From Achromobacter deleyi (lineage in GTDB: Bacteria > Pseudomonadota > Gammaproteobacteria > Burkholderiales > Burkholderiaceae_B), in the NCBI RefSeq assembly GCF_016127315.1, contig NZ_CP065997.1:4960001-5024000 (forward strand): a DNA stretch of 64,000 bases, written 5' to 3'. Every line of letters begins with the position of its first letter. Position 1 is the first letter of the stretch. A model generated the notes under the pieces. The model saw nothing but the letters and a program-made list of their open reading frames with translations, was not told the DNA's origin and ran no database searches. Positions 1-64,000 of this stretch are shown here, one piece after another. Both the position numbers and the translations under genes were made by a program.

Positions 1-227
1 ATGCCGTCCTTCTTCATGCCGTCGTGCGACATGCCGTCCTTGGACATGGAGTTCTTCGACATGCCGTCCTTGGCCATGCCGTCTTTCGCCATGCCATCTT
101 TCGACATGCCGCTCTTGGCCATGCCGTCCTTCGACACGTTGTCCTTGGACATGCTGTCGGCCGCGTGCGCGGCGACCGCGCCAAAGGCCAGGCACAGCGA
201 AAATGCGGCGGTGGTGAGTGTCTTCAT
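1..227 (-). CDS. Methionine-rich pentapeptide MXKDX repeat periplasmic peptide (partial, 3' end outside window)
   Basis: The protein starts with a signal peptide (MKTLTTAAFSLCLAFGAVAA then HAADS) and continues as tandem five-residue units of the type K-D-G-M-S/A, so a methionine falls at nearly every fifth position. About ten units are visible before the gene leaves the window. A purine-rich ribosome binding site (AGAGGAA) precedes the ATG. This matches the family called pentapeptide MXKDX repeat protein, to which the periplasmic methionine-rich peptide MrpX of Azospira belongs; there the methionines are oxidised by hypochlorite and reduced again by a YedY-type enzyme. It lies just downstream of yedY- and yedZ-like genes on the same strand, which supports the same role here. 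Role is inferred from context; family assignment is firm. Confidence 0.85.
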   Translation of the reverse strand, partial: MKTLTTAAFSLCLAFGAVAAHAADSMSKDNVSKDGMAKSGMSKDGMAKDGMAKDGMSKNSMSKDGMSHDGMKKDG

Positions 228-272
228 GATGCGTTCCTCTGGTGTGTCGTGGTGAGAAGGGAAAAAAGCCAC

Positions 273-1064
273 CTAGCTGCCGCCGAACCAGTTGTAGCCC
301 TGGTCCTCCCAGTAACCGCCCGGGTAGGTGTTGGTGACGAAAATCGCCTGGATATGCTTGGGGTTCTTGTAGCCAAGCTTGGTGGGCATCCGCAGCTTCA
401 TCGGGAAGCCGTACTCCGGCGGCAGGGTCCTGCCGTCGTAGGTCAGCGCCAGGATCGTCTGCGGGTGCAACGCGGTGGGCATGTCGATGCTGGTGTAGTA
501 GTCGTCGGCGCACTTGAAGCCCACGTATTTCGCGGTCAGGTCGGCGCCCACGCGCTTCAGGAAGGTCGAGAACGGCACGCCGCCCCACTTGCCGATGGCG
601 CTCCAGCCCTCGACGCAGATGTGGCGCGTGACCTGGTCGATCTGCGCCATGGCGCGCAGCTCGTCCAGGCGCCAGCGGCGCTTGTCGGCCACCATGCCGG
701 TGACCTCCAGCCGGAAGCTCTCTTCCTCGACCTGGCGCACCTCGTCGATGCCGTAGTAGGCATTGAAGGGAAACGGGCGGGTGATCATGGATTCCGGATA
801 GGTCGGCGCCAGCTTGTTGGGATCGAAGATCCAGCCCTGCACGCGGTCGTTGAAGCGCGACACGGCGGTCAGCGCCTTTTCGACGTTTTCGTCGTCGGAC
901 AGCGTGCAGCCGGACAGCATCGCCAGCCCGCCCAGCGTCAGGCTGCTGCGCAGGAAGGCCCGGCGCGACGGCGCCTCGACCCGCTTGTCCAGAATCTTCA
1001 CGGCTTCCTTGAGAATGGCGGGGCCGTCCAGGCCCAGCAGCGACAGGCGTCGTTTTGCGCTCAC
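273..1064 (-). CDS. YedY/MsrP-like molybdopterin-dependent oxidoreductase, Tat-exported
   Basis: 263 aa. Residues about 33-53 form a Tat signal (SRRAFLRSS followed by a hydrophobic run and a lipobox-like LSGC). The body is the oxidoreductase molybdopterin-binding fold of the sulfite oxidase superfamily; Cys150 in RHICVEGWSAIGKWGGVP is the expected molybdenum ligand. I chose the GTG at 1064 because AAGGAG lies six bases before it; an in-frame GTG at 1085 lacks a site. The 3' neighbour is the methionine-rich repeat peptide and the 5' neighbour a cytochrome b, ten bases away, so the three form one operon. By analogy with MsrP/YedY1 it probably reduces methionine sulfoxide in the periplasm, with electrons from the membrane partner. 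The substrate is not shown by sequence. Confidence 0.85.
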   Translation of the reverse strand: MSAKRRLSLLGLDGPAILKEAVKILDKRVEAPSRRAFLRSSLTLGGLAMLSGCTLSDDENVEKALTAVSRFNDRVQGWIFDPNKLAPTYPESMITRPFPFNAYYGIDEVRQVEEESFRLEVTGMVADKRRWRLDELRAMAQIDQVTRHICVEGWSAIGKWGGVPFSTFLKRVGADLTAKYVGFKCADDYYTSIDMPTALHPQTILALTYDGRTLPPEYGFPMKLRMPTKLGYKNPKHIQAIFVTNTYPGGYWEDQGYNWFGGS

Positions 1065-1074
1065 GTCAGGCTCC

Positions 1075-1713
1075 TTATTTGCCACGGATCATGGCGATCA
1101 GGCTGCGCGGCACCAGCGCCACCATGACCAGGTGGACCGCCACGAACGCCACCAGCAGCGCCATGGCGAAGAAATGGATGCGGCGCGCGAATTCATAGCC
1201 GCCCAGCAGCGTGCGCAGCGTGTCGAACTGCACCGACTTCCACAGCACCAGGCCCGACAGGACCAGCACCGTGATGTCGGCGATGACGAACAGGTAGGCG
1301 AGCCGCTGCACCTGGTTGTAGTGGCGCGGGTCGGCATGCGACAGCTTGCCGCGCAGTGCCGCGGCCAGGTCACGGGCGACGCCGCGCGGGCCGACCGGAA
1401 AGAACTTGCGCCACAGGCGGCCGGTGGTGAGATTCAGCCCCAGGTAGAGCAGGCCGTTGACCAGCAAAAGCCACATGCCGGCAAAGTGCCATTGCAGCGC
1501 GCCGCCCAGCCAGCCGCCCAGGGTGATTCCGTTGGGAAAGGTAAAGTCGAAGAACGGCGCGGCGTTGTAGACGCGCCAGCCGCTGGTCACCATAATGACC
1601 ACGGCCAATGCGTTCAGCCAGTGCACGATGCGCAACCAGCCGGGATGCACCGGGCCGCGGGTGTCGGGCGCCGGGGCGGCGGGGGCGTCTGGGGTGGCGG
1701 GCGTGGCCATCAT
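1075..1713 (-). CDS. Cytochrome b561-type membrane subunit (YedZ-like electron donor)
   Basis: About 212 aa with four to five hydrophobic segments and paired histidines (RIVHWLNAL near the N-terminus, WHFAGMW, RRIHFFAMALLVAFVAVH near the C-terminus) typical of di-heme cytochrome b/b6 subunits. The start at 1713 has GAGGAG seven bases upstream; an in-frame start at 1755 would add 14 residues without a clear site. It is first in the operon with the molybdopterin oxidoreductase and the methionine-rich peptide, so it most likely passes quinol electrons to that enzyme. It belongs to the thiosulfate-reductase/formate-dehydrogenase cytochrome b family by look rather than to classical YedZ, so the name is by position and role. 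Confidence 0.8.
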   Translation of the reverse strand: MMATPATPDAPAAPAPDTRGPVHPGWLRIVHWLNALAVVIMVTSGWRVYNAAPFFDFTFPNGITLGGWLGGALQWHFAGMWLLLVNGLLYLGLNLTTGRLWRKFFPVGPRGVARDLAAALRGKLSHADPRHYNQVQRLAYLFVIADITVLVLSGLVLWKSVQFDTLRTLLGGYEFARRIHFFAMALLVAFVAVHLVMVALVPRSLIAMIRGK

Positions 1714-1864
1714 GGCGGGGCTCCTCGGGGAGGCGGTTGTTGTCGTTGGAGCCATTCTTCCCCGGGGCCGATATCGAAGTCCTCACGCAAACTTAAAATA
1801 AATGTGATAACTCGCCGGCCCTGGATTGGCGACAATATGAGCCTTGCTTCCTGACCGGACCCCT

Positions 1865-2596
1865 ATGGATACGCCTCGCCGCGTCCTGATCGTCGAAGAC
1901 GACGCCCACATCGCCGAATTGCTGCGCCTGCACCTGCGTGACGAGGGTTACGCGGTCGAGCACGCGGCCGACGGCAACGAAGGCATGCGCCGGCTGGAAG
2001 AGGGCGGCTGGGACGCCCTGGTGCTGGACCTGATGCTGCCCGGCATCGACGGGCTGGAAATCTGCAAGCGCGCCCGCGCCATGACGCGCTATACCCCCAT
2101 CATCATCACCAGCGCCCGTTCCAGCGAAGTGCACCGCATCCTCGGACTGGAACTGGGCGCCGACGACTACCTGGCCAAGCCGTTCTCGATGCTGGAACTG
2201 GTGGCGCGGGTGCGCGCGCTGCTGCGCCGCACCGAGGCGCTCGAGCGCAATGCCCGCATCGATGCCGGCAGCCTGCGCCAGCACGGCGTGGCCATCGACC
2301 CGATCGCCCGCACCGCCTCGGTCGACGAGCGCCGGCTGGAACTGACGCCGCGCGAGTTCGACCTGCTGCATTTCTTCGCCCGCAACCCGGACAAGGTGTT
2401 TTCGCGGCTCGACCTGTTGAACCAGGTCTGGGGCTACCAGCATGAAGGCTACGAGCACACGGTCAATACCCACATCAACCGGCTGCGCACCAAGATCGAG
2501 GCCGATCCGTCCAATCCGCAGCGCATCCTGACGGTCTGGGGCCGTGGCTACAAGTTCGCGGCCGAGCCGGGCGCGCCGGCGGAGTCCGCATCATGA
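1865..2596 (+). CDS. OmpR-family response regulator
   Basis: 243 aa. The receiver domain occupies residues 1-120 with the acidic pocket (VEDD near residue 11) and phospho-acceptor Asp55 in LVLDLMLPGIDG; the C-terminal winged helix (about 140-235) ends in the usual TVWGRGYKF motif. The stop overlaps the start of the histidine kinase by 4 bp, so the two are translated together. The pair is divergent from the cytochrome b/YedY-like/methionine-rich peptide operon across about 150 bp, which makes that operon a plausible target; in Azospira the comparable operon is instead controlled by a sigma factor. The inducing signal is unknown. Confidence 0.9.
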   Translation: MDTPRRVLIVEDDAHIAELLRLHLRDEGYAVEHAADGNEGMRRLEEGGWDALVLDLMLPGIDGLEICKRARAMTRYTPIIITSARSSEVHRILGLELGADDYLAKPFSMLELVARVRALLRRTEALERNARIDAGSLRQHGVAIDPIARTASVDERRLELTPREFDLLHFFARNPDKVFSRLDLLNQVWGYQHEGYEHTVNTHINRLRTKIEADPSNPQRILTVWGRGYKFAAEPGAPAESAS

Positions 2597-4056
2597 AACG
2601 CCTGACCCTGACCCAGCGCCTGTCGGCCGTGTTCGCCATGCTGCTGCTGGCCTGCTGCGGCGCGTCGGCCTGGTTGCAGATCTCGGCCAACCTGCGCTAC
2701 GAGCAGGAAGTGGTGCAGCGGCTGTCCAGCGGCCTGGCGCAGCACATCGCCGGCACCAACGAGCTGATGGACGCCAACGGCTGGAAGCCGGACGCGGTGC
2801 GCTCGCTGTTCTCGATGCTGATGATGGTGAATCCGGCGGTCGAGGTCTACCTGCTGGACAACGACGGCCGCATCGTCGGCGATGCCGCCTCACCGGGCCA
2901 GATCAAGCGCGACCGGGTCGACCTGGCCCCGGTGCGCCGTTTCCTGGCGGGCGGGGCGCTGCCGATCGAGGGCGACGACCCGCGCCACCTGGATACCGCC
3001 AAGGTGTTCTCGGCCGCGCCGGTGCGGGTGGCCGGGCGCGACGAAGGTTACGTCTACGTGGTGCTGCAGGGCGAGGCGCACGACGCGCTGGCCATGGCGG
3101 CCTCGCGCAGCGCGGTGCTGCGCACCACCCTGTGGTCGATCGCGCTGGTGGCGCTGCTGGGACTGGTGGCCGGCCTGGCCGCGTTCGGCCTGATCACGCG
3201 GCCGCTGCGCGGGCTGACGCGCGCGGTGCGCGCCTTTGGCGATGACGACGGCCGCGCGCTGGCGACGCTGGAAAAGCCGGCCGACGCCAGCGGCGACGAG
3301 ATCTCGCTGCTGCGCCGCAGTTTCGTGCAGATGGGCCGGCGTATTTCCGAGCAATGGCGCGAGCTGACGCGGCAGGACCAGCAGCGGCGCGACCTGGTGG
3401 CGAACATCTCGCACGACCTGCGCACGCCGCTGACCTCGCTGCACGGCTATCTGGAAACGCTGCGGCTCAAGGACGAGACGCTGGACGCGGCCGAGCGCCG
3501 CCGCTACCTGGACATCGCGCTGGCGCAGAGCCGCAAGGTCGGCCGGCTGGCACAGGAGCTGTTCGAGCTGGCGCGGCTGGAGTCCGGGCTGGTGCGGCTG
3601 GAGCCGGAGACCTTCTCGCTGCCCGAACTGGCGCAGGACGTGATCCAGAAATTCGAGCTGGCCGCCGAGGCGCGCCAGCAGCGCCTGACCACCGCCATCG
3701 ACCAGGAATTGCCGGCGGTGCGCGCCGACCTGGGCATGATCGAACGGGTGCTGACCAACCTGCTGGACAACGCCATCCGCCACACGGCGCCGGGCGGGCG
3801 CATCGAACTGAGCCTGGAACAGGCGCGTGGCGGCGTGCAGGTGCGAGTCAGCGACAACGGCGCCGGCATTCCCGACGCGTTGCGGGCGGGCCTGTTCACC
3901 CGCGCCTCGGTGCTGGCCAATGGCCCGCGCGATGGCGGCGGGCTGGGGCTGGTGATCGTGCACCGCATCCTGCAGCTGCACCACAGCGACATTCGGCTGG
4001 TGGAACGGCCGGAACCGGGAGCGGTGTTCGAATTCGACCTGCCGACGGCGCCATAG
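2593..4056 (+). CDS. Two-component sensor histidine kinase
   Basis: 487 aa. One membrane segment lies near residues 12-30 and another near 175-198, enclosing a periplasmic sensor region of about 145 residues. A HAMP linker follows, then the dimerisation domain with phospho-acceptor His274 in NISHDLRTPLTSL, and an ATPase domain with N-box NLLDNAIRHT and G-boxes DNGAGIP and GGGLGLVIV. It overlaps the upstream response regulator by 4 bp. The periplasmic domain has no motif I recognise, so the stimulus cannot be named; its neighbourhood suggests envelope oxidative stress. Confidence 0.9.
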   Translation: MKRLTLTQRLSAVFAMLLLACCGASAWLQISANLRYEQEVVQRLSSGLAQHIAGTNELMDANGWKPDAVRSLFSMLMMVNPAVEVYLLDNDGRIVGDAASPGQIKRDRVDLAPVRRFLAGGALPIEGDDPRHLDTAKVFSAAPVRVAGRDEGYVYVVLQGEAHDALAMAASRSAVLRTTLWSIALVALLGLVAGLAAFGLITRPLRGLTRAVRAFGDDDGRALATLEKPADASGDEISLLRRSFVQMGRRISEQWRELTRQDQQRRDLVANISHDLRTPLTSLHGYLETLRLKDETLDAAERRRYLDIALAQSRKVGRLAQELFELARLESGLVRLEPETFSLPELAQDVIQKFELAAEARQQRLTTAIDQELPAVRADLGMIERVLTNLLDNAIRHTAPGGRIELSLEQARGGVQVRVSDNGAGIPDALRAGLFTRASVLANGPRDGGGLGLVIVHRILQLHHSDIRLVERPEPGAVFEFDLPTAP

Positions 4057-4084
4057 GCGACGGCCCGCCATCCTGCCTGGCGGT

Positions 4085-4125
4085 GGCGTGGCGCGGTCGC
4101 GCCGGCCACGCCTGATCGGATCAGG
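4085..4125. terminator. GC-rich hairpins between convergent genes
   Basis: An 8-bp perfect stem (GGCGTGGC 4085-4092 with GCCACGCC 4105-4112) is followed by a second short inverted repeat CCTGATC-g-GATCAGG at 4111-4125. It sits between the convergent kinase and flavoprotein genes. There is no T tract, so factor-independent termination is doubtful. Confidence 0.3.
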
Positions 4126-5278
4126 CCGCCGTCGGCATCCTGCCGTTGAGCAGGTAGTCCATCAGTTCGCGCACGCTGCGCATGGCGTCGCCGAACGGCA
4201 GCTTCGAGGCGCCGCGGAAGAACAGGCCGCGGCTGACTTCGCCGCGCATGGCGGCGGCCAGTTTCAGGTCGATGCAGAACTGGCCGAAGCGCGCGATGCC
4301 GTCGCGCAGCCCGCATTGCGTCAGGCAATCCATGCGCTGGCTGCAACGGCGCGCGTCGCAGCGAGTGTTGTCCTGCAGCGTCTTTTCCTGGCGCAGGTAG
4401 CGCGTCAGCCACGGCGTCGGCACGGCGCGGGCGGGCAAGCCGGCCACGCTGGTGAATTCGGCCAGCTTGTCGGGATCGGCTTCCATCAGCACGCGCTTGA
4501 AGTTCTCGTGCGCGTCGCCTTCGTGGGTCACGGCGAAGGCCGTGCCCACCTGCACGCCGTCGGCGCCGTTGCCGAGCCAGTGGCGCACCTGCTCGTGGCT
4601 GCCGACGCCGCCGGCCACGATCAGGCGCGGCGCGTCGCGGCCCAGCTGCAGGTCCTGGAACAGCTGGCGGCATTCGGCCAGCACGCGCTTGAAGTCGAAG
4701 CGTTCGTCGTGGATGTCGTCCAGGCGCGCCGCGCCCAAGTGGCCGCCGGCGTAGCCGGGGTGCTCGATGACCACCGCGTCGGCCATGCGGCCCTTCTTCA
4801 TCCACTTCTTCAGCACGGCGGCCACGCCGCGCGCTTCCGACAGGATCGGTATCAGGGCCATTTTGGGATAGTCGGCGGTCATGTCGGGCAGGTCCAGCGG
4901 CAGGCCGGCGCCCATGACGATGGCCTGGGCGCCGCTTTCGCAGGCCTGGCGCACCAGGGCGGGATGGTCGCGCACCGCCTTCATGACGTTCACGGCGACT
5001 ACGCCGCGGCCCTGCGCGGTGTCGAGCGCGGCGCGTACTTCACGGTCCAGGGCGATCCGGTTGGCGTTGTCGATCTGCTCGCGGTCGCGGCAGTCCTCGG
5101 TCTGCTCGATCAGGTCGGGATGGTGATGGCGCAAGTCCACACTGGCGATGGTGCCGACCGCGTTCTGGCTGGCGACCGCGCCGGCCAGGCGGTGGGCGGA
5201 AACGCCAACGCCCATGCCGCCCTGGACGATGGGCAGCAATTCGCGTCCGGCGAGAGTGAGGGATTTGAACCACGTCAT
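4121..5278 (-). CDS. NAD(P)H-dependent flavin oxidoreductase, nitronate monooxygenase family
   Basis: 385 aa TIM-barrel FMN enzyme of the 2-nitropropane dioxygenase/FabK type. Visible signatures are the N-terminal PIVQGGMGVGVSAHRLAGAVA, the central VIEHPGYAGGHLG with the His often used as catalytic base, and IVAGGVGSHEQVRHWLGNGADGVQVGTAF, the phosphate-binding part. I used the ATG at 5278 (MTWFKSLT); an upstream in-frame start at 5329 adds residues unlike the family. A C-terminal segment near residue 310-330 holds four closely spaced cysteines (C-x4-C-x5-C-x3-C), unusual for well-studied nitronate monooxygenases. Substrate is not deducible. It stands alone, convergent with the histidine kinase. 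Confidence 0.82.
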   Translation of the reverse strand: MTWFKSLTLAGRELLPIVQGGMGVGVSAHRLAGAVASQNAVGTIASVDLRHHHPDLIEQTEDCRDREQIDNANRIALDREVRAALDTAQGRGVVAVNVMKAVRDHPALVRQACESGAQAIVMGAGLPLDLPDMTADYPKMALIPILSEARGVAAVLKKWMKKGRMADAVVIEHPGYAGGHLGAARLDDIHDERFDFKRVLAECRQLFQDLQLGRDAPRLIVAGGVGSHEQVRHWLGNGADGVQVGTAFAVTHEGDAHENFKRVLMEADPDKLAEFTSVAGLPARAVPTPWLTRYLRQEKTLQDNTRCDARRCSQRMDCLTQCGLRDGIARFGQFCIDLKLAAAMRGEVSRGLFFRGASKLPFGDAMRSVRELMDYLLNGRMPTAA

Positions 5279-5412
5279 GAAATGGGAGCCTTTATTGGGA
5301 ACAGTGGCTCCGAGGCTAGAGCAAGGCATGACGCGCCGCCTTGCGCGGAATCAAGCGGGCGGGGGAAAGCGGAGGGAATGACGGGTCAGGACGGGCGGCC
5401 CCGCCAGGCAGA

Positions 5413-5450
5413 TGAAAAAAAAGGGGCGGAGCAAGCCGGCTCCGCCCCTT
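5413..5450 (-). terminator. Rho-independent terminator of the HMG-CoA reductase/TctA operon
   Basis: A perfect 12-bp stem (AAGGGGCGGAGC 5421-5432 with GCTCCGCCCCTT 5439-5450), six-base loop, followed on the minus strand by a run of eight T (complement of 5413-5422, partly in the stem). It begins 12 bases after the TctA-like stop codon. Confidence 0.92.
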
Positions 5451-5462
5451 GTCGATGACGTT

Positions 5463-6851
5463 TCAGGCCACCAGCTTGACCAGCGCCGGCACGGTCAGCA
5501 CGGCGGTGTAGTAGCCCATGAACTGCACGCCGGTGTTGAAGCCGAACAGGCGCGACAGCAGGCCACCGAACAGGCCCATGGTCAGGATCACCAGCAGGCC
5601 CAGGAACTGGCCTTCCCACACGCTGATCACGATGATCAGGCCGACGAAGGTGGCGATGATGGCCTCGTGGCTGACCTTGCGCGACACGAACAGCGCGGCG
5701 CGGCGCGCGAAGTTCATGGCGAACGGGTACGACACGATGGCCGCCAGCAGCACCGCCAGCATGCCGTAGCCCAGGAATTCCCAGTGGTTCAGCAGGTTGT
5801 GCAGGTTGTGGGTCTGGCCGCTGGCCGCGTCCACCGTGAAGCGCGGCGGCGCGTTGAACAGCGGCGCGGCCGGGCCGGCGGCGACCGGGCTGAGCGGCAG
5901 GCCGAAGGCGATCAGCGGGATCAGGGCCTCGGCGATGTAGGTGGCCTCGGTGACGCCGTTGCGCGCGCTCAGCACCGTGGTCAGGCGGTGATAGGCATGC
6001 TTGACGCGCGAGCCCACCAGTTCGCCCAGCACCACCGTCATCGCCACCGGGCTGAACACGAAGGTGGCGCTGGAGATGGTGGCGGTGGCCAGCGTCCAGC
6101 GGGTCTGGATGCGGTCCATCACCTTGAGCGGGTTGGGGAAATAGCCCGACCAGCCCTTGACGTCCGGCGCCAGCGAGAACGTGCGCACCTTGTCGCGCAT
6201 CATTTTCGCGCGGCCCTGCGGCGCGATCACGGTGAACAGGTCGGCGATCAGCGGGCCGATGGCGATGCCCAGGAAGTAGCTGATGCTGAGCTTGACGCCA
6301 TATTTGGCGGTCAGGCTCTGCAGCGCCACGATCACCACCACGAACGGCACCAGCAGCGCCACCGCGGCCCAGCGGCCGGCCGAGAAGTAGGCGATCAACA
6401 CCGCCGCGGCCAGGAAGATCCACGGCGCCGACTTGGTGATGGCGGCGCCGAACGGCGCCAGCAGCACGGCGAACAGCACCGCCAGCGGCACCGCCACGAA
6501 GGCGGCGACGATGGCGCCCGACACCATCTTGCGCAGCGCGATGTGCGGCACGCCCAGCTTGCGCAGCATGTTGGCGTCCTGCAGCAGCGGCGTGGCGAGC
6601 GTGTCGCCGGGAATGCCCAGCAGCGCCGTCGGCACCGCGTGGGTCATGTGCTTGGCGACCGCGCCGGCCAGGAAGAAGGTGAAGACGCCGGCGGGCGGCA
6701 CGCCCAGCAGCACCACCAGCAGCGTCAGCGGCGCCAGGGTGGTGGTCTCGTCGGTGCCGGACACCAGGCCGATGGCGGCGAACACCACCGCGCCCAGGAG
6801 GCCCATGCCGGCGGCCACCATGATCTGTTCGAGCAACACGGGATCGCTCAT
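5463..6851 (-). CDS. TctA-family tripartite tricarboxylate transporter permease
   Basis: 462 aa, about 10-12 hydrophobic segments. The segment TALLGIPGDTLATPLLQD resembles the conserved glycine/proline loop of TctA large permeases, and the second half has the matching repeat ALIPLIAFGLPLSPVAAGPAAPLF. The ATG at 6851 overlaps the upstream small membrane gene by 4 bp. It is somewhat shorter than the usual 500 aa. No TctC-type binding protein is adjacent. Being in one transcription unit with degradative HMG-CoA reductase, it is a candidate for import of mevalonate or a related acid; that is inference from context. Confidence 0.82.
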   Translation of the reverse strand: MSDPVLLEQIMVAAGMGLLGAVVFAAIGLVSGTDETTTLAPLTLLVVLLGVPPAGVFTFFLAGAVAKHMTHAVPTALLGIPGDTLATPLLQDANMLRKLGVPHIALRKMVSGAIVAAFVAVPLAVLFAVLLAPFGAAITKSAPWIFLAAAVLIAYFSAGRWAAVALLVPFVVVIVALQSLTAKYGVKLSISYFLGIAIGPLIADLFTVIAPQGRAKMMRDKVRTFSLAPDVKGWSGYFPNPLKVMDRIQTRWTLATATISSATFVFSPVAMTVVLGELVGSRVKHAYHRLTTVLSARNGVTEATYIAEALIPLIAFGLPLSPVAAGPAAPLFNAPPRFTVDAASGQTHNLHNLLNHWEFLGYGMLAVLLAAIVSYPFAMNFARRAALFVSRKVSHEAIIATFVGLIIVISVWEGQFLGLLVILTMGLFGGLLSRLFGFNTGVQFMGYYTAVLTVPALVKLVA

Positions 6852-7321
6852 GCCGGCACCTCTTCGCGCACGGTTTGCGGGCGGCCCTGCGGCGCCGGCG
6901 CGGCGGCGGGCGCGGCGAACAGCTCGTACAGGTCCAGTTCCTTCAATTCCTTGACCACCGCGGGCGGCAGGTCCGCCAGCGTGCCCAGGCCGCCGGGTTG
7001 CGCGGCCAGTTCGGCCAGCACCTCGGCGCGCCAGGCCGGATCGTGCGAGGCGCTGTGCTCGACCACCTCGCGCTTGGGCGGGAACAGGCGGGCGCAGATC
7101 ACGCCCGCCAGCACGCAGCCGGCCAGTCCGGCCAGCATGGCGTAGGCATGCGCCAATTCGGGCGAGGCGACCTTGTCGCGCAGCCAGCCGCTGGCGGCGT
7201 AGAAGCCGGCCACGCTGACGGCGATGCCGATGGCGATCGCCCACGCCAGGTGGCGCAGGTCGACGGTGTCGTTCCATACTTCGGCCAGGCGTCCGGCGGA
7301 CGCCTTGCTGTCTCTTTCCAT
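6848..7321 (-). CDS. Small two-helix membrane protein, possible TctB-like partner
   Basis: 157 aa with two hydrophobic helices (residues about 25-45 and 58-80) and a soluble, alanine/proline-rich C-terminal tail. I do not recognise the sequence. TctB small subunits are about the same length but usually have four helices, so this is a divergent or different subunit. It has a strong ribosome binding site (AAGGAGACAGAC before ATG) and overlaps the TctA-like gene by 4 bp, which argues that the two proteins work together. It follows the HMG-CoA reductase gene by 94 bp. Confidence 0.7.
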   Translation of the reverse strand: MERDSKASAGRLAEVWNDTVDLRHLAWAIAIGIAVSVAGFYAASGWLRDKVASPELAHAYAMLAGLAGCVLAGVICARLFPPKREVVEHSASHDPAWRAEVLAELAAQPGGLGTLADLPPAVVKELKELDLYELFAAPAAAPAPQGRPQTVREEVPA

Positions 7322-7415
7322 GTCTGTCTCCTTGAGGGACGGGCGGCGCGGGAGGTTCCCGGCGCCGCCTCTGTTCTTGTGCGGCCGGCGTGCGTGCGCC
7401 GGCCGTGCCGTGCCG

Positions 7416-8705
<1,290 letters not shown>

Positions 8706-8756
8706 GGCATCTGTCTCCATCGGAAAATCTAAGAATTGGGTGGCCAGATTCTAGGT

Positions 8757-8800
8757 AAACTGTACCGGCATTCAGAGGTACAGTTTGGACGAACAGTACC
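8757..8800. promoter_or_regulatory. Palindromic operator between mvaA and the MocR gene
   Basis: AAACTGTACC (8757-8766) and GGTACAGTTT (8777-8786) form a perfect 10-bp inverted repeat around a 10-bp spacer. A third copy, GAACAGTACC (8791-8800), is a direct repeat of the first with 8 of 10 matches, 34 bp downstream. MocR-family regulators often bind such mixed direct and inverted repeats in their divergent promoter. Binding is inferred. Confidence 0.7.
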
Positions 8801-8847
8801 ATCGCACTGCACCAATTTCCGACCTTTCCCCTGCTGGAAACCACCCC

Positions 8848-10278
8848 GTGGACGCCGACAACTCCCTGGGCCGCGCCCCGCGCGCCGCGCCCATTGCCGA
8901 AAGCCTGGCGCGCCTGATCGGCCGCCAGATCGCCGAGGGCGTCTACCGCCCGGGCGACAAATTGCCGTCGCTGCGCGAACTGGCGCAATTGCACCGCTAT
9001 GCCAAGAACACCGTGGTGGTGGCGTTTGAGATGCTGGTGGCGCGCGGCCTGGTGGAACCGCGCCGCGGCTCGGGCTTCTACGTGCTCGATACCGGTCCGG
9101 CGCAGCGCGCCGCCGACGAGGAACCGGGCCAGTTGAGCCGCGCCATGGACATCGTCTGGCTGATGCGCGAGCAGCTCAAGACCCAGCCCGACGCCATCGC
9201 CGCCGGCGACGGTTTCCCGCCGGTGGAGTGGCTGGCCGACATGCGCATGGACCGCTATCACCAGAAGGTGGTGCGCACCGGGCTGGGCACGCTGTTCCGC
9301 TATGGCAGCCGCTTCGGCTACGCGCCGCTGCGCGAAAGCCTGGTGCGCAAGCTGGGCGACGTCGGCATCAGCGCGGCGCCGTCGCAATTGGTGCTGACGC
9401 ATGGCGCCAACGAGGCCATGGACCTGGTGATCCGCTACTTCCTGCCGCCGGGCGCGGCGGCGCTGGTGGACGATCCGGGCTATTACCCGCTGTTCGGCAA
9501 GCTCAAGCTGGCCGGCGTGCGCATGCTGGGCGTGCCGCGCCTGTCGGACGGCCCGGACCTGGCGGCGCTGGAGGCGTTGTTGCAGCGCGAGAAACCGCGC
9601 CTCTTTTTCACCCAGTCGCTGGCGCACAATCCCACCGGTTCGGACATTTCGCCGGCCAAGGCCTACAAGCTGCTGCAGTTGTCCGAGCGCTACAACCTGA
9701 TCGTGGTGGAGAACGACCCGCTGGCCGACTTCAAACCGACCTCGGCGGTGCGGCTGTCGGCGCTGGACCAGCTGGAACGCACGGTCTACATCGGCAGTTT
9801 CTCGAAATCGTTCTCGGCGGCGCTGCGGGTCGGCTTCATCGCCTGCGGCGCGGGGCTGGCCAGCGACCTGGCGGACCTGAAGGCGCTGGTGCACGTCAGC
9901 AGTTCGGAATACTGCGAACGCATGGTCGACGTGATGCTGCGTGACGGCCACTATGAGCGCCACCTGGTGCGCTTGCGCCAACGGCTGGAGGCGGCCACCG
10001 GCGACGCGCTGCGGGCGCTGGATTCGCTGGGCGCCGCGGTCTACACGCGGCCCACCAGTTCGCTCTATCTGTGGGCGGCGTTTCCCGGCATCGACAATTC
10101 GCTGGCGCTGGCCGAGGACCTGATGCCGGAGAAGGTCATCATGGCGCCGGGCCGCGTGTTCAGCGTCGACCCGACGGCGGCCTCGCCCTGGTCGCGCTGC
10201 AATGTGGGCGCGGTGGCCTCGCCGCGCTTTCATGCCGCGCTGGCGGCGCGCCTGGGCCGCGCTGGCGCTCAGCGGTAG
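8848..10278 (+). CDS. MocR-family (GntR wHTH-aminotransferase fusion) transcriptional regulator
   Basis: 476 aa. The N-terminal GntR winged helix (about 18-90, GVYRPGDKLPSLRELAQLHRYAKNTV) is joined by a linker to a fold-type I aminotransferase domain with the PLP-lysine motif YIGSFSKSFSAALRVGF near residue 320. I chose GTG 8848 (GGAAA seven bases upstream); the in-frame TTG at 8785 would place the start inside the operator. It is divergent from mvaA, so it probably senses a PLP-linked or amino-containing signal and controls mevalonate use, though MocR proteins in mevalonate loci are not something I can cite. Its 3' end overlaps the convergent nrdG by 10 bp. Confidence 0.88.
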   Translation: MDADNSLGRAPRAAPIAESLARLIGRQIAEGVYRPGDKLPSLRELAQLHRYAKNTVVVAFEMLVARGLVEPRRGSGFYVLDTGPAQRAADEEPGQLSRAMDIVWLMREQLKTQPDAIAAGDGFPPVEWLADMRMDRYHQKVVRTGLGTLFRYGSRFGYAPLRESLVRKLGDVGISAAPSQLVLTHGANEAMDLVIRYFLPPGAAALVDDPGYYPLFGKLKLAGVRMLGVPRLSDGPDLAALEALLQREKPRLFFTQSLAHNPTGSDISPAKAYKLLQLSERYNLIVVENDPLADFKPTSAVRLSALDQLERTVYIGSFSKSFSAALRVGFIACGAGLASDLADLKALVHVSSSEYCERMVDVMLRDGHYERHLVRLRQRLEAATGDALRALDSLGAAVYTRPTSSLYLWAAFPGIDNSLALAEDLMPEKVIMAPGRVFSVDPTAASPWSRCNVGAVASPRFHAALAARLGRAGAQR

Positions 10279-11060
10279 GCGAACTCCTCGAACCAGCCGC
10301 GCAGCATGGCCTGCGCCTGCGGGCCCAGCAGCCGCGCGGGCGGGGTGCTGGGGCAGCTGCGCGCGCCTTGCACCGCGAAGCGCTTGACGCCGCGCCGCGC
10401 CAGTTCGCGCGCCAGGCCCAGCAGCCGGGTCTCGTCGAGCCAGTCGGGGTGCCAGGTGATGCGGCATTCGAAGTCCACGCCCGCCGTCAGCAACTGCGTC
10501 AGGCAGGCCTGCGCCGGGCGGTGCGAATCGCGGCGGCCAGTGATGTCGTCATAGCCTTGCGCGTCGGCCTTGATGTCCAGGCCGACCCAGTCCAGGTAGC
10601 GCAGCACGTCGGCCAGGCGCAGCGGATAGATGCCGGCCGTGTGCAGGCCGATGCGGTATCCCATGCGCCGCGCCTCGCGGATCATCGACGGCAGGCGCGG
10701 TTCGCTCAGCGGCTCGCCGCCCGAGAACACCACCCCGTCCAGCAGGCCCTGGCGGTTTTCCAGGAAGGCGCGCACGTCGCGCCAGTCGTAGCGCGCGTTG
10801 CGCGTCTGCAATTCGGGGTTGTGGCAGTAGTGGCAACGCCACGGGCAGCCGGCAATGAAGATGACGGCGGCCAGCGTGCCGGGCCAGTCCACGGTGGAGA
10901 AGGGCGTCAGCCCCCCCACCGCCGGGGAATGGCGCGGCAGCGGCTGGGCCGCCGGCCGCGGCGGCGCGGCATGGACCATGCGTGGCGGCTGGCGGGCGGG
11001 AGCGGCCTTGCGGCCGCCCGCCGCTTCAGGCACGTTGTTCGACGAAGAAGCGGCGTTCAT
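10269..11060 (-). CDS. nrdG: Anaerobic ribonucleotide reductase activating enzyme (radical SAM)
   Basis: 263 aa. Cys72, Cys76 and Cys79 in GCPWRCHYCHNPE are the CxxxCxxC ligands of the [4Fe-4S]/SAM cluster; FSGGEPLSEP follows as the SAM-binding GGE motif. An N-terminal proline/alanine-rich stretch of about 45 residues precedes the domain. It generates the glycyl radical on class III reductase under anaerobiosis. Its ATG (AAGGCG upstream) lies inside the 3' end of the small glycyl-radical gene (35-bp overlap), so the two are translationally linked. Confidence 0.93.
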   Translation of the reverse strand: MNAASSSNNVPEAAGGRKAAPARQPPRMVHAAPPRPAAQPLPRHSPAVGGLTPFSTVDWPGTLAAVIFIAGCPWRCHYCHNPELQTRNARYDWRDVRAFLENRQGLLDGVVFSGGEPLSEPRLPSMIREARRMGYRIGLHTAGIYPLRLADVLRYLDWVGLDIKADAQGYDDITGRRDSHRPAQACLTQLLTAGVDFECRITWHPDWLDETRLLGLARELARRGVKRFAVQGARSCPSTPPARLLGPQAQAMLRGWFEEFAYR

Positions 11061-11208
11061 TGAATTCGCCTTGTTTGCCGGTATTGAAGGAAGACACGGG
11101 GCGGTGGTAGCCCATGACGCGGGTCCAGACTTCGCAGCGCACGCGCTGGCTGTCGTCCAGGCGCAGCGCCTGCGGGGCGGCGGCTTCGGGGGAGATCACG
11201 GTTTGCAT
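11026..11208 (-). CDS. Stand-alone glycyl-radical domain of anaerobic ribonucleotide reductase (split NrdD C-terminus)
   Basis: 60 aa. Residues 24-55 read RCEVWTRVMGYHRPVSSFN then TGKQGEFNERRFF. In single-chain class III reductases the end of NrdD carries this very segment (R-x-x-G-Y-x-R-P-V...GK..E...R), whose glycine holds the radical; here that would be Gly33. The full-length NrdD upstream stops before this motif, after its zinc site. The small gene has its own strong ribosome binding site (CAGGAG, five bases before ATG) and is separated from the nrdD stop by 64 bp, so this is a real second gene rather than a frameshift. It resembles, in logic, the separable glycyl-radical protein GrcA of pyruvate formate-lyase. 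Confidence 0.85.
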   Translation of the reverse strand: MQTVISPEAAAPQALRLDDSQRVRCEVWTRVMGYHRPVSSFNTGKQGEFNERRFFVEQRA

Positions 11209-11272
11209 AATGGCTCCTGGGGGAAAGGCCGGGCGGGGATCGCCCGGGAAAAAAAAGCGGTGGGCGGCGATA

Positions 11273-13273
11273 TCAGGCCGGCGCGCAGCAAGACGCCTGT
11301 TTGGCCAGCAATTCGGCGTCGCACTTCGGGCAGAACTCGTGGTGCCCGGCCAGATAGCCGTGGTTCGGGCAGATCGAGAACGTCGGCGTGACGGTGATGT
11401 AAGGCAGCCGGAAATTCGACAGCGCGCGCCGCACCAGCTCTTTGCAGGCGCTGGCCGAGGACACGGCCTCGTTCATGTACAGGTGCAGCACGGTGCCGCC
11501 GGTGTACTTGCCCTGCAGCGCTTCCTGCAGGGCAAGCGCCTCGAACGGATCGTCGGTGTGGCCCACCGGCAGCTGGCTGGAGTTGGTGTAGTAGGGCTGG
11601 GCCTCGGTGCCGGCCTGCAGGATGCCGGGGTAGCGCTTGCGGTCCTCGCGGGCGAAGCGGTAGGTGGTGCCCTCGGCGGGCGTGGCCTCCAGGTTGTACA
11701 GGTGCCCGGTCTCTTCCTGGAACTCGGTCATGCGCGCCCGCACCCGGTCCAGCAGCCGCACCGCCAGCGCGTGGCCGGCCGGCGTGGTGACGTCCTCGGC
11801 GTCGTCGCTGAAGTTGCGGATCATCTCGTTGATGCCGTTCACGCCCAGCGTGCTGAAGTGGTTGCGCAGAGTGCCGAGGTAGCGCCGGGTGTACGGGTAC
11901 AGGCCCTGGTCGATGTAGCGCTGCACCACCTTGCGCTTGGTTTCCAGCACGTCGCGGCCCATGCCCAGCAGCAGGTCCAGGCGCGCCATCAGCGCGGCCT
12001 CGTCGCCGCGGCAGGTGTGGCCCAGCCGCGCGCAGTTGACCGTCACCACGCCCACCGAGCCGGTCTGCTCGGCCGAACCGAACAGGCCGTTGCCGCGCTT
12101 GAGCAGCTCGCGCAGGTCCAGTTGCAGGCGGCAGCACATGGAGCGCACCATGTGCGGCTCCAGGTCGGAATTCAGGAAGTTCTGGAAATACGGCAGGCCG
12201 TAGCGCGCGGTCATTTCGAACAGGCGCTCGGTGTTGGGGTGGTCCCAGTCGAAGTCGGGCGTGATGTTGTAGGTGGGGATCGGGAAGGTGAACACGCGCC
12301 CCTTGGCGTCGCCGGCCATCATCACCTCGATGTAGGCGCGGTTGATCATGTCCATTTCGGTCTGCAGGTCGCCATAGGCGAACGGCATTTCCTCGCCGCC
12401 GACGTAGGGGATCTGCTCCTTCAGGTCGGCCGGGCAGGTCCAGTCGAAGGTCAGGTTGGTGAACGGCGTCTGCGTGCCCCAGCGGCTCGGCACGTTGAGG
12501 TTGTAGATCAGTTCCTGCATGCATTGCTTGACCTCGGTGTAGGTCATCGCGTCGCGGCGGATGAAGGGCGCCATGTAGGTGTCGAACGAACTGAACGCCT
12601 GGGCGCCGGCCCATTCGTTCTGCAGCGTGCCCAGGAAGTTGACGATCTGGCCGATGGCCGCCGACATGTGGCGCGGCGGTGTGGCCTCGATCTTGCCGGG
12701 GATGCCGTTGAAGCCCTCGGTCAGCAGCTGGCGCAGCGACCAGCCGGCGCAATAGCCGCTGAGCATGTCCAGGTCGTGGATGTGGATGTCGCCGTCGCGG
12801 TGGGCCTGGCCGGCCTCGGGCGTGAAGACGTTGGACAGCCAGTAGTTGGCGGTGACCTTGCCGGCCACGTTCAGGATCAGGCCGCCCAGGCTGTAGCCCT
12901 GGTTGGCGTTGGCGTTGACGCGCCAGTCGCGCTGTTCGAGGTATTCCTCCATGGCGCTTTCCACGTCCACCAGGGTGTGGCGCAGCGCGCGCAGGCGGGC
13001 GTGCTGTTCGCGGTAGACGATGTAGGCGCGGGCGGTGCGCCAGTAGCCGGCCTTGACCAGCGTTTCCTCGACCTGGTTCTGGATGGTCTCCACGCCGGGG
13101 CAGACGTTGCCCTCGGCGGCCAGCGCCGCGATCACCGCGCTGGCCAGTCCCTGCGCGACGTCGGCGTCCAGTTCTCTGGTGCTGCGGCCGGCGGCGGCGA
13201 GCGCCGCCGCGATCTTGTCGCGGTCGAATGCGACGACCCGGCCGTCGCGCTTGAGGATGTGTTGGAGTTGCAT
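11273..13273 (-). CDS. nrdD: Anaerobic (class III) ribonucleoside-triphosphate reductase, large part, lacking the glycyl-radical motif
   Basis: 666 aa from ATG 13273 (12 bases further upstream is another ATG). An ATP-cone regulatory domain covers residues 1-90 (KRDGRVVAFDRDKIAAAL). The ten-stranded barrel core follows with the cysteine motifs RSMCCRLQLD and TVNCARLGH. The C-terminus has a zinc-site-like CPNHGYLAGHHEFCPKC, then a short tail ending CCAPA; the R-x-x-G-Y glycyl-radical loop that should come next is missing and is encoded by the following 60-codon gene. It supplies deoxynucleotides for anaerobic growth, fitting the nitrate respiration genes in the window. Regulation by FNR/ANR and NrdR is suggested by upstream boxes. 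Confidence 0.93.
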   Translation of the reverse strand: MQLQHILKRDGRVVAFDRDKIAAALAAAGRSTRELDADVAQGLASAVIAALAAEGNVCPGVETIQNQVEETLVKAGYWRTARAYIVYREQHARLRALRHTLVDVESAMEEYLEQRDWRVNANANQGYSLGGLILNVAGKVTANYWLSNVFTPEAGQAHRDGDIHIHDLDMLSGYCAGWSLRQLLTEGFNGIPGKIEATPPRHMSAAIGQIVNFLGTLQNEWAGAQAFSSFDTYMAPFIRRDAMTYTEVKQCMQELIYNLNVPSRWGTQTPFTNLTFDWTCPADLKEQIPYVGGEEMPFAYGDLQTEMDMINRAYIEVMMAGDAKGRVFTFPIPTYNITPDFDWDHPNTERLFEMTARYGLPYFQNFLNSDLEPHMVRSMCCRLQLDLRELLKRGNGLFGSAEQTGSVGVVTVNCARLGHTCRGDEAALMARLDLLLGMGRDVLETKRKVVQRYIDQGLYPYTRRYLGTLRNHFSTLGVNGINEMIRNFSDDAEDVTTPAGHALAVRLLDRVRARMTEFQEETGHLYNLEATPAEGTTYRFAREDRKRYPGILQAGTEAQPYYTNSSQLPVGHTDDPFEALALQEALQGKYTGGTVLHLYMNEAVSSASACKELVRRALSNFRLPYITVTPTFSICPNHGYLAGHHEFCPKCDAELLAKQASCCAPA

Positions 13274-13278
13274 CGCTG

Positions 13279-13294
13279 ACACCATATGTTGTGG
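13279..13294. promoter_or_regulatory. NrdR-like box next to the nrdD start
   Basis: ACACCATATGTTGTGG fits the NrdR consensus acaCwAtATaTwGtgt at 13 of 16 positions, including the conserved C, A, AT, T and G. A much weaker second copy is centred about 33 bp away at 13312-13327. NrdR sites normally come in pairs about 31 bp apart, so the second match and spacing are imperfect. Confidence 0.4.
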
Positions 13295-13361
13295 GGTAGG
13301 AAAACTCTACCACCACCTATGGTGTTGAAGACCCGGCTGCCGAGGCGTTTGTCAGCCTGGC

Positions 13362-13375
13362 TTGACGCTGGTCAA
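13362..13375. promoter_or_regulatory. FNR/ANR-like box upstream of nrdD
   Basis: TTGACGCTGGTCAA is a perfect TTGAC-N4-GTCAA palindrome, 8 of 10 matches to the FNR/ANR consensus TTGAT-N4-ATCAA, about 90 bp before the nrdD start. It would explain induction of the nrdD operon without oxygen. Confidence 0.6.
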
Positions 13376-13412
13376 ACGGCGCCGGCCGGGCCGGCGCGGG
13401 CGCAATACGGCC

Positions 13413-13763
13413 CTAGAATCCGAAGCCGACCCCGGCGATCGAGATCACCACCGCGAGGGCGGCGGTGCGCATCGCCGGGCGCGGCGACCACGACAGCATG
13501 CCGACCCACAGCAGGGCGCCGGCCGACAGCCAACCCAGCCAGGCCACCACGCCGACGGTGTTGCCCCACAGGCCGACGCAGGGCAGCAGCGCCAGCAGCA
13601 ACAGCAGGATGCCGGCGGCGCGCAGCACGCGGGTATGGCTGGCGGAGGGATCGCGGCCCCACACCTGGTCGTAGTGGCGCGGCATCGCCAGGCTCAGGCA
13701 GGCCATGCCCGAATAGGTCAGCAGCAGCGCCATGGCGATGCCGTATGCGTCGTTCAGATTCAT
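13413..13763 (-). CDS. DUF3325-type small membrane protein of siderophore-reductase operon
   Basis: 116 aa with four hydrophobic helices. The motif-like YSGMACLSLAMPRHYDQV and general layout match DUF3325 proteins that accompany PepSY-type membrane proteins in iron uptake loci. Its ATG overlaps the end of the PepSY gene by 4 bp. Function is unknown; it probably assists the reductase-like partner in the inner membrane. Confidence 0.75.
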   Translation of the reverse strand: MNLNDAYGIAMALLLTYSGMACLSLAMPRHYDQVWGRDPSASHTRVLRAAGILLLLLALLPCVGLWGNTVGVVAWLGWLSAGALLWVGMLSWSPRPAMRTAALAVVISIAGVGFGF

Positions 13764-15394
13764 GCCGTGGCTTCCTGGGGCGGTCGGGCGTTGCGCGGCG
13801 GCGGGGCCGACAGCGGTTTCCGGTGCAATCGTAGCGCAGCCCAGCCGGCCGCCAGGCCGGTGGCCACGGCCGTGAGCTCGACGCCGGCGCTTTCCCAGTC
13901 GCCGCGCGCGATCTGCGCCAGCGGATGGTCGCCCAGCGTCAGCAGCGACAGCAGCGGCAGCAGCAGGCACAACGCCGACAGCAGGCCCAATTGCCAGATC
14001 CACGCGCGCCGCGGCGCGCACAGCCAGGCGTGGGCCAGCGTCAGCGCCCAGACGATGAAGAAGGCGCGCAGTTCCCAGCCGGCGCGCTGCGGCAGCGACA
14101 CCGGCAGCAGGCGGTTGGCCCACAAGTAGGCCACGCAGGCGATCGCCAGGCCGGCCAGCGCGGCCACGTTCAGGCCTTCGATCAGGCGATACACGCGCGC
14201 CGTGGCGGCGCCGAATTCGTGGCCCATCTTGTTGCGGCGCTTGACCATGAACAGCACCGCGCCGGTGCCCATCATGGCGGTGCCCGCCAGGCCGCACAGG
14301 AAATACAGCCATTGCATCGCCAGTCCGCCGAACTTCACCATGTGCAGGTCCGACATCACCTGGCGCGTCAGCGGCGCGGCGCCGCCGTGCACGCCGCCGG
14401 GCATGCGCATGCGCAGCAGCTCGCCGGTGGCGGCCGAGAATTCCGCCATGCCGGTGGTGCTGCTGATGTGGGCGCGCATGTCCGCGTCCTCGTTCCAGCC
14501 ATAGACCGCGATGCGCATGGCGCCGTCTTCGGGGTTGTTGATGACGATGGCGCGGGCGCTCTGGCCGATCATCTGCTCGGCGCGCGCCACGATCGGTTCC
14601 AGCGGCGGCACCGCCAGCGGCGTGCCGGCGCGGGCCGGACGGTCTTCGCCCATCAGTTCCGCCAGGTATTGGCGCGAGGCCTCGGCGCCGGAACCGTAGG
14701 CGGCGGTGACCGGCGCGGGCATCAGCGTCACGCTGGAAATCACGATGCCGGTGTAGGCGATCATGAACTGGAAGGGCAGGGTCAGCACCGCCGTGGCATT
14801 GTGCGCGTCGAGCCACGAACGCTGGCCCTTGCGGGCGCGGAAAGTGAAGAAGTCCTTGAAGATGCGCTTGTGCGTCACCACGCCCGAGACCATCGCCACC
14901 AGCATGGCCATGGCCGCGAAGGCCACGATCCAGACCCCCAGCGGCTGGGCGTGCAGGTTGTAGTGGAAGTCGACGAAGTGGCTGCCGCCAAGCGTGGCGC
15001 GCGCCGCCGCGTGGTCCGTCTCGTGCAGTTCCTGGCCGGTCTCGGGGTCGAGCTCGGCGTCGGCGTATTCGCCGTTCTGGTCGAACCAATAGGCCACCAG
15101 GCCGTTGTCGTGATGGCGGTTGACCGGCCAGATCTCCCACATGCCGGCGCCCGGATGCTGGCGCGTCATGTATTGCACCGCCAGGTCGAGGCGGCGGCCG
15201 CGGTCCACCTGGGCCGGCTCGCGCGCCGCGGCAGCGGCTTCGGCGGCGTGGTGCTCCGGCGTCATCCAATGGGTGATGGCCTCGGAAAACACGGCCAGCG
15301 TGCCGGTCAGGAAGACGGCGAACAGCAGCCAGGAAAACCACAGGCCGACCCACGTGTGGAGCCAGGCCATGGACAAGCGGAAACTGGGTTTCAG
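13760..15394 (-). CDS. PepSY-associated transmembrane protein (ferric-siderophore reductase-like)
   Basis: About 544 aa. An N-terminal amphipathic/TM region (SMAWLHTWVGLWFSWLLFAVFLTGTLAVF) is followed by a large periplasmic part with PepSY-like segments, then several more membrane helices with histidines suited to heme (SDLHMVKFGG, FHYNLHAQPLG). The family is linked to reduction of siderophore-bound iron. Start choice is hard: the family normally begins M-K-x-S-F-R-x-S-M-A-W-L-H, and the matching codon here is CTG at 15394, which has GAGG six bases upstream, whereas TTG 15376 and ATG 15370 have no site. A Fur-like box lies about 55 bp upstream. Confidence 0.82.
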   Translation of the reverse strand: MKPSFRLSMAWLHTWVGLWFSWLLFAVFLTGTLAVFSEAITHWMTPEHHAAEAAAAAREPAQVDRGRRLDLAVQYMTRQHPGAGMWEIWPVNRHHDNGLVAYWFDQNGEYADAELDPETGQELHETDHAAARATLGGSHFVDFHYNLHAQPLGVWIVAFAAMAMLVAMVSGVVTHKRIFKDFFTFRARKGQRSWLDAHNATAVLTLPFQFMIAYTGIVISSVTLMPAPVTAAYGSGAEASRQYLAELMGEDRPARAGTPLAVPPLEPIVARAEQMIGQSARAIVINNPEDGAMRIAVYGWNEDADMRAHISSTTGMAEFSAATGELLRMRMPGGVHGGAAPLTRQVMSDLHMVKFGGLAMQWLYFLCGLAGTAMMGTGAVLFMVKRRNKMGHEFGAATARVYRLIEGLNVAALAGLAIACVAYLWANRLLPVSLPQRAGWELRAFFIVWALTLAHAWLCAPRRAWIWQLGLLSALCLLLPLLSLLTLGDHPLAQIARGDWESAGVELTAVATGLAAGWAALRLHRKPLSAPPPRNARPPQEATA

Positions 15395-15447
15395 AACGAG
15401 CCTCTTTCTTTTTGCGACCTGCCGCGAGCAGGCGTTGGTCTTATATT

Positions 15448-15466
15448 GAGAATGGTTCTGATTCTA
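15448..15466. promoter_or_regulatory. Fur-like box upstream of the PepSY gene
   Basis: GAGAATGGTTCTGATTCTA matches the 19-bp Fur consensus GATAATGATAATCATTATC at 12 positions. It lies 54 bp before the proposed start of the PepSY gene, within the 159-bp gap that separates it from the AraC regulator gene, and would repress the gene when iron is plentiful. Confidence 0.6.
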
Positions 15467-15553
15467 GTCGAAATGGGGCCGGATTGGCGCGTTCACACGC
15501 CGCGGTGGCCGGCCGGCGAAGGGCCGGGCGGGACAGGCCAGGATGTCAGCGGA

Positions 15554-16480
15554 TCATCCGCCGCGCTTGACCTGATTCGGCAACACGTCGTGGACCCGCT
15601 TGAAGGCGCTGGAGAAATGGCTCATGTTGGTATAGCCCAGCCTGAGACCGGCCTGCGACACGCTGAGCCCGCCCGTGGCGATCAGGTCCCAGGCCGCGCG
15701 CATGCGTTCACGCTGGTAAAGCGTGTGCACGGGCAGGCCGAAATATTGCTTGAACGCCTGCTTGAGCTTGAAGGTGTTCATGCCGCATTGGCGCGCCAGG
15801 TCGGCGATGGAAGGCGGTTGCGCCAGATCGGCCAGCAGCAAATCGCGGGCGTGGTTCAGGCGTTCATGGTCGGCGCGGCGCACCACGGCCGGCGGGGCGG
15901 TGGCGCCGTCCGACCGGATGGTCCCGCGCACGCGCAGCACCTGGATCAGGAATTCCAGGCTCTTGGCCTCGCGCAGCAGCGGCGAACTGGCGCCGCCCAT
16001 CAAGGCGCTGTCCAGCTCCTGGGCCGCGTGCAGCAGCCGCGGGTCGCTGGGCGCCAGCCACAGGCCGAGGCCGCGTTCCAGGTCGGCCGCCAGGGCATCG
16101 CCGTCTTCGCCGGCGATCTGGCGCAGCAGGGCGGGGGACACCAGCAGCCCGACGTGCGGCATGTCGCCATTCATCTGCGTATGCCACGGCCCGGCCCCTA
16201 GCGTGCCGCACAGCAGTTGACGGCTCTGCAATTGCCGTTGACGGCCGTCCACCGCGACCTCCATGCCGCCCTTGGGCCAGATCGACAGCAGCAGGCGCCT
16301 GTCGGAATCGCAGATCAGGCAACCGACCGGCTGCTCGTAATGGCTGTGGCTGGCAAAGGCCGTCAGTCCGGTGCCGGTCTGGTGTACCGCGTTGGGCTGG
16401 GGCACGGCGGGCCACAGCTCGGGCGGCGGATTGGGGTCGTCGGGCAGATGCCGGGCAAGGTCGATCAACGGCAGGTCCAT
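15554..16480 (-). CDS. AraC-family regulator of siderophore uptake (PchR/YbtA-like)
   Basis: 308 aa. The C-terminal double helix-turn-helix lies at about 205-305 (SIADLARQCGMNTFKLKQAF and ...GLSVSQAGLRLGYTNMSHFSSAFKRVH). The N-terminal half is a poorly conserved ligand-sensing region, as in PchR and AlcR, which bind the ferric siderophore. GGGAG eight bases before the ATG supports the start. It is divergent from the TonB receptor gene; the short space between them holds two tandem 13-bp repeats and a Fur-like box, the usual arrangement for an activator of a xenosiderophore uptake operon. Confidence 0.9.
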   Translation of the reverse strand: MDLPLIDLARHLPDDPNPPPELWPAVPQPNAVHQTGTGLTAFASHSHYEQPVGCLICDSDRRLLLSIWPKGGMEVAVDGRQRQLQSRQLLCGTLGAGPWHTQMNGDMPHVGLLVSPALLRQIAGEDGDALAADLERGLGLWLAPSDPRLLHAAQELDSALMGGASSPLLREAKSLEFLIQVLRVRGTIRSDGATAPPAVVRRADHERLNHARDLLLADLAQPPSIADLARQCGMNTFKLKQAFKQYFGLPVHTLYQRERMRAAWDLIATGGLSVSQAGLRLGYTNMSHFSSAFKRVHDVLPNQVKRGG

Positions 16481-16491
16481 CGCAAATGCTC

Positions 16492-16525
16492 CCGATCCGG
16501 GCAGGAATACTGCCGATTCGGGCAG
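16492..16525. repeat. Tandem 13-bp direct repeats, likely AraC-regulator binding sites
   Basis: CCGATCCGGGCAG (16492-16504) and CCGATTCGGGCAG (16513-16525) differ at one base and start 21 bp apart, two turns of the helix, as expected for an AraC-type dimer bound to tandem half-sites. They lie between the AraC gene and the TonB receptor gene, just upstream of the Fur-like box. Confidence 0.75.
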
Positions 16526-16530
16526 TAATT

Positions 16531-16549
16531 GTTAATGAGAATCGCTATT
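16531..16549. promoter_or_regulatory. Fur-like box upstream of the TonB receptor
   Basis: GTTAATGAGAATCGCTATT matches the 19-bp Fur consensus at 14 positions. It lies 6 bp after the tandem repeats and 35 bp before the chosen receptor start, a position suited to iron-dependent repression of the receptor operon and perhaps of the divergent regulator. Confidence 0.72.
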
Positions 16550-16584
16550 GTATGGCGGATTCCTTCCCACCCCTGTGCGATTTC

Positions 16585-18642
16585 ATGCCCATGCCTACCC
16601 GAACTTCCCTGGCCCTCGGCCTGTCCCTGGCGCTGGCAGCGCCCCTATCCCTGCGCGCGGCGCCGCCTGCGCCGAATGGCGAGGCGGCGCCTGATGCCGT
16701 CAGGCTGGCCCCGGTGGTGGTGACCGCCACCAAGCAGGCCGCGGCCGAGCAGGTCACGCCGGCCAGCGTGACGGTCATCGACGGGCTCGCCGTCGAGCGC
16801 GAGGGGCTGGACAGCCTGTTCGACGTCGCGCACCGCTCGCCCAATGTCTACTTCACCAGCTTTACGCAGAACACGCCCAGCATCACCATCCGCGGCCTGG
16901 GCTTTTCGGACGATGAATCCGACAGCACCAGCACCAGCGTGCTGATCGACGGGGTACCGATGACCGTCATGACATTGGGCCAGTTGTTCGACGTCGAGCA
17001 GATCGAGGTGTTGCGCGGCCCGCAAAGCACGCTATACGGGCAGAACAGCATGGGCGGGCTGGTGGCGGTGCGCACCCGCGACCCCGGCTTTGCATTCGGC
17101 GGCAACGCCCAGCTGGAGTACGCCACCGGCAACCGCCGGCGCGAGACGGCGGCCCTGGACATTCCCTTGTCCGACCGCACGGCCATCCGCATCGCGGGTG
17201 GCGCCGAGAATGCCGACGGCTACGTCAGGAACGACGTCCTGGACCGGGACAACACCGGCGGCTGGCGCAGCCGCTTCGGACGCATCAAGTTGCTGCACGT
17301 GGACGAGGCGGGCGGCGAGTGGCGGCTGGGCCTGCACGGCGTGGACACCAAGGGCGGCAACGATTTCTTCACGACGCGCCAATTGGCGGACGAGCACCAT
17401 TCGGCCAATGGCGACGCGGGGCGCAACGACCTGTCCTACACGCTGGTCACGGGTTCGTACGATCGCCAGCTGGCCAACGGCAACCGGCTCGCCGTCAACC
17501 TGGGCGGCAGCCACATGAAATGGGGCTACTGGATGCCGGAATCCGCGCTCGGCGGACCCAGCGGCTTCGATTCCTCCGTCGAGCAGTACAGCGGCGAGGC
17601 GCGTCTTTCCCACACGCCCGCCGGCGACACCGGCCTGGACTGGATGGGGGGCGTCTACGGCTCGAAGATACGCCGTGATTCGCCCTATACCTTCGAGATG
17701 CCGAACGTCTTTGGCAGCGTCACGTCGGCTCGCATCAAGGGGTCGACCGCGGCGATCTTCGGTGAACTGGGCTGGCGCTTCAACCCCCGCTGGCGCATCG
17801 CCGGGGCGTTGCGCGTCGAACGCGACGAACGCCGCATGGACTGGCGCAGCACGCAGAGCGCCGGCCCCTTCCAGTCGGTCGAGACGCTGCGCAGCAAGAC
17901 GCACGACACCGTGCTGCTGCCGCGGCTGACGCTGGAATACCGTCCGGATGCGCAGCAGTTCGCCTGGACCACCCTGGCCCGCGGCTACAAGGCGTCGGGC
18001 TTCAATCAGTACGCGACCGACAGCGCGTCCGCCGCGCAGGCCTACCAACCCGAATACGGCAATTACGCCGAGCTGGGCTATCGCCTGCAGGGGCTGGACG
18101 ACACCTGGAGCGTGAGCACCGTCGGCTTCTACACCCAGCTGCGCGACCAGCAGGTCGTGACGATCGGCAGCGGCGGCCAAAGCCTGACGTCCAACGCGGG
18201 CCGGTCGCACAACCTGGGACTGGAACTGACCGGCACCTGGCGGCCGGTTCGCAGCGTGGACCTGAGCGCCTTCGTCGGGCTGGTCAAGGCGGTCTACGAC
18301 GACTACAGCAAGGGCGGCGTGGACTACGCCGGCCAGCAGTTTCCCAACACGCCGCGCCAGAGCTATGGCGTGACGGCAGCGTGGCGCTTCGCGCCGGGCT
18401 GGGAGGCGGGCCTGGCGGTGCGTCACCAGGGGGCGTCCAACCTGTATCCCACCACCACGGCCAGGAACGACGCCTATACCCTGCTGGATGCGCAACTGTC
18501 GTACCGTGTCGATCGTCACTGGACCATCGGCGTCTACGGCAAGAACCTGACGGATCGCGTCTACTACACCCGCGCGCTCAATGACCTGGTGGTGGCCGGC
18601 ACGGGCCGGGTGGTGGGCGTGCGCGTGGGCCTGGACTTCTAA
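16585..18642 (+). CDS. TonB-dependent siderophore receptor
   Basis: 685 aa. A signal peptide (residues 1-26) is followed by a TonB-box-like APVVVTATK, a plug domain (VYFTSFTQNTPSITIRGLGF, IEVLRGPQSTLYGQNSMGG) and a 22-strand barrel ending in the terminal phenylalanine of outer membrane proteins (VGVRVGLDF). No N-terminal signalling extension is present, so transcriptional control is through the AraC protein and Fur rather than a surface signalling sigma factor. I chose the ATG at 16585 because the signal peptide begins there; an ATG at 16552 is possible. It is the first gene of an operon with an MFS protein and two ABC exporters-like importers. The layout matches FyuA-YbtX-YbtP-YbtQ. Confidence 0.92.
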   Translation: MPMPTRTSLALGLSLALAAPLSLRAAPPAPNGEAAPDAVRLAPVVVTATKQAAAEQVTPASVTVIDGLAVEREGLDSLFDVAHRSPNVYFTSFTQNTPSITIRGLGFSDDESDSTSTSVLIDGVPMTVMTLGQLFDVEQIEVLRGPQSTLYGQNSMGGLVAVRTRDPGFAFGGNAQLEYATGNRRRETAALDIPLSDRTAIRIAGGAENADGYVRNDVLDRDNTGGWRSRFGRIKLLHVDEAGGEWRLGLHGVDTKGGNDFFTTRQLADEHHSANGDAGRNDLSYTLVTGSYDRQLANGNRLAVNLGGSHMKWGYWMPESALGGPSGFDSSVEQYSGEARLSHTPAGDTGLDWMGGVYGSKIRRDSPYTFEMPNVFGSVTSARIKGSTAAIFGELGWRFNPRWRIAGALRVERDERRMDWRSTQSAGPFQSVETLRSKTHDTVLLPRLTLEYRPDAQQFAWTTLARGYKASGFNQYATDSASAAQAYQPEYGNYAELGYRLQGLDDTWSVSTVGFYTQLRDQQVVTIGSGGQSLTSNAGRSHNLGLELTGTWRPVRSVDLSAFVGLVKAVYDDYSKGGVDYAGQQFPNTPRQSYGVTAAWRFAPGWEAGLAVRHQGASNLYPTTTARNDAYTLLDAQLSYRVDRHWTIGVYGKNLTDRVYYTRALNDLVVAGTGRVVGVRVGLDF

Positions 18643-18643
18643 C

Positions 18644-19876
18644 ATGGCGCCGCGAACCTTGCCGGACCGGCGCAGCCAGTTCGTCGCCCTGGGCCTGATG
18701 TATTTCGCGCAGGGCCTGCCCAGCGGCCTGGCCTTCAACGCGCTGGGCGTGCTGATCCGTGACGCCGGCCACAGTGTGTCCGAGGTCGGCCTGACCGGCC
18801 TGGCGTTCCTGCCGTGGGCGCTGAAATTCCTGTGGGCCGGGCCGATCGAGAACTGGTGCGCCCGGCGCAGCCATGCCTATGTGATCGGCGCGACGCAATG
18901 GCTGGCCATCGTGCTGTGCCTGCTGTTGTCGTACGCTGCGCCGTCCACCGGCCTCTATCTGTGCGTGGCCGGCGCGGTGGCGTTGAACCTGGTGTGCGCC
19001 ACGCAGGATATCGTGACCAATGCCTATGCCGTGACCCGCATGCGGGGGCGCACGGCGGGCGCGGCCAACGCGGTCCAGGTGACGGCCTTCATCGGCGGCA
19101 TGCTGGCCGGTGGCGGTGGCCTGCTGGCCCTGCACCAGCAATGGGGCTGGACCGTGGCGATGCAATGCATGGCCGGGCTGATGCTGCTGCTCTATCTTCC
19201 GTTGCTGCTGGGCCGGCGCTGGCGCCAGGCGCCGGCGCCCGCGCCCGATGGCGCGCCGGTGACCGGCCCGGTCGGGCGCGTCCGCTTGCGCGACCTGCGT
19301 GAACATCGCGACCTGGGCTGGGCGCTGTTGATCGCCGTCATGTTCAAGTGCGCCGGCACGGCCGTGGCGACCTTGCTGCAACCGTGGCTGGTCGATCGCG
19401 GCATGTCGGTGGCGCAGGTGGGCGGCCTGCAGGTCAGCAATCTCGTGTCCAGCGCCGTGGGCGGCGTGCTCATCGGCATCCCGTTGATCCGCTGGCTGGG
19501 CGACCGGGGCGCGGTGCTGGTCTCGCTGGCGGGGGTGACGGCGTTGCTGGGCACGGCATGGATGCTGCAGTGGGCGCAGGTCGACGACATCCGCCTGATC
19601 TTTGCCGCGTTTGCCGCGCAGTCGCTGGTCGAAGGCGCCATGTACGTGGCGGTCTGGGCGCTGTTCATGAACTGGGCTTCGCCGCGGCGTCCGGGGACGG
19701 ACTACACCGTCATGCAGTGTTGTGAGAGCCTGTCCAACGCCATCGCGGCGGCGGCCATCGGCGGGCTGGGGCAGGCGCTGGGTTACCGCGACGCGTTCGC
19801 GCTGGCCTGGGCCGTGGCGCTGGTGGCCCTGCTGCTGATCGGGTTGGGCCTGCGCCGGCTGGAGGGTGCGCGATGA
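18644..19876 (+). CDS. RhtX/FptX/YbtX-like MFS siderophore transporter
   Basis: 410 aa with 12 predicted helices. The N-terminal LGLMYFAQGLPSGLAFNALGVLIRD and the ...CATQDIVTNAYAVTRM segment fit the RhtX/FptX group that moves rhizobactin or pyochelin across the inner membrane. It starts one base after the receptor stop and its own stop overlaps the next ABC gene by 4 bp. Whether it imports the ferric siderophore itself or exports the emptied ligand cannot be told from sequence. Confidence 0.85.
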   Translation: MAPRTLPDRRSQFVALGLMYFAQGLPSGLAFNALGVLIRDAGHSVSEVGLTGLAFLPWALKFLWAGPIENWCARRSHAYVIGATQWLAIVLCLLLSYAAPSTGLYLCVAGAVALNLVCATQDIVTNAYAVTRMRGRTAGAANAVQVTAFIGGMLAGGGGLLALHQQWGWTVAMQCMAGLMLLLYLPLLLGRRWRQAPAPAPDGAPVTGPVGRVRLRDLREHRDLGWALLIAVMFKCAGTAVATLLQPWLVDRGMSVAQVGGLQVSNLVSSAVGGVLIGIPLIRWLGDRGAVLVSLAGVTALLGTAWMLQWAQVDDIRLIFAAFAAQSLVEGAMYVAVWALFMNWASPRRPGTDYTVMQCCESLSNAIAAAAIGGLGQALGYRDAFALAWAVALVALLLIGLGLRRLEGAR

Positions 19877-21723
19877 GCGCGCCCACGGCATGGCGGGACG
19901 CCGGCGCTGCCGACGTGGGCGCGTCGGCGGCCCCGGCCGGCGCGGCCAAGGATGCGGCGGATCCGGTGATGGACGCGGGCGGCCACCGCTTCGCCAGCCT
20001 GGTCCGGCATTCCCCCGGGTTGCTGGGCCTGTCGGTGGCGACCGCGGTCCTCTCGGCGGCCTTGAGCGTGGCGCCGTTCTGGTTGATCTATCGGATGGCG
20101 CTGGAATGGCTCGCGCCGGCGCCCGATCTGGCGCATGTGCGCCGCCTGGCCGGCTGGACGCTGGCCGCGTTGGCGTTGCGCTGGGCCGCCATGGCGGCCA
20201 GCCACATCCTGGCGCACCGCGGCGCCTTCTGTATCCAGCATCGCCTGCGGCTGGCGCTGGCGCGCAAGCTCGGCCGGGTGCCGCTGTCGTTTTTCGCGGC
20301 GCGCGGCCGTGGCGGCTTGCGGCGGGTGCTGACGGACGACGTGAACGGCCTGGAGGGCTTTCTGGCCCACATGCTGCCCGACGCGGTGGCCGCGGCCGTG
20401 GTGCCGCTGGCGGCGCTGGCGGTGCTGTTCGGGGTGGATTGGCGCCTGGCATTGGCCGCGGTCGCGCCCTTGCCGGCGGCGCTGGCGGCGCAGGCCATCC
20501 TGATGCGGCAGGCCGCCCGCGGGGCGGGGCGCTGGAACGCACTGCAGCGCGAGATCGCCGACCAGGTCGGCGAATACGTGCGCGGGGTGCAAGTGGTGAA
20601 GTCGTTCGGGCTGGACGCGCGTTCCTTCAGCCGGCTGGCCGTCGCCATCCGCGGCTCCGCGGACTGGGTGGCGCAATACGCGCGTGCCAGCGCCCGCGGC
20701 TGGCAGCTGTACGTCGGGTTGCTGTCGTCCAACCTGTTGCTGGTGGCGCCCCTGGGCGCGTGGCTGCATGCGCGCGGGACGCTGGACATCCCGACCCTGT
20801 TCCTGTTCCTGTTGCTGGCGCCCGCGGTGTTGCAGCCCTTGCTGCGCCTGACGTTCGCGCTGGGCGAGCAGTCGCAGCGGGCGCAGGCGCTGGCCAATAT
20901 CAACGCCGTGCTGGCCGAGCCGGCGCTGGCGGACAAGGCCGACGGCCCCGTGCCGACCGGTCCGCTGCATATCGAGTACGACGCCGTCAGCCATCGCTAT
21001 GGCGAGCGGCTGGCGTTGGACGGCGTGTCGTTGCGGGCCGAGGCGGGCCGGCTGACCGCCCTCGTGGGCGCGAGCGGATCGGGCAAGAGCACGCTGGCGC
21101 GGTTGTTGCCCCGGCTGTACGACGTCAGCGCCGGCGCGGTGCGGGTGGGCGGACGCGATGTGCGCGACTGGCCGCTGGATGCGTTGCTGTCCCAGGTCAG
21201 CGTGGTGTTCCAGGACGTGTTCCTGTTCCACGGCACCATTGCCGACAACCTGCGCCTGGCGCGCGCCGACGCCAGCGCCGCGCAACTGGAAAGCGCCGCG
21301 CGGGCGGCCGGCGCGCACGGGTTCATCATGGCGCTGCCGGACGGCTATCAGACCTGCATCGGTGAGCGCGGCGCGCGGCTGTCGGGCGGAGAGCGCCAGC
21401 GCCTGTCGATTGCGCGGGCGTTGCTCAAGGACGCGCCGATCCTGTTGCTGGACGAAGCCACGTCCAGCATCGATGCCGAGAATGAGGCGCTGGTGCAGGA
21501 CGCCTTGTCCGGACTGTGCCGGGGCCGCACCGTGCTGATGATCGCGCACCGGTTGCATACGGTGATGCAGGCGGACCACATCGTGGTGATGGCGCATGGC
21601 CGGGTGGCGGGGCAGGGCACGCACGAAGCGTTGCTGGCCGGCTGTGCCGCCTATCGGGAACTATGGCGCGACCATCAGGACGCGCGCGACTGGCGCCTGG
21701 CGGCGCGGGGAGAGCAGGCATGA
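19873..21723 (+). CDS. ABC transporter, fused permease-ATPase, YbtP-like
   Basis: 616 aa. Six-helix type IV exporter-fold membrane domain (residues about 45-340) followed by an ATPase domain with Walker A GASGSGKST (about 398), signature LSGGERQRLSIARAL (about 503), and Walker B ILLLDEATSSID. In Yersinia the homologous pair YbtP/YbtQ imports ferric yersiniabactin despite the exporter fold. It overlaps both neighbours by 4 bp. The N-terminal 40 residues are alanine/glycine-rich and not part of the fold; no siderophore-interaction domain like that of IrtA is present. Confidence 0.88.
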   Translation: MSAPTAWRDAGAADVGASAAPAGAAKDAADPVMDAGGHRFASLVRHSPGLLGLSVATAVLSAALSVAPFWLIYRMALEWLAPAPDLAHVRRLAGWTLAALALRWAAMAASHILAHRGAFCIQHRLRLALARKLGRVPLSFFAARGRGGLRRVLTDDVNGLEGFLAHMLPDAVAAAVVPLAALAVLFGVDWRLALAAVAPLPAALAAQAILMRQAARGAGRWNALQREIADQVGEYVRGVQVVKSFGLDARSFSRLAVAIRGSADWVAQYARASARGWQLYVGLLSSNLLLVAPLGAWLHARGTLDIPTLFLFLLLAPAVLQPLLRLTFALGEQSQRAQALANINAVLAEPALADKADGPVPTGPLHIEYDAVSHRYGERLALDGVSLRAEAGRLTALVGASGSGKSTLARLLPRLYDVSAGAVRVGGRDVRDWPLDALLSQVSVVFQDVFLFHGTIADNLRLARADASAAQLESAARAAGAHGFIMALPDGYQTCIGERGARLSGGERQRLSIARALLKDAPILLLDEATSSIDAENEALVQDALSGLCRGRTVLMIAHRLHTVMQADHIVVMAHGRVAGQGTHEALLAGCAAYRELWRDHQDARDWRLAARGEQA

Positions 21724-23462
21724 TCCGAGCGCTGGCGCAGGCCGGGTTCCGGTTGGCGGGACGGCGCGATGCGCGCCTGGCCCGCGGTATCGCGTGGGCG
21801 GTGGCGGAAGGCGCGCTGAGCGCGGCCTTCTATGGCGCGCTCTATCTGCTGTTGCGGCGGGCGTTCGCGGGTGAGGCGTCGCCGGCGTTCATTGCCGGCT
21901 CGGCGGTGGCGCTGGGGACGCTGGTCTGGCTGCGCATCGCGGCGGGGCAGCGTGCCATGCCCCTGATATTCGCCGGCGCCTACGCCATGATGGGCGAGGC
22001 GCGACTGCGGCTGGCGGACCATCTGCGCCGCTTGCCGATGGGCTGGTTCGAGCGGCAGCGCGGCGGCGACCTGGCCGCGCGCCTGACCTCGGACCTGGAG
22101 ATGGTCGAGTCGATCTGGTCGCACTTTCTGGGGGTGTTCGTCTCGGGTCTGGCGATGCCGTGTTTCCTGCTGTTGTTGCTGGCCTGGCTGGACGCACCGA
22201 TGGCGTTGTGGGTGGCGGCCGTGGTGCCGTTGGCGGCGTTGGCGATGGCCTGGACGCAACGGGTGGCGCGGCGGCCCGGCAAGCGCATGTTCGCCGCCAA
22301 CGAGGCGGCCCAGGCGGCGCTGGCCGAGTACGTGGCGGGTGTCCCGGTGTGGCGCGGCTTTGGCCGCCATGGCCAGGCGTGGCGCCGGCTGCGCGGCATC
22401 CTGGACGAACAGCTGGCGGCGGTCACGGCGGTGGAGTCCCGCCCGGCGCCCTGGCTGGCGCTGTTCGGTTTCGTGCTGGAAGCCGGTTTCGTCGGGCTGG
22501 CGCTGGCGGGCGCGGCGCGCCTGGCCGACGCCGCCTACACGCCGCAGCAGCTGCTGTTGTTCCTGGTCGTGGCGCTACCGCTCTACCGGCAATTGTTCGA
22601 GGTCGGCCTGTCCACCTTGCTGTTGCGTTTCGCGCACCGCGCCATGCAGCGCATCGAGGCGGTATTGGCGGAACGTATGCTGCCGGAACCGTCGCACCCG
22701 GCGCTGCCGCAAGGCCTGGATTTCGAGCTGGACGGCGTGGCGTTCGCCTACGATGGCGGCGAGCCGGTGCTGGCGGACGTATCGTGCCGCATTCCGGCCC
22801 GGGGCGTGACCGCCATCGTCGGCCGCAGCGGGGCCGGCAAGACGACGCTCGTGCATCTGCTGGCGCGGCTGTGGGATGTCACGGCGGGCGCCATCCGCCT
22901 GGGGGGCGTGGACGTGCGGCAGCTGGGCACGCGGGCGCTGCATGAGCGGGTGGCCATCGTGTTCCAGGACGTGGTGCTGTTTTCGGGTTCGGTGCGTGAC
23001 AACCTGCTGATCGGCAAGCCGGATGCGATGCCGGCCGAGGTCGAGGCGGCGGCGCGTCGCGCCCATGCCCACGACTTCATCATGGCGCTGCCGCAAGGCT
23101 ATGACACGGTGCTGTCCGAGAATGCGGAGTCGCTGTCCGGCGGCGAGCGCCAGCGCTTGTCGATTGCCCGGGCGCTGCTCAAGGATGCGCCGATCCTGCT
23201 GCTCGACGAGGCGACCGCGAGCGTCGACCCGTCGGCCCAGGCCGAGATCCAGCGCGCCATTGGCGACCTGGCGCGGGGGCGCACCGTGATCGTCATCGCC
23301 CATCGCCTGAACGCGATCCAGCATGCGGACCAGATCCTGGTGCTGGACGGCGGGCGCCTGTGCGAGTGCGGCACGCATGCCGAGTTGCTGGCACGGGAGG
23401 GCGCCTACGCCGCGATGTGGCATCGCCAGCAGCGGGCGCGGGGGTGGCGCTTGCAGTCGTAG
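21720..23462 (+). CDS. ABC transporter, fused permease-ATPase, YbtQ-like
   Basis: 580 aa. Membrane domain at about 15-315 and ATPase domain with Walker A GRSGAGKTT (about 367), signature LSGGERQRLSIARAL (about 471) and Walker B ILLLDEATASVDP. It is the last gene of the receptor operon and the probable heterodimer partner of the preceding ABC protein; both ATPase sites look complete. Confidence 0.88.
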   Translation: MIRALAQAGFRLAGRRDARLARGIAWAVAEGALSAAFYGALYLLLRRAFAGEASPAFIAGSAVALGTLVWLRIAAGQRAMPLIFAGAYAMMGEARLRLADHLRRLPMGWFERQRGGDLAARLTSDLEMVESIWSHFLGVFVSGLAMPCFLLLLLAWLDAPMALWVAAVVPLAALAMAWTQRVARRPGKRMFAANEAAQAALAEYVAGVPVWRGFGRHGQAWRRLRGILDEQLAAVTAVESRPAPWLALFGFVLEAGFVGLALAGAARLADAAYTPQQLLLFLVVALPLYRQLFEVGLSTLLLRFAHRAMQRIEAVLAERMLPEPSHPALPQGLDFELDGVAFAYDGGEPVLADVSCRIPARGVTAIVGRSGAGKTTLVHLLARLWDVTAGAIRLGGVDVRQLGTRALHERVAIVFQDVVLFSGSVRDNLLIGKPDAMPAEVEAAARRAHAHDFIMALPQGYDTVLSENAESLSGGERQRLSIARALLKDAPILLLDEATASVDPSAQAEIQRAIGDLARGRTVIVIAHRLNAIQHADQILVLDGGRLCECGTHAELLAREGAYAAMWHRQQRARGWRLQS

Positions 23463-23475
23463 CGGCGTGGCCGGG

Positions 23476-23493
23476 CCCGCCGCCATGGGCGGG
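23476..23493. terminator. GC-rich hairpin between convergent genes
   Basis: CCCGCC (23476-23481) pairs with GGCGGG (23488-23493) across a six-base loop in the 39-bp gap between the ABC operon and the convergent Bug protein gene. There is no T tract. Confidence 0.3.
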
Positions 23494-23501
23494 CGCCCGC
23501 C

Positions 23502-24485
23502 TCAATCCAGCTTGATGTTCGCGCGCCGGCCCACTTCGCCGAAGGTCTGCAATTCCTGCGCCATCCGCGCCGTGAAGGCCGGCCCATCCAGGTAGACCGG
23601 CTCGAGCGCCAGGTCGTTGACGGCGCGCTGCACCTGCGGATCGCGCATGATGTCCGCGACCGCGTGGTTCAGCGTGGCCAGCACCGGCGCGGGCGTGCGG
23701 GCCGGCGCCACCAACCCGTACCAGCCCACCATCGAGACGCCCGGCAGGCCGCTTTCGATGAAGGTCGGCACGTCCGGCAATTGCGGCACGCGGTGTTCGC
23801 CGGTGACGGCCAGCGCGCGCACCTTGCCCGCCTTGACCTGTGGCGCGGCCGAGGACACGGTGTCGATGCCGAGCGCGACTTCGCCGCCTATCAGCGCGGT
23901 GATGAATTGCGCGCTGCCCTTGTACGGCACCGGCGTCATGCGGGCGCCGGCGGCCTCGGCGAACATTTCGCCCACCAGGTGCGGCGCCGATCCCGGGCCG
24001 AAGGTGCCGTACATCAGGCCGCCGCTGGCGGTCTGGCGCCGCGCCAGCTCGGCGGCCTGCTGCGCGGTCTCGGCAGGCAGGCTGTTCTGCACCAGCAGCA
24101 CCACCGGCGCCAGCGCCACGATGGCGATGTGTTCGAAGCTGCGGCGCGGATCGTAGGGCAGGTTGGGCTTGAGCGCCGGCAGCACGGTGTAGGTGGTGCT
24201 GCCCGACAGCATCAGCGTGTAGCCGTCGGGCTGGGCCTGCGCCACGGCATTGGCGCCGATGACGGTCGACGCGCCGGGCCGGTTTTCGACGATCACGGCC
24301 TGGCCCAGCTTGCCCGACAGCCGGTTGGCCAGCAGGCGGGCGACGGCGTCGGTGGCGCCGCCGGGCGTGAACGGCACCACCAGCTTGATGGGCTGTTCGG
24401 GATAGGCGGCATGCGCGGCGGGGGCGGCTTGCAAGGCAAGGGCCGGCAGGCAGGCCAGCGCGGCGGCGCGGAGTCGGGAGATCAT
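23502..24485 (-). CDS. Bug-family (TctC-type) tripartite tricarboxylate transporter solute-binding protein
   Basis: 327 aa. Signal peptide (MISRLRAAALACLPALALQA, then AAPAAHA) and the family hallmarks YPEQPIKLVVPFTPGGATDAVARLLA and IVENRPGASTVIGANAVAQAQPDGYTLM. Bug proteins are greatly expanded in Bordetella and relatives and bind small carboxylates or amides in the periplasm. It follows the M20 peptidase gene by 11 bp on the same strand, so its ligand may be an acylated amino acid or peptide hydrolysed by that enzyme. No TctA/TctB genes adjoin it. Confidence 0.9.
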   Translation of the reverse strand: MISRLRAAALACLPALALQAAPAAHAAYPEQPIKLVVPFTPGGATDAVARLLANRLSGKLGQAVIVENRPGASTVIGANAVAQAQPDGYTLMLSGSTTYTVLPALKPNLPYDPRRSFEHIAIVALAPVVLLVQNSLPAETAQQAAELARRQTASGGLMYGTFGPGSAPHLVGEMFAEAAGARMTPVPYKGSAQFITALIGGEVALGIDTVSSAAPQVKAGKVRALAVTGEHRVPQLPDVPTFIESGLPGVSMVGWYGLVAPARTPAPVLATLNHAVADIMRDPQVQRAVNDLALEPVYLDGPAFTARMAQELQTFGEVGRRANIKLD

Positions 24486-24496
24486 TGAGGATCCGG

Positions 24497-25921
24497 TCAG
24501 AGGGTGGGAGAAGCGGTTTCGGCGGCGGCCTGGCGCAGCGCGAGGCCCTGGTCGCCCAGGTCCCAGAACAGGCCGGCCATGATCGCCAGGCCCTCGCGCG
24601 CCACGCTGCCGAGCAGGTGCTCGTTGGGCGCGTGCTGGGCGCAGGCGGGATACGAATGCGGCACCCACAGGGTGGGCAGGCCGAGCAGGTCGGCGAAGAT
24701 GTCGTTGGGCAGCGAGCCGCCCAGGTTGGGCAGCAGCGCCGGACGCAGGCCGGTGCTGCGTTCGATCGAGGCGGCGGCCCAGCGCACCCAGGGGTTGTCG
24801 GGCGACAGGCGGGTAGCGCCGGCCTGCATGCCGACGCGGATCCGCACGTCGGCGAAGCCGGCCGCGTCCAGGTGCGCGCGCAGGTGCCGTTCCAGCGCCC
24901 GCCAATCGGTGCCGACCACGAAGCGCAACTGGCACCAGGCCGTGGCGGCCGGCGGAATGGCGTTGACCGGCTTGGCCGGATCGCCGGCGCCGAAGGTCAG
25001 CACGTCCAGGCTGTTCCAGCCGAATACCTGCTCGGACGGCGACAGGCCGGGCTCGCCCCAGTCGTGGTCGATGGCGGGGTCGTCGGGGCCGCCGCCGACC
25101 TCCAGGTCCGCCAGCGCGGCGGCCACCGCGGCGGGGATGGGCGGCGGACGCAGGCCCGGCACCAGGATGCGGCCGCGCGCGTCCACCAGGGTGGCGATGG
25201 CGTGCGAGAGGATGATGGCGGGATTGGCCAGCAGGCCGCCCCAGTTGCCGGAATGGTAGCCGCGTTCGCGGGCGCGCAGGCTCAGTTCGAAATTCACCGC
25301 GCCGCGCGAGCCCATGAACAGGGTGGGGCGGGCGGCGGCCAGGCGCGGACCGTCGCTGGCGATGAAGACGTCGGCGGCCAGCGTCTCGCGCTGTGCCTCG
25401 CAGAACGCGGCCAGGCCGGGCGAGCCGGCTTCCTCGCCGGTCTCGATCAGCCAGGTGGCGTTAAAGCCCAGCTTGCCGCCGCGCGCGTGCAGGGTCTGGC
25501 GCAGCGCCGCCAGGTTGATGGTGTGCTGGCCCTTGTTGTCGGCGGTGCCGCGGCCATACCAGCGGTCGCCTTCGACCCGCAGGCGCCACGGATCGCGGCC
25601 CGCGTCCCACTTGGCGGCGTTGCCGCGCACCACGTCGCCGTGGCCGTACAGCAGCACGCCCGGCAGCGACGGCGATTCGATGCGTTGCGCGACCAGGATC
25701 GGCAGGTCGACGCCCGCCGGATTGGGATGCACCCGACAGGTGAAGCCGAGCCGTTCCAGCTGCGGCGCCAGCTCGTCATTCAGGTAGGCGTGCTGGCAGG
25801 ACGCCTGGCCGGGCTCCTCGCTCTCGGTCTGATAGGCGACGCGGCGGGCCAGTTCGGCCTGCAGGCTGCCGTCGTCATAGGCTTGGGTGGCGTGGAGGAT
25901 GGCTTGTTCGCGGATCACTGC
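24497..25921 (-). CDS. M20-family metallopeptidase/deacylase
   Basis: About 474 aa. The metal-site motifs of the family are present: LLYGHGDVV (first His/Asp), GRGTADNKGQH (bridging Asp), IETGEEAGSPG (catalytic and ligand Glu), and a C-terminal His in APNEHLL. A central dimerisation lid is inserted, as in ArgE/CPG2. Start is uncertain: I used GTG 25921 (MIREQAILHATQAY), and in-frame GTG codons at 25939 and 25945 are alternatives; none has a strong ribosome site. It is divergent from a LysR gene across about 110 bp and upstream of the Bug protein. Substrate unknown, likely a dipeptide or N-acyl amino acid. Confidence 0.85.
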   Translation of the reverse strand, partial: AVIREQAILHATQAYDDGSLQAELARRVAYQTESEEPGQASCQHAYLNDELAPQLERLGFTCRVHPNPAGVDLPILVAQRIESPSLPGVLLYGHGDVVRGNAAKWDAGRDPWRLRVEGDRWYGRGTADNKGQHTINLAALRQTLHARGGKLGFNATWLIETGEEAGSPGLAAFCEAQRETLAADVFIASDGPRLAAARPTLFMGSRGAVNFELSLRARERGYHSGNWGGLLANPAIILSHAIATLVDARGRILVPGLRPPPIPAAVAAALADLEVGGGPDDPAIDHDWGEPGLSPSEQVFGWNSLDVLTFGAGDPAKPVNAIPPAATAWCQLRFVVGTDWRALERHLRAHLDAAGFADVRIRVGMQAGATRLSPDNPWVRWAAASIERSTGLRPALLPNLGGSLPNDIFADLLGLPTLWVPHSYPACAQHAPNEHLLGSVAREGLAIMAGLFWDLGDQGLALRQAAAETASPTL

Positions 25922-26031
25922 GGTCTCGGGTAGCGGCACAGCCACAAAGTTATTACGCTTATGCGCATGCCACAATTAGATAATTCGCATTTGATCGTTG
26001 CTATTCAGGCAATGGTTTGGGGACGCTTGCC

Positions 26032-26958
26032 ATGATTTCGCTGGGCCTGAGATATTTCCTGGAAGTGGCGCGCTGCGGCTCGATCGCCGCCGCGGCCACC
26101 GCCCAGCACGTGGCGGCCTCGGCGGTCAGCCGCCAGATCGCCAAGCTGGAAGACGAACTGGGCATCGCGCTGTTCGAGCGCCAGGCGCGCGGCATGGCGC
26201 TGAGCGAAGCCGGCCGCCAGCTGGCCGCCTACGCCAACGCGGCGGCGCTGGAGGCCGAGCGCGTCACCACCGGCATCCGCCAGCGCAGCGCGCTGGGCGA
26301 CGTGACCATCCGGCTGGCCTGCACCGAGGGGTTCGCCCACCGCTTCCTGCCGCAGTGCATGGCCGACTTCAAGCGCACCCGGCCCGAGGCGCGCTTCCAC
26401 CTGCTGGTGGAGCGGCCCGAGGAGGTCAACCGCCTGGTCCTGGAAGGGTTGTCGCAATTGGCCTTGCGCTACACGGTGGCGCCGGACGAGCGGCTCAAGA
26501 CCGAGCTGCATTGCCGCGCGCCGGTCTACGCCATCATGTGCCGGCGGCATCCGCTGGCCGCGCGCCGCAGCGTCGGCGTGCGCGAGCTGGCGCAGGTGCC
26601 GCTGTCGCTGGGCGATCCGGGCACCACGGTGCGCGACCTGTTCGACGCGGCCTGCGCCAATGCCGGCGTGCATATCGAGCCGGCCTATGTGTCGAACCAC
26701 TCGGCGGCCTTCCTGCCGATGCTGCCCGGCAGCCAGATCGTGGCCCTGTCGGGCTACCTGACGCTGATGGGGCAGCCGGACAGCGCGCGCCTGGTGGCGG
26801 TGCCGTTCAGCAATCCGGAAATGCGCCAGCGCAGCATCCAGGTGGTGACGCTGCGGGGATGCACCTTGCCGCCGCTGGCGCGCGAATTCCTGGCGTTGCT
26901 GGCCGAGCGCCTGAGCGCGGCGCCGCGCGCCCCGGAAGCGGAACGCGAGACCGGCTGA
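26032..26958 (+). CDS. LysR-family transcriptional regulator
   Basis: 308 aa. N-terminal winged helix (LRYFLEVARCGSIAAAATAQHVAASAVSRQIAKLEDELG) and a substrate-binding effector domain. ATG 26032 has GGGGA upstream; the in-frame TTG at 26017 is less likely. Divergent from the M20 peptidase/Bug operon, which it probably controls. Confidence 0.9.
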   Translation: MISLGLRYFLEVARCGSIAAAATAQHVAASAVSRQIAKLEDELGIALFERQARGMALSEAGRQLAAYANAAALEAERVTTGIRQRSALGDVTIRLACTEGFAHRFLPQCMADFKRTRPEARFHLLVERPEEVNRLVLEGLSQLALRYTVAPDERLKTELHCRAPVYAIMCRRHPLAARRSVGVRELAQVPLSLGDPGTTVRDLFDAACANAGVHIEPAYVSNHSAAFLPMLPGSQIVALSGYLTLMGQPDSARLVAVPFSNPEMRQRSIQVVTLRGCTLPPLAREFLALLAERLSAAPRAPEAERETG

Positions 26959-26974
26959 GTGAAGCCGGACCGGG

Positions 26975-29900
26975 TCAGGCGCGGCGCGCGCGCCACCCCG
27001 CCACCTTCAAGCGCAGCCGCTCCAGCGCCAGGTACACGATCGGCGTGGTGTACAGCGTCAGGAACTGGCTGATCATCAGCCCGCCGACGATGGTCACGCC
27101 CAGCGGCCGGCGCAGTTCCGAGCCTTCGCCCATGCCCAGCACCAGCGGCAGCGCGCCAAGCAGGCCGGCCAGGTTGGTCATGACGATGGGGCGCAGGCGC
27201 AGCATGGCGGCGCGGTGGATGGCCTGTTCCGGCGTCAGGCCCTCGCGCCGTTCCAGCCCGAGGGCGAAGTCGATCATCAGGATGGCGTTCTTCATCACCA
27301 CCCCCACCAGCAGGAACAGGCCCAGCAGCGCGATCAGGCTGAATTCGATATTGGCCAGCCGCAGCGCCAGCAGCGCGCCGACGCCGGCCGAGGGCAGGGT
27401 CGACAGGATGGTCAGCGGATGCAGCGGGCTTTCGTACAGGATGCCCAGCACCAGGTAGATCGCCACCAGCACGCCCAGGATCAGCCAGGGCTGGTCCTGC
27501 AGGCTCTGCTGGAAGCTGCGGGCGTCGCCGCCCAGGCGCGTCTGGATGTGGGCCGGCACCATCAGCCGCGCCATGGCGGCGTCGATGGCGGCCAGGCCCT
27601 GCTGCAGCGAGACGCCCTCGGCCAGCGAGAAGCCGACGCCGACGGCGGCGAACAGGCCGTCGTGGAAGACGCGGTCGTTGACCAGGCCGTGCTCGTAGGT
27701 GGCGAAGGCCGACAGCGGCACGCGGCTGCCGTCGGCCGCCACCACCTGCACGCGCTCGAGCACCTCGGGGTCCTCGGTGTAGCGCGGATCCAGCTCCAGC
27801 ACCACGCGATACTGGTTCATGGGGTCGTACAGCGTCGCTACCTGGCGCTGGCTGAAGGAATTGCTGAGCACGCTGGCGATGGTGCGCATGTCCACGCCCA
27901 GGCGCTGGGCGGCGGCGCGGTCGATGTTGATGACGACCTGCTGGGTGGCGGCATCGCCGACGGCATCGACGTCGCGCAGCTCGGGAATGTCGCGCATCGC
28001 GCGCGAGATCTTGCGCGACCATTGCCGCAGCGCCGGCACGTCGCTGGCCATGATGGCCAGCTCGTGGTCGCCGGAATTGCCGAAGCCGCCCGGCATGCGC
28101 AGGTCCTGGTCGACGTTCAGGAAGAACATGCCGCCCGGCACCGGCGGCGCGTTGGCGCGCAGCCAGTCGATCACCTGGGCCGAGGATTCGCGCCGCTCGG
28201 CAACCGGCTTCAGGCGGATCAGGAACAGCGAATTGCTGATGCCCAGGCTGCCGCCGTTGTAGCCGATCACGTCCTGCACCGCGGGATGCCTGAGCACCAG
28301 CTGGCGGTAGACGTCGATCTTGGGCTGCATCACCTGGAACGAGAAGCCGTCGTCGCCGCGCACGAACCCCATCAGCTGGCCGGTGTCCTGCTGCGGCAGG
28401 AAGCCCTTGGGCGCCTGCGCGTACAGGTAGGCGTTCAGCGCCACCACGGCGGCCAGCAGCAACAGGGTCAGGCGGGCGTGGCCCAGCACCCGCGCCAGCG
28501 ACGCGCCGTACCACTGGTGGACGCGGGCGAACACGGCGCGCAGGCGCGAGGCGCGCGGCGGGGTCTCGGCCGGCGACCGCAGCCAGCGCGCGCACAGGCT
28601 GGGAATGATGGCGACCGAGACCACCAGCGAAATCAGGATGGCGGCCACCAGGGTGATCGAGAATTCGCGGAACAGCCGTTCGACCAGCCCGCCCATGAAC
28701 AGGATCGACACGAACACCACCGACAGCGCCAGCGTCATCGCCACCAGCGTGAAGCCGACCTCGCGCACGCCGCGCAGGGCCGCCTGGCGCGGACCCAGGC
28801 CGCGTTCAAGGTGGCGCGAGATGTTCTCCAGCACCACGATGGCGTCGTCCACCACCAGCCCCGCGGCCACGATCAGCGCCATCAGCGACAGATTGTTGAG
28901 CGAGAAGCCCCACAGGTACATGACGGCGAAGGTAGCCACCAGGCACACCGGGATCGCCACGCTGGGAATGGCGGCGGCGCGGGCGCTGCCCAGGAACAGC
29001 CACACCACCAGGATGACCAGGCCGACGGCCAGCCCGAGCGTGACGTGGGCCTCGCGCAGCGTGGCGTGGATGCCGGGCGAGCGGTCCAGCACCACCGTCA
29101 GGTCGACGTCGGCCGGCATCAGCGCGCGCAGGCCGGGCAGGGCCTGGTTGATGGCGGCGATGGTCTCGATGATGTTGGCGCCCGGCTGGCGGCTGATGGT
29201 CAGCACCACCGCCGGGTCGTGGTTGTGGAAGCCGCTGCTGTAGCGGTTCTCGACCGAGTCGCTGACGCGCGCGATCTGCGCCAGCCGGATGGTGGCGCCG
29301 TCCTGGTGGCGCACGATCAGGCCGTTGTAGTCGTCGGCCGTGCGCGGCTGGCCGGGCGTGCCGACCTCCCAGCGCTGGCCGGCCGAGTCCAGCTGGCCCT
29401 GCGGGCCCATGGGGGCGGCGTCGGCGATGGACTGGCGCAGGTCGTCCAGCGCCACGCCATAGTGCGCCAGCGCGTTCGGGTTGACCTGCACCCGCACCGC
29501 CGGCAGCGAGCTGCCGCCCAGCGTCACTTCGCCGACGCCGACGATCTGCGAGAGCTTCTGCGCCAGCACCGTGGCGCCCAGGTCGTACAGGCGCCCGGCG
29601 GGCCGCGTCGGGGAACTGAGCGCCAGCGCCATGATGGGCGCCTGCGACGGGTTGACCTTGCGGTAGCTGGGGTTGCCCGGCATGCCGGACGGCAGCTCGG
29701 CGCGGGCGGCGTTGATGGCGGCCTGCACGTCGCGCGCGGCCGCGTTGATGTCGCGGTCCAGCGCGAATTGCAGCAGTACGCGGGTGGCGCCCTGGTTGCT
29801 GGACGAACTCATGGCGCTGACGCCGGCGATGCTGCCCAGCGCGCGTTCGAGCGGCGCGGCCACGGTGCTGGCCATGCTCTCGGGACTGGCGCCGGGCAGG

Positions 29901-30043
29901 TTGGCGCGCACCTCGATGGTGGGAAAGTCCACCTGCGGCAGGGGCGCCACCGGCAGCAGGCGCCAGGCCACCGCGCCCAGCAGCGTCAGGGCCAGCGCCA
30001 GGAAGATGCAGGCGATGGGCCGGTGCAGCAACGCGCGGATCAT
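26975..30043 (-). CDS. mdtC: RND efflux permease, MdtC-like
   Basis: 1022 aa, twelve membrane helices with two large periplasmic loops. The RND signatures are present: N-terminal [16 protein letters not shown], and the TM4 proton-relay aspartate pair in [13 protein letters not shown]. The start overlaps the upstream RND gene by 4 bp (ATGA). With it and the membrane fusion protein it forms an MdtABC-type pump, in which two different RND subunits assemble into one trimer. No outer membrane factor gene follows, so a TolC/OprM-like channel must come from elsewhere. Confidence 0.88.
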
Positions 30044-33000
30044 GGCGCCGGCGGGTCCGCGGGCGTCGGCGCGGCCTTGCGGCGGCCCGCGCCCAGCTGG
30101 TGGAAGAACAGGTAGACGGCGGGCGTGGTGAACAGCGTCAGCACCTGGCTGACCAGCAGGCCGCCCACCATCACCCAGCCCAGGGGCTGGCGCAGCTCGG
30201 CGCCCGAGCCGGTGGCCAGCATCAGCGGCAGGGCGCCGAACAGCGCCGCCAGCGTGGTCATCAGGATCGGCCGCAGCCGCAGCAGCGCCGCCTCGCGGAT
30301 CGCCTCGCGCGGGGCCAGGCCGCGGCTGCGTTCGGCTTCCAGCGCGAAGTCGACCATCATGATGCCGTTCTTCTTGACCAGCCCGATCAGCAGGATGATG
30401 CCGATGACGGCGATCAGGTCCAGCGGCCGGCCGGTCAGCAGCAGCGCCAGCAGCGCGCCGACGGTGGCCGACGGCAGGGTCGACAGGATGGTGACCGGGT
30501 GGATCGCGCTTTCATAGAGCATGCCCAGCACCAGGTACATGGTGACCACCGCCGCCAACATCAGCCACAGGGTGTTCGATAGCGAGGCCTGGAAGGCGGA
30601 CGCCGCGCCTTGCAGGCGCAGCTCGACGCTGGCGGGCATGGCGATGTCCTGGCGCGCCGCCTCGATGGCGGCGATGGCCGCGCCCAGCGAGCCGCCCGGC
30701 GGCAGGTTGAACGAGAAATTGACGGCCGGGAACTGCGACAGGTGGTTGACCGCCAGCGGCACGGCGCGCTCGCTGACCGTGGCCAGCGCCGACAGCGGAA
30801 TCGGCTGGCCGTCCGCCGTCCGCAGGTGGATGCGCTCCAGCGCCTCGGGGCTGGCGGCCAGGCGCCGGTCCACCTCCAGCACCACGCGGTACTGGTTCGA
30901 CTGGGTGAACAGGGTGGCGACCTGGCGCTGGCCGAAGGCGCTGTAGAGCGCCTGGGTGACGTCGTCCATGGTCAGGCCCAGGCGCGCGGCGGCGTCGCGC
31001 GACACCTCCAGGTAGGCCTGGCGGCCGCCGCCCTGCAGGTCGGACGAGACGTCGGCCAGCTGCGGCGTGGCGTCCAGGCGCTGGGTCAGGGCATGGCTCC
31101 AGCGCGCCAGCAGGGCGGCGTCGGGCGAGGTCAGGGTGAACTGGTACTGGCCGCGGCTGACGCGGTCCTCGATGTTCAGCTCCTGCACCGGTTGCAGGAA
31201 CAGCGAGATGCCCTGCACCTGGCGGGCGCGGGCATCCAGCCGCGCCATGATGTCGGCCAGCGGCGCGCCGCGCTCGCTCCAGGGCTTGAGGTTGACCAGT
31301 AGGCGGCCGGTGTTGAGGGTGGCGTTCATGCCGTCGATGCCGATGAAGGACGACAGGCTGGCGACGTCGGGGTCTTGCAGCAGGCTTTGCGCCAGCGCCT
31401 GCTGGCGCCGCGACATGGCCTCGAACGAGGTGTTCTGCGCCGACTGGGTCACGCCTTGCAGCACGCCGCCGTCCTGCACCGGGAAGAAGCCCTTGGGCAC
31501 CGCCAGGTACAGCAGGCCGGTCAGCGCCACGGTGGCCAGCATCGCCAGCAGCGTCAGGCGCTGGTGGCGCAGGGTGATGTCGAGCCAGCCGGCGTAGCGC
31601 GCCTGCAGGCGGTCCAGCAGGCCGGGCGGGCGCTCGGCGTGCGGCGGCAGCAGGCGCGCGCACATCATGGGGGTCAGCGTCAGCGACACCGCCAGCGAGA
31701 TCAGGATGGCCACCGCCAGCGTGATGGCGAATTCGCGGAACAGCCGGCCGACCACGTCTTCCATGAACAGCAGCGGGATCAGCACGGCGATCAGCGACAG
31801 CGTCAGCGACACCAGGGTGAAGCCGATCTGCCCGGCGCCCTTGAGCGCGGCCGCCATCGGGCTGTGGCCCTGTTCGCGGTAGCGGGCGATGTTCTCCAGC
31901 ATGACGATGGCGTCGTCGACCACGAAGCCGGCGCCGATGGTCAGGGCCATCAATGTCAGGTTGTTGGTCGAAAAGCCCGCCAGGTGCATCACGCCGAAGG
32001 TGCCGATCAAGGACAGCGGCACCGCCAGGCTGGGAATCAGCGTGGCCGGCAGGTTGCGCAGGAACAGGAAGGTCACCAGCACCACCAGCCCGACGGCGAA
32101 AGCCAGCTCCCACTGCACGCCGCGCACCGAGGCGCGGATGCTTTCGGTGCGGTCGGTCAGCACGCGCACCTGCACCGCGGCCGGCAGGCTGGCGGTCAGC
32201 TGCGGCAGCAGCGCCTTGACCTGGTCGGCCACCGCGATGACGTTGGCGCCCGGCTGGCGCTGGATGTTCACCAGCACCGCCGGCTGGCGGTCGACCCAGG
32301 CGGCCAGGTAGCGGTCTTCGGCGCCGTCCTCGACCGTGGCGACGTCGCCCAGCCGCACCGGCGCGCCGTTGCGCCAGGCCACGATCAGGTCGCGGTATTC
32401 CTGCGCGCTTTGCAGCTGGTCGTTGGCGTCCATGATGACCGAGCGCACCGGGCCGTCGAAGCTGCCCTTGGGCTGGTTGGAGTTGGCCTTGGCGATGGCC
32501 TCGCGCAGATCGGTCAGTTGCAGCCCGCGCGCGGCCAGCGCCATGGGGTTGGCCTGCACCCGCACGGCGGGCCGCTGGCCGCCGGCCAGGCTGACCATGC
32601 CGACGCCCGACAGTTGCGCCAGGCGCTGCGTCATGCGGGTGTCGACCAGGTCATAGACCTGCGGCAGCGGCAGGGAATCCGAGGTCACGGCCAGCGTCAG
32701 GATCGGCACGTCGGCGGGGTTGACCTTGCGGTACACCGGCGGCGTCGGCAGGTCGGACGGCAGCAGCGAGCCGCTGGCGCTGATGGCGGCCTGCACCTCC
32801 TGTTCGGCCACGCCCAGCGACACGTCGAGCGAGAACTGCAGCGTGATCACCGAGATGCCGCTGCCGCTGGCAGACGACATCTGCTTGAGCCCCGGGATCT
32901 GGCCGAAGCGGCGTTCCAGCGGCGCGGTCACGGCGCGCGCGGTGACGTCGGGGCTGGCGCCGGGGTAGGGCGTGGTGACCTGGATGATGGGGTAGTCGAC

Positions 33001-33117
33001 CTGCGGCAGCGCCGCCACCGGCAGCATGCGCCAGGCGAGGATGCCCGACAGCAGCAGCGCCAGCATCAGGAAGGAGGTGGCGACCGGGCGCAGAATGAAG
33101 GGGCGGGACAGGCTCAT
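30040..33117 (-). CDS. mdtB: RND efflux permease, MdtB-like
   Basis: 1025 aa with the same architecture as its downstream neighbour: [23 protein letters not shown] at the N-terminus and the TM4 motif [17 protein letters not shown]. Overlaps the membrane fusion gene (4 bp) upstream and the second RND gene (4 bp) downstream. The two RND proteins are homologous and complementary, as expected for the MdtB2C heterotrimer. Confidence 0.88.
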
Positions 33118-34283
33118 TGGGTTTCCACGATCAGCACGTCGCGGCCGTCGTGCAGGCGGTCCACGCCTTCGACCACCACGCGTTCGGCCGCGGCCAGGCC
33201 CGAGCGGACTTCGACGCGGCCGGCGTTGGCGCGGCCCAGCGTCAGTTCGCGCCGGGTGGCGCGCTGGTCATCGCCGATGACGAAGACGAACGCGCCTTCG
33301 GCGCCGTACTGCACCGCCGCCGTGGGAATCGACAGCACGTCTTCCTGCCGCGCCAGCGCCAGGCGGATGTTGACGAACTGGTTCGGGAACAGGGCTTCGT
33401 CGGCGTTCTCGAACAGGGCGCGCAGCTTGACGGTGCCGCTGGCCACGTGGATCTGGTTGTCCAGCGCCTGCAGGGTGCCGAGCGCGATCAGGCGGCGCTC
33501 GTCGGCGTCCCAGGCCTGCACCTGCAGCGCGGCGTCGCCGGCCTGGGCCTGGGCCTGCCGCAGCAGGTCCAGATGGGTCTCCGAGATCGAGAACAGCGCC
33601 GAGATCGGGCGCGTCTGCACCAGGGTGGCGAGGCCGTTGGTGTCGACGGCGCGCACGTGGTTGCCGGCGTCCACCCGGCGAAAGCCGACGCGGCCGTCGT
33701 GCGGCGCCAGGATGCGGGTCTGCGCCAGCAGGCGGCGGGCATCGGCGACGCCGGCCGCCAGGCGCTGGCGCTGCGCGGCGTAGCTGCGCACCTGGGCCTC
33801 GGCGGTGTCCAGTTGCTGTCCCGCCACGGCTTCCTGCCGCGCCAGCTGCCGGTAGCGGCGCAGGTCGATCTCGGCATTGCCCAGCAGCGCTTCGACGCGC
33901 GCCAGTTCGCCTTCGGCCGCCGCCAGCGCCGCCTGGTAGGGGCGCGGATCGATCTCGGCCAGCAGCTGGCCGCGTTGCACCGCCTGGCCTTCCGTGTAGT
34001 GCAGGCGCTGCAACTGGCCATCGACCTGGCTGCGCAGCACCACCTGCGCCAGCGGCGTGATGGTGCCCAGCGCGTGCAGGTCGCGCGGCAAGGGGCCGCT
34101 ACGCGCGGCGGCGACGCTGACGGGGACCGGTTGCTGATCGTAGTTGGGAATGGCGGCGGGCGCGGGGCCTTGCAGGGCGTAGCGCCATAGCGCCCACGCG
34201 GCCACCAGGGTCACGGCCAGGAGGGTGGCCAGCGCCAGGCGGCGGCGCAGGGCAGCGGGGCCCGCGGAAGGGGGCAGGGACAT
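33114..34283 (-). CDS. mdtA: Periplasmic membrane fusion protein, MdtA-like
   Basis: 389 aa. An N-terminal anchor helix (residues 13-33) is followed by the biotinyl-lipoyl half ([26 protein letters not shown]), a coiled-coil hairpin (about 115-185), the second lipoyl half ([20 protein letters not shown]) and beta-barrel domains. First gene of the mdtABC-like operon, with its promoter in the gap shared with the fluoride riboswitch unit. It bridges the RND pump to the outer membrane channel. Confidence 0.88.
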
Positions 34284-34430
34284 CGTGGTACTGCCGGAAA
34301 CAGTTAGTTGGGGACAGGACGGATTCTATCTGAATAATAATTATTAGCGTTTTAGCATCAGTTTTCTGTCAGGTTCGGACTCGCCGCCGGAGCCACAAGG
34401 ACGCTGAATCGACCGTGGCGCGCGACCTGC

Positions 34431-34459
34431 TTGCCTCGCCGTTGCCGGACTGCTAGCAT
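34431..34459 (+). promoter_or_regulatory. Promoter of the fluoride riboswitch transcript
   Basis: A -35-like TTGCCT (34431-34436) and an extended -10 TGC-TAGCAT (34451-34459) are separated by 17 bp. Transcription would begin near 34466, just before the aptamer. Confidence 0.55.
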
Positions 34460-34470
34460 TCGTCCGTTCG

Positions 34471-34565
34471 TCGGAGATGGCATTCCTCCACCAACCGCCG
34501 CGTATCCTGCGCGGCTGATGATGCCTACAGATCCCTGGTACCGCCGGGGCTGTAGGCATTTTTTT
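34471..34565 (+). ncRNA. Fluoride riboswitch (crcB motif) with intrinsic terminator
   Basis: GGAG-ATGGCATTC-CTCC (34473-34489) forms P1, and GCCGCG...CGCGGC (34497-34514) forms P2. The loop GGCAT can pair with ATGCC at 34521-34525 as the pseudoknot; ACCAACCGCC and GGCTGATGATGCCTAC are the conserved crcB-motif segments. The same ATGCCTACAG (34521-34530) is the 5' arm of a perfect 10-bp terminator stem with CTGTAGGCAT (34550-34559) followed by six T. Pseudoknot and terminator are mutually exclusive, so fluoride should turn expression on. The downstream gene is a CLC-type fluoride exporter. Confidence 0.95.
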
Positions 34566-34652
34566 GCGTCCGCGGTTTTCGTGCCCGCGCCCGATGCATC
34601 CCGCAGCCTGGTGGATCAGGGGAATTTTTTTTCCCCTTGCATCCTGAACCCC

Positions 34653-35966
34653 ATGCCGCGCTCCCCACGCCTAGAACAGTTGGAACTCCTGCCGTACATC
34701 GGCAAATGGCTCGTCATCGCTTTCGTCGTCGCCTGCCTGGCGGGCGCCGCTTCGGCGCTTTTCCTGCACGCCCTGGATTGGGCGACCGCGACGCGGCAGG
34801 CGCATCCGGCGCTCATCTGGTTTTTGCCCTTCGCGGGCTTTTTCGTCGGCTGGTGCTATCTGCGTCTGGGGCGGCCCGTCGAGGCGGGCAACAACCTCAT
34901 CATCGATGAGATCCACGATCCGAAGAAGGTGATTCCCCTGCGCATGGTGCCCATGGTGCTTGGAGGCACCGTGATGTCGCACCTGTTCGGCGCGTCGGTG
35001 GGGCGCGAGGGAACGGCGGTGCAGATGGGCGCGGCGCTGGCCGACCAACTGACCCACCTGCTGCGCCTGCGCCCCGAAGACCGGCGGATCGTCCTGATGG
35101 CGGGAATCGCGGCGGGCTTTTCCTCGGTGTTCGGCACGCCCCTGGCCGGCGCCATCTTCGGGCTGGAGGTGCTGGCGATCGGCCGCATGCGCTACGACGC
35201 GCTGTTTCCCTGCGTCGTCGCGGCCATCGCGGCGAACCAGGTCGGCCTCGCGCTGGGCATCCACCACACCCACTATGCCGTGCTGGCGGTCGCTCCCCTG
35301 GGCGTGGTGAGCGTGCTGAGCGTGGTGGCCGCCGGCATCCTGTTCGGCCTGATCGGCATGATCTTCGCCAACGGCGCGCACGCCATCGGCGCCTTCATGA
35401 AACGGCATATCGCCTATGCGCCGCTGCGGCCCCTGGCGGGCGGGGCGGTGATCGCGGTGGCGGTGTGGGCCACCGATGGCTATCGCTACATCGGCCTGGG
35501 AATTCCCTCGATCGTGCAGGCGTTCCAGCAACCGGCCGCGCCCTGGGACTTCGCCGGCAAGCTGCTGTTCACCGTGGCCTCGCTGGGCAGCGGGTTCAAG
35601 GGAGGCGAGGTGACGCCGCTGTTCTACATCGGCGCGACGCTCGGCAACGCGTTGGCGCCGCTGCTGCAGTTGCCCTTCTCGATGCTTGCGGGGCTGGGTT
35701 TCGTCGCCGTGTTCGCCGGCGCCGCCAACACCCCCATCGCCACCATCGTGATGGCGATCGAATTGTTCGGGCCGGACATCGCGCCCTTTGCCGCCATCGC
35801 CTGCATCGCGGCGTACCTGTTCTCGGGACACAGCGGCATCTACCACGCGCAGCGCGTGGGCCACGCCAAGCACCGCGTGCTGCCCGAGGAACTGCGGCTA
35901 TCGGAACTCGGGGCGTACCGGAAGCGGCTACGCCAGCAGCCCATGGCCCGCACCCCCGAAGAATGA
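34653..35966 (+). CDS. eriC: CLC-F type fluoride/proton antiporter
   Basis: 437 aa, about ten membrane helices of the CLC fold. Selectivity regions read GASVGREGTAVQMG and GFKGGEVTPLFYIGATLG; the methionine in the first loop, in place of the usual proline-type chloride motif, and the position behind a fluoride riboswitch identify the fluoride-specific branch. It exports F- from the cytoplasm. I used ATG 34653 since the protein from here begins like the family; an in-frame GTG at 34581 is an alternative and no ribosome site is clear for either. A DUF190 gene follows 17 bp downstream. Confidence 0.92.
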   Translation: MPRSPRLEQLELLPYIGKWLVIAFVVACLAGAASALFLHALDWATATRQAHPALIWFLPFAGFFVGWCYLRLGRPVEAGNNLIIDEIHDPKKVIPLRMVPMVLGGTVMSHLFGASVGREGTAVQMGAALADQLTHLLRLRPEDRRIVLMAGIAAGFSSVFGTPLAGAIFGLEVLAIGRMRYDALFPCVVAAIAANQVGLALGIHHTHYAVLAVAPLGVVSVLSVVAAGILFGLIGMIFANGAHAIGAFMKRHIAYAPLRPLAGGAVIAVAVWATDGYRYIGLGIPSIVQAFQQPAAPWDFAGKLLFTVASLGSGFKGGEVTPLFYIGATLGNALAPLLQLPFSMLAGLGFVAVFAGAANTPIATIVMAIELFGPDIAPFAAIACIAAYLFSGHSGIYHAQRVGHAKHRVLPEELRLSELGAYRKRLRQQPMARTPEE

Positions 35967-35983
35967 GCCGAGGAACCCACCCG

Positions 35984-36352
35984 ATGACGACCGACCTGAC
36001 CGCGTTGCGCCTGTACTTTCCCATTTCCGCCAGGGCCCGCGCCACGCGCTTCTGGCACAGGCTGAGCGCGCCGGCGCTGGCCCAGCACCTGATCCATGCC
36101 GCGCGCCACGCCGGCATCCAGCAGGCAGTGCTGCATTCCATCCAATCCGGCTACCTGGCTGGCGAGAGATTGAGCCACCATCATCCGGAGGTCACGCACA
36201 TGAAGCACCCGCAGTGCATCGAGCTGATCGACCGCGAAGCGGTGCTGCGGGCGTTTCTGCATGACCATGCGGCGGAACTGCACAAGGTTCGGGCGGTATT
36301 GCTCACGTGCGAAATCCCGCTGATTCCCGCCTCGGGGCCGGTCGTTCGGTGA
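35984..36352 (+). CDS. DUF190-family protein of the fluoride operon
   Basis: 122 aa. Layout LRLYFPIS..., a variable glycine/histidine-containing middle and CIELIDREAVLRAFLHDHAAELHK...VLLTCEIPL correspond to DUF190, a small PII-like fold commonly encoded beside crcB or CLC-F genes. GAGGAAC precedes the ATG. It probably has an accessory or regulatory role in fluoride resistance; the biochemical function is not known to me. Confidence 0.75.
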   Translation: MTTDLTALRLYFPISARARATRFWHRLSAPALAQHLIHAARHAGIQQAVLHSIQSGYLAGERLSHHHPEVTHMKHPQCIELIDREAVLRAFLHDHAAELHKVRAVLLTCEIPLIPASGPVVR

Positions 36353-36401
36353 GCCCGCGGCGGGAGCGGGCGCGGGGCCCCGTCAGGGTGGGCGCTCGCT
36401 C

Positions 36402-37340
36402 TTACGTTCGCGGCGACGGCGCGGCGGAAGGACCGAGGCCGGCCTCGGCCAGGCGTTGCTGGATCAGTTCCAGCAGCGCCCGGGCCCGCGCGCTGACCGA
36501 CTGGCGGTGGCTGTAGACGCCCAGCAGTTGCAAGGGCGCAGGTTGCAGGTCCAGCCGCACTTCACGCAGGCGGCCGGTGGCCAGGTCGTCGCGGCAGGCG
36601 CCGGCGGCCAGGATCGCGAAGCCGATGCCCTGGCGCGCGCCCATCAGCGCCAGTTCGCCGCTGTTGACGCGGTAGCGGCTGCGCACCGGCACCTTGACGA
36701 TGTCGCCGGCGGCGTCCACGAATTGCCACGGCATGCCCTTGAGCGCGCTCAGGGTGGTGATGCAGGGCAGCGCCTTGAGCTGGCTCACCTGGCGCGGTTC
36801 GCCGACGCGCGCCAGCAGCGCCGGCGCGGCGACGACGATGCTGGGCAGGACGGCCAGTTCACGCGTGATGAGGCTGCTGTCGTCCTGGCGGCCGCGATGG
36901 AACACGATCGACAGGTCGACATCCTCGCGCAAGGCGTCGAGGCCATCGAGGCGGGTGTCGCAGGCCAGTTCGATGCCCGGGTGGCGGTCGCAGAATTCCG
37001 CCAGGATCGGCGCCAGCAGCCGCGGCGCTTCGCCCGGCATGCACAGGTGCAGCGGCCCGCGCAGCTCCTGCCGCACCGCGCCCAGTTCCTCTTCCGTGGC
37101 GGCCAGGGTGTCCAGCAGCGGCTTGGCCCGCTGGTACAGCAACTGGCCGGCTTCGGTCATGCGCAGGTGGCGGGTGCTGCGTTCCAGCAGCCGCACGCCC
37201 AGCCGCCGTTCCAGCCCGGCGACATGGCGGCTGACGTTCGACGACGGCATCGCCAACCGCCGCGCCGCGCCCGCGAAGCTCTGTTCGTCCACGACCGCCG
37301 CGTAGACGCGCACGCTATTCAGATCCAGGGCCTGGCCCAT
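36402..37340 (-). CDS. LysR-family transcriptional regulator
   Basis: 312 aa. Winged helix at residues 5-65 (SVRVYAAVVDEQSFAGAARRLAMPSSNVSRHVAGLERRLG) and an effector domain of the CrgA/DmlR-like group. ATG 37340 has GGGA upstream and removes an unsupported 11-residue extension. Divergent from the FAD monooxygenase gene, its likely target. Confidence 0.9.
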   Translation of the reverse strand: MGQALDLNSVRVYAAVVDEQSFAGAARRLAMPSSNVSRHVAGLERRLGVRLLERSTRHLRMTEAGQLLYQRAKPLLDTLAATEEELGAVRQELRGPLHLCMPGEAPRLLAPILAEFCDRHPGIELACDTRLDGLDALREDVDLSIVFHRGRQDDSSLITRELAVLPSIVVAAPALLARVGEPRQVSQLKALPCITTLSALKGMPWQFVDAAGDIVKVPVRSRYRVNSGELALMGARQGIGFAILAAGACRDDLATGRLREVRLDLQPAPLQLLGVYSHRQSVSARARALLELIQQRLAEAGLGPSAAPSPRT

Positions 37341-37379
37341 GATTATCCCGTTTGAGATATGAAAGGAACCCATTTTTCC

Positions 37380-37395
37380 ATACTAGTTCTCGTAT
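37380..37395. promoter_or_regulatory. Candidate LysR operator
   Basis: ATAC-TAGTTCTC-GTAT is an inverted repeat with 4-bp arms in the gap between the divergent LysR and monooxygenase genes, similar in size to LysR boxes. Short arms make this tentative. Confidence 0.3.
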
Positions 37396-37468
37396 CCGGC
37401 GGAATCTACGATGCGATTCCCGTGTCCGGTGTGGGATCGGCGCGCGGGACGTGAAGCAAGGATTCAAT

Positions 37469-38623
37469 ATGGATATCGGAATACTGGGCGGCGGGATCGC
37501 CGGCCTGAGCGTGGCGCTCGCCCTGCATCGGTCGGGGCACCGGCCGCGGGTCTACGAACGCGGGGCCGTGCCGGCCAGCATGGGGGCCGGCGTGACGCTT
37601 TGGCCCAATGCGGGCGCCGTGCTGGACCGGCTCGGCCTGCTGCCGGACATCGCCGCGCTGGGGGGCAGGCCGGTGGCGATGCGCCGCTACGACCCCGCGG
37701 GCAACGCCCTGGGCGGACTCGACATCACCGCGCTGGATCGCCTGATGGGCTACCCGACCCATGCCATCCTGCGCCGCGACCTGCTGGCCGTACTGCTGGC
37801 GCACGTGGCGCGCGCCGGCATTCCGATCGAATACAGCCACCGCGCCGTGGCGATCGAGCCGGGCGACGATGGCCGCGCCACGGCGCGGTTCGGCAACGGC
37901 GCCACCATCCGCCCGGCGCTGCTGATCGGCGCGGATGGCCGCATGGACTCGGTGGCGCGCCGCTTCGTCACCGGCGACAACACGCCGGTCTACCAGGGCT
38001 TCGTGAACTGGATCGGCGTGGCGTCCGGGCCCGGCCTGGCCGATGACATCGCCATCCGGGACTATTGGGGCGTCGGCGAGCGTTTCGGCTGCGTCGCGGT
38101 GCGGCCGGACCTGGTCTATTGGGCGGGGGCCGAGGCCCGGCCGCTGTCCGCCGCCGCCCCGGGGGCGGATCCGCGCGCGGAAGCCGCCGGCATTTTCGCC
38201 GGCTGGGCCGAACCGATCGCGCGCATCATCCAGGCCACGCCCGCCGACGCGGTGCGCCTGATCGCCGTGCATGACCTGGACACGCCGGCGGTGTGGCATC
38301 GCGACAACGTGTTGCTGGTGGGCGATGCCGCGCACGCGCCGTTGCCCACGTCGGGCCAGGGCGCCTGCCAGGCGCTGGAGGATGCGTGGCATCTTGGGCA
38401 GTGCCTGGCGGCCATGCCGCGCGGCCTGGACGCGGCGCTGGGCGCCTTCACCGCGATCCGCCAGCCCAAGACCGCCGGCTTGACCGAGTTGGCGCGCGTC
38501 CATGCGCGCGGCCTGTTCGAGCGCGATGCGGAGGTCTGCCGGTTGCGCGACCAGCAGGCCAGGGCGGCCGATCCGGCGGCGGCGCTGCGGACCTTGGCGA
38601 GCGCCTGGGGCGAGGGGCTGTGA
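37469..38623 (+). CDS. FAD-dependent aromatic monooxygenase (3-hydroxybenzoate/salicylate hydroxylase-like)
   Basis: 384 aa group A flavoprotein. GILGGGIAGLSVALALHRSG is the N-terminal FAD dinucleotide motif, LIGADGRMDSVARRF the DG motif and LLVGDAAHAPLPTSGQGACQALEDAW the GD motif that closes the FAD site. AAGGA precedes the ATG at good spacing. The family uses NAD(P)H and O2 to hydroxylate aromatic acids; UbiH/UbiF relatives look similar but the gene is next to a LysR regulator, not to ubi genes. No ring-cleavage gene is adjacent, so the substrate is open. Confidence 0.85.
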   Translation: MDIGILGGGIAGLSVALALHRSGHRPRVYERGAVPASMGAGVTLWPNAGAVLDRLGLLPDIAALGGRPVAMRRYDPAGNALGGLDITALDRLMGYPTHAILRRDLLAVLLAHVARAGIPIEYSHRAVAIEPGDDGRATARFGNGATIRPALLIGADGRMDSVARRFVTGDNTPVYQGFVNWIGVASGPGLADDIAIRDYWGVGERFGCVAVRPDLVYWAGAEARPLSAAAPGADPRAEAAGIFAGWAEPIARIIQATPADAVRLIAVHDLDTPAVWHRDNVLLVGDAAHAPLPTSGQGACQALEDAWHLGQCLAAMPRGLDAALGAFTAIRQPKTAGLTELARVHARGLFERDAEVCRLRDQQARAADPAAALRTLASAWGEGL

Positions 38624-38693
38624 ACGGGGATAATACGGGTTTCCGAACAGTCTCCGTCCCGGCGCGCGCCGGGGCGCTCACAGGGTTTCATCC

Positions 38694-39500
38694 ATGCAAG
38701 AGAATACGTCCGCCGCCGCGCTGATCGATGCGCTGCGCACCGACCGCGCCGCGTTGCAGTTGTGGCAGTCCGTGGCGCGCGAGTACCAGGCCAGGCACGC
38801 CGAGGTACTGGCGCCGCTGGAGGTCACCGAGATCGAGCTCAAGGCCAGGCTGGTGTTCTGCTTCGACCATGCCTGCAAGCAGAAGGAATTGACCAAGGCG
38901 GAACGCCAACTGGTGTCCGAGATCGCCGCGCAGCTGGGGCAGGAAACGCTGTTCTCGATGCTGCTGGATGGCACGCCGGCCGAATGCGACGTCGAGCGCC
39001 TGAAGGCGGTCTACCGCAAGCACAGCGATTCCGACATCGACGCGGAAGTGGCCGAGGAACGCGAGGCCGAGGCGGCCGACAGGGCTGCCTCCGCCCAGGC
39101 GCAGGCCGACGAGCCGGCCGCCGCCGTGACGTTCGCGCCGGACGCGCTGGCGCAGGCCGAGGCGTTGCTGGCGCAGGGGCCGGACGGATTGGACGGCGTC
39201 GCCGAAGACAAGCTGGCGCTGGCCATCCCGGTGCTACAGGAGCAACTGGCCGCCCTGAACCGCGAGCTGGCCGCGTTCGAACGCGATTTCAAGGCCGAAT
39301 ACCGCTTCGATCCGGAACAGCCGATCGACCCCGCCGACCTGATGGAAGACGTGGACGCCGAGATCGCCGACGTCCAGGAATACATTGGCGAGCTGGAGTT
39401 CGAACTGTCGCAGTTCGTCGACATGCAGCAGGTCAAGGCGTGGCTGAAGGCGATGAAGAAGCAGTTGGACGCCGACCGGCGGCGCGGCATGAAGGGCTGA
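38694..39500 (+). CDS. Unrecognised acidic, coiled-coil-rich cytoplasmic protein
   Basis: 268 aa, no signal peptide or membrane helix. Very rich in Glu, Asp and Ala, with long helical stretches (about 100-125 and 165-265) predicted as coiled coil by eye; an N-terminal part (residues 45-85, KQKELTKAERQLVSEIAAQLGQ) looks like a small helical module faintly like TerB. AGGG lies eight bases before the ATG. It stands between the monooxygenase and convergent nnrS, with no obvious partner. I cannot assign a family. Confidence 0.75.
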   Translation: MQENTSAAALIDALRTDRAALQLWQSVAREYQARHAEVLAPLEVTEIELKARLVFCFDHACKQKELTKAERQLVSEIAAQLGQETLFSMLLDGTPAECDVERLKAVYRKHSDSDIDAEVAEEREAEAADRAASAQAQADEPAAAVTFAPDALAQAEALLAQGPDGLDGVAEDKLALAIPVLQEQLAALNRELAAFERDFKAEYRFDPEQPIDPADLMEDVDAEIADVQEYIGELEFELSQFVDMQQVKAWLKAMKKQLDADRRRGMKG

Positions 39501-39566
39501 GGCCGCGGCCGCAGACGGCGTGCGCCGCGGGGCTGCCCCCGCGCGCCGCCGCGCATGGCCACCGTG

Positions 39567-40817
39567 TCAGGGCGCCCGGCGCGGCCCGGCCGGCACGATC
39601 TTCATCATCGGCGCGGCGGGCTTGGCCGCGGCGTCCGCGCGCGGCCGGATCATCCACGGCAAGAAGCGCCACAGGTACAGGCCGAATGCCAGCGCCCAGG
39701 CGCAGGCCGAGGCGTGCAGCAGGCCGAGCGTGGCGCCGGTCGGCAGCAGGGCGGCCAGGCGCAGCAGCGCCGCCAGGATCACCAGGGCGTAGCTCAGCAC
39801 CATGCTGCGGTCGGCGCGCAGCGGCCGGCCCAGGTGGCCCATGGCGGTGCGCGTGGCCATGCCGATGATCAGCACCGAGAAACCGGCCACGCCGATGACG
39901 TGCGCCGGCCAGGCGGGCCGCGCCACGTAGCCGGCCAGTTGCGCGGCGCCCACCAGCAGGCCGAGGCCCAGGCCCAGGTAACCCACGTACAGGATCCACA
40001 GCAGCGGCACGCGGCGCGCGGCCCACGGCTTCCAGGCCAGCCACTGCACCAACGCCAGGACGCCGGTGACGGCGAGCAACAGCGCGGCGGCGCGTGGCGC
40101 GCCGGCCAGCAGGCAGGCGATGGCCAGCACGCCGGCGCCCAGCTGCCAATGGCCGCTGCGGGTGTGGGGCGGAATCTCCAGGCCCGCAACGGCGCGCTTG
40201 GCGAAGAACGGCAGCACGCGGCGCGCGATCAGCAGTGTCAGCACCGCCATGGCGAGCAGGCCGCTGTTGAAGTAGCGCATCAGCGCCAGGTAGTCGCCGG
40301 CCAGCGCGGCGCGCAGGTACAGCGCATGGGCCACGGCCAGCGCCAACAGCAGCAGCGGCACGCCGTAGTTGCGGCGGTTGCGCGTGATCCAGACGGCGCG
40401 CGCCAGCGCGGCGGCGGCCCACAGGAAGAACAGCAGGTCGGCCGCCGCGGCGATCGCGAACGCGGTCATGCCGGGCGCCAGGTAGGCGCCGCGCGCCACC
40501 AGCCAGACCGCGCACAGCGCCGCCAGGGGGCCGCCGCGCAACGGATTGCGGCCGGTCCAGTTGGCGCCCGCGGTCATCAGGAAACCGACCGCGATGGTGG
40601 CCACGAAGCCCCACAGCATCTCGTGCGCGTGCCACGGCATGGCGGTCAGCACGCCCGTCAGGCGGGCCGGCGCGAACACCCACAGCAGCACCGAGGCCAG
40701 CGCCCAGAAACAGCCGGCCAGGTACAGCGGGCGAAAGCCCATTTCGGTGAAGGCGCGCCAGTTCGGCCGCGCGGCGTCGCCGGCGGTGGGTTCTTCGAGG
40801 GTGAGCAGGGGGGACAT
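39567..40817 (-). CDS. nnrS: NnrS-family heme/copper membrane protein of nitric oxide stress
   Basis: 416 aa with about 12 membrane helices. Family signatures include MGFRPLYLAGCFWALASVLLW, MPWHAHEMLWGF with the conserved histidines, and HVIGVAGFSVLIIGMATRTAMGHLGR. NnrS protects against NO-derived iron-nitrosyl damage and is usually under NsrR control; an NsrR-like operator lies 39 bp upstream of the ATG. It is divergent from the nitrate transporter operon, fitting NO made during nitrate respiration. Confidence 0.92.
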   Translation of the reverse strand: MSPLLTLEEPTAGDAARPNWRAFTEMGFRPLYLAGCFWALASVLLWVFAPARLTGVLTAMPWHAHEMLWGFVATIAVGFLMTAGANWTGRNPLRGGPLAALCAVWLVARGAYLAPGMTAFAIAAAADLLFFLWAAAALARAVWITRNRRNYGVPLLLLALAVAHALYLRAALAGDYLALMRYFNSGLLAMAVLTLLIARRVLPFFAKRAVAGLEIPPHTRSGHWQLGAGVLAIACLLAGAPRAAALLLAVTGVLALVQWLAWKPWAARRVPLLWILYVGYLGLGLGLLVGAAQLAGYVARPAWPAHVIGVAGFSVLIIGMATRTAMGHLGRPLRADRSMVLSYALVILAALLRLAALLPTGATLGLLHASACAWALAFGLYLWRFLPWMIRPRADAAAKPAAPMMKIVPAGPRRAP

Positions 40818-40855
40818 GGGGGCCTTTGCGCGGGGCTGCCTGGGCAGCGGTCTTT

Positions 40856-40878
40856 AATGTGTATTTGAAATACATATT
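40856..40878. promoter_or_regulatory. NsrR operator of nnrS
   Basis: AATGTGTATTT-G-AAATACATATT matches the 23-bp NsrR consensus AAGATGYATTTnAAATRCATCTT in 9 of 11 left-arm and 10 of 11 right-arm positions. It lies 39 bp upstream of nnrS and would repress it until nitric oxide disables NsrR. Confidence 0.8.
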
Positions 40879-40913
40879 AACGCCGCCGGCCGCAGCGCGC
40901 ACAGCGCGCGCGT

Positions 40914-40927
40914 TTGATCCCGCGCAA
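40914..40927. promoter_or_regulatory. FNR/ANR-like box between nnrS and narK1
   Basis: TTGATCCCGCGCAA matches TTGAT-N4-ATCAA at 8 of 10 positions. It is 36 bp from the NsrR operator on the nnrS side and about 104 bp from the predicted narK1 start of transcription, so it fits nnrS activation better than narK1. Confidence 0.5.
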
Positions 40928-40942
40928 ACGCGGCGGTCTTTG

Positions 40943-41018
40943 CGGGGTGACTAGTCACATCGACAGGGGGGATTTGGTCGGCCGGCGAATGGTGGCGGAC
41001 GGCGCGGATGCCTAGGCT
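40943..41018 (+). promoter_or_regulatory. narK1 promoter with palindromic block shared with narG
   Basis: CGGGGTGACTAGTCAC (40943-40958, including the 12-bp palindrome GTGACTAGTCAC), then after 23 bp CCGGCGAATGGT (40982-40993), then after 16 bp GCCTA (41010-41014). The last two contain a -35-like TGGTGG (40990-40995) and -10-like TAGGCT (41013-41018) 17 bp apart. The palindrome centre would be near -72. All three blocks recur at the same spacing before narG. Confidence 0.65.
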
Positions 41019-41060
41019 TGGGGCTGTCGTATTCCGTGTGCAAAAAAAGCGAGAACCACC

Positions 41061-42320
41061 ATGGCATCAACCCACCCCTCGGCCAGCGCGCCCATGCGGG
41101 TCCTGGTATCCAGCACCTTCGCATTCACCATCTGTTTTGCGGTATGGATGATCTTCGCGGTGCTGGGCATTCCCATCAAGACACAGCTCGGCCTGTCCGA
41201 GACCGAATTCGGCCTGCTGGCCGCCATGCCCGTGCTGACCGGCTCCCTGGTGCGGGTGCCCCTGGGCATCTGGACGGACCGCTACGGCGGCCGTCCGGTG
41301 TTCTTCGTGCTGATGCTGCTGGCGGTGGTGCCGATCTGGCTGCTGTCGTATGCCACCGAGTACTGGCAGTTCCTGGTGCTGGCGCTGTTCGTCGGCCTGA
41401 CCGGCGGCTCGTTCTCGGTCGGCACGCCCTATGTGGCGCGCTGGTTTCCGCGCAACAAGCAGGGCCTGGCCATGGGCGTGTTCGGCGCCGGCAATTCGGG
41501 CTCGGCCATTACCAAGTTCGTGGCGCCGGCGCTGATCGCCGCCGCCGGCGGCGCCTGGGTGATCGTGCCGCAGGTCTATGCGGTGGCCCTGTTGGTGACG
41601 GCGATCCTGTTCTGGCTGTTCTCGGCCTCGGATCCGTCGCACCGGGTGGCCGGCGGCGCTTCGCTGCGCGCCCAGTTCGCGATGCTGAAGGACCCGCGCG
41701 TATGGCGCTACTGCCAGTACTACTCGGTGGTGTTCGGCGGCTACGTGGCGCTGGCGCTCTGGATGACCAAGTACTACATCGGCGAATACGGCTTCGACAT
41801 GAAGCTGGCAGCGCTGCTGGCCGCGTGCTTCTCGCTGCCGGGCGGCGTGCTGCGCGCCATGGGCGGCTGGATCTCGGACCGCTACGGCGCCTACAAGACC
41901 ACCTGGTGGGTGATGTGGGTGTGCTGGGTGGCGTTCTTCCTGCTGAGCTATCCGCAGACCCATTTCACCATCCTGACCACCGGCGGCCCGCGCCAGTTCG
42001 ACATCGCCCTGGGCCCGACCAGCTTCACCATCCTGCTGTTCATCGTCGGCATCGCCATGGCCATCGGCAAGGCCTCGGTCTTCAAGTTCATCTCGGATGA
42101 GTTCGGCGAGAACATCGGCGCGGTCTCGGGCATCGTCGGCCTGGCCGGCGGCATGGGCGGCTTCATCCTGCCGATCCTGTTCGGCGTGCTGCTGGACCTG
42201 ACCGGCGTGCGTTCCAGCGCCTTCATGCTGCTGTACGGCACGGTCTGCGTCTCGCTCATCTTCATGCACTTCAGCTTCCGGCCCGAAAGCGCCGCCACCG
42301 CGCGGCGGCAAGCCGCCTGA
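41061..42320 (+). CDS. narK1: NarK1-type nitrate/proton symporter (MFS)
   Basis: 419 aa, 12 helices. The nitrate signature glycine-rich helices are present (GAGNSGSAITKFVAPALI in TM5 and GIVGLAGGMGGFILPILFG in TM11), together with the cytoplasmic loop LGIWTDRYGGRPVF. First of a narK1-narK2 pair, which in Pseudomonas and Paracoccus divides the work between proton-driven nitrate uptake and nitrate/nitrite exchange. Twenty-four bases separate it from narK2. Confidence 0.92.
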   Translation: MASTHPSASAPMRVLVSSTFAFTICFAVWMIFAVLGIPIKTQLGLSETEFGLLAAMPVLTGSLVRVPLGIWTDRYGGRPVFFVLMLLAVVPIWLLSYATEYWQFLVLALFVGLTGGSFSVGTPYVARWFPRNKQGLAMGVFGAGNSGSAITKFVAPALIAAAGGAWVIVPQVYAVALLVTAILFWLFSASDPSHRVAGGASLRAQFAMLKDPRVWRYCQYYSVVFGGYVALALWMTKYYIGEYGFDMKLAALLAACFSLPGGVLRAMGGWISDRYGAYKTTWWVMWVCWVAFFLLSYPQTHFTILTTGGPRQFDIALGPTSFTILLFIVGIAMAIGKASVFKFISDEFGENIGAVSGIVGLAGGMGGFILPILFGVLLDLTGVRSSAFMLLYGTVCVSLIFMHFSFRPESAATARRQAA

Positions 42321-42344
42321 TCCCGACCTCACCGGAGAAAACCT

Positions 42345-43730
42345 ATGTCTTCCCATGTCCTGGCGCGCTGGGAGCCGGAAAACCCCGGCTTCTGGAAACA
42401 GACCGGCGCCCGTATCGCCAACCGCAATCTGTGGATTTCCATTCCCGCGCTGATGCTGGCGTTCAGCATCTGGATGCTGTGGAGCGTGGTGGTGGTCAAC
42501 CTCGACCGCGCCGGCTTCATGCTGTCCAAGAACCAGCTGTTCTGGCTGACGGCGCTGCCGGCGCTGTCCGGCGCCACGCTGCGCATTTTCTATTCGTTCC
42601 TGGTGCCGGTGTTCGGCGGCCGCAAATGGACCGCGATCTCGACCGCCTCGCTGCTGATCCCGGCGCTGGGCATGGGCTTCGCGCTGCGCGACCCGACCAC
42701 CTCGTTCCCGACGCTGCTGATCCTGGCGCTGCTGTGCGGCCTGGGCGGCGGCAACTTCAGCTCCAGCATGGCCAACATCAGTTTCTTCTTTCCCAAGGAC
42801 AAGAAGGGCCTGGCCACCGGCCTGAACGCCGGCATCGGCAACCTGGGCGTGTCGCTGGTGCAGTTCGTGGTGCCGGTGGTGATCTCGATGGGCGTGTTCG
42901 GCGCCCTCGGCGGCGAGTCGCAGACGGTGACGGCCGGCGACGTCCAGCGCAGCCTGTGGCTGCAGAACGCCGGCTTCATCTGGGTCATCCCGATCGCGCT
43001 GGCCTCGCTGGCGGCGTGGTTCGGCATGAACGACATCGCCGACGCGCGCGCCTCGTTCGCCGACCAGGCGGTGATCTTCAAGCGCAAGCACAACTGGCTG
43101 ATGTGCTGGCTGTACGTCGGCACCTTCGGCTCGTTCATCGGCTTCTCGGCCGGCTTCGCCATGCTGACCAAGACGCTGTTCCCGCAGGTCGACCCGACCA
43201 CCTACGCCTTCCTGGGGCCGCTGGTGGGCTCGCTGACCCGGCCCGTGGGCGGCTGGGTGTCCGACAAGGTGGGCGGGGCGCGCGTCACGCTGTTCACCTT
43301 CGTCGGCATGATCGCCGCGGTGCTGGGCGTGGTGATGTTCCTGCCGCTGAACGGGCAGGGCGGAGATTTCAACGGCTTTTTGGCCATGTTCATCGTGCTG
43401 TTCGCGCTGACCGGCGTGGGCAACGGCTCGACCTTCCGCATGATCCCGGTGATCTTCCTGCGCGAACGCACCCAGGCCGCGCAAGGCAAGGGCGAGGCCG
43501 CGCAGAAGCAGGCGCTGACCGATGCCGCGCGCGAATCGGCCGCGGTGCTGGGTTTTTCCGGCGCGATCGGCGCCTACGGCGGCTTTTTCATCCCGCGCAG
43601 CTTCGGCACCTCGCTGGAGCTGACCGGCAGCGCCCAGGCGGCCCTGTATTGCTTCATCGGCTTCTACGCCACCTGCGTGCTGATCACCTGGTGGTTCTAC
43701 GCGCGCCGCAACGCGCCCGTGCCCTGCTGA
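42345..43730 (+). CDS. narK2: NarK2-type nitrate/nitrite antiporter (MFS)
   Basis: 461 aa, 12 helices. Nitrate signatures GLNAGIGNLGVSLVQFVVPVVI (TM5) and GAIGAYGGFFIPRSFG (TM11). A long central cytoplasmic loop and the N-terminal extension (LARWEPENPGFWKQTGARIANRNLW) are typical of NarK2. CGGAGAAAACCT precedes the ATG. It ends 16 bp before the palindromic block of the narG promoter, so narG has its own promoter although read-through is possible. Confidence 0.92.
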   Translation: MSSHVLARWEPENPGFWKQTGARIANRNLWISIPALMLAFSIWMLWSVVVVNLDRAGFMLSKNQLFWLTALPALSGATLRIFYSFLVPVFGGRKWTAISTASLLIPALGMGFALRDPTTSFPTLLILALLCGLGGGNFSSSMANISFFFPKDKKGLATGLNAGIGNLGVSLVQFVVPVVISMGVFGALGGESQTVTAGDVQRSLWLQNAGFIWVIPIALASLAAWFGMNDIADARASFADQAVIFKRKHNWLMCWLYVGTFGSFIGFSAGFAMLTKTLFPQVDPTTYAFLGPLVGSLTRPVGGWVSDKVGGARVTLFTFVGMIAAVLGVVMFLPLNGQGGDFNGFLAMFIVLFALTGVGNGSTFRMIPVIFLRERTQAAQGKGEAAQKQALTDAARESAAVLGFSGAIGAYGGFFIPRSFGTSLELTGSAQAALYCFIGFYATCVLITWWFYARRNAPVPC

Positions 43731-43742
43731 GGCCGGGTTGGC

Positions 43743-43818
43743 CGGGGTGACTAGTCACTCTGCCGCGCCCGCCCTGTGCCACCGGCGAATGGTCGGCCGG
43801 GCGGGCGACGCCTAAAGT
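43743..43818 (+). promoter_or_regulatory. narG promoter with palindromic block shared with narK1
   Basis: CGGGGTGACTAGTCAC (43743-43758), CCGGCGAATGGT (43782-43793) and GCCTA (43810-43814) repeat the narK1 promoter blocks with identical 23- and 16-bp gaps. The -35-like TGGTCG (43790-43795) and -10-like TAAAGT (43813-43818) are 17 bp apart. Intervening sequence differs between the two promoters, so the blocks look selected. Confidence 0.65.
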
Positions 43819-43878
43819 GGTTATGACAGCACAGATTGCAGTACGCGCCGGCCGCGCCGGCGCTCTTGGAGAAACGCA

Positions 43879-46800
43879 ATGAGTCATTTTCTGGACCGGT
43901 TGAAGTTCATGTCGCGGGTGAAATCCACCTACGCGGACGGTCACGGCGAAGTGGTCAATGAAGACCGCAAGTGGGAAAACGCCTATCGCGCCCGCTGGCA
44001 GCACGACAAGGTGGTGCGCTCGACCCACGGGGTCAACTGCACCGGCTCGTGCTCGTGGAAGGTGTACGTCAAGAACGGCCTGATCACCTGGGAAACCCAG
44101 CAGACCGACTACCCGCGCACCCGTCCCGACCTGCCCAACCACGAGCCGCGCGGCTGTCCCCGTGGCGCGTCCTACAGCTGGTACGTCTATTCGGCGCAGC
44201 GCGTGAAGTACCCGATGATGCGCGGCCGCCTGATGGAAATGTGGCGCGAGGCGCGCAAGACCATGGACCCGATCGCGGCCTGGGAATGGATCAGCCAGGA
44301 CCCGGCGCGCGCCAGGCGCTACAAGTCGGTGCGCGGCCTGGGCGGCTTCGTGCGCACGGACTGGGACACGGCGATGGAAATGATCGCCGCCGCCAACGCC
44401 CTGACGATCAAGAAGTTCGGCCCCGACCGCGTCATCGGCTTTTCGCCGATTCCCGCCATGTCGATGGTCAGCTACGCCGCCGGCGCCCGCTACCTGAGCC
44501 TGCTGGGCGGCGCCTGCCTGAGCTTCTATGACTGGTATTGCGACCTGCCGCCGGCCAGCCCGCAGATCTGGGGCGAGCAGACCGACGTGCCGGAATCGGC
44601 CGACTGGTACAACTCGACCTACCTGATGGTATGGGGCTCGAACGTGCCGCAGACCCGCACCCCCGACGCCCACTTCTACACCGAGGTCCGCTACAAGGGC
44701 ACCAAGACGGTCGCCGTGTCCAGCGACTTCGGCGAAATGGTCAAGTTCGGCGACATCTGGCTGGCGCCCAAGCAGGGCACCGACGCCGCGCTGGCGATGG
44801 CCATGGGCCACGTGATCCTCAAGGAATTCCACCTGTCGGGCGCCTCCGCCTATTTCCGCGACTACGTGCGCCGCTACACCGACATGCCGATGCTGGTGCT
44901 GCTCAAGGAGCGCGATGGCTTTTATGCGCCCGACCACTTCCTGCGCGCCTCGCAGCTGGACGGCGCGCTGGGCGAACAGAACAACCCCGACTGGAAGACG
45001 CTGGTGTTCGACGAAACCAGCGGCGACCTGGTGGCCCCCAACGGCAGCATCGGCTTTCGCTGGGGCGAGGGCGCGGTCAATGGCGGCGAGAAGGTCGGCC
45101 GCTGGAACCTGGAAGCGCGCGACGGCGGCAGCGGCCGCGCGATCGAGCCGCGCCTGAGCCTGGTGGACGGCGCCGACGCCGTGGTCGGCGTGGGTTTCCC
45201 GTACTTCGGCGCCGAGCACGACGAACTGCTGGTGCGCAACGTGCCGGTGCGCCGCATCCGCCTGGCCGATGGCAGCGAGGCCCTGGCGGCCACGGTGTAC
45301 GACCTGCAGATGGCCAACTACGGCCTGGACCGCGGCCTGGGCGGCGGCAACGTGGCCACGTCCTATGACGACGACGTGCCCTACACCCCGGCCTGGCAGG
45401 AAAAGCACACCGGCGTGCCGCGTGCGCAGGTGATCCAGGTGGCGCGCGAGTTCGCGCAGAACGCCCACGATACCGAAGGCAAGTCGATGGTCATCGTCGG
45501 CGCCGGCCTGAACCACTGGTATCACATGGACATGATCTACCGCGGCATCATCAACATGCTGATGATGTGCGGCTGCGTCGGCAAGAGCGGCGGCGGCTGG
45601 GCCCACTACGTGGGCCAGGAAAAGCTGCGTCCGCAGTTCGGCTGGGCGCCGCTGGCGTTCGCCTCCGACTGGGTCCGTCCGCCGCGCCAGATGAACGGCA
45701 CCTCGTTCTTCTACGCTCACACCAGCCAGTGGCGCCATGAAAAGCTGAACGTGCAGGAAGTGCTGGGCCCGACCGCCGACCGCGGCCGCTACGGCGACCT
45801 CAGCATGATCGACCTGAACGCCCGCGCCGAGCGCATGGGCTGGCTGCCGTCGGCGCCGCAGCTGCGCACCAACCCGCTGGACCTGACCGCGCAGGCCGAG
45901 GCCGCCGGCAAGGACCCGGTGGCCCACGCCGTCGAGCAGCTCAAGTCCGGCGAACTGCGCATGTCCTGCGAAGACCCGGACGATCCCGCCAACTTCCCGC
46001 GCAACATGTTCGTGTGGCGCTCCAACATCCTGGGCTCCAGCGGCAAGGGCCATGAGTACTTCCTGAAGTACCTGCTGGGCACGCAGAACGCCGTGTTCGG
46101 CGACGAGGCCGACGCCATCAAGCCGGTCGAGGTCACCTACCAGGAAGACGCGGCCGAGGGCAAGCTCGACCTGCTGACGGTGCTGGACTTCCGCATGAGC
46201 ACCACCTGCCTGTACGGCGACATCGTGCTGCCGACGGCCACCTGGTACGAGAAGGACGACCTCAACACGTCCGACATGCACCCCTTCATCCACCCGTTGA
46301 GCGAGGCCGTGCAGCCGCTCTGGGAAAGCAAGACCGACTGGGAGATCTACAAGCTGCTGGCCAGGAAGTTCAGCGAGATCGGCGGCCCGTACCTGGGCAA
46401 GCGCCGCGACCTGGTGCTGACGCCGCTGATGCACGACACCCCCGGGGAACTGGGCCAGGCCTTCGAACCCAAGGACTGGAAGCTGGGCGAGTGCGACCTG
46501 GTGCCGGGCAAGACCGCGCCTAACATGACCGTGGTCGAGCGCGACTACAACGACATCTACCGCAAGTTCACCTCGGTGGGTCCGCTGCTGGACAAGCTGG
46601 GCAACGGCGGCAAGGGCATCAACTGGAACACCGAGCATGAAGTGGGCGAACTGGCCGGCATCAACGAGCGCGTGGACGAACCCGGCGTGAGCCAGGGCCG
46701 GCCGCGGCTGGACACCGCCATCGACGCCGCCGAAATGATCCTGACCTTCGCGCCCGAGACCAATGGCCACGTGTCGGTCAAGGCCTGGGAAGCGCTGGGC

Positions 46801-47634
46801 AAGATCACCGGCCGCGACCACACCCACCTGGCGGTCGGCCGCGAGCACGACAAGATCCGCTTTCGCGACATCCAGGCGCAGCCGCGCAAGATCATCTCGG
46901 CGCCAACCTGGTCGGGCCTGGAAAGCGAAGAGGTCAGCTACAACGCCGGCTACACCAACGTGCACGAACTGATCCCATGGCGCACCCTGACCGGCCGCCA
47001 GCAGTTCTACCAGGACCACCGCTGGATGCTGGACTTCGGCGAGGGTTCGTGCGTCTACAAGCCGGCGATCGACACCAAGACCGTCGCCCCGATGCTGGGC
47101 CGCTATCCGAACGGTGAAAAGGAGCTGGTGCTGAACTGGCTGACGCCGCACCAGAAGTGGGGCATCCACAGCACCTATTCCGACAACCTGCGCATGCTGA
47201 CCCTGAGCCGCGGCGGTCCCCACGTGTGGATCTCCGAGACCGAGGCCAAGCAGGCCGGGCTGGTCGACAACGACTGGGTCGAGGTCTTCAACGTCAACGG
47301 CACGCTGACCGCGCGGGTGGTGGTGAGCCAGCGCGTGCCGGCCGGCATGTGCCTGATGTACCACGCCCAGGAAAAGATCGTGAACGTGCCGGGCGCGGAG
47401 ACCAGCGGCAAGCGCGGCGGCATCCACAACTCGGTGACGCGCACCGTGCTCAAGCCGACCCACATGATCGGCGGCTACGCGCAGCAGGCCTACGGCTTCA
47501 ACTACTACGGCACCGTGGGCGCCAACCGCGACGAATTCGTGGTGCTGCGCAAGATGAAGAAGGTGGACTGGCTGGAAGGCCCGCTGGTCGAAGACCCCGC
47601 CGTCCAAACGCAACAGGAAGAGAAGCAATCATGA
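43879..47634 (+). CDS. narG: Respiratory nitrate reductase alpha subunit (molybdenum catalytic subunit)
   Basis: 1251 aa, usual length. HGVNCTGSCSW near residue 50 gives the His/Cys ligands of the FS0 cluster; YDWYCDLPPASPQIWGEQTD contains the aspartate that ligates molybdenum. Reduces nitrate to nitrite with bis-MGD, on the cytoplasmic face, fed by NarH and NarI. GGAG lies eight bases before ATG. Stop overlaps narH start by 4 bp. It heads an operon through narI, ppiC, moaA and beyond. Confidence 0.97.
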   Translation: MSHFLDRLKFMSRVKSTYADGHGEVVNEDRKWENAYRARWQHDKVVRSTHGVNCTGSCSWKVYVKNGLITWETQQTDYPRTRPDLPNHEPRGCPRGASYSWYVYSAQRVKYPMMRGRLMEMWREARKTMDPIAAWEWISQDPARARRYKSVRGLGGFVRTDWDTAMEMIAAANALTIKKFGPDRVIGFSPIPAMSMVSYAAGARYLSLLGGACLSFYDWYCDLPPASPQIWGEQTDVPESADWYNSTYLMVWGSNVPQTRTPDAHFYTEVRYKGTKTVAVSSDFGEMVKFGDIWLAPKQGTDAALAMAMGHVILKEFHLSGASAYFRDYVRRYTDMPMLVLLKERDGFYAPDHFLRASQLDGALGEQNNPDWKTLVFDETSGDLVAPNGSIGFRWGEGAVNGGEKVGRWNLEARDGGSGRAIEPRLSLVDGADAVVGVGFPYFGAEHDELLVRNVPVRRIRLADGSEALAATVYDLQMANYGLDRGLGGGNVATSYDDDVPYTPAWQEKHTGVPRAQVIQVAREFAQNAHDTEGKSMVIVGAGLNHWYHMDMIYRGIINMLMMCGCVGKSGGGWAHYVGQEKLRPQFGWAPLAFASDWVRPPRQMNGTSFFYAHTSQWRHEKLNVQEVLGPTADRGRYGDLSMIDLNARAERMGWLPSAPQLRTNPLDLTAQAEAAGKDPVAHAVEQLKSGELRMSCEDPDDPANFPRNMFVWRSNILGSSGKGHEYFLKYLLGTQNAVFGDEADAIKPVEVTYQEDAAEGKLDLLTVLDFRMSTTCLYGDIVLPTATWYEKDDLNTSDMHPFIHPLSEAVQPLWESKTDWEIYKLLARKFSEIGGPYLGKRRDLVLTPLMHDTPGELGQAFEPKDWKLGECDLVPGKTAPNMTVVERDYNDIYRKFTSVGPLLDKLGNGGKGINWNTEHEVGELAGINERVDEPGVSQGRPRLDTAIDAAEMILTFAPETNGHVSVKAWEALGKITGRDHTHLAVGREHDKIRFRDIQAQPRKIISAPTWSGLESEEVSYNAGYTNVHELIPWRTLTGRQQFYQDHRWMLDFGEGSCVYKPAIDTKTVAPMLGRYPNGEKELVLNWLTPHQKWGIHSTYSDNLRMLTLSRGGPHVWISETEAKQAGLVDNDWVEVFNVNGTLTARVVVSQRVPAGMCLMYHAQEKIVNVPGAETSGKRGGIHNSVTRTVLKPTHMIGGYAQQAYGFNYYGTVGANRDEFVVLRKMKKVDWLEGPLVEDPAVQTQQEEKQS

Positions 47635-49193
47635 GGATACGCGCCCAAATCGGCATGGTGCTGAATCTGGACAAGTGCATCGGCTGCCACACTTGCTCGG
47701 TCACCTGCAAGAACGTCTGGACCAGCCGCGACGGCGTCGAGTACGCCTGGTTCAACAACGTCGAGACCAAGCCCGGCATCGGCTATCCCAAGGAATGGGA
47801 GAACCAGGAAAAGTGGAAGGGCGGCTGGCGCCGCACGGCGGCGGGCAAGCTGGAACCGCGCCAGGGCGGCAAGCTGCGCATCCTGGCCAACCTGTTCGCC
47901 AACCCGAACCTGCCGCAGATCGACGACTACTACGAGCCGTTCACCTTCGACTACGAGCACCTGAAGAACGCGCCGCTGTCGCAGACGCCGCCCACGGCGC
48001 GCCCGGTGTCGGTGCTGACCGGCAAGAAGATGGACAAGATCGTCTGGGGCCCGAACTGGGAAGACGACCTGGGCGGCGAATTCGCCGCGCGCAGCCGCGA
48101 CGCCCTGTTCGAAGGCGTGCAGAAAGAGATGTACTCGACCTTCGAGAACACCTTCATGATGTACCTGCCGCGCCTGTGCGAACACTGCCTGAACCCGGCC
48201 TGTGTCGCCAGCTGCCCGTCGGGCTCGATCTACAAGCGCGAGGATGACGGCATCGTGCTGGTCGACCAGGACAAGTGCCGCGGCTGGCGCATGTGCATCT
48301 CGGGCTGCCCGTACAAGAAGATCTACTACAACTGGCACAGCGGCAAGGCCGAGAAGTGCACCTTCTGCTACCCGCGCATCGAGGCCGGCCAGCCGACCGT
48401 GTGCTCGGAAACCTGCGTGGGCCGCATCCGCTACCTGGGCGTCATGCTGTACGACGCCGACCAGATCGAACGCGCCGCCGCCGTGGGCAACGAGCAGGAC
48501 CTGTACGAGTCGCAGCTGGACCTGTTCCTGGATCCGCATTCGCCCGAGGTGATCGCCGCCGCGCGCGAGCAGGGCATCCCGGAATCGTGGCTGGAAGCCG
48601 CGCGCCAGTCGCCGGTCTACAAGATGGCGGTGGAGTGGCGCGTCGCCTTCCCGCTGCATCCGGAGTACCGCACGCTGCCGATGGTCTGGTACATCCCGCC
48701 GCTGTCGCCGATCCAGACCGCGGCCGAGGCGGGCAAGATGCCGCAGCGCACGCTGGGCAAGAGCGCCATGATCCCGGACGTGGCCAGCCTGCGCATCCCG
48801 GTGCGCTACCTGGCCAACCTGCTGACCGCGGGCAAGGAAGCCCCGGTGCTGCAGGCGCTCGAACGGATGCTGGCGATGCGCGCCTACAAGCGTTCCGAGA
48901 CCGTGCACGGCGAGCACGACACGGCCCTGCTGGAGCAGGTCGGCCTGTCGGAGGAAACCGTGCAGGACATGTACCGCATCATGGCCATCGCCAACTACGA
49001 GGACCGCTTCGTGGTGCCCAGCAGCCACAAGGAAATCGTCGAGGACAGCTTCAACGAGAAGGGCAGCTGCGGCTTCACCTTCGGCAACGGCTGCTCGGGC
49101 GGCGTCTCGGAAGGCACGCTGTTCGGCCGCAAGCCGCAGGGCAGCGAGATCTTCATCGAGATGCCGAAGTCGCGCAAGAAGGCCACGGCCTGA
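47631..49193 (+). CDS. narH: Respiratory nitrate reductase beta subunit (iron-sulfur)
   Basis: 520 aa. Four cysteine groups are visible: CIGCHTCSVTCKNVW near residue 16, CEHCLNPACVASCPSG, CRGWRMCISGCPYKK and CTFCYPR...CSETCVGR. The tryptophan in CRGW replaces a cysteine, giving the [3Fe-4S] centre as in other NarH. Carries electrons from NarI to NarG. Start ATG 47631 overlaps the narG stop. Confidence 0.97.
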   Translation: MRIRAQIGMVLNLDKCIGCHTCSVTCKNVWTSRDGVEYAWFNNVETKPGIGYPKEWENQEKWKGGWRRTAAGKLEPRQGGKLRILANLFANPNLPQIDDYYEPFTFDYEHLKNAPLSQTPPTARPVSVLTGKKMDKIVWGPNWEDDLGGEFAARSRDALFEGVQKEMYSTFENTFMMYLPRLCEHCLNPACVASCPSGSIYKREDDGIVLVDQDKCRGWRMCISGCPYKKIYYNWHSGKAEKCTFCYPRIEAGQPTVCSETCVGRIRYLGVMLYDADQIERAAAVGNEQDLYESQLDLFLDPHSPEVIAAAREQGIPESWLEAARQSPVYKMAVEWRVAFPLHPEYRTLPMVWYIPPLSPIQTAAEAGKMPQRTLGKSAMIPDVASLRIPVRYLANLLTAGKEAPVLQALERMLAMRAYKRSETVHGEHDTALLEQVGLSEETVQDMYRIMAIANYEDRFVVPSSHKEIVEDSFNEKGSCGFTFGNGCSGGVSEGTLFGRKPQGSEIFIEMPKSRKKATA

Positions 49194-49207
49194 GACGGGA
49201 GAACACC

Positions 49208-49855
49208 ATGAGCCTTTATCGCCTGCTTTCCGCGCTGCTCTGCTACCCCGAACAGGAGCTGCTCGACGCCCTGACCGAGGTCGAGAGCGCGCTGGCCGCC
49301 TATCCGGAGGCCGAGGAGACCCTGCAACCGCTGATCGGTTACCTGGCCAGCCAGGACCTGATTCCGTTGCAGGAGAACTACGTCGCCACCTTCGACCGCA
49401 ACCGCGCCCATTCTCTGCACCTGTTCGAGCACGTGCACGGCGAAAGCCGCGACCGTGGCCAGGCCATGGTCGACCTGCTCGAGACCTACCGCCAGCACGG
49501 CTTCGAGCCGGTGGTGTCGGAACTGCCGGACCACGTGCCGCTGTTCCTGGAGTTCCTGGGCGTGATCGACCCGGCCGTGGCGCAGGACCTGCTGGACGAC
49601 GCCATCCACGTGCTGGCCGCCATCGGCGCGCGCCTGGCGCGCAACGAAAGCCCGTACGCCAGCGTCTTCGTCGTGCTGCGCGGCCTGTCGCGGGTCACGC
49701 CGCGCGAACAGACCGCGCCGCCGGTGCGCGACATGGACGAAGCCATGGAGACCTTCGGCACCGGCGCCGACGGCGTCGAGCCGCTGCTGCGCCCGTTCTC
49801 GGGCGACGGCGCGCAAGCCGTGCGCTTCTATCCCCGCGCGCCGGCGACCCGCTAA
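49208..49855 (+). CDS. narJ: Nitrate reductase assembly chaperone
   Basis: 215 aa, all-helical NarJ/TorD-family chaperone (FDRNRAHSLHLFEHVHGESRDRGQAMVDLL is the family signature). It inserts cofactors into NarGH before membrane docking. GACGGGAGAACACC precedes the ATG, 14 bp after narH. Confidence 0.95.
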   Translation: MSLYRLLSALLCYPEQELLDALTEVESALAAYPEAEETLQPLIGYLASQDLIPLQENYVATFDRNRAHSLHLFEHVHGESRDRGQAMVDLLETYRQHGFEPVVSELPDHVPLFLEFLGVIDPAVAQDLLDDAIHVLAAIGARLARNESPYASVFVVLRGLSRVTPREQTAPPVRDMDEAMETFGTGADGVEPLLRPFSGDGAQAVRFYPRAPATR

Positions 49856-49872
49856 TTTCCAGGACACGCATC

Positions 49873-50556
49873 ATGAATTCCCTGAACCAGTTCTTCTTCG
49901 GCATCTATCCCTACATCGCCCTGACGGTGTTCCTGCTGGGCAGCCTGGCGCGCTTCGAGCGCGAGCAGTACACCTGGAAGACCGACAGCTCGCAGCTGCT
50001 GCACCGCGGCCAGCTGCGGCTGGGCAATATCCTGTTCCACGTCGGCATCCTGGGGCTGTTCTTCGGCCACCTGGTCGGCCTTTTGACCCCGGTGGTGGTG
50101 TGGGACACGCTGGGCGTATCGCACACGCTCAAGCAGACGGTGGCCATGGTGGCCGGCGGCGTCATGGGCGGGCTGTGCCTGATCGGCCTCCTGATCCTGA
50201 TCCACCGCCGCCTGAGCGACCCGCGCATCCGCAAGACCACCCGGCCCGGCGACAAGCTGTTGCTGCTGTGGATCCTGGTGACGCTGCTGCTGGGCCTGTC
50301 CACCATCGCGCTGTCGGCCGGCCACATGGACGGCGAGATGATGGTGCGCCTGATGCACTGGGCGCAGCACATCGTCACCTTCCGCAGTGGCGCCGCCGAC
50401 TTCGTGGCCGAGGTGCCGCCGTTGTTCAAGGCGCACCTGTTCATGGGCCTCACCCTGTTCGTGATCTTCCCGTTCACGCGCCTGGTGCACGTCTGGAGCG
50501 GCTTCGCCTCGGTCGGCTACCTGGGCCGCGCCTGGCAACTGGTGCGTCCGCGCTGA
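49873..50556 (+). CDS. narI: Respiratory nitrate reductase gamma subunit (cytochrome b)
   Basis: 227 aa, five membrane helices. Histidines in ILFHVGILGLFFGHLVG (helix 2) and in ...KAHLFMGLTLFVIFPFTRLVHVW (helix 5) are the two heme b ligand pairs. Oxidises ubiquinol at the periplasmic side and passes electrons to NarH. The ubiUVT genes nearby can make that quinol without oxygen. Confidence 0.96.
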   Translation: MNSLNQFFFGIYPYIALTVFLLGSLARFEREQYTWKTDSSQLLHRGQLRLGNILFHVGILGLFFGHLVGLLTPVVVWDTLGVSHTLKQTVAMVAGGVMGGLCLIGLLILIHRRLSDPRIRKTTRPGDKLLLLWILVTLLLGLSTIALSAGHMDGEMMVRLMHWAQHIVTFRSGAADFVAEVPPLFKAHLFMGLTLFVIFPFTRLVHVWSGFASVGYLGRAWQLVRPR

Positions 50557-50573
50557 GCGACAAGGAGGCCGAC

Positions 50574-51332
50574 ATGCCTGTGACCATCAACGGCGTCGAA
50601 CTGACCGACGCGGATATGGAACAAGAACTGCCGCTGCACGCGGACGCGCCCAACCCGATGCGCGCCGCCACCACGGCGCTGGTGCTGCGGCGGGTGCTGC
50701 TGGACGAGGCGGCAAGGCAGGGGCTGGACCCCGCCTCGGAAGACGACGCCATCGGCGCCTTGCTGGCGCGCCACGCGCCGGCGCCCGAGGCCGACGAGGC
50801 GGCCTGCCGGCGCTACTACCAGGCCAATCCGCAGCGCTTCATCGTGGGCGAGCTGATCGAGGCCGACCACATCCTGTTCCAGGTCACCCCCGGGGTGAAC
50901 CTGGACATGCTGCGGGCCCACGCCAGCGCCGTGCTGGCCGACCTGCTGGCCGATCCTTCCACCTTCGCCGAAGTGGCGCGGCGGCAGTCGAACTGTCCGT
51001 CCGCGGCGGTCGGCGGTAACCTGGGACAGCTGGGGCGCGGCGACACGGTGCCCGAATTCGAGAAGGCCGTGTTCGCCTTGCCGGCCGGCGGCCTGCTGCC
51101 GCAGGTGCTGGAGACCCGCCACGGGCTGCACATCGTGCGGGTGACGCGGCGCATCGAAGGACGGCTGCTGCCGTTCGAGCAGGTGCATGAATCGATCGCC
51201 TCGGCCCTGACCGCCGCCAGCCGCGACACCGCCTGGCGCCAGTACGCCAGGCTGCTGGTGGAACGCGCCGACGTGCGCGGCATCGACCTGGGCGGCGCCG
51301 AGGACGACCGGGTGTTCGGGAGCCCGTCATGA
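50574..51332 (+). CDS. PpiC-type peptidyl-prolyl isomerase of the nar operon
   Basis: 252 aa. A parvulin domain (about 100-195: EADHILFQVT..., FAEVARRQSNCPSAAVGGNLGQLGRGDTVPEFEKAVF, GLHIVRVTRR) follows an N-terminal helical part; there is no signal peptide, so it acts in the cytoplasm. AAGGAGG lies close to the ATG. A parvulin gene in this position, after narI and before moaA, is known in Pseudomonas aeruginosa, and presumably helps nitrate reductase folding. Confidence 0.92.
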   Translation: MPVTINGVELTDADMEQELPLHADAPNPMRAATTALVLRRVLLDEAARQGLDPASEDDAIGALLARHAPAPEADEAACRRYYQANPQRFIVGELIEADHILFQVTPGVNLDMLRAHASAVLADLLADPSTFAEVARRQSNCPSAAVGGNLGQLGRGDTVPEFEKAVFALPAGGLLPQVLETRHGLHIVRVTRRIEGRLLPFEQVHESIASALTAASRDTAWRQYARLLVERADVRGIDLGGAEDDRVFGSPS

Positions 51333-52375
51333 CGCCCGCTCCCGCCCTGGCGGTGGCGCCGGCGGCTTCGGTTGCCACCCTCGCGCCCGCCGCGCCGCGG
51401 GGGCTGGTCGACGGTTTCGGCCGCCGCATCGACTACCTGCGCGTCTCGGTCACCGACCGCTGTGACCTGCGCTGCGGCTACTGCATGCCCAAGGGCTTCA
51501 AGGGTTTCGAGGAGCCCGCCAACTGGTTGCGCCACGACGAAATGGCGCGCCTGGTGGATCTGTTCGCCGGCCTGGGCGTGCGCCGCGTGCGCCTGACCGG
51601 CGGCGAACCGCTGCTGCGCCGGGGCGTGACGGACCTGGCGGCCACCATCGCCGCGTTGCCGGGGGTGGACGACCTGTCGCTGTCGACCAACGGCACCCAG
51701 CTGGCGCGCCATGCGGCCGCATTGCGCGCGGCGGGCGTGGATCGCCTGAATATCAGCCTGGACACGCTGGACGCGGCCGAGTTCGGCCGCATCACCGGCC
51801 GCGACTGCCTCGACGCGGTGCTGGCGGGGCTGCGCGCCGCGCGCGACGCGGGCTTCGCGCCGATCAAGCTCAACAGCGTGGTGCACGCCGCCACGCCCGA
51901 AGCCGACGTGCGCAGGCTGCTGGACTACGCCGTGGCGCAGGGCTTCATCCTGCGCCTGATCGAGCCGATGCCGGTGGGCGATTGCGGCCGCCGCTACGCC
52001 CATGCCGACCTGGGCGCGCTGGGCGCGCGGCTCGCGGCCGACGCCGGCCTGGTGCCGGCGCTGGCGGGGCAGGGCGCGGGCCCGGCGCGCTACTGGAGCG
52101 CCGGCGGCGGCGCCCCGGTGCTGGGCGTCATCACCCCCATGTCGCGCCATTTCTGCGCCGCCTGCAACCGCGTGCGGCTGGGGGTGGACGGCACGCTCTA
52201 CCTGTGCCTGGGCCAGGAAGACCAGGTGCCGCTGGGCCGGCTGCTGCGCGACGGCGCCAGCGACGCCGAGCTGGAACAGGCGATCCGGGCCGGCATCGCC
52301 GCCAAGCCGGAACGCCACGAATTCACCACCCGGCCCGAGCGCATCGTGCGCTTCATGTCGCAGACCGGAGGCTGA
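51329..52375 (+). CDS. moaA: GTP 3',8-cyclase, molybdenum cofactor synthesis
   Basis: 348 aa. Radical SAM CxxxCxxC at Cys45, Cys49, Cys52 ([12 protein letters not shown]) and a C-terminal second cluster ([19 protein letters not shown]). An alanine-rich N-terminal stretch of about 25 residues is extra. Catalyses the first step of molybdopterin synthesis, here matched to demand from NarG. Overlaps the parvulin gene by 4 bp. The usual C-terminal Gly-Gly is present (QTGG). Confidence 0.96.
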
Positions 52376-52378
52376 ACC

Positions 52379-53038
52379 ATGCGCGACCTGGAACGGCTGG
52401 TGGACGGCTTTCAACGCTTCCAGCAGCAATACTACGAAGAGGCGCCGTCGCTCTACCGCAACCTGCGCGACGGCCAGCACCCCAGCACGCTGCTGGTGGG
52501 CTGCTGCGACTCGCGGGTCGATCCGGCCATGCTGCTGGGCTGCGATCCGGGCGACATCTTCACCGTGCGCAACGTCGCCAACCTGGTGCCGCCGCCAGAC
52601 CGCGACCAGGGCCATCACGGCGTGCTGGCCGCGATCCAGTTCGCGGTCGAGCAGCTCAAGGTCAGCCGCATCATCGTGCTGGGCCATGCCCAGTGCGGCG
52701 GCATCCGCGCGCTGATGGAACGGCCGGCACGCGGCGACGGCGAGCCGGATTACCTGAACCGCTGGATGGACATCGCCGAACCGGCGCGCCAGCGGGTGCT
52801 GAACCAGATGCCGGCGGCCTCCGCGGCCGAGCGCCGGCGGGCCTGCGAGCAGGCCTCGATCCTGATCTCGCTGCGCAACCTGGAGGCGTTGCCGTGCGTG
52901 CAGCGGCGCCTGCAGGCCGGCGACCTGACCCTGCACGGCTGGTATTTCGACCTGGTGGCGGGCGCTTTGCTGGCATACTCGGCGCGGGCGGACGCGTTCC
53001 TGCCCATCGTCTGTCCCTTGTTCACGGAGCCCGCATGA
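52379..53038 (+). CDS. Beta-class carbonic anhydrase
   Basis: 219 aa. Zinc ligands are seen in CCDSRVD (Cys42, Asp44-Arg46 pair) and LGHAQCGG (His103, Cys106). Interconverts CO2 and bicarbonate in the cytoplasm. It starts three bases after moaA and overlaps mobB by 4 bp, so it is clearly inside the nar/molybdenum-cofactor transcription unit, an uncommon place for this enzyme. Confidence 0.93.
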
Positions 53039-53532
53039 CCCCCGTTTTCGGCATCGCCGGCCGCTCAGGCAGCGGCAAGACCACCCTGATCGAGGCCATG
53101 CTGCCGCTGCTGGGCGCGCGCGGCCTGAAGGTCAGCGTCATCAAGCACAGCCACCACGACTTCGAAATGGAGCCGCCCGCCAAGGACAGCGCGCGCTTTC
53201 GCCAGGCCGGGGCGCAGGAGGTGATGGTGGCGTCGCCGTTCCGCTACGCCATCGTGCATGAGCTGCGCGGAGCGCCCGAGCCGTCGCTGGCCGAGCAGGT
53301 GGCCCGCCTGGCGCCGGCCGACCTGGTGCTGGTCGAGGGCTTCAAGCAGGCCGCCATCCCCCGCATCGAGGTCTACCGCCCGGCGCTGGGCAAGCCGCCG
53401 CTGCACGCCGAGGACGCCAGCTTCCTGGCCGTCGTGACCGACGCGGCGCTCGATACCGGCTTGCCCTGCCTGCCGTTGAACGACCCGGCGGCGGTGGCCG
53501 ATTTCATCGTCCGCGCGCTGGGGCGGGGCTGA
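53035..53532 (+). CDS. mobB: Molybdopterin-guanine dinucleotide biosynthesis adaptor
   Basis: 165 aa. P-loop [10 protein letters not shown] at residues 9-18, [25 protein letters not shown] and DLVLVEGFK are typical MobB motifs. A GTP-binding partner of MobA in forming the bis-MGD cofactor of NarG. Overlaps the carbonic anhydrase stop by 4 bp. Last gene of the nar operon before narX, which follows by 91 bp. Confidence 0.95.
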
Positions 53533-53623
53533 GCGAAAGGACTACACTTGACCGGGTAGGCCGCGCCGCGCGCGGCCGTCCCCGGCCCAGCCGTCCCGCC
53601 CGTCCACCCGCAAGCCTTTCCTG

Positions 53624-55561
53624 ATGACCATGCCCGATTCCTCCGCCGACGCCCAGGGGCTGCCGTCGCCGCGCCACCGGCTGTCGACGCGCATCGTCGC
53701 CAGTTCGCTGCTGGCGCTGATCGTGGTGCTGGGCATGATTGGCCTGACGCTGTGGCTGTCGTGGCAGCTGGAAGGGGCGGGCGCGGCCATCAACGACACC
53801 GGCAGCCTGCGCATGCGCGCCAACCGCGTCGCGGTCGAGCTGATGCGGCCGCAGGCCGGGCGCCAGGTGCGCACCGAGGAACAGGTGCGGCTGATGGACG
53901 ACACCATTGCCCGGCTGGAGCGCGGCAACCCGGCGCGGCCGCTGTTCATTCCCAACGACCCGACCATCCGCCAGCATTGGCATGGCGTGGCCGACTACTG
54001 GCGCGACATCATGCGGCCGGCGGCGATGCGCGCCATCGCCCGCGAGGACGCGGCGGAATACCTGCAGACGCTGCCCGATTTCGTCGCCCGCGCCGACGAG
54101 CTGGTGCGCATGATCGAACAGGACAACGCCGGCAAGACCACCTCGTTGCGGCTGTCGCAGGGCGTGCTGGCGGCCATCGCCAGCGCCGGCACCCTGGCGA
54201 TGATCTACCTGCTGTACCTGTGGATCATCGCGCCGGTCCTGCGCCTGCGCGACGGCCTGCAGCGCATGGCGGCGCGCGAGTTCAGCACCCGCCTGCCGGT
54301 CGAGAGCGAGGACGAGTTCGGCGTGCTGTCGCGCGGTTTCAACCGCATGGCCGACGAGTTGCAGAGCCTGTACACCGGCCTGGAGCAGCGCGTGGGCGAA
54401 AAGACCGCGCAGCTGGCGGCGCAGAACCGCGACATCGGCGCGCTGTACGACATGGCGGCGTTCCTGAACCAGCCCAACGACATCGAGGCGATGTGCCAGG
54501 GCTTCCTGCGCCGCGTCATGCTGCAGTTCGACGCCGAGGGCGGCAGCATCCGCGCGCTCGATCCCGACAACGAAAAGCTCAACCTGGTGGTGTCGGTGGG
54601 GCTGTCCGAGGAACTGGTCGAGTCCGAGCACTGCATGCGGGTCGACGACTGCTATTGCGGCGTGGCCACCCGCCAGGCCGGCGTCATCGTGATCCAGGAC
54701 CTGCGCCAGGTGCCGTCGCAGGCGGACCTGAACTGCCAGCGCGACGGCTTCGCCAGCGTGGCCGTGTTCCGCATCGTTACGCGCGACGAGGTGCTGGGCT
54801 CGTATTCGCTGCATTTCCGCGAGCCGCGCAAGCTGGCCGCGTCCGAATCGCAGCTGCTGGAGACCCTGGGACAGCACCTGGGGGTGGCGCTGGACAACCG
54901 CCGCCTGGGCGCCCAGGCGCGCCAGCTGGCGGTGGTGCAGGAGCGCGGCCTGGTGGCGCAGGGGCTGCACGACAGCCTGGCGCAAGGGTTGAATTTCCTG
55001 AACCTGCAATTGCAGCTGCTGGACGCCGCGGTCAAGCGCGGCGACCAGGCCGAGGTCGAGGAGATCCTGCCGCTGCTGCGCACCGGCGTGGATGAAAGCT
55101 ACAAGGACGTGCGCGAACTGCTGACCAATTTCCGCGACAAGCTCGGCCAGGGCGACCTGAAGACCGCCATCCAGGACACGGTCGAGCGTTTCCGCCGCCA
55201 GACCGGCATGCGCACGGACCTGGCCTTCAGCCAGGGCGTGGGCGCGCCGCTGGCGCCCGAACAGCAGTTGCAGGTGCTGTTCATCCTGCAGGAAGCGCTG
55301 TCCAACGTGCGCAAGCATTCCGAGGCGGACCGGGTCGACATCGTGGTGCGCAACGACCGCGATTTCAACCTGCTGATCGCCGACAACGGCCAGGGCTACG
55401 ACCCGGCCGAGGTGTCGGAGCGCGGCGAGGCCCACATCGGCCTGCACATCATGCGCGAACGCGCCGCCCGCATGCATGGCACGATTACAATGAAGTCCCG
55501 GCCCGGCGGCGGCACGCGCATCGCGCTGACCCTGCCCGGGGCTGAACGCCAGGCCGCCTGA
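53624..55561 (+). CDS. narX: Nitrate/nitrite sensor histidine kinase
   Basis: 645 aa. Two membrane helices (about 24-46 and 184-206) flank the periplasmic sensor, which begins with the nitrate-binding P-box DTGSLRMRANR (residues 58-68). A HAMP linker, a GAF-like central module with several cysteines (CMRVDDCYCG... C), then a HisKA_3 kinase with phospho-acceptor His in GLVAQGLHDSLAQGLNFL (about 449) and ATPase motifs EALSNVRKHS and DNGQGYD follow. Partner of NarL, 12 bp downstream. Confidence 0.95.
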   Translation: MTMPDSSADAQGLPSPRHRLSTRIVASSLLALIVVLGMIGLTLWLSWQLEGAGAAINDTGSLRMRANRVAVELMRPQAGRQVRTEEQVRLMDDTIARLERGNPARPLFIPNDPTIRQHWHGVADYWRDIMRPAAMRAIAREDAAEYLQTLPDFVARADELVRMIEQDNAGKTTSLRLSQGVLAAIASAGTLAMIYLLYLWIIAPVLRLRDGLQRMAAREFSTRLPVESEDEFGVLSRGFNRMADELQSLYTGLEQRVGEKTAQLAAQNRDIGALYDMAAFLNQPNDIEAMCQGFLRRVMLQFDAEGGSIRALDPDNEKLNLVVSVGLSEELVESEHCMRVDDCYCGVATRQAGVIVIQDLRQVPSQADLNCQRDGFASVAVFRIVTRDEVLGSYSLHFREPRKLAASESQLLETLGQHLGVALDNRRLGAQARQLAVVQERGLVAQGLHDSLAQGLNFLNLQLQLLDAAVKRGDQAEVEEILPLLRTGVDESYKDVRELLTNFRDKLGQGDLKTAIQDTVERFRRQTGMRTDLAFSQGVGAPLAPEQQLQVLFILQEALSNVRKHSEADRVDIVVRNDRDFNLLIADNGQGYDPAEVSERGEAHIGLHIMRERAARMHGTITMKSRPGGGTRIALTLPGAERQAA

Positions 55562-55573
55562 GCCATCAAGACC

Positions 55574-56245
55574 ATGCCCATCCGTATCCTGCTCGTCGAC
55601 GACCACACCCTGTTCCGCTCGGGGATGCGCCTGCTGCTGCAGCGCCAGCCCGATTTCGAGATCGTGGCCGAGGCCGGTGACGGCGTCGAGGGCCTCAAGC
55701 GCGCCAAGGAACTCAAGCCCGACGTGGTGCTGCTGGACCTGAACATGCCGGGCCTGTCGGGGCTGGAGACGCTGCAGCTGCTGACGCAGGACCTGCCGTC
55801 CTGTGCGGTCATCATCCTGACGGTCTCCGAAGAGGCCGACGAGCTCGGCCAGGCGCTGCGCGACGGCGCCCGCGGCTACCTGCTCAAGAACATCGACGCC
55901 GAGGCGCTGACCACCGCCATCCGCCGCGCCGCCGGCGGAGAGCCGGTGATCGCCGAAAGCATGACGGCCAAGCTGGTCGAACAGTTCCGCGGCCAGGCCA
56001 GTCTGGCCGCGCAGGCGCCGGCGGGGCAGGCCGAGCGCCATCGCCTCACGGCGCGCGAACGCCAGATCGTGCAATGCCTGGCGCGCGGCGCCAGCAACAA
56101 GGTCATTGCGCGCGAGCTCGACGTCAGCGAAAGCACGGTCAAGATCCACGTGCAGAACGTGCTGAAGAAACTCAACCTGACCAGCCGCGTGCAGGTGGCC
56201 GTCTACGCCGTCGAACACGGCCTGCACGGCGACGATCCGGTCTGA
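55574..56245 (+). CDS. narL: Nitrate/nitrite response regulator, NarL family
   Basis: 223 aa. Receiver with Asp55 in VVLLDLNMPGLSG and a LuxR-type helix-turn-helix at about 157-215 (LTARERQIVQCLARGASNKVIARELDVSESTVKIHVQNVLKKL). Probably activates the nar promoters upstream; classical NarL heptamers TACYYMT are not apparent there, so its target sequence in this organism may be the shared GTGACTAGTCAC palindrome or something not seen. Confidence 0.94.
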   Translation: MPIRILLVDDHTLFRSGMRLLLQRQPDFEIVAEAGDGVEGLKRAKELKPDVVLLDLNMPGLSGLETLQLLTQDLPSCAVIILTVSEEADELGQALRDGARGYLLKNIDAEALTTAIRRAAGGEPVIAESMTAKLVEQFRGQASLAAQAPAGQAERHRLTARERQIVQCLARGASNKVIARELDVSESTVKIHVQNVLKKLNLTSRVQVAVYAVEHGLHGDDPV

Positions 56246-56278
56246 CATCGCGCGGCGGCGGCGCCGCCGCCGCGGGGT

Positions 56279-56320
56279 TTGATCTGCGACAAGGCCCCGC
56301 GCCGCGCCGGCCCCTAGACT
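56279..56320 (+). promoter_or_regulatory. FNR/ANR-dependent promoter of ubiU
   Basis: TTGATCTGCGACAA (56279-56292) matches the FNR/ANR consensus at 8 of 10 positions. A -10-like TAGACT lies at 56315-56320. A start near 56327 places the box centre at -41.5, the class II activator position, and implies a transcript beginning at or one base before the ubiU ATG at 56328. Confidence 0.65.
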
Positions 56321-56327
56321 GGCCGGC

Positions 56328-57344
56328 ATGCAAACCCGAACCTCCCCCCTAGAACTCGTGGCGCCGGCAGGCAGCCTGGCCGCGCTGAAGGCGGCGATCG
56401 AGGCAGGCGCCGACACCGTCTACCTGGGCCTGAAGAACGCCACCAACGCCCGCAACTTCGCCGGGCTCAATTTCACCGAAAGCGACATCCGCGCCGGCGT
56501 CGAGCTGGCGCACAGCAGGAACCGCCAGGTGCTGTTCGCCATCAACACCTTCGTGCAGGCGGGCCGCGGCCACGAATGGCGCGAGGCGGTCGATGCCGCG
56601 CATGCGCTGGGCGCCGACGCGGTCATCATGGCCGATGCCGGCCTGCTGGGCTATGCGCGCGACCGCTATCCCGACCTGCGCCTGCACCTGTCGGTGCAGG
56701 GCTCGGCCACCCACACCGACGCCATCGAACTGATGAAGGAACAATTCGGCATCCGCCGGGTGGTGCTGCCGCGCGTGCTGACGCTGGCCGAGATCGCCCG
56801 CATCTGCGCCAACGTCAGTGTCGAGGTCGAGGTGTTCGGCTTCGGCAGCCTGTGCGTCATGGCCGAGGGCCGTTGCCTGCTGTCGTCGTACGCCACCGGC
56901 GACTCGCCCAACAACAAGGGCGTCTGTTCGCCCGCCAGCGCGGTGCGCTGGGTCGAGGAAGACGGCCGCCTGGACGCGCGCCTGAACGGCATCCTGATCG
57001 ACCGCTATGCGCCGGGCGAGGCCGCCGCCTATCCGACGCTGTGCAAGGGCCGCTTCGAGGTCGACGGCGTCGCCGACCACGCGCTGGAGGAGCCCACCAG
57101 CCTGAACGCCATCGGCCTGCTGCCCAAGCTGGCCGAGATGGGCGTGTCGGCGATCAAGATAGAAGGGCGCCAGCGCAGCCCGGCCTACGTGACGCAGGTG
57201 GTGTCCACGCTGCGCGCCGCGCTCGACAGCGCCCACCTCGACCCCAACCGCTATTCCCCCCGTCCCGAATGGAACGCCACGCTGGCGCGCCATGCCGAGG
57301 GTTCCCAAGTCACGCAAGGCGCATTTGAACGTCCATGGAAATGA
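56328..57344 (+). CDS. ubiU: Oxygen-independent ubiquinone hydroxylase component UbiU (peptidase U32 family)
   Basis: 338 aa. Cys176, Cys183, Cys200 and Cys239 have the same spacing (7, 17, 39) as the four [4Fe-4S] ligands of Escherichia coli UbiU. With UbiV it hydroxylates the ubiquinone ring without O2. First of ubiU-ubiV-ubiT, 82 bp after narL and behind an FNR-type box. No ribosome binding site precedes the ATG. Confidence 0.94.
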   Translation: MQTRTSPLELVAPAGSLAALKAAIEAGADTVYLGLKNATNARNFAGLNFTESDIRAGVELAHSRNRQVLFAINTFVQAGRGHEWREAVDAAHALGADAVIMADAGLLGYARDRYPDLRLHLSVQGSATHTDAIELMKEQFGIRRVVLPRVLTLAEIARICANVSVEVEVFGFGSLCVMAEGRCLLSSYATGDSPNNKGVCSPASAVRWVEEDGRLDARLNGILIDRYAPGEAAAYPTLCKGRFEVDGVADHALEEPTSLNAIGLLPKLAEMGVSAIKIEGRQRSPAYVTQVVSTLRAALDSAHLDPNRYSPRPEWNATLARHAEGSQVTQGAFERPWK

Positions 57345-58231
57345 AACCCAAGGCTTTCCGCATCTCGGTCGGACCGCTGCTGTACTACTGGCCGCGCCAG
57401 CACACGCTGGCCTTCTACGCGGAACTGGCCGACAGTCCGGCCGACATCCTCTACATTGGCGAAACCGTCTGTAGCCGGCGCCACGAACTGCGCGCCGACG
57501 ACTGGCTCGACCTGGCGCGCGACCTCGCGGCCACGGGCAAGGAAGTGGTGCTGTCCGGCCGCACGCTGATCGAGACCGGCGCCGAGGCCTCGGCGCTGAG
57601 GCGCCTGTGCGAGCAGCCGGACTTCCTGGTCGAGGCCGGCGAGGCCGGCGCGCTGCGGCACCTGGGCGGCCGGCCGTTCGTGGCCGGGCCGCACATGAAC
57701 GCCTACCATGGCGGCACGCTGGAGTGGTTGGCCTCGCGCGGCGCGACGCGCTTCGTGGCGCCGCTGGAAATGCACGTCAACACGCTGGCGCGGCTGCTGG
57801 CGGAGCGGCCGGCGGGGCTGGAGGCCGAGATCATGGTGTGGGGCCGCATGGCCCTGGCTTTCTCGGCGCGCTGCTTCACGGCGCGCCATTTCCGCCTGAA
57901 GAAGGACGACTGCGGCTTTCGCTGCATCGAGCATCCGGACGGCCTGGACATGCGCACCCGCGAATCCCGTGAATTCCTCGCGATCAACGGCATCCAGGTG
58001 CAGTCGGCGGCCTGTCTCGACCTGCTGGACCAGGCCGGCTACCTGGCGCAGATGGGCGCCGACGTGTTGCGCGTCAGCCCGCAATCGTCCGGCACGCTGG
58101 AGGCCATCGCCGCGCTCGATGCCGCGCGTGGCGGCCGCGCCCAGGAGCCCGTGGCGCCACCCGCCGGCATCGGCCGCTGCAACGGCTACTTCCACGGGCA
58201 ATCGGGCATCGCCTGGCAGGAGGCGCCATGA
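57341..58231 (+). CDS. ubiV: Oxygen-independent ubiquinone hydroxylase component UbiV (peptidase U32 family)
   Basis: 296 aa. Cys44 and the later CFTARHFRLKKDDCGFRC group (spacing C-x12-C-x3-C) reproduce the four cluster cysteines of E. coli UbiV. Forms a heterodimer with UbiU. The ATG at 57341 overlaps the ubiU stop as ATGA; an ATG two codons earlier (57335) is possible. Overlaps ubiT by 4 bp. Confidence 0.93.
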   Translation: MKPKAFRISVGPLLYYWPRQHTLAFYAELADSPADILYIGETVCSRRHELRADDWLDLARDLAATGKEVVLSGRTLIETGAEASALRRLCEQPDFLVEAGEAGALRHLGGRPFVAGPHMNAYHGGTLEWLASRGATRFVAPLEMHVNTLARLLAERPAGLEAEIMVWGRMALAFSARCFTARHFRLKKDDCGFRCIEHPDGLDMRTRESREFLAINGIQVQSAACLDLLDQAGYLAQMGADVLRVSPQSSGTLEAIAALDAARGGRAQEPVAPPAGIGRCNGYFHGQSGIAWQEAP

Positions 58232-58662
58232 GCGCCGCCGGATTCACCGTGCCGGGGCTGGTCGCGCGCCTGGGCCGACGCCTGCCGGCGCCGCTGGTGT
58301 CGCTGCACTTCGTGGCCGGGCTGGAACTGGCCCGGCGCCTGAACTGGCTCAGCCCGCCCGCGGAACTGGATGGCCGCAGCTTCGCCATCACCATCGAGGA
58401 CCTGGGCGTGCGCAGCAGCTTCATGGTGCGCGGCGGCGTCTTCCGCCCGCTCTGGAATGGCCAGGCCTGCGAACTGGAACTGGGCGCCAAGGTCGCCGAC
58501 CTGCTGGCGCTGATGCGCGCCGAGACCGACGCCGACACGCTGTTCTTCCAACGCCGGTTGCGCATCTCGGGCGACACCGAGCTGGGCCTGATCGTGAAGA
58601 ACTGGCTGGACGCCGCGCCGCGTCCGGCCTGGCTGGAGCGGCTGGGTGCCCGCGGCCACTAG
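58228..58662 (+). CDS. ubiT: SCP2-domain ubiquinone biosynthesis protein UbiT
   Basis: 144 aa lipid-binding SCP2 fold (FAITIEDLGVRSSFMVRGGVF..., KVADLLALMRAETDADTLFFQRRLRISGDTELGLIVKNWLD). Anaerobic counterpart of UbiJ; it holds the prenylated intermediates for UbiUV. Overlaps ubiV by 4 bp. Convergent with the permease gene downstream. Confidence 0.92.
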   Translation: MSAAGFTVPGLVARLGRRLPAPLVSLHFVAGLELARRLNWLSPPAELDGRSFAITIEDLGVRSSFMVRGGVFRPLWNGQACELELGAKVADLLALMRAETDADTLFFQRRLRISGDTELGLIVKNWLDAAPRPAWLERLGARGH

Positions 58663-58683
58663 GCGGCAAGCCCGGTGCGTGCC

Positions 58684-60843
58684 TCAGGCCGCCGCCGGTC
58701 CTTCCATGCGCCGCGCCACCCGCGACAGCGCCAGGCTGGCCGTGAAGTACAGCAGCGCCACCGCCAGGTAGACCTCGACGTGGTAAGGCCGCCAGTCGGT
58801 GCCGGCCACCACCGCCTTGGCCGCGCCCAGCACGTCGAACACGCCGATGATGCTGACCAGCGAGGTGTCCTTGACCGCGCCGACGAACACGCCCAGCGCG
58901 GCCGGCGCGGCGATGCGGCGCGCCTGCGGCCAGATCACCGTCCAGTACGCCACGGTCGGCCGCATGCCGAGCGCGCGCGCCGCCATCATCTGGCCGGGCG
59001 GAATCGCCTGCAACGCGCCGCGCAGCACCTCCGCCAGCAGGCAGGCGGTATGCAGCGTCAGCGCCGCCAGCGCCATGCCGAACTTGGACACGCCGCCGCC
59101 CAGCAGCAGCGGCAGCACGAACGACGCGAACAGCAATTGCGTCACCAGCGGCACGCCGCGCACCGCCTCGATCAATGCCGCGGCCGCGAGGGATCCGCCA
59201 GGGCTGCCGGAACGGCGCAGCAACGCCAGGCCGAAGGCCAGCGGCAACGCCGCCAGCAGCGCCGCGATCGCCAGGATCAGCGTCACCAGCAGGCCGCTCC
59301 AACGCAGCGGACCGATGGCGCCGCCGCCCCAGGGCCAGCCGCCCAGCGCGGCCGCCGTGATGGCCACCATCAGCGCGATCCACGCCAGGCGTGGCCGCGC
59401 GGCGAGCCGGCCCAGGCCCAGCGCCACCGCCACGCCGGCCAGCAGGGCGCCGCAGGCGACCAGGGCCTGGGCGCGGTCGGCCTGCGCCATGGCGCCGAAC
59501 AGCAGCAGCGGCAGGTTCTCGCCCACCGCGGCCCAGCAGGCGCCCGCCGCGGCGGCGCAGGTGGCGGGGCTGCCGCTCCAGACGGCGCGCAGCAGCGCCC
59601 AATCGAACAGCGCCCAGCCCGCGGCGGCGAGCAGCAGCGCCATCAGCGCCGAACCCAGCCGGCCGCCGATGCCGCGCGTGTCGCGGTCCAGCAGGCGCAG
59701 CGCGGGCCGCTCGCCCAGGCGCGCGCCGTGGCTGTCGCCGGGGCCGTGGCGGGCGTGGCGCGCGTTCCAGGCCGACAGCGTGCCGCCCAGCGCCAGGGCC
59801 AGCCCCAGGTAGACGGCCACGGCCAGCGTGATGCCTTCCAGCGCCAGCCCGGTCTGGGTGATGGCGGTATTGATGACGGCCATCAGTTCCTGGTAGCCGA
59901 TGGCGATGGCCAGGGTGCTGTTCTTGACCAGCGCCAGGCACTGGTTGGCGTAAGGGGGTAGGGCCACGCGCACGGCGTAAGGCGCGACGACGTGGCGCAG
60001 CACGCCCCACGGCGTCAGCGCCATGGCCTGGCCGGCTTCCACCAGCCCCACCGGCACCGCCCGCACGGCGGCGCGCACGATGTCGGCGATGTAGGCGGCG
60101 TGGAACACCACCAGGCCGATCACCAGCGCGGCGAATTCGATGCTGGGCTGCCAGCCGCCTTGCAGGCCGAGCCCGCGCCTGGCGGGCAGGTCCACGGTCA
60201 TGCCGGGCAGCAGCGTCCAGGCCAGCGTGGCCAGGCCCAGCGCGGCCCAGGGTGCGGCGCGGCCCAGACGGTGGCGCAGGCGCCAGTAGAGCAGCAGGGC
60301 GCCGGCCGCCGCCAGCGCGTAAGGCAGCCAGCCGTGCAACGCCGGCAAGGCCAGGCCGCGGTTGGACAGCAGCACCGAAGGCAATGGCGACCACGCCTGG
60401 CGCGCATCCGGCAAGCGCAGCAACAGGCCGTACCAGACGAACAACTGCAGCAGCACCGGCGTGTTGCGCAAGGGCGCGATGACGACGGCGGCGGCGCGCG
60501 CGGCCAGCGGCCGTGACGACAGCCGCAGCAGGCCCAGGCCGATGCCCAGCAGCGTCGCCACCGGAATCGCCACCAGCGCCACCGTGAGGGTATTGACCAG
60601 GCCGGCGGCGATCGACATCCAGTAGGGATCGTCGGGCGTGACCGGCAGCAGGCTTTCCGAAATGCGGAAGCCCGCCGGCTGTAGCAGGAAGCCGAAGCCG
60701 CCGCGGATGCCGCGGGCCGCCTGCGTGGCCTCGATGTGCAACAGCAGCACCGCCGCCAGGGCGCCCAGCCCCAGCGTCCAGGCGGCGGCGGGCCACCAGC
60801 GCCGCAGGGCGGCGCTCCAGGGCAAGGGGGAGATGGCGATCAT
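58684..60843 (-). CDS. Fused amino-acid ABC transporter permease (AapQ-AapM-like in one chain)
   Basis: 719 aa. Two complete polar amino-acid permease domains lie in tandem. The first (about 20-395) resembles AapQ/BztB, with the EAA loop EAGQAMALTPWGVLRHVVAPY; the second (about 420-715) resembles AapM/BztC, with AARALGMRPTVAYWTVIWPQ. Separate subunits of about 400 and 380 aa are the norm. ATG 60843 has GAGGA five bases upstream; the longer frame to 60981 has no site. The binding protein gene is 95 bp upstream, but no ATPase gene adjoins and the protein has no nucleotide-binding domain, so the ATPase must be encoded elsewhere. Confidence 0.88.
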   Translation of the reverse strand: MIAISPLPWSAALRRWWPAAAWTLGLGALAAVLLLHIEATQAARGIRGGFGFLLQPAGFRISESLLPVTPDDPYWMSIAAGLVNTLTVALVAIPVATLLGIGLGLLRLSSRPLAARAAAVVIAPLRNTPVLLQLFVWYGLLLRLPDARQAWSPLPSVLLSNRGLALPALHGWLPYALAAAGALLLYWRLRHRLGRAAPWAALGLATLAWTLLPGMTVDLPARRGLGLQGGWQPSIEFAALVIGLVVFHAAYIADIVRAAVRAVPVGLVEAGQAMALTPWGVLRHVVAPYAVRVALPPYANQCLALVKNSTLAIAIGYQELMAVINTAITQTGLALEGITLAVAVYLGLALALGGTLSAWNARHARHGPGDSHGARLGERPALRLLDRDTRGIGGRLGSALMALLLAAAGWALFDWALLRAVWSGSPATCAAAAGACWAAVGENLPLLLFGAMAQADRAQALVACGALLAGVAVALGLGRLAARPRLAWIALMVAITAAALGGWPWGGGAIGPLRWSGLLVTLILAIAALLAALPLAFGLALLRRSGSPGGSLAAAALIEAVRGVPLVTQLLFASFVLPLLLGGGVSKFGMALAALTLHTACLLAEVLRGALQAIPPGQMMAARALGMRPTVAYWTVIWPQARRIAAPAALGVFVGAVKDTSLVSIIGVFDVLGAAKAVVAGTDWRPYHVEVYLAVALLYFTASLALSRVARRMEGPAAA

Positions 60844-60938
60844 GTCTGTCCTCGCGGACGCCGGGCGCGCCGGCGGCTTCCGAAAAAGGCGCAGGCGGGC
60901 CCTCGGCCCGCCTGGCGGTGTGTCACGCGCGTGCCGGT

Positions 60939-61964
60939 TTACTGGAACGGCGGCGCGTACAGCAGGCCACCCTGGTTCCATTGCCGGCTCAGGCCGCGCT
61001 CGAGCTTGAGCGGCGTGGCCGCGCCCAGGTTGCGATCCCAGACCTCGCCGTAGTTGCCGACGGCCTTGATCACGTTGCGGGCCCAGCCTTCATCCAGGCC
61101 GAAACCCTTGCCGATGCCGGGGTCCAGGCCCAGCAGGCGGCGCACCTGCGCATCGGTGCTCTGCGCCTGGCTGTCGACGTTCTTCGAGGTGATGCCCAGT
61201 TCCTCGGCGGCGACCAGCGCATTCACGGTCCAGCGCACGATCGCGGCCCAGTTCGGATCGTCCTGGCGCACGAAGGGGCCGAGCGGCGACTTGTTGATGC
61301 GTTCGGGCAGGATGACGAAGTCGTCCGGATTGGCGGCGCGCGCGGCGCGGCTGGCGGCCAGCGTCGAGGCATCCGACAGATAGACGTCGCAACGGCCGGC
61401 GTAGAACGCCTGTTCCAGTTCGACCAGGTTCTCGATCACCACCGGGCGGTAGCTGAGCTTGTGCTTCTTGAAGTAGTCGACCAGGTTCTGTTCGTTGACG
61501 GTGCCCGGCTGCACGCAGACCTGCGCGCCGTCCAGTTCGGTGGCGCTTTTCACGCCCAGCTTCTTCGGCACCAGAAAACCCTGGCCGTCGTAGAACACGA
61601 TGCCGGCCGACACGATGCCCAGGCCCGCGTCGCGGCTGGAGGTGATGGTGGTGTTGCGGTTGAGCACGTCGATCTCGCCGCCTTGCAGGGCGGGGAAGCG
61701 CTGCTGCGAACTGAGCGGCACGAAGCGCGTCTTTTCCGGATCGCCCAGCACCGCCGCCGCCAGCGCGCGGCACAGGTCGGCGTCCAGTCCGGTCCAGCGG
61801 CCCTGCTTGTCGGCGATCGACAGGCCGGCCGAGCCCTGGCTCACGCCGCACACCAGTTCGCCGCGCTTCTTGATGGCGTCGACCGTGACGCCCGCCGAGG
61901 ATGCGCCAGCGTAAGCGAGCGCCGCCGCCACGCCGGCGGCCTTGAGTAGAGAGATCAACCGCAT
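60939..61964 (-). CDS. Amino-acid ABC transporter periplasmic binding protein (AapJ-like)
   Basis: 341 aa. Signal peptide to about residue 24 (MRLISLLKAAGVAAALAYAG). The body is a family 3 binding protein: VDAIKKRGELVCGVSQGSAGLSIADKQGRWTGLDADLCRALAAAV and RNTTITSSRDAGLGI are the usual general L-amino-acid binding protein motifs. GGGAACGGC precedes ATG 61964. In one operon with the fused permease; divergent from the class V aminotransferase-fold gene. Confidence 0.9.
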   Translation of the reverse strand: MRLISLLKAAGVAAALAYAGASSAGVTVDAIKKRGELVCGVSQGSAGLSIADKQGRWTGLDADLCRALAAAVLGDPEKTRFVPLSSQQRFPALQGGEIDVLNRNTTITSSRDAGLGIVSAGIVFYDGQGFLVPKKLGVKSATELDGAQVCVQPGTVNEQNLVDYFKKHKLSYRPVVIENLVELEQAFYAGRCDVYLSDASTLAASRAARAANPDDFVILPERINKSPLGPFVRQDDPNWAAIVRWTVNALVAAEELGITSKNVDSQAQSTDAQVRRLLGLDPGIGKGFGLDEGWARNVIKAVGNYGEVWDRNLGAATPLKLERGLSRQWNQGGLLYAPPFQ

Positions 61965-62133
61965 GCCGTTCCCGTATTCGATGTATGCAAGAAAGGCATG
62001 AATTCTATGGCTGCGCATCGCCATCGTGAGCGACTGTATCGTCATATGGTTATGAGAACTTAGCCTTATCCAAATTCGCGTCATATACCTAGAATCCGTC
62101 CATACCAAGTTGCACCATCGAGAAGGTTTGCGC

Positions 62134-63273
62134 ATGAGCTGGCAGGACGAATTCAGGCAGTGGTTTCCCATCACCCGCGACAAGGCCTACGCCAATATCG
62201 CCTACACCAGCCCGCTGTCGCCCAAGGTGGCCGACGCCGTGGCCGCCTTCTTCGATGGAATCACGCATGCCCGCAGCGACAAGCCGCAATGGCTGCGCGA
62301 CGCGGGCGCCTTGCGCACCCGGCTGGCCCGGCTGATCGGCGGCGACGCGCGCCGGCTGGCCTTCACCAAGAACACCACCGAAGGCCTGAACACCGTGGCG
62401 CAAGGCCTGGCCTGGCAGGACGGCGACAACCTCGTGGTTGACGACCAGGAACATCCCACCAACGCCTTGCCCTGGCTCAACCTGCGCCGCCGTGGCGTGC
62501 AGGTGCGGGTGGCGCCGGCGCGCGCGCACCGCTACACGGTCGACGACCTGTGGCAGCACGTCGATGCGCGCACGCGGCTGGTGGCGGTGTCGTGGGTGCA
62601 GTACGGCACCGGCCTGCGCACCGATATCGCGGAACTGGGCCGACGCTGCGCCGAGCGCGGCATCTGGCTCGTGGTCGACGGCATCCAGGGCGCGGGGCTG
62701 TTGCGCGCGCAAGTGGACGCGTGGGGCGTGGACGCCTTCGCCAGCGGCGCGCACAAAGGCTTCCTGGGGCCGCTAGGGGTGGGCCTGCTGCACGTGTCGC
62801 CGCGCCTGCTGCAGGCGCTGGAGCCGCCGCACATCGGCCCGTCGGAAGTGACCACGCTGGACAAGTCCGGCCTGCAATGGCAGCTGGGCGTGGCCGATGC
62901 CGGCGATGCCCGGCGCCTGGAAACGGGCAACCTGAACTATCCCGGCATCGCCGGCTGGGCCGGCGCGCTGGACCTGATCGAATGGGCGCAGCCGGACCGC
63001 ATCGAACCGTGGGTGCTGGAACTCTCCACGGCGCTGAGCGACGGTTTACGCGCCCAGGGCCTGCAGGTAGTATCGCCGGTCGACGAGGCGTTGCGCAGCA
63101 CCACCACCGCATTGCGCGTGCCGGATCCGGCCGCGGCGCTGGCGCACCTGACCCGCGAGGGGGTGGTGGCCAGCATCGTGGAGTATGGTTACCTGCGCCT
63201 GTCCGTCGGCGCCTATAACAATCACGGGGACATCGACCGCATCCTGCGCGCCACGCGCGGGCTGGCCGCCTGA
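62134..63273 (+). CDS. PLP-dependent class V aminotransferase-fold enzyme
   Basis: 379 aa. Related to cysteine desulfurases and isopenicillin N epimerase: [16 protein letters not shown] for the cofactor phosphate, VVDGIQGAG for the aspartate pairing with the pyridine nitrogen, and [14 protein letters not shown] with the Schiff-base lysine near residue 208. No mobile cysteine loop of IscS type is evident, so desulfurase activity is unlikely. AAGG lies before ATG. Divergent from the amino-acid transporter operon and 38 bp upstream of metY; a role in amino-acid or sulfur amino-acid use is suggested by position only. Confidence 0.85.
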
Positions 63274-63311
63274 CTCCATCATCGATAACGCATTTCGAGG
63301 AGCACTACATC

Positions 63312-64000
63312 ATGACCGAAGCGAAGAAGCCCGAGTGGCGGCTGGAAACCATCGCCGTGCACGGCGGCTACAAGCCGGACCCGACCACGCGCGCGGTGGC
63401 CGTGCCGATCTACCAGACCGTGGCCTACGCCTTTGACGACACCCAGCACGGCGCCGACCTGTTCGACCTGAAGGTGGCGGGCAACATCTACACCCGCATC
63501 ATGAACCCGACCACCGACGTGCTGGAACAGCGCGTGGCGGCGCTGGAAGGCGGCATCGCCGCGCTGGCGCTGGCCTCGGGCCAGGCCGCCGTCACCTACG
63601 CCATCCTGACCATCGCCGAGGCGGGCGACAACATCGTCTCGTCCAGTACGCTGTACGGCGGCACCTACAACCTGTTCGCCCACACGCTGCCGCAGTACGG
63701 CATCACCACGCGCTTCGCCAACCCCAGCGACCTGGCCGCCTTCGAGGCGCAGATCGACGAGCGCACCAAGGCCATCTTCGCCGAATCGGTCGGCAACCCG
63801 CTGGGCAACATCACCGACATCGCCGCGCTGGCCGAGCTGGCCCACCGCCACGGCCTGCCGCTGATCGTCGACAACACCGTGCCGTCGCCGTACCTGCTGC
63901 GTCCGATCGAGCACGGCGCCGACATCGTGGTGCAGTCGCTGACCAAGTACCTGGGCGGCCACGGCACCAGCCTGGGCGGCGCCATCATCGACTCGGGCAA
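63312..64000 (+). CDS. metY: O-acetylhomoserine sulfhydrylase (partial, 3' end outside window)
   Basis: The first 229 residues are visible. Cys/Met metabolism PLP enzyme: [50 protein letters not shown], and the Schiff-base Lys212 in [10 protein letters not shown]. The N-terminus and spacing fit MetY rather than cystathionine gamma-synthase. Converts O-acetylhomoserine and sulfide to homocysteine. CGAGGAGCACTACATC precedes the ATG. Confidence 0.92.

Follow-up and report, generated by a model that had tools for sequence, protein, structure and literature searches.

A putative two-chain class III ribonucleotide reductase in Achromobacter deleyi with the glycyl-radical loop encoded by a separate small gene

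Gene organization at the nrdD-nrdG locus

A 64,000-nucleotide stretch of the Achromobacter deleyi genome (contig NZ_CP065997.1), referred to as the window, was analysed. All genes and motifs described below were on the minus strand unless noted. The nrdD gene, encoding the catalytic chain of class III ribonucleotide reductase without a radical loop, was located at 11273..13285 using Pfam, NCBIfam and the open reading frame. The product was 670 aa long from the ATG at 13285, or 666 aa from the alternative ATG at 13273, and the gene ended with TGA at 11273-11275. NrdD matched NCBIfam PRK08270 with 1117.7 bits and covered positions 2-528 of 562 of Pfam NRDD (PF13597, E 1.1e-171). The barrel domain and the ATP cone were present, and the chain broke off at profile position 528. 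The chain had no R-x-x-G-Y loop. The initial annotation had claimed that an ATP cone, active-site cysteines and a zinc-like site were retained, and these were all seen. The ATP cone (residues 9-96) was at 12998..13261 (PF03477, E 1.6e-21). The MCCR motif (residues 383-386; 12128..12139), which is given as a class III finger-loop motif in the excerpted text of PMC9669993, was expected to hold the thiyl-radical cysteine or cysteines, and a GYC motif placed Cys179. A putative zinc-type ribbon, C639-x2-H642...C652-x2-C655, was located at 11321..11371 by sequence positions. The 15 residues past the last ribbon cysteine (11276..11320) formed a C-terminal tail, which is proposed to be a docking helix. 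In 75 split relatives, this tail carried D in 75/75, followed mostly by [AE]-E-[LI]-[LI]-A-[RK]-[KQ]. A class-I-like redox tail, suggested by the C-terminal Cys-Cys of the window NrdD, was dropped, since 20 of the 75 split tails had at least two cysteines.

The radical loop was found in a gene of its own, as had been proposed: the 60-aa product of 11026..11208 matched NRDD positions 532-562 (E 3.8e-8, 32.9 bits, cut-off 26.2), continuing the profile beyond the end of NrdD. PF13597 was the sole match of this protein in a Pfam search at E up to 1, and PF01228 was not among the matches. The alignment placed R30-V-M-G33-Y34 on the C-terminal loop of NRDD, and Gly33 (codon at 11110..11112) is the probable radical glycine. 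Residues R22, C25, E26, R30, M32, G33, R36, P37, N42, G44, K45, E48, R52 and F55 were invariant in a 14-row alignment. The core of the gene, compared across 30 Achromobacter loci, was variable at 3 first, 1 second and 23 third codon positions of 31. This pattern exceeded chance and indicated strong coding constraint. The predicted ribosome site was present as AGGAG at 11214..11218, and such a piece preceded the small gene in 77 of 80 relatives, compared with 185 of 2020 control ATGs. The ATG of the small gene was 64 nt from the nrdD stop, in a different frame. Directly downstream, nrdG was located at 10269..11060. Its product, a radical-SAM activase of the NrdG2 type, was assigned by TIGR02495 (181.3 bits, cut-off 131.15) and the motif C72-x3-C-x2-C. 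The small gene and nrdG overlapped by 35 nt, with the nrdG start inside the 3' end of the former, in agreement with the claim that the two are adjacent. The break thus lay between the ribbon and the loop, both pieces were conserved, and the small gene had its own start signals.

A search of the whole genome gave no NRDD piece beyond NrdD and the 60-aa ORF, and no match to the PF01228 glycyl-radical domain. Two candidate regulatory sites were noted without strand. An NrdR-box-like palindrome over the nrdD start (13279..13294) had 3 mismatches to the consensus and was the one site found with both strands read, where 0.01 was expected by chance. Upstream of nrdD, an FNR/ANR-like box, TTGAC-N4-GTCAA (13362..13375), had 2 mismatches to the consensus and was weak alone, with 11 such matches in the window against 4.6 expected.

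Distribution of split and one-chain forms

The survey of nrdD loci that the initial annotation had called for gave a split in 78 of 80 named loci and a fusion in none; the other 2 had no NrdD in the examined stretch. In a class sample, split forms were present in 30 of the 39 NRDD-bearing genomes. On the tree, natural one-chain forms were nested within split ones, one of them within Achromobacter. A. spanius has a natural one-chain enzyme. Two separate re-fusions were supported. A third was not proved, because a tree that kept the Acidiphilium-type and the mostly actinobacterial one-chain forms as one group was not rejected (p 0.16). The older one-chain forms were long, flagged branches, so the earliest fission was not placed. 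Many bacteria appear to make class III NrdD as two pieces, with a loop protein of roughly 50-70 residues.

The same three-gene layout was found in nrdD-nrdG of plasmid pHG1 of Cupriavidus necator H16, where the 66-aa middle gene is named nrdD in RefSeq (H16_RS32675). The earlier impression that such small proteins are annotated as NrdD elsewhere was right. Another NrdD type appeared to have been split independently in two genomes (G925 and G857). There, the loop was likewise a separate ORF after nrdD (a 64-aa open frame), but its sequence (TRRITGYL) differed from that in the window and its position on the tree was distant.

Alternative explanations

It was considered whether a programmed frameshift, read-through of the stop or a sequencing error might make one chain of the two genes. 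The frame of the small gene in the window stays open back into nrdD, with the next stop at 11475, so the window alone could not rule out a frameshift; the relatives could. At 18 of the named loci, the two genes shared a frame and had one stop between them, and read-through might still operate at these loci taken individually. However, all three relative frames were seen among the split loci (0, 1 and 2 in 23, 23 and 32 of 78), and in 35 of the 78 the small frame opened only at or after the nrdD stop. The own ribosome site recurred as described above, the split recurred in many independent assemblies, and in one genome (G874) the small gene adjoined nrdG 9 kb away from nrdD. Frameshift, read-through and sequencing error, which the initial annotation had named as refutations, were rejected as general explanations by the frames, the ribosome sites and the distance in G874, and a single chain is very improbable. 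The chance that nrdD is a decaying, non-functional gene with its end cut off was judged to be almost nil. Nothing beyond the split itself pointed to decay, whereas the split was widespread in the class sample and the split forms were under strong coding constraint. In addition, the split nrdDG of C. necator is cited as essential for complete denitrification. As judged from the sequences, the split is selected and is not an error.

A second question was which glycine carries the radical. Siedow et al. 1999 reportedly found that G650A abolished anaerobic growth in C. necator, and the authors are said to have read this phenotype as locating the radical in NrdD itself. If so, the radical would be on the H-G-Y glycine (G650, corresponding to Gly643 in the window) and the small protein would have another role. 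This glycine was invariant in 33 aligned relatives. However, residue 650, reported as the radical residue, sits in the zinc-type ribbon and not in the radical loop, with H-G-Y between the first ligand pair and the second. One-chain relatives had H-G-Y as well as the C-terminal R-V-M-G-Y loop, and only R-V-M-G-Y aligned with the end of NRDD. A structural defect would account for the G650A phenotype, because of the position of H-G-Y between the ligand pairs. We consider a radical on H-G-Y very unlikely and place the radical on the separate small protein, in contrast to what the original study reportedly concluded. Equally doubtful was that the small protein is merely a repair part for oxygen-cleaved NrdD, similar to GrcA. 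Stand-alone copies in viral records resemble the phage T4 spare part of pyruvate formate-lyase described in the excerpted text of PMC8683613. However, this genome had no full-length NrdD to repair, and NrdD itself was without the loop in the 78 split named loci. The small protein may have a repair role in addition to its role as a subunit.

Proposed two-chain enzyme

These results suggested that the locus very probably encodes a two-chain class III (anaerobic) ribonucleotide reductase, in which the 60-aa protein is an obligate subunit with the glycyl-radical loop. NrdD would bring the allosteric cone and the ten-stranded barrel, together with the active-site cysteines and the zinc-type ribbon. 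Since the genome search gave no second copy of the radical loop, the loop would have to act in trans, and the small protein should be obligate because it is the sole loop source here. We infer that the small protein binds NrdD next to the ribbon, with contact probably between the conserved NrdD tail and an L-x-D-x-x-R segment in its partner. NrdG would generate the radical on Gly33, acting either on the free small protein or on its complex with NrdD. With the loop inside the barrel, Gly33 would exchange a hydrogen atom with a finger-loop cysteine, as in one-chain NrdD. An untethered loop could depart for activation or be swapped after oxygen cleavage. More speculatively, phages may use the same modularity by encoding the loop protein alone.

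Docking in trans was consistent with a model of a relative, built as a single tethered chain and not as two separate chains, from an alignment with 27 natural fusions among 33 rows. It superposed on one-chain NrdD structures (T4, T. maritima, P. copri and S. thermophilus), and the NrdD tail was a helix. A model from 15 split rows alone failed overall (mean pLDDT 56) and was uninformative on docking.

Comparison with known systems

All parts of one-chain NrdD and NrdG were present, namely the ATP cone, barrel, finger-loop cysteines, ribbon, radical loop and activase. Unlike in the one-chain enzyme, the radical loop comes from a gene of its own, and past the ribbon NrdD carries a conserved tail that is new. 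GrcA/YfiD of E. coli and Y06I of phage T4 are spare parts of pyruvate formate-lyase, of which phages have a version (PMC8683613, excerpted text). The initial annotation had likened the small protein to GrcA. The proposed likeness is that a small stand-alone protein would supply the glycyl-radical loop in trans; the separate gene was seen, and docking was modelled in a tethered chain. However, GrcA is of the PF01228 kind and repairs a complete enzyme with its own loop, whereas the small protein matches PF13597 and the one NrdD found in this genome is loopless. As a comparison, GrcA is better suited to the stand-alone phage copies. In NrdJa/NrdJb of Pseudomonas aeruginosa (PMC4520616), a ribonucleotide reductase chain is likewise divided between two polypeptides, but this enzyme is class II and has no glycyl radical. 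No description of a split NrdD and no biochemistry on the small protein were found in the open-licence PMC papers searched.

Implications and viral copies

We lean slightly towards a wider reading, in which the radical is an exchangeable cartridge: an obligate subunit in many Pseudomonadota, with phage cartridge-only genes that plug into host NrdD and refresh or take over anaerobic dNTP synthesis in infection. If this is true, the radical residue published for NrdD of C. necator was wrongly assigned. Annotation and experiments would be affected in well-studied denitrifiers such as C. necator and Paracoccus and, by protein name, in Pseudomonas: an nrdD-nrdG pair without the small gene would be predicted not to work. 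With a separable subunit, it can be tested directly whether activation by NrdG requires the radical domain to move out of the barrel, and whether oxygen damage can be repaired by exchanging one small protein. The effect of the allosteric state on docking of the radical domain, which is disputed between PMC11226230 and PMC12662201 as far as their excerpts go, also becomes testable. The phage copies hint that viruses, at a cost of about 50 codons, could steer the supply of dNTPs under anaerobic conditions, a strategy of which the open-licence papers searched gave no description.

IMG/VR records were the source of the phage copies described here. When viral sequences were scanned with the ANMV-1 protein, no relatives were found, and the window small protein had only 2 weak matches, the second being MT835493, in a curated phage collection of 50,697 records. 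A phage hallmark was absent among the tested neighbours in 2 of 14 loci (L121 and L167). PHROGs lists the loop family as of unknown function (phrog_4132). When 60 viral records were searched over their full length, 59 carried the loop without a catalytic NrdD.

The radical loop is encoded separately from NrdD

The nrdD ORF was located at 11273-13285 on the minus strand, and Pfam matched it to an ATP cone and to residues 2 to 528 of the 562 in NRDD (PF13597). The rest of the family, NRDD 532-562, was matched by a 60-aa ORF at 11026-11208 on the same strand, and a single NRDD domain was covered by the two products jointly. The window NrdD retained MCCR, GYC and the zinc-type Cys/His ribbon (C639, H642, C652, C655) and ended 15 residues past this ribbon. 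R30-V-M-G33-Y34 was carried by the small protein. This agreed with the initial annotation, in which NrdD stopped before the radical loop and the loop had its own gene. The nrdG gene (10269-11060, minus) matched NrdG2 with a score above the cut-off.

Across the 6,987,272 bases of the genome, a single contig, these two pieces were the only NRDD matches, and no PFL-type glycyl-radical domain (PF01228) was found. PF02867, which covers the large chains of other reductase classes, gave one match. Since NRDD was found as two pieces only and PF01228 gave no match, the small protein must be the source of the radical loop for a class III reductase here, which supported the earlier proposal that the loop is supplied in trans. 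We infer with high confidence that the small protein is an obligate radical-bearing subunit that acts in trans. No description of a split NrdD was found in the open-licence papers searched.

Several minor features were observed around the locus. The NrdD C-terminus read CCAPA (11276-11287). Two or more Cys were present in 20 of 75 split NrdD tails, and Cys pairs near the end were a minority feature. Judged against consensus patterns, a palindrome across the nrdD start (13279-13294) resembled an NrdR box and a site upstream of nrdD (13362-13375) resembled an FNR/ANR box. A convergent 497-aa ORF (8785-10278) overlapped the nrdG end by 10 nt and may encode a regulator of the MocR type.

The small gene is a gene in its own right

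A survey of nrdD loci for the split was conducted on GTDB genomes, and the best 80 of at least 579 stretches were analysed. The loci were picked by the small-protein motif CE[VI][WY][TS]RVM, which would also match one-chain genes with the motif, and the list was biased to close kin. The split was found in 78 of these 80 loci and the fused form in none, and two had no NrdD within the stretch.

Programmed frameshifting and faulty assembly were considered as origins of the two pieces. The small gene lay in frame 0, 1 or 2 relative to nrdD in 23, 23 and 32 cases, respectively. Its frame was open only from the nrdD stop or later at 35 of 78 loci, in 18 of which both genes shared one frame with a single stop between them. 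A ribosome-site piece accompanied an in-frame ATG at 77 of 80 loci, compared to 185 of 2020 control ATG triplets from a stretch covering mostly nrdD. Of the 31 codons in the small-gene core, 3 varied at the first position, 1 at the second and 23 at the third across 30 Achromobacter loci. In one genome (G874), the small gene was directly upstream of nrdG and 9 kb away from nrdD. The use of all frames, the start signals, the codon-position bias and the G874 layout ruled out both as general explanations, which went against the sequencing error and frameshift that the initial annotation had named as possible refutations.

At 77 of 80 loci, the nrdG match started no more than 300 nt from the small gene, and at 46 of 79 the small gene contained the first possible start of nrdG. 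This meant that the link of the small gene to the activase was no looser than its link to nrdD.

Repeated splitting and re-joining

A near-identical loop was found in one-chain relatives from Actinobacteria, Acetobacteraceae and Achromobacter spanius. A tree was built by quick search from 102 of 153 NrdD cores, with about two thirds of loci L194-L273 and two further rows left out. The one-chain A. spanius form (99, starred) was nested in split Achromobacter (95, starred; 8-row group), and a 16-row one-chain group (98, starred), by name mostly actinobacterial, was placed among split rows. The starred branches required at least four changes between split and fused states. Topology tests were performed on 87 rows after removal of 15 long-branch and outgroup rows. 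A single fused clade was rejected (p 7e-19), as was one clade of A. spanius with the actinobacterial group (1e-6) or with the Acidiphilium type (7e-5). The Acidiphilium type together with the actinobacterial group was not rejected (p 0.16). Within a single frame, nrdD and the loop were joined in two A. spanius-type genomes (G034, L274; G036, L275), in which the ATP cone was also mostly deleted. Because the pieces were re-joined more than once, they are most simply read as belonging to a single enzyme. Another NrdD type (G925) showed a second split, separate from the first, where a 64-aa open frame with TRRITGYL followed nrdD after a same-frame stop (L097 3543-3734).

The Cupriavidus necator radical site

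NrdD of C. necator H16 (L108 1786-3816, pHG1) had 676 aa without the radical loop, which sat in the 66-aa H16_RS32675. Residue 650 was the Gly of C-P-T-H-G-Y-L-A-G, within the ribbon. Siedow et al. (1999) reportedly named G650 the radical site, as G650A abolished anaerobic growth. H-G-Y was ruled out as the radical loop because one-chain relatives carried both motifs in a single chain. The reported G650 assignment is a candidate for correction. According to a later genome paper, which credits the Siedow work for this, complete denitrification requires nrdDG; the paper gives NrdDG of a sister species as Rmet_5137 and Rmet_5139, with one locus number in between (PMC2864759).

Loop genes in phages

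The viral contig scan gave 261 stretches with the small protein or a relative, and the best 80 were analysed. In 79 of these 80, the window NrdD and NrdG had no tblastn match. Of these records, 60 extended beyond the stretch analysed, and a search of their full length gave the loop end of NRDD alone in 59 and NrdD as well in one. Many of the viral records were fragments. At least one phage-type neighbour was present at 12 of 14 loci tested, one a cellular contig; these neighbours were DNA polymerase, terminase, integrase, tape measure, head protease, head-tail adaptor, helicase and RecT. A cellular genome (G504) carried a split NrdD and an extra lone loop gene adjoining a RecT-like gene (G504:C3, L091). 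The small genome of Sutterella G1005 (L223) had three NRDD systems: a one-chain NRDD, a split NrdD with the catalytic part broken in the assembly, and a lone loop gene. We propose with moderate confidence that phage loop genes may act as cartridges for host NrdD. Phage T4 carries a spare part for pyruvate formate-lyase, closely parallel in logic but of a different family (PMC8683613). In PHROGs, the loop family was phrog_4132, filed under unknown function. In the archaeal virus ANMV-1, a similar stand-alone protein of 144 aa combined a Cys-rich part with a radical loop (L112 2725-3159); one viral scan found no relatives for it.

Distribution and annotation

Within the window's family, 106 of 268 genomes carried the small protein or the same loop, and at least two of these 106 (G034, G036) had the loop fused. 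In the class sample, NRDD was matched in 39 of 370 genomes, with 30 read as split (24 split loci, plus one more, were sequence-checked), 7 fused and 2 partial. In the phylum sample, which overlapped the class sample in some genomes and was sequence-checked except for G857 and G860, 66 of 397 genomes had a match. A few families supplied most of the 46 fused forms among these; 19 matches were split and 1 was too weak. The holders included Achromobacter, Bordetella, Ralstonia, Duganella, Thiobacillus, Rhodopseudomonas, C. necator H16 and Sulfuricurvum (Campylobacterota), and, by protein name alone, Pseudomonas including P. aeruginosa, Stutzerimonas and Halomonas. The small gene was plasmid-borne in Paracoccus and, from a database listing alone, Bradyrhizobium. 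Many small proteins were named anaerobic ribonucleoside-triphosphate reductase in databases, which bore out the earlier impression that they are annotated as NrdD elsewhere.

Intein-like inserts were observed in split NrdD at L100 1337-4396 (G384; LAGLIDADG_3, E 4.1e-7) and at L150 3389-5812, where the intein-splicing match was sub-threshold. A pattern similar to that of L100 was seen in G631, in the class sample only.
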